From: Acidithiobacillus sulfuriphilus
GTDB lineage: Bacteria > Pseudomonadota > Gammaproteobacteria > Acidithiobacillales > Acidithiobacillaceae
Direction: 5' to 3'
Assembly (NCBI RefSeq): GCF_003721225.1
Contig: NZ_RIZI01000114.1
Location: forward strand, 1 to 12,394
DNA: 12,394 nt
The notes under the pieces were generated by a model. The model had not been told where the DNA came from. It ran no database searches and saw nothing but the letters and a program-made list of their open reading frames with translations. Of this stretch, positions 1 through 12,394 are shown in pieces. Position numbers and translations under genes: made by a program. Within the stretch, counting starts at the first letter, position 1. Each line of letters begins with the position of its first letter.

Positions 1-1
1 T

Positions 2-82
2 GCCCTTGAGGCGGACCATGCGCGGGTGAAATCCATCGCCGGATGGGAGTACATAATTAACTCTATTTCTAATGCGATTTAG
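2..82 (+). pseudogene. Possible C-terminal tail of a plus-strand ORF cut by the window edge
   Basis: Frame 2 is open from the left edge to a TAG at 80-82, giving about 26 residues that include EADHARVKSIAGW. A DH followed closely by a K occurs near the C-terminus of some IS6-type DDE transposases, so a transposase remnant is possible. The segment is too short to assign, and chance openness over 26 codons is quite likely. It would converge on the HDOD gene, with the two stop codons a few bases apart. Only sequence to the left could settle it. Confidence 0.2.
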
Positions 83-84
83 AA
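67..84. repeat. Small AT-rich inverted repeat after the HDOD gene
   Basis: TTCTAA (67-72) and TTAGAA (79-84) form a perfect 6-bp inverted repeat with a 6-nt loop, directly beyond the HDOD stop codon at 85-87. The stem is weak (one G-C pair per arm) and no U-tract follows on the minus strand, so it is a poor intrinsic terminator. It may be chance or the scar of an element end. Confidence 0.25.
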
Positions 85-1536
85 TTACCCCCCGGCCAGA
101 GCGACCTGTTCTATGCGTTGCCCCAGCACCTGGGCAAAGGCACTGAGGGCCGTTATGGAGGCATCGGTCATTCCCCGGGCAGGGCCGGTCCCGCTCCATA
201 CGCCATAGAGGAGGGCCGCCGCCTTGCCGTGGACCAGCACCGGCAAGAGGAAAGACGCGGTCGCCTGAGGGTAGGCCTGCCGGTGCCAGACCGGGATCTT
301 TCGGGAAATATTTACGTCGCCCAGATCCTGGATGAACATGCCCAGGGCTTTGCTCATGGACAACTGGAAAATGTCCAGCTCTGCCCCGCCGCCACAGCGC
401 AATCCCGACAAATCGCAGAGCGGCCGCTCACCAAAGCACAGCTTGGCCTCAATGCACCCTGCCTGGGTATTCCGGATAAAGGCAACGGCCGCAGTGACTT
501 CGAGACCCTCCGTAAGGGCCTGCAGGGCAACCTGGAAGACCTCCGTGATGCTCGCGCCGGGAGGGAGCGCCGTCATCCGGTCGATGCCATTTCTCCCGCA
601 TTCCGCAACCCGCGCTTGCGCTGCAGCCTCCGCCCTATCCGGTGCCTCCAGCATCGTCTCCAGCGCACGGCTGGAATATTTGCTGTTCACCATCCGCGCG
701 AAGCTCTCGGCCACCAGGGCTTCCATCGCCTCCGGGGCAAGCCCCAGGGGACCGGCATATTGAGCAATGAGGGCCTTGCTTTCATCGGCAGGCGCCTGCG
801 TAAGCAAGGCGGCGGAGATCCGGGAGGAAAAGGCGGTAATGGCGCCAACCCGTTGCTCGGAGGAGATCTTTTCCGGCAGCGGCCGGGGTGCCTGGATGCG
901 CATACCCTCCAGCAACTGCTCCGGAAAACCCCAGCGGCGGGCGGCATCAAGGCCCAGGGTTTCCAGGGACACCCCCAGAACCGCCAGACATTCGCTTTCC
1001 ATCCCGGCCTCCGGCACATTTTCCAGCACGGCCCATTCCTCCGGAAAATAACAGGCAACCAGCAGTCTCCCGGTGTGCTGCAACAGGGCGCAAAGCGCCG
1101 CCTTTCCGCCCTCCTTGGCCTTGCTGCTCAGGGCGATACCGTGGGCAATCGTACTGGCCAGCTCCGCCCTGAGCAGCTCCCGGGTGAGTGCCGCACTCAT
1201 TCCGGAGGTCTGGGCAAAACTCTCCACCAGCTTGATATCCAGGGCAAGGTAGCCGATGGCCTGGCAGCCAAGGATCATGATGGCGCGGGCAATGGACGTG
1301 ATCTTTCTCCCGTATGCCGCATAACTGACCGAGTTCACCCGCCGGATGACCTGATGGGCCAAGGGCACGTCCGACACCACCGCCGCTTCGAGTTTTTCGA
1401 TGGGCGCCTGATCGTCCTCCATCACGCTGACGATATAGCGCACCGACTCGGCCAGGGCCGGAAAGTCTCCGTGCTCCTCTATGCGGCTCCACAGGGCTTG
1501 CTGGAGGGCATTTCTACTCCACTTTTGGGCTGGCAT
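85..1536 (-). CDS. HDOD domain protein with C-terminal GAF-like region
   Basis: This 483-residue soluble protein has an N-terminal HDOD domain (about residues 20-225). It shows the family hallmarks DFPALAESV (24-32), a VNS followed by Y (67-72), and SIARAIMILG (81-90). A segment resembling the helix after the HD core, LLQHTGRLL, lies near residue 150. HDOD domains are HD-GYP relatives that usually lack the metal ligands and act as regulatory or signalling modules rather than phosphodiesterases. From about residue 325 to the end the pattern fits a GAF-type sensory domain. There is no signal peptide or membrane segment. The ATG at 1534-1536 has an AGGA Shine-Dalgarno sequence about nine bases upstream. 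The gene is 219 bp from the metallopeptidase and is probably not part of the restriction unit. HDOD is secure; the GAF call is weaker and the ligand is unknown. Confidence 0.85.
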   Translation of the reverse strand: MPAQKWSRNALQQALWSRIEEHGDFPALAESVRYIVSVMEDDQAPIEKLEAAVVSDVPLAHQVIRRVNSVSYAAYGRKITSIARAIMILGCQAIGYLALDIKLVESFAQTSGMSAALTRELLRAELASTIAHGIALSSKAKEGGKAALCALLQHTGRLLVACYFPEEWAVLENVPEAGMESECLAVLGVSLETLGLDAARRWGFPEQLLEGMRIQAPRPLPEKISSEQRVGAITAFSSRISAALLTQAPADESKALIAQYAGPLGLAPEAMEALVAESFARMVNSKYSSRALETMLEAPDRAEAAAQARVAECGRNGIDRMTALPPGASITEVFQVALQALTEGLEVTAAVAFIRNTQAGCIEAKLCFGERPLCDLSGLRCGGGAELDIFQLSMSKALGMFIQDLGDVNISRKIPVWHRQAYPQATASFLLPVLVHGKAAALLYGVWSGTGPARGMTDASITALSAFAQVLGQRIEQVALAGG

Positions 1537-1755
1537 GGGCTGATCCTGCAGTTCCCGGGACGGACCCCGCTCTGTTGATCATTTTGCCGTTTTTTTGCGC
1601 GCCCGTCTCTGTCTGGAGAAACCCCCAATAACGCCTTCCCGGAATCCTAGAGTAGCAACCGATGCGGCGAAGCCTCTGCGCCAGGGCCGGAAGGGAGTTG
1701 AATAATGCCTGCCATGGGGCGCCGAGGTGAAGGCAAGAGGAAAGGCGAATTGGAA
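1537..1755. other. Intergenic gap between the metallopeptidase and HDOD genes
   Basis: I find no convincing gene, RNA or strong terminator here. The ORFs that cross it lack recognisable protein features. A T-run near 1590-1596 follows no good stem and points the wrong way to end the minus-strand operon. The promoter of the HDOD gene should lie here, but the best candidate boxes on the minus strand match consensus poorly. Confidence 0.5.
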
Positions 1756-2460
1756 TTACACGTCCAGTCCCGCGCCGTGGACTCGCAGCCATTCCTTGCG
1801 CTCGCCATAGGTGGGCATTACCTTGTCCACCTCATTCCAGAAGGCATCGGTGTGATCAAGATGATGGAAGTGGCAAAGCTCATGCACCACGATGTAGTCG
1901 ATGATGGTTTGCGGTGCCATCATGCACTTCCAGTGAAAGGCCAGGCTGCCGTTCGGCGAGCAGGAGGCCCAGCGATTTCCGAGTTCGCGGACGTTGATGT
2001 CGCGCGGAGTTACCCCGATCTTGGGCGCGTAGTAGTCCACACGCTGGCGGATGCGCTCGCTACCACGTGCGATATGGTAATTACGGAAGGCGGCTTTGGC
2101 TGCCTCGATTTCACCCCGGTCCGCCAGGTCGCGCCGCAGGCAGAAGCGCCCGTTCTTCAGCAGCAGAGGCTCTTCCTGATCGGCGACCAGCAGCAGGCGG
2201 TAAGACCGGCCCAGGTAAAGAAAGCCCTCGCCGTTGCGATACTCGCGCAGTACCCGCGTGGCGTTGAGGTCGCGCCATTCGGCGAGGTTTTTGTAAATCC
2301 AGTAGCGCTTGGCCTCGACCAAGTCCTCGATTCGCTCGTCGGGAATCGACTCGGGGGCGCGGACCAGCACGCGGCCATCGCGCTCGATGACGATATCCGC
2401 CGTGGCGCGGCGGCTGCGTATCACTTCGTAGCGAATGTCCTTGTTCCGGGTGGCGCTCAT
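1756..2460 (-). CDS. YgjP-type (COG1451/DUF45) zinc metallopeptidase linked to type I R-M
   Basis: This 234-residue protein ends in the HExxH-type zinc site VVHELCHFHHLDHTDAFW. H193 and H197 are likely ligands, E194 the catalytic base and H203 a likely third ligand. The block NRWASCSPNGSLAFHWK (162-178) just before it is typical of the YgjP-like (DUF45, COG1451) predicted metallopeptidases. No signal peptide is present, so it is presumably cytoplasmic. Its ATG overlaps the hsdR stop as ATGA (2457-2460), so it is translated as the last cistron of the hsdR unit. Relatives of this family are often found beside hsdR in type I loci, where their substrate is unknown. Processing or turnover of a restriction subunit is a reasonable but unproven guess. 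All zinc-site residues are intact. Confidence 0.9.
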   Translation of the reverse strand: MSATRNKDIRYEVIRSRRATADIVIERDGRVLVRAPESIPDERIEDLVEAKRYWIYKNLAEWRDLNATRVLREYRNGEGFLYLGRSYRLLLVADQEEPLLLKNGRFCLRRDLADRGEIEAAKAAFRNYHIARGSERIRQRVDYYAPKIGVTPRDINVRELGNRWASCSPNGSLAFHWKCMMAPQTIIDYIVVHELCHFHHLDHTDAFWNEVDKVMPTYGERKEWLRVHGAGLDV

Positions 2461-5400
2461 TTCGTCAGTTCCTCGTGCCGCTTTTCGGCCAGTTTGACGA
2501 TCTCCACCGCGATCCGTTCGTGCTTCGCGGTGAGCTGCGGGATGTTGGCGAGCAGGATTTCCGTGTCGATGTTGCCCCGCAGGTTTTTCACCTCGATGGG
2601 TTTTTTCCAGAAATCGATGATGTCGATGGTGCCCTGCAAAATCTCCACGATGCGCGCCATGAGCTTTTTCAGCGGCGCATGTGCATCGGGCGGCACGGCG
2701 TCGCCGCCGAAAGCGAGCTGCACCACGTAGTCGTAAAATGTGGTCGCCTCTTTGCTCAGGCCCTCAATGGCATCCGTGCGGCCTTCCATCGCCTCGTTCC
2801 GAATCTGCTCGTAACCCTCGGCCAACGCTTGCCAGTTGTTCTGGTGCTCCTGGATCAGTTTCTCCAGCTTCTCGCTCAGGCGTTTGTAGAAAGCCGGGTC
2901 TTCGTCGAAATGTACCGTGCAGTGCTTGCGGATGGCGTGTTCCATCTCGCTGGCCTTGGCCTCCGGATCGCCCTGGGCGTGCTTCTGCACGTTGGCGATG
3001 AAGTCGTCCGCCAGCAGTTCGATGGGCGGAATCCTGGGGTTGATCCCCAGATCGATGAGGTGCTCGTTGATCAGCGCCTTCACCTTCTCGCCCGCGTCCG
3101 CGATGTCGAGCGAGTCGTCCTTGTAGCGCTCCTTGACCATGCGCAGCAGGTAGCCGAAGCGCCGCGCCGGGCCGCGATACGGGTGCCCGGCCTGATTGGG
3201 CAGGATCAGGTTCAGGCTTTGCAGGAACTTTTTCAGATACACCTCGAAGTCCGCCCGGCGCTTGATGTCCTTCAATGCGCCCACCGCCGCGTGCACCACG
3301 GCGACTTCCGCCTCGGGCGTGGGCAGATCGTCCTTGACGAAGGCCTCGATCCCACCCACCCCGGCGGCGCGGAAGTGCTGCAACAGGCGCTGATAGCGTT
3401 CTTCCAGGATCGGCAGCTCGGTGAGCAGGCTTTTCAAGCCCTGCTGGATGTCCTGGGCGTCCTCCTGCGCGTAAATCGCCAGCGCCTGCGTCAAATGGTT
3501 CGCCAGGCCGATGTAATCCACGATGAAGCCGCGATGCTTGTTCTTCGCCACCCGGTTCACCCGCGCGATGGCCTGCAACAGGTTGTGCTCCTTGAGCCGC
3601 TTGTCGATGTACATCACCTGCTCCACCGGCGCATCGAAGCCGGTCAGCAGCATGTCGCACACGATCAGGAAGGCGATGCCGGTCAGGTCCCTGTCCGGGT
3701 CGTCGAAGTCGAAGGGCTTGCAGAAGTTCTCCACCGCGTTCCAGCGCTTGGCTTCCCTGCGCGCCTCGGTGATGACCGCCAGTTCGTTGGTGGCGTCGGA
3801 AGAAACCACCACCGCCGCCTTCAAGAAAGCAATGCGGCGAATCAGCTCGGTGTCTGGCTTCGGCTTCAGCCTCTCCCTATCCAGCCGCTCGGCCAGGGCT
3901 GCGCGAATCGACTTCTGGTAGCGGATCGCCGCCAGCTTGGAGTGGCATACCACCTGCGCCTTGAAACCATCCGGCAGGATGTTGTCGATGTAATGCGCCA
4001 CCAGATCGCGGGCAATGGCCGCGATACGTTTCTCCGCTTCGAGGATGTCGCCGCTCGCGCCGTACTTCTTCTTGATGGCGAACAGTTCCGCTTCGCTGCG
4101 CGTCTTGAACAGGTCTTCGAACCGGGTGTCGAAGCCGTGCTTGTCCTTCAGCGCCGTGTCGGCCGTGCGGCCTTCGTAGAGGATTTGCAGGGTCGCGCCG
4201 TCGTGCACCGCGTCCATCAGCTTGTAGGTATCGATGTATTCGCCGAAGCGCTTCACCGTGCGCCGGTTGCCGTGCTGCTCGGTGATGAGCGGCGTGCCGG
4301 TGAAGGCAATGCGCGTCGCGTTGGGAAACGCCTCGAAGAGGTTGTCGCCGAAGTCCGAACTTTGCGTGCGATGCGCCTCGTCGATCATCAGCAGAATGCG
4401 GTCGGATGGATTCACCACGCCGAAGGTCTGGCCGGACGGCGCCGCACGGTAACTCGCCAGCGCTTCCGCCACTTTCAACGGCAGCGCCTCGGCGCGCTCC
4501 ATGAACTTGTGCACCATCACCATGTTGATGTCGGAAGCGGAGGTGGCAAGGTGCTCGCGCAATTGCGCCGTGCTCTCGATCAGGTTCACCTTGCCGCCGA
4601 TCAGCTTGGCCGTGGCGGCGAGCTGATCCTCCAAATCCACACGGTCATTGACCAGCAGAATCTTGAAATCCGCCAGATCGCTCGACGCGCGCAGCATGCG
4701 CGCCACGAACACCATGGTCAGCGATTTGCCCGAGCCCTGGGTATGCCACACCACGCCCGAACGCTCCTCCATGGTCTTGCCCGTGCGCAGGCGCTCCGTG
4801 ATGCGGTGGGCGGCGCGGTATTGCTGGTAGCGGCTCACCACCTTCACCCGCTTGCCCGAATCCGTGTCCATGAACACCGTGCAGGTGCGCAGCACGTCCA
4901 GCAGCGTCGCGGGCGCGAGCAGCCCCTGGATCAGCCGCTCCTGTTCGCGCTCCACGCCCAGCGGCGGCGTGTAGGCTCGGTTACTCTCCGGCCAGATGTC
5001 CTTCCAGGCATAAAAATGCTCGTAGCCCGACGTCACGCTGCCGTAGGTGGCCTTCTCGCCGCAGGTGCAGATCAGCAGCAGGTTGGTGTGGAACAGCCGT
5101 GGCTCGCCTTCGCGCAGCCCGGCAGCCGCCGTGTCGGCGCGCCCGTTGCGATAGCGCAGCAGTTGCTCGAAGGCCGCGTGCATCGGGTTGGCCGTATTCG
5201 CGTCGCCGATCTTCGCCTCCACCACCACCAGCGGAATGCCGTTCACAAACAGCACGATATCGGGGATGACGCACTGCTTCACGCAGCCCGGCGTGTCGAT
5301 GCGGAACTGGTTGATGGCGTGGAAGACATTGCGCTCCGGGTGGGCGAAGTCGATCAGGCTAACCACCGGGTCGCTCTCGCCCGTCACCTCGTTGCGCTCC

Positions 5401-5711
5401 ACCTGCGCCTTGAGGAACAGCGCCTGCACCCCCTCGTTGGCTTCCAGCAGCGTGCGGTTCGGCTGGCGCAGAATCTGGTCGCGCAGATCGTCGAGCTGGC
5501 GGTCGGTCAGCCAGGCCGTGCCGTCGGCAGTACGGTTGATGGCGCGCACCGTCTCGCGGAACACCTCGGGCAGCAGCCACTCGCGAAAGCTCCCGCGCAG
5601 GCTCGCCGCCGGGTCGCTGGGGATGAATCCCTGCCCTTGGTCGACCACCGTCCAGCCCAGGGCGGCAAGCTGGTCGAGGAAGGGCTTTTCGACGTGGAGG
5701 TATTCAGACAT
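2457..5711 (-). CDS. hsdR: Type I restriction endonuclease, R (motor and nuclease) subunit
   Basis: HsdR joins the M2S core to translocate DNA with ATP and cut it at a distance. Numbered from the ATG at 5711 (1084 residues), the PD-(D/E)xK nuclease has D151, E165 and K167 (in VVVEAK), followed by the QxxxY motif at Q183-Y187. The SF2 motor shows Walker A TQGSGKS (324-330), DEAH (444-447), TGTP (471-474), LLTGFDAP (688-695) and motif VI QAIARVNR (713-720). The remainder is the helical C-terminal region that docks on the methylase. All expected motifs are intact and the length is normal. I prefer the ATG at 5711 because a GGA lies about eight bases upstream and SEYLHVEKPFLDQLA is the usual N-terminus. 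An in-frame ATG at 5720 has no visible ribosome site. It overlaps the AlbA_2 gene by 8 bp (17 bp from 5720) and the metallopeptidase gene by 4 bp. Confidence 0.96.
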   Translation of the reverse strand: MSEYLHVEKPFLDQLAALGWTVVDQGQGFIPSDPAASLRGSFREWLLPEVFRETVRAINRTADGTAWLTDRQLDDLRDQILRQPNRTLLEANEGVQALFLKAQVERNEVTGESDPVVSLIDFAHPERNVFHAINQFRIDTPGCVKQCVIPDIVLFVNGIPLVVVEAKIGDANTANPMHAAFEQLLRYRNGRADTAAAGLREGEPRLFHTNLLLICTCGEKATYGSVTSGYEHFYAWKDIWPESNRAYTPPLGVEREQERLIQGLLAPATLLDVLRTCTVFMDTDSGKRVKVVSRYQQYRAAHRITERLRTGKTMEERSGVVWHTQGSGKSLTMVFVARMLRASSDLADFKILLVNDRVDLEDQLAATAKLIGGKVNLIESTAQLREHLATSASDINMVMVHKFMERAEALPLKVAEALASYRAAPSGQTFGVVNPSDRILLMIDEAHRTQSSDFGDNLFEAFPNATRIAFTGTPLITEQHGNRRTVKRFGEYIDTYKLMDAVHDGATLQILYEGRTADTALKDKHGFDTRFEDLFKTRSEAELFAIKKKYGASGDILEAEKRIAAIARDLVAHYIDNILPDGFKAQVVCHSKLAAIRYQKSIRAALAERLDRERLKPKPDTELIRRIAFLKAAVVVSSDATNELAVITEARREAKRWNAVENFCKPFDFDDPDRDLTGIAFLIVCDMLLTGFDAPVEQVMYIDKRLKEHNLLQAIARVNRVAKNKHRGFIVDYIGLANHLTQALAIYAQEDAQDIQQGLKSLLTELPILEERYQRLLQHFRAAGVGGIEAFVKDDLPTPEAEVAVVHAAVGALKDIKRRADFEVYLKKFLQSLNLILPNQAGHPYRGPARRFGYLLRMVKERYKDDSLDIADAGEKVKALINEHLIDLGINPRIPPIELLADDFIANVQKHAQGDPEAKASEMEHAIRKHCTVHFDEDPAFYKRLSEKLEKLIQEHQNNWQALAEGYEQIRNEAMEGRTDAIEGLSKEATTFYDYVVQLAFGGDAVPPDAHAPLKKLMARIVEILQGTIDIIDFWKKPIEVKNLRGNIDTEILLANIPQLTAKHERIAVEIVKLAEKRHEELTK

Positions 5712-7260
5712 CGCTTCCATCCGGGCTGCGGGCTTGCTGTTCGAGCAATGCCTTTCCTGCTGACGTAAGCCGGTACTTCTGCTTGCTGCTTTTGGGCTTG
5801 TCGGGGATGGTCATCTCGACCAGCCCGGCATCCAACGCGGGTTGCAGGTAATCGTTGGCAAAGTGCATCCGATCCTTAAGCCCCAAGCCCTCCATGATTT
5901 CCGCTCTGGCCAGTTCACCACGGATGGCCGTAACCAACTTGTGGACTTGCGGGGTGACTTGCGGGGTGACTTGCGGGGTGACTTCCAGGGCACGCTCCTG
6001 AACTGCCCGCTCATGGACAGGCAAGCGAATCACGAAGGAGGTCCGATCCTTGTCGCTTTCGAACACCGGCGCGGGTGAACCGTTCGCCTTCATTGCGCGG
6101 AGAATCTTCGGAATCCCGGTAGAGCGCCCCTCCGTGAGCTCCAGCTCCTTGAGAAATTCACCAATCCGGCGGTTGCGGTAGCGGCGGCTGACCGCCTTGC
6201 CGGCACGCAGGTCTGCCATGCGGATGGAGCGATCCGGACCGGGAAAGCTCAGGACCACCAGTTCCTCGGCCGTGATGCGCACTTCCACCGGCTCCCGGAT
6301 CTCGTAGGAACGGTGATAGACCGCATTGACCACCGCCTCCTCGATCGCGGCATGGGGGAAATTCCAGAACCGCTCGGCCTCCGGTCGATCCGGGTGCTTG
6401 ATGACCGTCTCCTTGAGATAGTTGCGCTGGATGAAATCAATCGCGTCACGGGTAATCCGTGCCAGCGGGCCTTGAAAGATCTTTTCCTCGAAGCGATCAC
6501 CGCCCGCGCCTTCCGGAAACCACACCACATCGATCTGGGTGGCGGGAAAAAAGCGGTGCGGCGCTTCATTGAAGAACAACAAACCGACATTCTTCGGGAA
6601 AGGCGCTTCCGATGGACCGCCCACGATATTCATCTGCCGCCCGAGTGCTTCCATCGAAAGATTGCCGACGTCATGCGCCAGATCGCTGCCCACCTCGCGC
6701 AGAAAATCCTCGATCAAACGGGGCGAGAGATCGTCCAGCGAGGCGGATTGATTGTAGCGGTCGTCGAAAGGCACCGTTGCCGCCAAACCGAGCAACTCGC
6801 GCTCATTCTCACCCCTGGCCCTGACGGTGCTCGATTGCTTGCGAATATAGTAAGCCCATTCCTTGCCCTCTTTCGAGAGGCTGACCTTGGCCCGGTAAGG
6901 CCGGGTCTCGCCACCGGGCACCCAGAGAATCAGCACCGACTTCCCCTCCACCTCATACGAAGCTGAAAGCGGATGATAGTTGGGCTGCAAGGCATGATGG
7001 CCCAGGCCAAGGATCTCCTTCTGAATCGCATCCAGGCTATCGGGATCGATCCCCTTGGGAGGCAACACCGGCCGACCGTTCCGCTCTTCCACGCCAATGA
7101 TGATGTAGCCGCCGCCGAGGTTCTGGAAATCATTGGCAAAGGCGCACAGGGTGTGCAGCACACTCTCGGGGTTCCATCCCGCCTTGTATTCGATGCGCTC
7201 GCCTTCCACCGTGCGCTGGCGCAGCAGGTCGGTTAGGTTGATGGGGAGTTTACTGGTCAT
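5704..7260 (-). CDS. AlbA_2 (Schlafen-like) ATP-binding protein with GHKL-like and winged-helix regions
   Basis: This 518-residue protein starts with an AlbA_2/Schlafen-like domain (about 10-155). Its signatures are ERIEYK (21-26), FANDFQN (41-47) and the glycine run GGGYIIIGVEERNG (49-62). A central region, about 300-415, resembles the HATPase_c_4 (GHKL-like) domain of COG2865 proteins: EEAVVNAVYHRSY (307-319), with N312 as the N-box asparagine, then LTEGRSTGIPKI (375-386). A low-complexity linker of three VTPQ units (427-438) leads to a C-terminal winged-helix-like segment (about 440-510). Proteins of this layout are often annotated as RecG-like helicases or transcriptional regulators, but no helicase motifs are visible. 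The gene sits between the winged-helix regulator (ATGA overlap) and hsdR (8-bp overlap), so it should be made with HsdR. A role in modulating restriction is inference. Confidence 0.88.
   Translation of the reverse strand: MTSKLPINLTDLLRQRTVEGERIEYKAGWNPESVLHTLCAFANDFQNLGGGYIIIGVEERNGRPVLPPKGIDPDSLDAIQKEILGLGHHALQPNYHPLSASYEVEGKSVLILWVPGGETRPYRAKVSLSKEGKEWAYYIRKQSSTVRARGENERELLGLAATVPFDDRYNQSASLDDLSPRLIEDFLREVGSDLAHDVGNLSMEALGRQMNIVGGPSEAPFPKNVGLLFFNEAPHRFFPATQIDVVWFPEGAGGDRFEEKIFQGPLARITRDAIDFIQRNYLKETVIKHPDRPEAERFWNFPHAAIEEAVVNAVYHRSYEIREPVEVRITAEELVVLSFPGPDRSIRMADLRAGKAVSRRYRNRRIGEFLKELELTEGRSTGIPKILRAMKANGSPAPVFESDKDRTSFVIRLPVHERAVQERALEVTPQVTPQVTPQVHKLVTAIRGELARAEIMEGLGLKDRMHFANDYLQPALDAGLVEMTIPDKPKSSKQKYRLTSAGKALLEQQARSPDGSDV
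5947..5982 (-). repeat. Three perfect 12-bp tandem repeats encoding VTPQ
   Basis: The unit TTGCGGGGTGAC (plus strand) occurs three times without a mismatch at 5947-5958, 5959-5970 and 5971-5982. On the coding strand each unit reads Val-Thr-Pro-Gln. Because 12 is a multiple of three, gain or loss of a unit would change the linker length in the AlbA_2 protein without shifting the frame. Identity at the DNA level, third positions included, points to recent slippage expansion. Confidence 0.95.
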
Positions 7261-7649
7261 GGGGAGGTTCCGTTTTCGCGCGCCGCGCGCAACACTTCCG
7301 CCAGCCCCAGGGTCTTGGTCACGATGCCGCGCAACTCGTCGAAAATCGGGGCCGCCGGGTTGGCCTGGTAATGTTTCTGACTGCCGATACGGGTGACCGT
7401 CACCAGCCCGCTCTCGGCCAGCCGCCGAAGCTCGCGCTGCACCGCGCCCGACCCGGCGCCGACCAGGCCGATCAGTTCGTTGGTAAAGAAACTGCGCCCC
7501 GGGTGGCCAAACAGCAACGCCAGCACGCGCTGCTGCGTCGCCGAAAACAGCGCATCGGCGAGACCAGTTCGCGCCGGAGCGGATGTGCGCGTCGCGGCGG
7601 CATCCGGCTTGAGCGGCTTGGCTGTGTTCTTCATACCCATTTCGGGCAT
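7257..7649 (-). CDS. Small winged-helix (ArsR/MarR-like) transcriptional regulator
   Basis: From the ATG at 7649 this is a 130-residue protein. It has a variable N-terminal tail and a winged-helix domain at about 32-97: TQQRVLALLFGHPG, then a recognition-helix stretch SGAVQRELRRLAESGLV, then the wing VTRIGSQKHYQAN. This wHTH type often heads a nucleotidyltransferase (MNT) domain in one protein; here the chain stops soon after the wHTH, so it may only bind DNA. Its stop overlaps the next ATG (ATGA, 7257-7260), implying translational coupling. I chose 7649 because AAGGG lies seven bases upstream. ATGs at 7670, 7640 and 7634 are in frame, and a start at 7640 or 7634 would fit better if the predicted promoter is real. 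Two palindromes at the gene start suggest autoregulation. Confidence 0.8.
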   Translation of the reverse strand: MPEMGMKNTAKPLKPDAAATRTSAPARTGLADALFSATQQRVLALLFGHPGRSFFTNELIGLVGAGSGAVQRELRRLAESGLVTVTRIGSQKHYQANPAAPIFDELRGIVTKTLGLAEVLRAARENGTSP

Positions 7650-7670
7650 GTTAATGCCCTTTTTGGGCAT
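7633..7670 (-). promoter_or_regulatory. Tandem palindromic operators ATGCCC-N5-GGGYAT
   Basis: On the minus strand, ATGCCC-AAAAA-GGGCAT (7670-7654) is a perfect 6-5-6 palindrome. A second copy, ATGCCC-GAAAT-GGGTAT (7649-7633), pairs at five of six positions. The two start 21 bp apart, two helical turns, so dimers bound to them would lie on the same DNA face. They overlap the start of the winged-helix gene and the AAGGG ribosome site, the usual place for an autoregulatory site. Binding by the adjacent wHTH protein is inferred. Confidence 0.65.
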
Positions 7671-7677
7671 AAGGCAA
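7648..7677 (-). promoter_or_regulatory. Candidate sigma-70 promoter for the regulator-AlbA_2-hsdR-peptidase unit
   Basis: On the minus strand a TTGCCT (7677-7672, 4/6 to TTGACA) and a TAACAT (7653-7648, 4/6 to TATAAT) are separated by 18 bp. The spacer contains exactly the perfect palindrome at 7654-7670. Transcription would begin near 7641, giving an almost leaderless mRNA starting at the ATG at 7640 or 7634. The match is modest and depends on the operator context for its plausibility. Confidence 0.35.
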
Positions 7678-7711
7678 GGATGCCGGTAGCGAGTTGCTTG
7701 TGGTTAGTTTC

Positions 7712-7741
7712 GTAGGTCGGGTTAGCGCAGCGTAACCCGAC
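7712..7741 (+). repeat. REP hairpin, left flank of RAYT
   Basis: A GTAG tetranucleotide (7712-7715) is followed directly by a hairpin with 9-bp arms GTCGGGTTA and TAACCCGAC and an 8-nt loop (7716-7741). A GTAG at the hairpin foot is the known recognition signature of RAYT-linked REPs such as those of E. coli. This copy lies 12 bp past the RAYT stop codon. Confidence 0.9.
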
Positions 7742-7753
7742 AATCCACCCACG

Positions 7754-8290
7754 TCATTCATGCCCCACCCCTTTGAAATCCATCGATCCCTGTCCCCAAT
7801 CCGCCGGATACGCCCCGTCTTTAACATACCGGCGGAAACTGGAGTACGGCCATTCCATCGCCGACGACGCATACCCATGCTTCACTGGATTGAAATGGAT
7901 GTAATCGGCATGCCGGGCGAAGTCCGTTTCATCCCTCAACGCGTGCTCCCAATACCGGTGCTGCCATATGGCCTGTTGTCGCTTCGTCACCCGCGCGCGG
8001 TTCGGCACCGCACGCAATGCCGGGTCGCAATGTTTGGTGAACCACGTCTTGATCAGGCGCCAGCGTGTCGCGAAGTCTGCATCGCCCGGCGACAGGCTCC
8101 ATATGCAGTGCAGGTGATCGGGCAGAACCACCATCGCATCCAATGCGAATGGGTGCGCCGACCGTACCACACGGAAGGCCATGCGCAGAATGTCCACCGC
8201 CTCTGCCGAGGCCAACAGCGGTCGCCGTTGCTCCGTCACCAAGGTGAAAAAGAACGACCCCCCGGGAATGAATGCGCGTCGATAGTTCAT
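7754..8290 (-). CDS. REP-associated tyrosine transposase (RAYT, Y1/HUH family)
   Basis: This protein of about 178 residues belongs to the Y1 transposase family that cuts and rejoins single-stranded REP DNA through a 5'-phosphotyrosine. From the ATG at 8290, the HUH metal site is LPDHLHCIW (H59 and H61). The likely catalytic Tyr is Y130 in DYIHFNPVKHGY, after the RAYT-typical stretch WQHRYWEHALRDETDF. I start at the ATG at 8290 (NYRRAFIPGG, the usual RAYT N-terminus). A TTG two codons upstream at 8296 is the only extension and lies almost against a REP hairpin. No strong ribosome site is seen. All key residues are intact, so it may be active. REP hairpins with GTAG feet flank it on both sides, and two more copies lie in hsdM. 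It has no role in restriction and is an insertion into the operon. Confidence 0.93.
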   Translation of the reverse strand: MNYRRAFIPGGSFFFTLVTEQRRPLLASAEAVDILRMAFRVVRSAHPFALDAMVVLPDHLHCIWSLSPGDADFATRWRLIKTWFTKHCDPALRAVPNRARVTKRQQAIWQHRYWEHALRDETDFARHADYIHFNPVKHGYASSAMEWPYSSFRRYVKDGAYPADWGQGSMDFKGVGHE

Positions 8291-8301
8291 TGCCAATCCA
8301 T

Positions 8302-8331
8302 GTCGGGTTACGCTGCGCTAACCCGACCTAC
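8302..8331 (-). repeat. REP hairpin, right flank of RAYT (inverted)
   Basis: This is the exact reverse complement of the copy at 7712-7741, with its GTAG foot on the minus strand at 8331-8328. It sits just before the transposase start, so a hairpin would form close to the ribosome entry site of the RAYT mRNA and could limit its translation. Confidence 0.9.
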
Positions 8332-8355
8332 AAGACTGCACATTAACCGCAAGCG

Positions 8356-8385
8356 GTAGGTCGGGTTAGCGTAGCATAACCCGAC
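8356..8385 (+). repeat. REP hairpin, second copy between hsdS and RAYT
   Basis: It has the same GTAG foot and 9-bp arms as the left-flank copy, with two substitutions confined to the loop region (GTAGCA in place of GCAGCG). It ends 14 bp beyond the hsdS stop codon. In the minus-strand transcript its hairpin follows hsdS and could stabilise the hsdMS message or reduce read-through into the downstream unit. Confidence 0.88.
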
Positions 8386-8399
8386 GCATGTCTGGCCGA

Positions 8400-9686
8400 T
8401 CATGACGTGCCGCCCTTTTCGGTTTCGGCAACTGGCACCCGCACGCGGCCGGTCAGGAGGTCGTGCATGAGACCGTGTTTTTGTTGGCGGAGTTTTTCAA
8501 TATCCTCTTGCGTTGTAGTCATCAGTGCATCTTGGGTTAGAAGAATCCCCGCGATAATTTCCTGTTCAAGGCTTGGCGGAACAGCGCATCGATAACCCGA
8601 CATCTCATCACGATTGATTTTTGGGAAGCCGCTTCGCATTGAAACGCTTTCCGCGAATTTCGAAAAGTGATCACCAAGCACGACCCCAAGAAGATAACGT
8701 GGATTCACCCCACTAACTGGTCGTAGCGGATACATGTCGGCACTACACAACCCTGTGAAATCTGCGAGTATCGCCTTTCGAAGATAAGGACGAATTTTGC
8801 TGTAAACAATGTCGCCAGGTTGAAAGGTGTATTTCCCACTTATTGCGCCTTGTTCACGGGCTGTTTGTATCCCCAGGAGCCGACCCGTCTCCTTCTCAAT
8901 GTGATCAGGCGCGACCAATGTCCATTCCGAGAACTGAGATTGACGCGGATCTACCTGACCTGATGGAAAGGCTATGAGGTCAACCAGCCGCTTCACTTCC
9001 CACTCCTTCGGAATCCACCCCAGCGGGGATTCTTTGTAGAGGTCGGGGGCTTGCTCGCGGGTGGGGCGGAGGTGGGCGTCGGGGGTGACGCCGCGGGTGA
9101 ACAGGTCGTGCATCAGCCCCGCCTTGATCTGCTGATGCTTCGCAATCAGCGCCTCGGTCTGCTCTATCGCTTCGTCCAGCGTCGAAAGGATTTCGGCGAT
9201 GCGGTTTTGTACCGGTGGTTCGAAATCTGGGACTTCAAGTCGCCTGATATCAGATGAATTGATCGCGGGATAGTTTGATCCAACCGAGTAGCGCTCGATT
9301 TGTTGCGCGACGTTATCGCTCAAGATGCTATATAGAACGAAGCGGGAATCGGTTCCGTTGGTTGCCCTGAGTACAGCGAACCCCGTGGATGCGGCGAAGT
9401 TACCTTCTGGGAGATCGCAATATGCGAATGCCTTGAGGTTAGGGCGGACAGTGGACATTAATACATCACCACTCTTGACTACCCGACGTGCTCGGCTAGG
9501 CGCATCCCGGTACTCAATCGGAGCACTAGATATCGAAAGTCGCCCATTAGCAGCAGATGCGATATCGATGTAATGAAACCGATGGTCACCCGGTGTACCA
9601 GACGGTAGCGATTCTGGGTCTATTAAGACCATCGTTCCAAGTAGCCGCTTGCCTACCTTGCTTGGTCGGGGCAAAAGCTTACTCAT
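8400..9686 (-). CDS. hsdS: Type I restriction-modification specificity subunit
   Basis: HsdS reads the bipartite DNA target and holds two HsdM subunits. The 428-residue protein has two target-recognition domains (about 1-155 and 225-372). They are separated by a conserved helical spacer (NRIAEILSTLDEAIEQ, then HQQIKAGLMHDLFTRGV at 184-200). The C-terminus carries a second conserved helix ending RQQKHGLMHDLLTGRV (400-415). The LMHDL repeats mark the two pseudo-symmetric halves. Length is normal and both halves look intact. The ATG at 9686 overlaps the hsdM end by 8 bp (ATGAGTAA). The coding DNA of both recognition domains is visibly richer in A+T than the spacer and neighbouring genes, which fits domain exchange between alleles. 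The recognition sequence cannot be predicted from this reading. Confidence 0.95.
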   Translation of the reverse strand: MSKLLPRPSKVGKRLLGTMVLIDPESLPSGTPGDHRFHYIDIASAANGRLSISSAPIEYRDAPSRARRVVKSGDVLMSTVRPNLKAFAYCDLPEGNFAASTGFAVLRATNGTDSRFVLYSILSDNVAQQIERYSVGSNYPAINSSDIRRLEVPDFEPPVQNRIAEILSTLDEAIEQTEALIAKHQQIKAGLMHDLFTRGVTPDAHLRPTREQAPDLYKESPLGWIPKEWEVKRLVDLIAFPSGQVDPRQSQFSEWTLVAPDHIEKETGRLLGIQTAREQGAISGKYTFQPGDIVYSKIRPYLRKAILADFTGLCSADMYPLRPVSGVNPRYLLGVVLGDHFSKFAESVSMRSGFPKINRDEMSGYRCAVPPSLEQEIIAGILLTQDALMTTTQEDIEKLRQQKHGLMHDLLTGRVRVPVAETEKGGTS

Positions 9687-10627
9687 ACCCCAACTCCACC
9701 AAAAATCCCCTCAGCTTCGCCGCCGCCTCATCCCGCTTCGCCTCGATCTGTTTCGCCGTGACGGCGTACTTGCCGTGCAGGTTTTCCAGCGCGGCGATGC
9801 AGGCGCGCTGGTCGGCGCGCAGGTAGCCTTCATAGGTCTGCAGCAGCAGGCGGTGCAGGCGATCCAGGATCACGCCCCTGGCTTCGTCGGTGCTGATTTT
9901 TTCGCGGGCGGCGGCGACGAGTTCTTCCTGCTTTTTCTCGGTGGCGCGCAGTTCCGCCTTGAGCTGTTTGGCTTCGTCTTCCAGCGCCTTGTGGCGGGCG
10001 AGGCGTTTTTCGATTGCGTCGGCCTCGGCCAGGTAGGTGGTCAGCTCGTCCTTGTCACCTTCCTTTTTGGCGAGCTTGGCGCTGGCCCTGGCTTCTTTCA
10101 GCTTGGACTTGAGGGCTTTGACTTCGTCGCCGGGCAGCACGCCGCTGTCGTCGCTGTCTTCGTAGTCCTCTTCATCGGCGGCGGCAAAGAGGGCGGCGAG
10201 TTCGGCCAGGCGCAGGCGCTTCTGCTCCATCTCGGCCAGCAGTTCGGGAAACTGGCTGGCGAGGATGTCGGCGTCGGGGATCAGCTCCGGCCCCCAGCCG
10301 CTGGCGGCAATGGATTTGAGGTCGGCCTTGAGGTCGTCCATATAGCGGGCGAAGGCGCCGCGTATCTGGTGGCCGGTGAGCAGGGTGTTGGCGGCGAAGG
10401 ATTGCTCGATGCCCGCGAGCAGGGCGCGGCGCAGTTCGTAGACGTTGCCTTTCTGGCTGTTGGCCGGCGCAAGGGCCACGACCAACGGCAGGTTGGCTTG
10501 CCACCAGGTTTCCAGGGTTTGCAGGAAAGCGCTGTGGGCGGCGGCTACGCCGGGGTCGGTTTTGACGATCTCGGCGATGGCGCGGCGGTCGGCGATTTCG
10601 GGAGCGAAGTCGGCGTACATGGAACCC

Positions 10628-10657
10628 GTAGGTCGGGTTAGCGCAGCGTAACCCGAC
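10628..10657 (+). repeat. REP hairpin within hsdM
   Basis: This is base-for-base the same as the RAYT-flanking copy at 7712-7741, including the GTAG foot (10628-10631). On the hsdM coding strand it is translated as SGYAALTRPT without a stop. Its identity with the RAYT-linked copies indicates recent spread or ongoing homogenisation. Confidence 0.92.
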
Positions 10658-10706
10658 ATTTTTTCGCGGACCTGATGAGGTGGCGTCGGTGCGTCCGCTG
10701 GGGTTT

Positions 10707-10740
10707 GTTGGGTTACGCCCTGCGGGCTAACCCAACCTAC
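10707..10740 (-). repeat. Divergent REP hairpin within hsdM (inverted partner)
   Basis: On the minus strand a GTAG foot (10740-10737) leads into 9-bp arms GTTGGGTTA/TAACCCAAC enclosing an extra GCCC/GGGC stem with a 3-nt loop. A C-to-T change in one arm (GTCGGG to GTTGGG) is matched by the compensating change in the other, so pairing is preserved. With the copy at 10628-10657 it forms an inverted pair around a 49-bp spacer. It encodes VGWVSPQGVTQ in the hsdM frame. Confidence 0.88.
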
Positions 10741-11507
10741 ATTTTTATTGGGGCGCGGCACGAAGCAGCGCTCGCGCAGGCCGGGGTAGTTGCGCCAGTA
10801 GCGTGCGAGGGCGTCGATTTCCGTCACGGGCACGCCGCCGTGCAGGTGGGCGCGCACGTCGTGGGGTTCTGGCGGCGGGGCGTTGTCGACGTAGCGGCGG
10901 ATGTTGCAGTTGTAGTCTTCGGCGGCGATTTCTTCCACCGGCACGCGGCGGGCGTAGGCCGGTACGTCCGCTCCACCCTGGGCGAGGCTGCGGTAGACGT
11001 GGACGATCTTGGCGATGTCTTCCGGGCGCAGGAAGTTTTGCGCCTTGCCTTCGCGGTATTCGCGGTCGGCGTTGATGAAGAGGATGTGCTTGCGGGTGGC
11101 GGCGTCCTTCTTGTTCATCACCAGCACGCAGGCGGGGATGCCGGTGCCGTAGAACAGCCCGGCGGGCAGGCCGATCACCGCCTCCAGCCAGCCGCGTTCG
11201 ATGAAGTGCTTGCGCGCTTCCTTCTCCTCGCCGCCGCGGAACAGCACGCCGTGGGGCATGACGGTGCCATCTTGCCGTCGGCCTTGAGCACGGCGAGCAT
11301 GTGCTGCACGAACATGAGGTCGGCCTTCTTGCCCTTCTCCGGCATCCATACGGCGAAGCGGCCGGGGTATTCGATGTCCTTCTTGATGTAGTTCTGGCTG
11401 AAGGGCGGATTGGCGAGCACGCGGTCGTAACGTTTCAGTTCGTTACTTTCGGCTTTGTGCTGCGGGCGGCGCAGGGTGTCCTCCTGGCGGATGTCGGCGT
11501 GGGCAAT

Positions 11508-11539
<32 letters not shown>

Positions 11540-12274
11540 ACCAGGTGGTGCCGATGCTCTCCTGCCCGAACAGCGACAGGTCGCGCGGGTCGCCGCCGCA
11601 TTCGCGGATGTAGTCGCGGGTCTGGATCAGCATGCCGCCCGAGCCGACGGTCGGGTCGTACACACTCATGCCGGGCTGCGGATCGACGATCTCGACCAGG
11701 GTGCGCACCACGTCCGCCGGGGTGTAGAACTCGCCCGCCTTCTTGCCGGCGGAGTCGGCGAAGAACTTGATCAGGTATTCGTAAGCCGCGCCGAGCAGAT
11801 CGGGGAACTCGAAGTTCTCGTCGCGCAGCGGGATTTTTTCGAAATTCTGGATGAAGTTGGCGAGGGTGTCGTCGTCGAGCGTGCGCTGGCCGATCTTCTT
11901 GTTGAAGTTGATGCCCTTGAGCACGTCCTGCAGGGCATCGACGTTGGCATCTTCGAGAGCTTCGAGCGCCTTGTTGAGCGTGGTGCCGACGTTGGTCTTG
12001 AGATGGCGGAGCGTCGACCAGTGTGCTTCGGGCGGCACAAAAAAGGTGTATTTGTCCGGATTGGTGAGCAGCGCGGCGATGACGTCATCCGCCATGCCCC
12101 TGACCTTCAGATCGCGGCCGAGCTGCTCGCGTTCCTGATCGAAGAGGTCGGAGAGCCGCTTCAGGAACAGCATGCCGAAGATGTATTCCTTGTACTCCGA
12201 GGCGTCCATGTTGCCGCGCAGGTCGTCGCAGGCGCGGAACAGCAGGCTGGAAAGCTGGCTTAAGGTGAGCTTGG

Positions 12275-12394
12275 TCATGCGGTCATTCCGAGTGCGTGTT
12301 GTAGCCAGCCCCCGGTGTCAGGGTAGTTGTCGCCTCTCTGAAATGGAGTCAGGCGTAGGGTGGGGGCGGAAAGTGGATTATCGAGATGAAACAT
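12275..12394 (-). CDS. C-terminal part of an upstream gene coupled to hsdM (window edge)
   Basis: The minus strand is open from the right edge to a TGA at 12277-12275 (39 codons, ending [12 protein letters not shown]). The TGA overlaps the hsdM ATG as ATGA, the same junction seen at two other boundaries of this locus. That spacing suggests a real cistron translated just before hsdM. The edge bases happen to read ATG, so it could also be a short ORF starting there. I do not recognise the family. The hsdM ribosome site (GGA about ten bases before its ATG) lies inside it. Confidence 0.45.

Follow-up and report, generated by a model that had tools for sequence, protein, structure and literature searches.

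A small winged helix-turn-helix (wHTH) protein encoded in a restriction-modification (R-M) locus of Acidithiobacillus sulfuriphilus very probably lowers the expression of its own gene and of a downstream restriction gene through twin promoter sites, and sequence comparison indicates that the same twin-site switch recurs before other bacterial anti-virus gene sets. The stretch of DNA analyzed, hereafter the window, comprises 12,394 nucleotides (positions 1 to 12,394 of contig NZ_RIZI01000114.1). We consider it quite probable that a pair of palindromes in the window serves the adjacent wHTH protein as its operator, and that dimers of this protein would cooperatively autorepress a leaderless polycistron encoding the wHTH protein, a Schlafen/AlbA-type protein, HsdR, and YgjP. 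Within bacterial immunity, little is known about how defence operons are quieted and released. With this analysis, a broad wHTH family gains a predicted binding site and a table of recognition helices and half-sites, the candidate system PDC-M05 gains a predicted control circuit, and the promoter signature becomes a possible way to locate defence operons.

Tandem palindromes at the head of the wHTH gene

The original prediction had placed two palindromes in a register of two helical turns at the head of the unit, and both were found there. Positions 7654-7670 hold a perfect ATGCCC-N5-GGGCAT, and the minus strand at positions 7633-7649 reads ATGCCC-N5-GGGTAT, which departs from perfect by a single arm letter; the two centres are 21 bp apart. 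On that strand TTGCCT (7677-7672), ATGCCCAAAAAGGGCAT (7670-7654), TAACAT (7653-7648), and ATGCCCGAAATGGGTAT (7649-7633) follow one another and head the wHTH gene. The features of the region and of the genes behind it are given below, with the 110 loci defined in the next section.

7712..7741, no strand assigned: REP-like palindrome, 5' of the -35 by about 35 bp, flanking a REP-associated transposase gene on its near side
7672..7677, minus strand: -35-like TTGCCT, read from the sequence; TTG lies 6-9 bp 5' of site 1 in 83 of 110 loci
7654..7670, minus strand: putative operator 1, ATGCCCAAAAAGGGCAT, filling the -35/-10 spacer; pair conserved in relatives
7648..7653, minus strand: -10-like TAACAT between the putative operators; identical hexamer in 16 of 110 loci
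7639..7642, minus strand: predicted transcription start, 6-8 nt past the -10, placed by geometry
7638..7640, minus strand: predicted true ATG, leaderless, centring operator 2; 82 of 110 loci have ATG at this place
7633..7649, minus strand: putative operator 2, ATGCCCGAAATGGGTAT, covering the predicted transcription start and start codon
7257..7640, minus strand: standalone wHTH regulator, 127 aa from 7640, PDC-M05A-like by profile matches, lacking the nucleotidyltransferase domain
5704..7260, minus strand: SLFN_AlbA_2/HATPase_c_4/Fic-like_C protein; its start overlaps the wHTH stop by 4 nt (ATGA)
2457..5720, minus strand: HsdR, type I restriction subunit; 17-nt overlap with the SLFN gene
1756..2460, minus strand: YgjP-like metallopeptidase; 4-nt overlap with the hsdR stop

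A single palindrome was rejected as evidence owing to its chance-level frequency in the window and the genome: six matches with at most two mismatches occurred in the window against 2.7 expected, and exact single sites had two further copies in the 2.81-Mb genome. The strict 36-bp tandem pattern has a single copy in that genome, which is one of 8 among 369 class genomes to contain it, while a reversed-pattern control gave 0 of 369. All seven non-own pairs lay on or just 5' of the start of a wHTH-nucleotidyltransferase frame. The tandem palindromes are real and not a product of chance. Since 55 of the 369 class genomes encode the protein or a relative (E ≤ 1e-10), the strict pattern catches only part of the family.

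Conservation of the pair across relatives

Relatives were collected by protein similarity. One set consisted of 72 genome loci; further loci came from matches in 12 of 96 relatives, from 30 of 117 genomes in the family to which a Thiobacillus strain belongs, from the matches in 55 of 369 class genomes (loci retained for the best matches only), and from the strict 36-bp pattern, through which seven loci were added. Excluded from the set were the copies belonging to the window itself (L001-L005, L094), identical duplicates, and L034 and L111, which have no upstream DNA, their contigs stopping within the gene. The final set contained 117 distinct loci, window included, in which near-identical Janthinobacterium loci enter the counts several times and L072 sits at a contig end.

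Each region was scored for a TRCCC-N5-GGGYA pair (maximum 20). At 21 bp the score was at least 16 in 94 of the 117 loci and reached 20 in 43, and the conservation at homologous loci on which the original prediction depended is thus present. Among the first 85 loci, for which spacings of 15-30 bp were searched, the best spacing was 21 bp with a score of at least 15 in 76. Scores of at least 16 were reached by 75 of these 85 loci versus 1 of 85 letter-shuffled regions (one shuffle per locus), and scores of at least 15 by 13 of the 85 shuffled regions. Ten of the 23 loci scoring below 16 have any-letter palindromes (at least 8 of 10 pairs) at 21 bp, compared with 0.6 in shuffles and with at most six loci at any other spacing; this letter-free scan is a weak tool, which reached 9 of 10 pairs in 12 of 78 canonical loci at 21 bp, in 6 at 18 bp, and in 5 at 30 bp. 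Pairs with other letters at 21 bp include TGCTA-N5-TAGCA in L118 and TTCAT-N5-RTGAA in L017. In total a pair was counted in 110 of the 117 loci, namely the 94 and 16 with other letters, a count that includes seven placed by eye and the doubtful L068 (a single palindrome on inspection); no pair was found in the remaining seven.

In the divergent subfamilies (L117-L121, L013, L017, L158), the spacing is again 21 bp, but the half-sites are TGCTA or TTCAT. Five of 13 plasmid matches were scored at 21 bp, giving 18, 16, 15, 14, and 12, of which 15 and 14 are within the shuffle range. No relative was found in the phage and viral collections.

That the repeat merely reflects coding, as a duplicated N-terminal peptide (MPKKGIN-MPEMGM), is hardly credible. 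The frame is indeed open across both sites in the window and in many of its closest relatives, but in 24 of 110 loci the gene's frame is not in register with the centre of site 2, an in-frame stop lies within 30 bp 5' of that centre in 22 of 110, and the 21-bp pair is kept with different letters in other subfamilies.

Predicted promoter and start codon

As originally proposed, the first palindrome fills the spacer of a -35/-10 pair (TTGCCT, 18-nt spacer, TAACAT). This promoter is weak, with 8 of 12 consensus letters by manual count, and a sigma-70 scan at a threshold of 9/12 listed none for it; the promoter claims therefore rest on comparison between loci. Between the sites, T occupies position 1 of the hexamer in 83 of the 110 loci, A position 2 in 96, and T position 6 in 102; TTG was absent from the examined range in 19.

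In 77 of the 110 loci the ATG centring site 2 stands as an unblocked, in-frame start. Another codon occupies the centre in 28 loci (TTG in 16), several of which have a start codon further down. Transcription usually begins 6-8 nt from the -10, a distance that would place its start at the ATG, and from a -35 before site 1, a -10 between the sites, and an ATG centring site 2 we infer a leaderless mRNA. The layout suggests that this mRNA starts at 7640 and not at 7670, where the original prediction had put the gene start; the database copy of the protein begins at 7649. A ribosome site had also been proposed under the first palindrome. Because the start codon is conserved in the second palindrome and a Shine-Dalgarno-like word occurs in the 16 bases 5' of it in just 1 of 110 loci, that proposal is not supported.

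Action of the palindromes at the RNA level, as hairpins of an attenuator or a translation block, is highly improbable. Both can fold in RNA, and a program scan places a terminator-like site on the opposite strand at 7644-7659. However, site 1, between the -35 and the -10, would not be transcribed from the proposed promoter, and the fixed helical phasing and the tracking of the recognition helix described below suit protein-DNA binding.

The wHTH protein as the likely binder

Half-site letters vary with the recognition helix of the adjacent protein, as listed below; the Fisher test on this association takes half-sites as independent, and the groups were drawn after looking.

GAVQREL: TACCC or TGCCC in 202 of 260 half-sites
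GTIRREL: GACCC in 6 of 12 half-sites
GTVSREL: TCCCC in 7 of 12 half-sites
ASLQREL: TGCTA in 12 of 20 half-sites
ATIKREL: TTCAT or TTCAC in 11 of 12 half-sites
Exception, one GTISREL locus: TACCC in 3 of 4 half-sites

Paired changes were also seen within the arms. Positions 1 and 13 are complementary in 69 of 110 loci at one site (46 expected, shuffle maximum 60) and in 55 of 110 at the other (39 expected, shuffle maximum 52), exceeding all 2000 shuffles at both sites; shared ancestry confounds this covariation as well as the helix/half-site agreement. Complementarity of the outer pair 0/14 and the inner pairs 5/9 and 6/8 was not above shuffles in the 110 loci. Together, arm covariation, the helix link, and fixed spacing point to one wHTH dimer per palindrome, and the helix-linked letters make the adjacent wHTH protein itself the likely binder.

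Structure prediction gave a wHTH fold, with confidence over residues 41-120 (mean pLDDT 71.6, pTM 0.58). The model is ArsR/MarR-like, with helix 74-86 as the recognition helix, which contains VQRE, and a two-strand wing. Its best PDB match, the sole one at E ≤ 0.001, is an ArsR-type repressor. A family-profile sequence search of the PDB gave nothing at E ≤ 0.1, and the ArsR/SmtB metalloregulator profile scored 21.3 bits, below its curated cut-off of 55.

Binding by another host regulator is very unlikely. Fold and motif alone fall short of proving the wHTH/site pairing, but the strict pair occurs in the 369 class genomes only at such wHTH genes, and its letters track the recognition helix. Where the original prediction saw cooperative autorepression by the wHTH protein, a conserved tandem putative operator overlapping the promoter was found; binding, cooperativity, and repression we infer from it.

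Organization of the R-M locus

As had been noted, the unit behind the putative operator contains hsdR and lacks hsdM and hsdS: wHTH, SLFN, hsdR, and ygjP follow one another with overlaps of 4, 17, and 4 nt, and transcription would run through hsdR. Upstream of the regulator, a REP-associated transposase gene (7754-8296) flanked by REP-like palindromes separates it from hsdS, and beyond hsdS lies a split hsdM. The latter occupies two overlapping frames, 12278-11175 and 11349-9679 (overlap 11175-11349), which match the earlier and the later portion of the N6_Mtase profile, respectively. The break could be a real frameshift or possibly an assembly error, and it makes methylation in the window uncertain.

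Four REP-like palindromes (27 nt, three exact) are located at 10631-10657, 7715-7741, 8302-8328, and 8359-8385; two bracket the transposase gene and one is inside an hsdM frame. The Schlafen/AlbA-type protein (5704-7260) matches the PADLOC pAgo profile over residues 32-421 (4.7e-19), hinting at a module common to this protein and some Argonaute-type proteins.

The split hsdM, the REP-like copy within it, and the transposase gene between hsdS and the regulator would also fit a decaying locus, whose operator is ancestral and whose R-M system is dead in this strain. We regard this as improbable: the wHTH, Schlafen, hsdR, and ygjP frames are all open and overlapping, and the hsdM break could be an assembly error.

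The operator also heads a wHTH-NTase gene, an M05B-like gene, and hsdR in L021 and L026. In L031 (3517-3882), what appears by visual inspection to be a remnant, an hsdR start joined to a ygjP end, lies behind the operator and a wHTH-NTase/M05B-like pair. In L026 (1836-3454), two more genes precede the Schlafen gene in the hsdS-hsdR slot, one RelA/SpoT-like and one with no Pfam match. Ten relatives of the window hsdR were compared (42-72% identical; 10 of 13 non-own places other than L021's genome). All ten have a YgjP-like frame behind hsdR, and eight have hsdM and hsdS 5' of it; L176 and L183 have nothing in the hsdS-hsdR slot, which in other relatives is filled or longer. No operator pair scoring at least 18 was found in these ten, as far as the contigs reach, and the operator was rejected as a fixed part of this R-M subfamily. 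Present in the window, L021, L026, and L031 but in 0 of 10 hsdR relatives, it is a repeated accessory of the subfamily and not a rule. A wider Schlafen-wHTH pairing was rejected too, the Schlafen homologues of L194 and L195 having no wHTH gene in the flank covered. A phmmer match (E ≤ 1e-4) to the window HsdM, HsdS, or HsdR occurred in the flank of 12 of 72 loci, as a raw count.

From the position of hsdR, the original prediction had proposed that nuclease could be held back while methylation proceeds. The hsdR-side layout does recur in L021 and L026, but other loci place hsdM (L041, L042) or a whole hsdR-hsdM-hsdS set (L058) behind the promoter, which makes this reading possible, not general. 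A rival reading is a timer like that of C proteins, in which the wHTH protein would activate and then repress its own promoter, restriction lagging methylation in a new cell. We find such a timer conceivable but doubtful. It would account for the window, L021, and L026, where hsdR follows the operator without hsdM and hsdS, and for the likely hsdR/ygjP remnant in L031, and C.Csp231I is likewise described with twin boxes and an apparently leaderless mRNA (PMC4824078). However, site 1 in the -35/-10 spacer would be a position for repression rather than activation, like units lead hsdM or the full hsd set at the loci just named, and the window hsdM is frame-split.

Standalone wHTH regulators and kinship with PDC-M05

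The window wHTH protein matches PDC-M05A profiles (best E 4e-40, residues 35-130), with the match ending at profile position 99 of 201. No match to the C-terminal nucleotidyltransferase domain and no M05B-like partner frame were found in the window, the next gene being SLFN_AlbA_2. A fused relative matches PDC-M05A profiles over both domains (1e-78), and in L021 the gene next to the fused wHTH-NTase matches PDC-M05B (3e-67). A fused-length wHTH frame was present in 103 of 112 scored rows, and phmmer finds nucleotidyltransferase in most of the wHTH frames examined. In L050 (469-2820), a wHTH-NTase-like sequence is fused in frame to a Hen1-type RNA-repair methyltransferase, with a pair scoring 20 at its start.

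Nine standalone forms had a readable neighbourhood; L081 was excluded, as its nucleotidyltransferase frame overlaps out of phase. The next genes and their distances in nt are as follows.

Window: Schlafen-hsdR, -4
L041, L042: hsdM, +8 and -4
L058: EcoAI-type hsdR, +13, then hsdM and hsdS
L076: DrmD-like and DrmMI-like, +28
L073: DruE-like helicase, +4, then DpdE/DrmD-like
L059: gene product lacking any Pfam match, -4
L027: Xre/RES pair, up to about +100
L189: next large frame in opposite orientation; no clear operator pair

DNA-targeting defence genes, assigned by profile, lie behind six of the nine, and the coupling to the next gene is -4 to +28 nt in seven. By these matches, the operons led by standalone forms include type I R-M, DISARM-like, and other helicase operons. 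In a tree of 114 wHTH domains, with few columns and many forks open, the standalone state (9 rows, L189 excluded) required seven changes, three of them forced by well-supported branches.

A broader proposal is tentative, and we hold it with somewhat more doubt than confidence. A sensor-less wHTH family may have become detached several times from PDC-M05 modules and come to lead unrelated operons of DNA-targeting defence, together with a compact promoter (-35, site 1, -10, site 2, start, and AUG in about 45 bp) and a readable helix/half-site code. Since the operator letters are common to standalone and fused forms, resident and incoming copies should cross-repress, which would wire the defence systems of one cell together.

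Proposed mechanism

In the autorepression that we favour, one wHTH dimer would occupy each TRCCC-N5-GGGYA site, and two dimers would sit adjacent on the same face of the helix, two turns apart. Once bound, they would mask the spacer, the -10, the start site, and the start codon of their own promoter. A leaderless transcript would begin at or beside the ATG at 7640 and extend through the wHTH gene, the Schlafen/AlbA-type gene, hsdR, and ygjP, and cooperative autorepression would hold the regulator and the restriction subunit at a low, steady level. As the wHTH protein is without a sensor domain, possible routes of release are dilution, titration, turnover, or a partner. Expression of the unit would increase upon dilution, titration, or loss of the repressor, as in a new host cell or during phage infection.

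Comparison with known regulators and defence systems

Controllers of defence operons already known are the C proteins, BrxR/CapW, CapK/CapS, and RptR, and AbiEi is a separate family. In the open-licence literature searched we found no earlier description of this wHTH family, of its operator, of standalone PDC-M05A-type regulators, or of their detachment from PDC-M05.

The window shares with C proteins twin palindromic boxes in its own putative promoter. C.Csp231I is described as having twin inverted repeats with 5-bp arms and a 5-bp gap in its own promoter, a restriction gene downstream, and an apparently leaderless transcript (PMC4824078); the geometry in the window would fit such a transcript. 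In Mycoplasma gallisepticum, a member of the C family upstream of a type I hsd locus is described as seeming to repress all of it (PMC12707154). However, C proteins have a cI/Xre-like HTH, whereas the window protein is predicted to be an ArsR/MarR-like wHTH with a two-strand wing, and its putative site 1 sits in the promoter spacer. Compared by fold and anatomy, the C-protein logic of the original prediction appears to suit the anatomy (twin boxes with 5-bp arms, apparently leaderless) better than the fold or the gene order.

RptR is described as a small single-domain autorepressor from type I islands with a metallopeptidase gene and an hsdS-hsdR slot that takes up other systems (PMC12255303); the hsdR relatives here show this slot too. 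That report gives it as a 79-aa all-helical protein with TAGCTA repeats and a promoter heading the whole island, whereas the window protein has a two-strand wing in the model, sites of the form TRCCC-N5-GGGYA, and a putative promoter before the hsdR part only. BrxR/CapW (WYL) and CapK/CapS are likewise described as wHTH repressors beside diverse defence operons (PMC9122601, PMC13373217). A WYL or STAS domain is part of these proteins, whereas the window protein (127-137 aa) is a wHTH with short ends only, in which no Pfam match to WYL or STAS was found. Palindrome autoregulation by a member of a nucleotidyltransferase-type pair has been described for the AbiEi antitoxin (PMC7319586) and for SO_3165 of the HEPN/MNT pair SO_3165-3166, the latter being reported, in contrast to the window protein, with no predicted DNA-binding domain and with two dissimilar palindromes (PMC4621449).

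Profile matches also tie the window protein to PDC-M05, a PADLOC candidate system (M05A wHTH-nucleotidyltransferase and M05B) described in print as a nucleotidyltransferase and a HEPN protein whose antiviral role is unconfirmed (PMC12988326). The window differs from it in having neither the nucleotidyltransferase domain nor an M05B-like partner, but the operator type is common to fused and standalone forms. PDC-M05A is listed among the defence genes raised in a phage-infected Burkholderia strain (PMC12584637), and by analogy such a rise would fit a releasable promoter.
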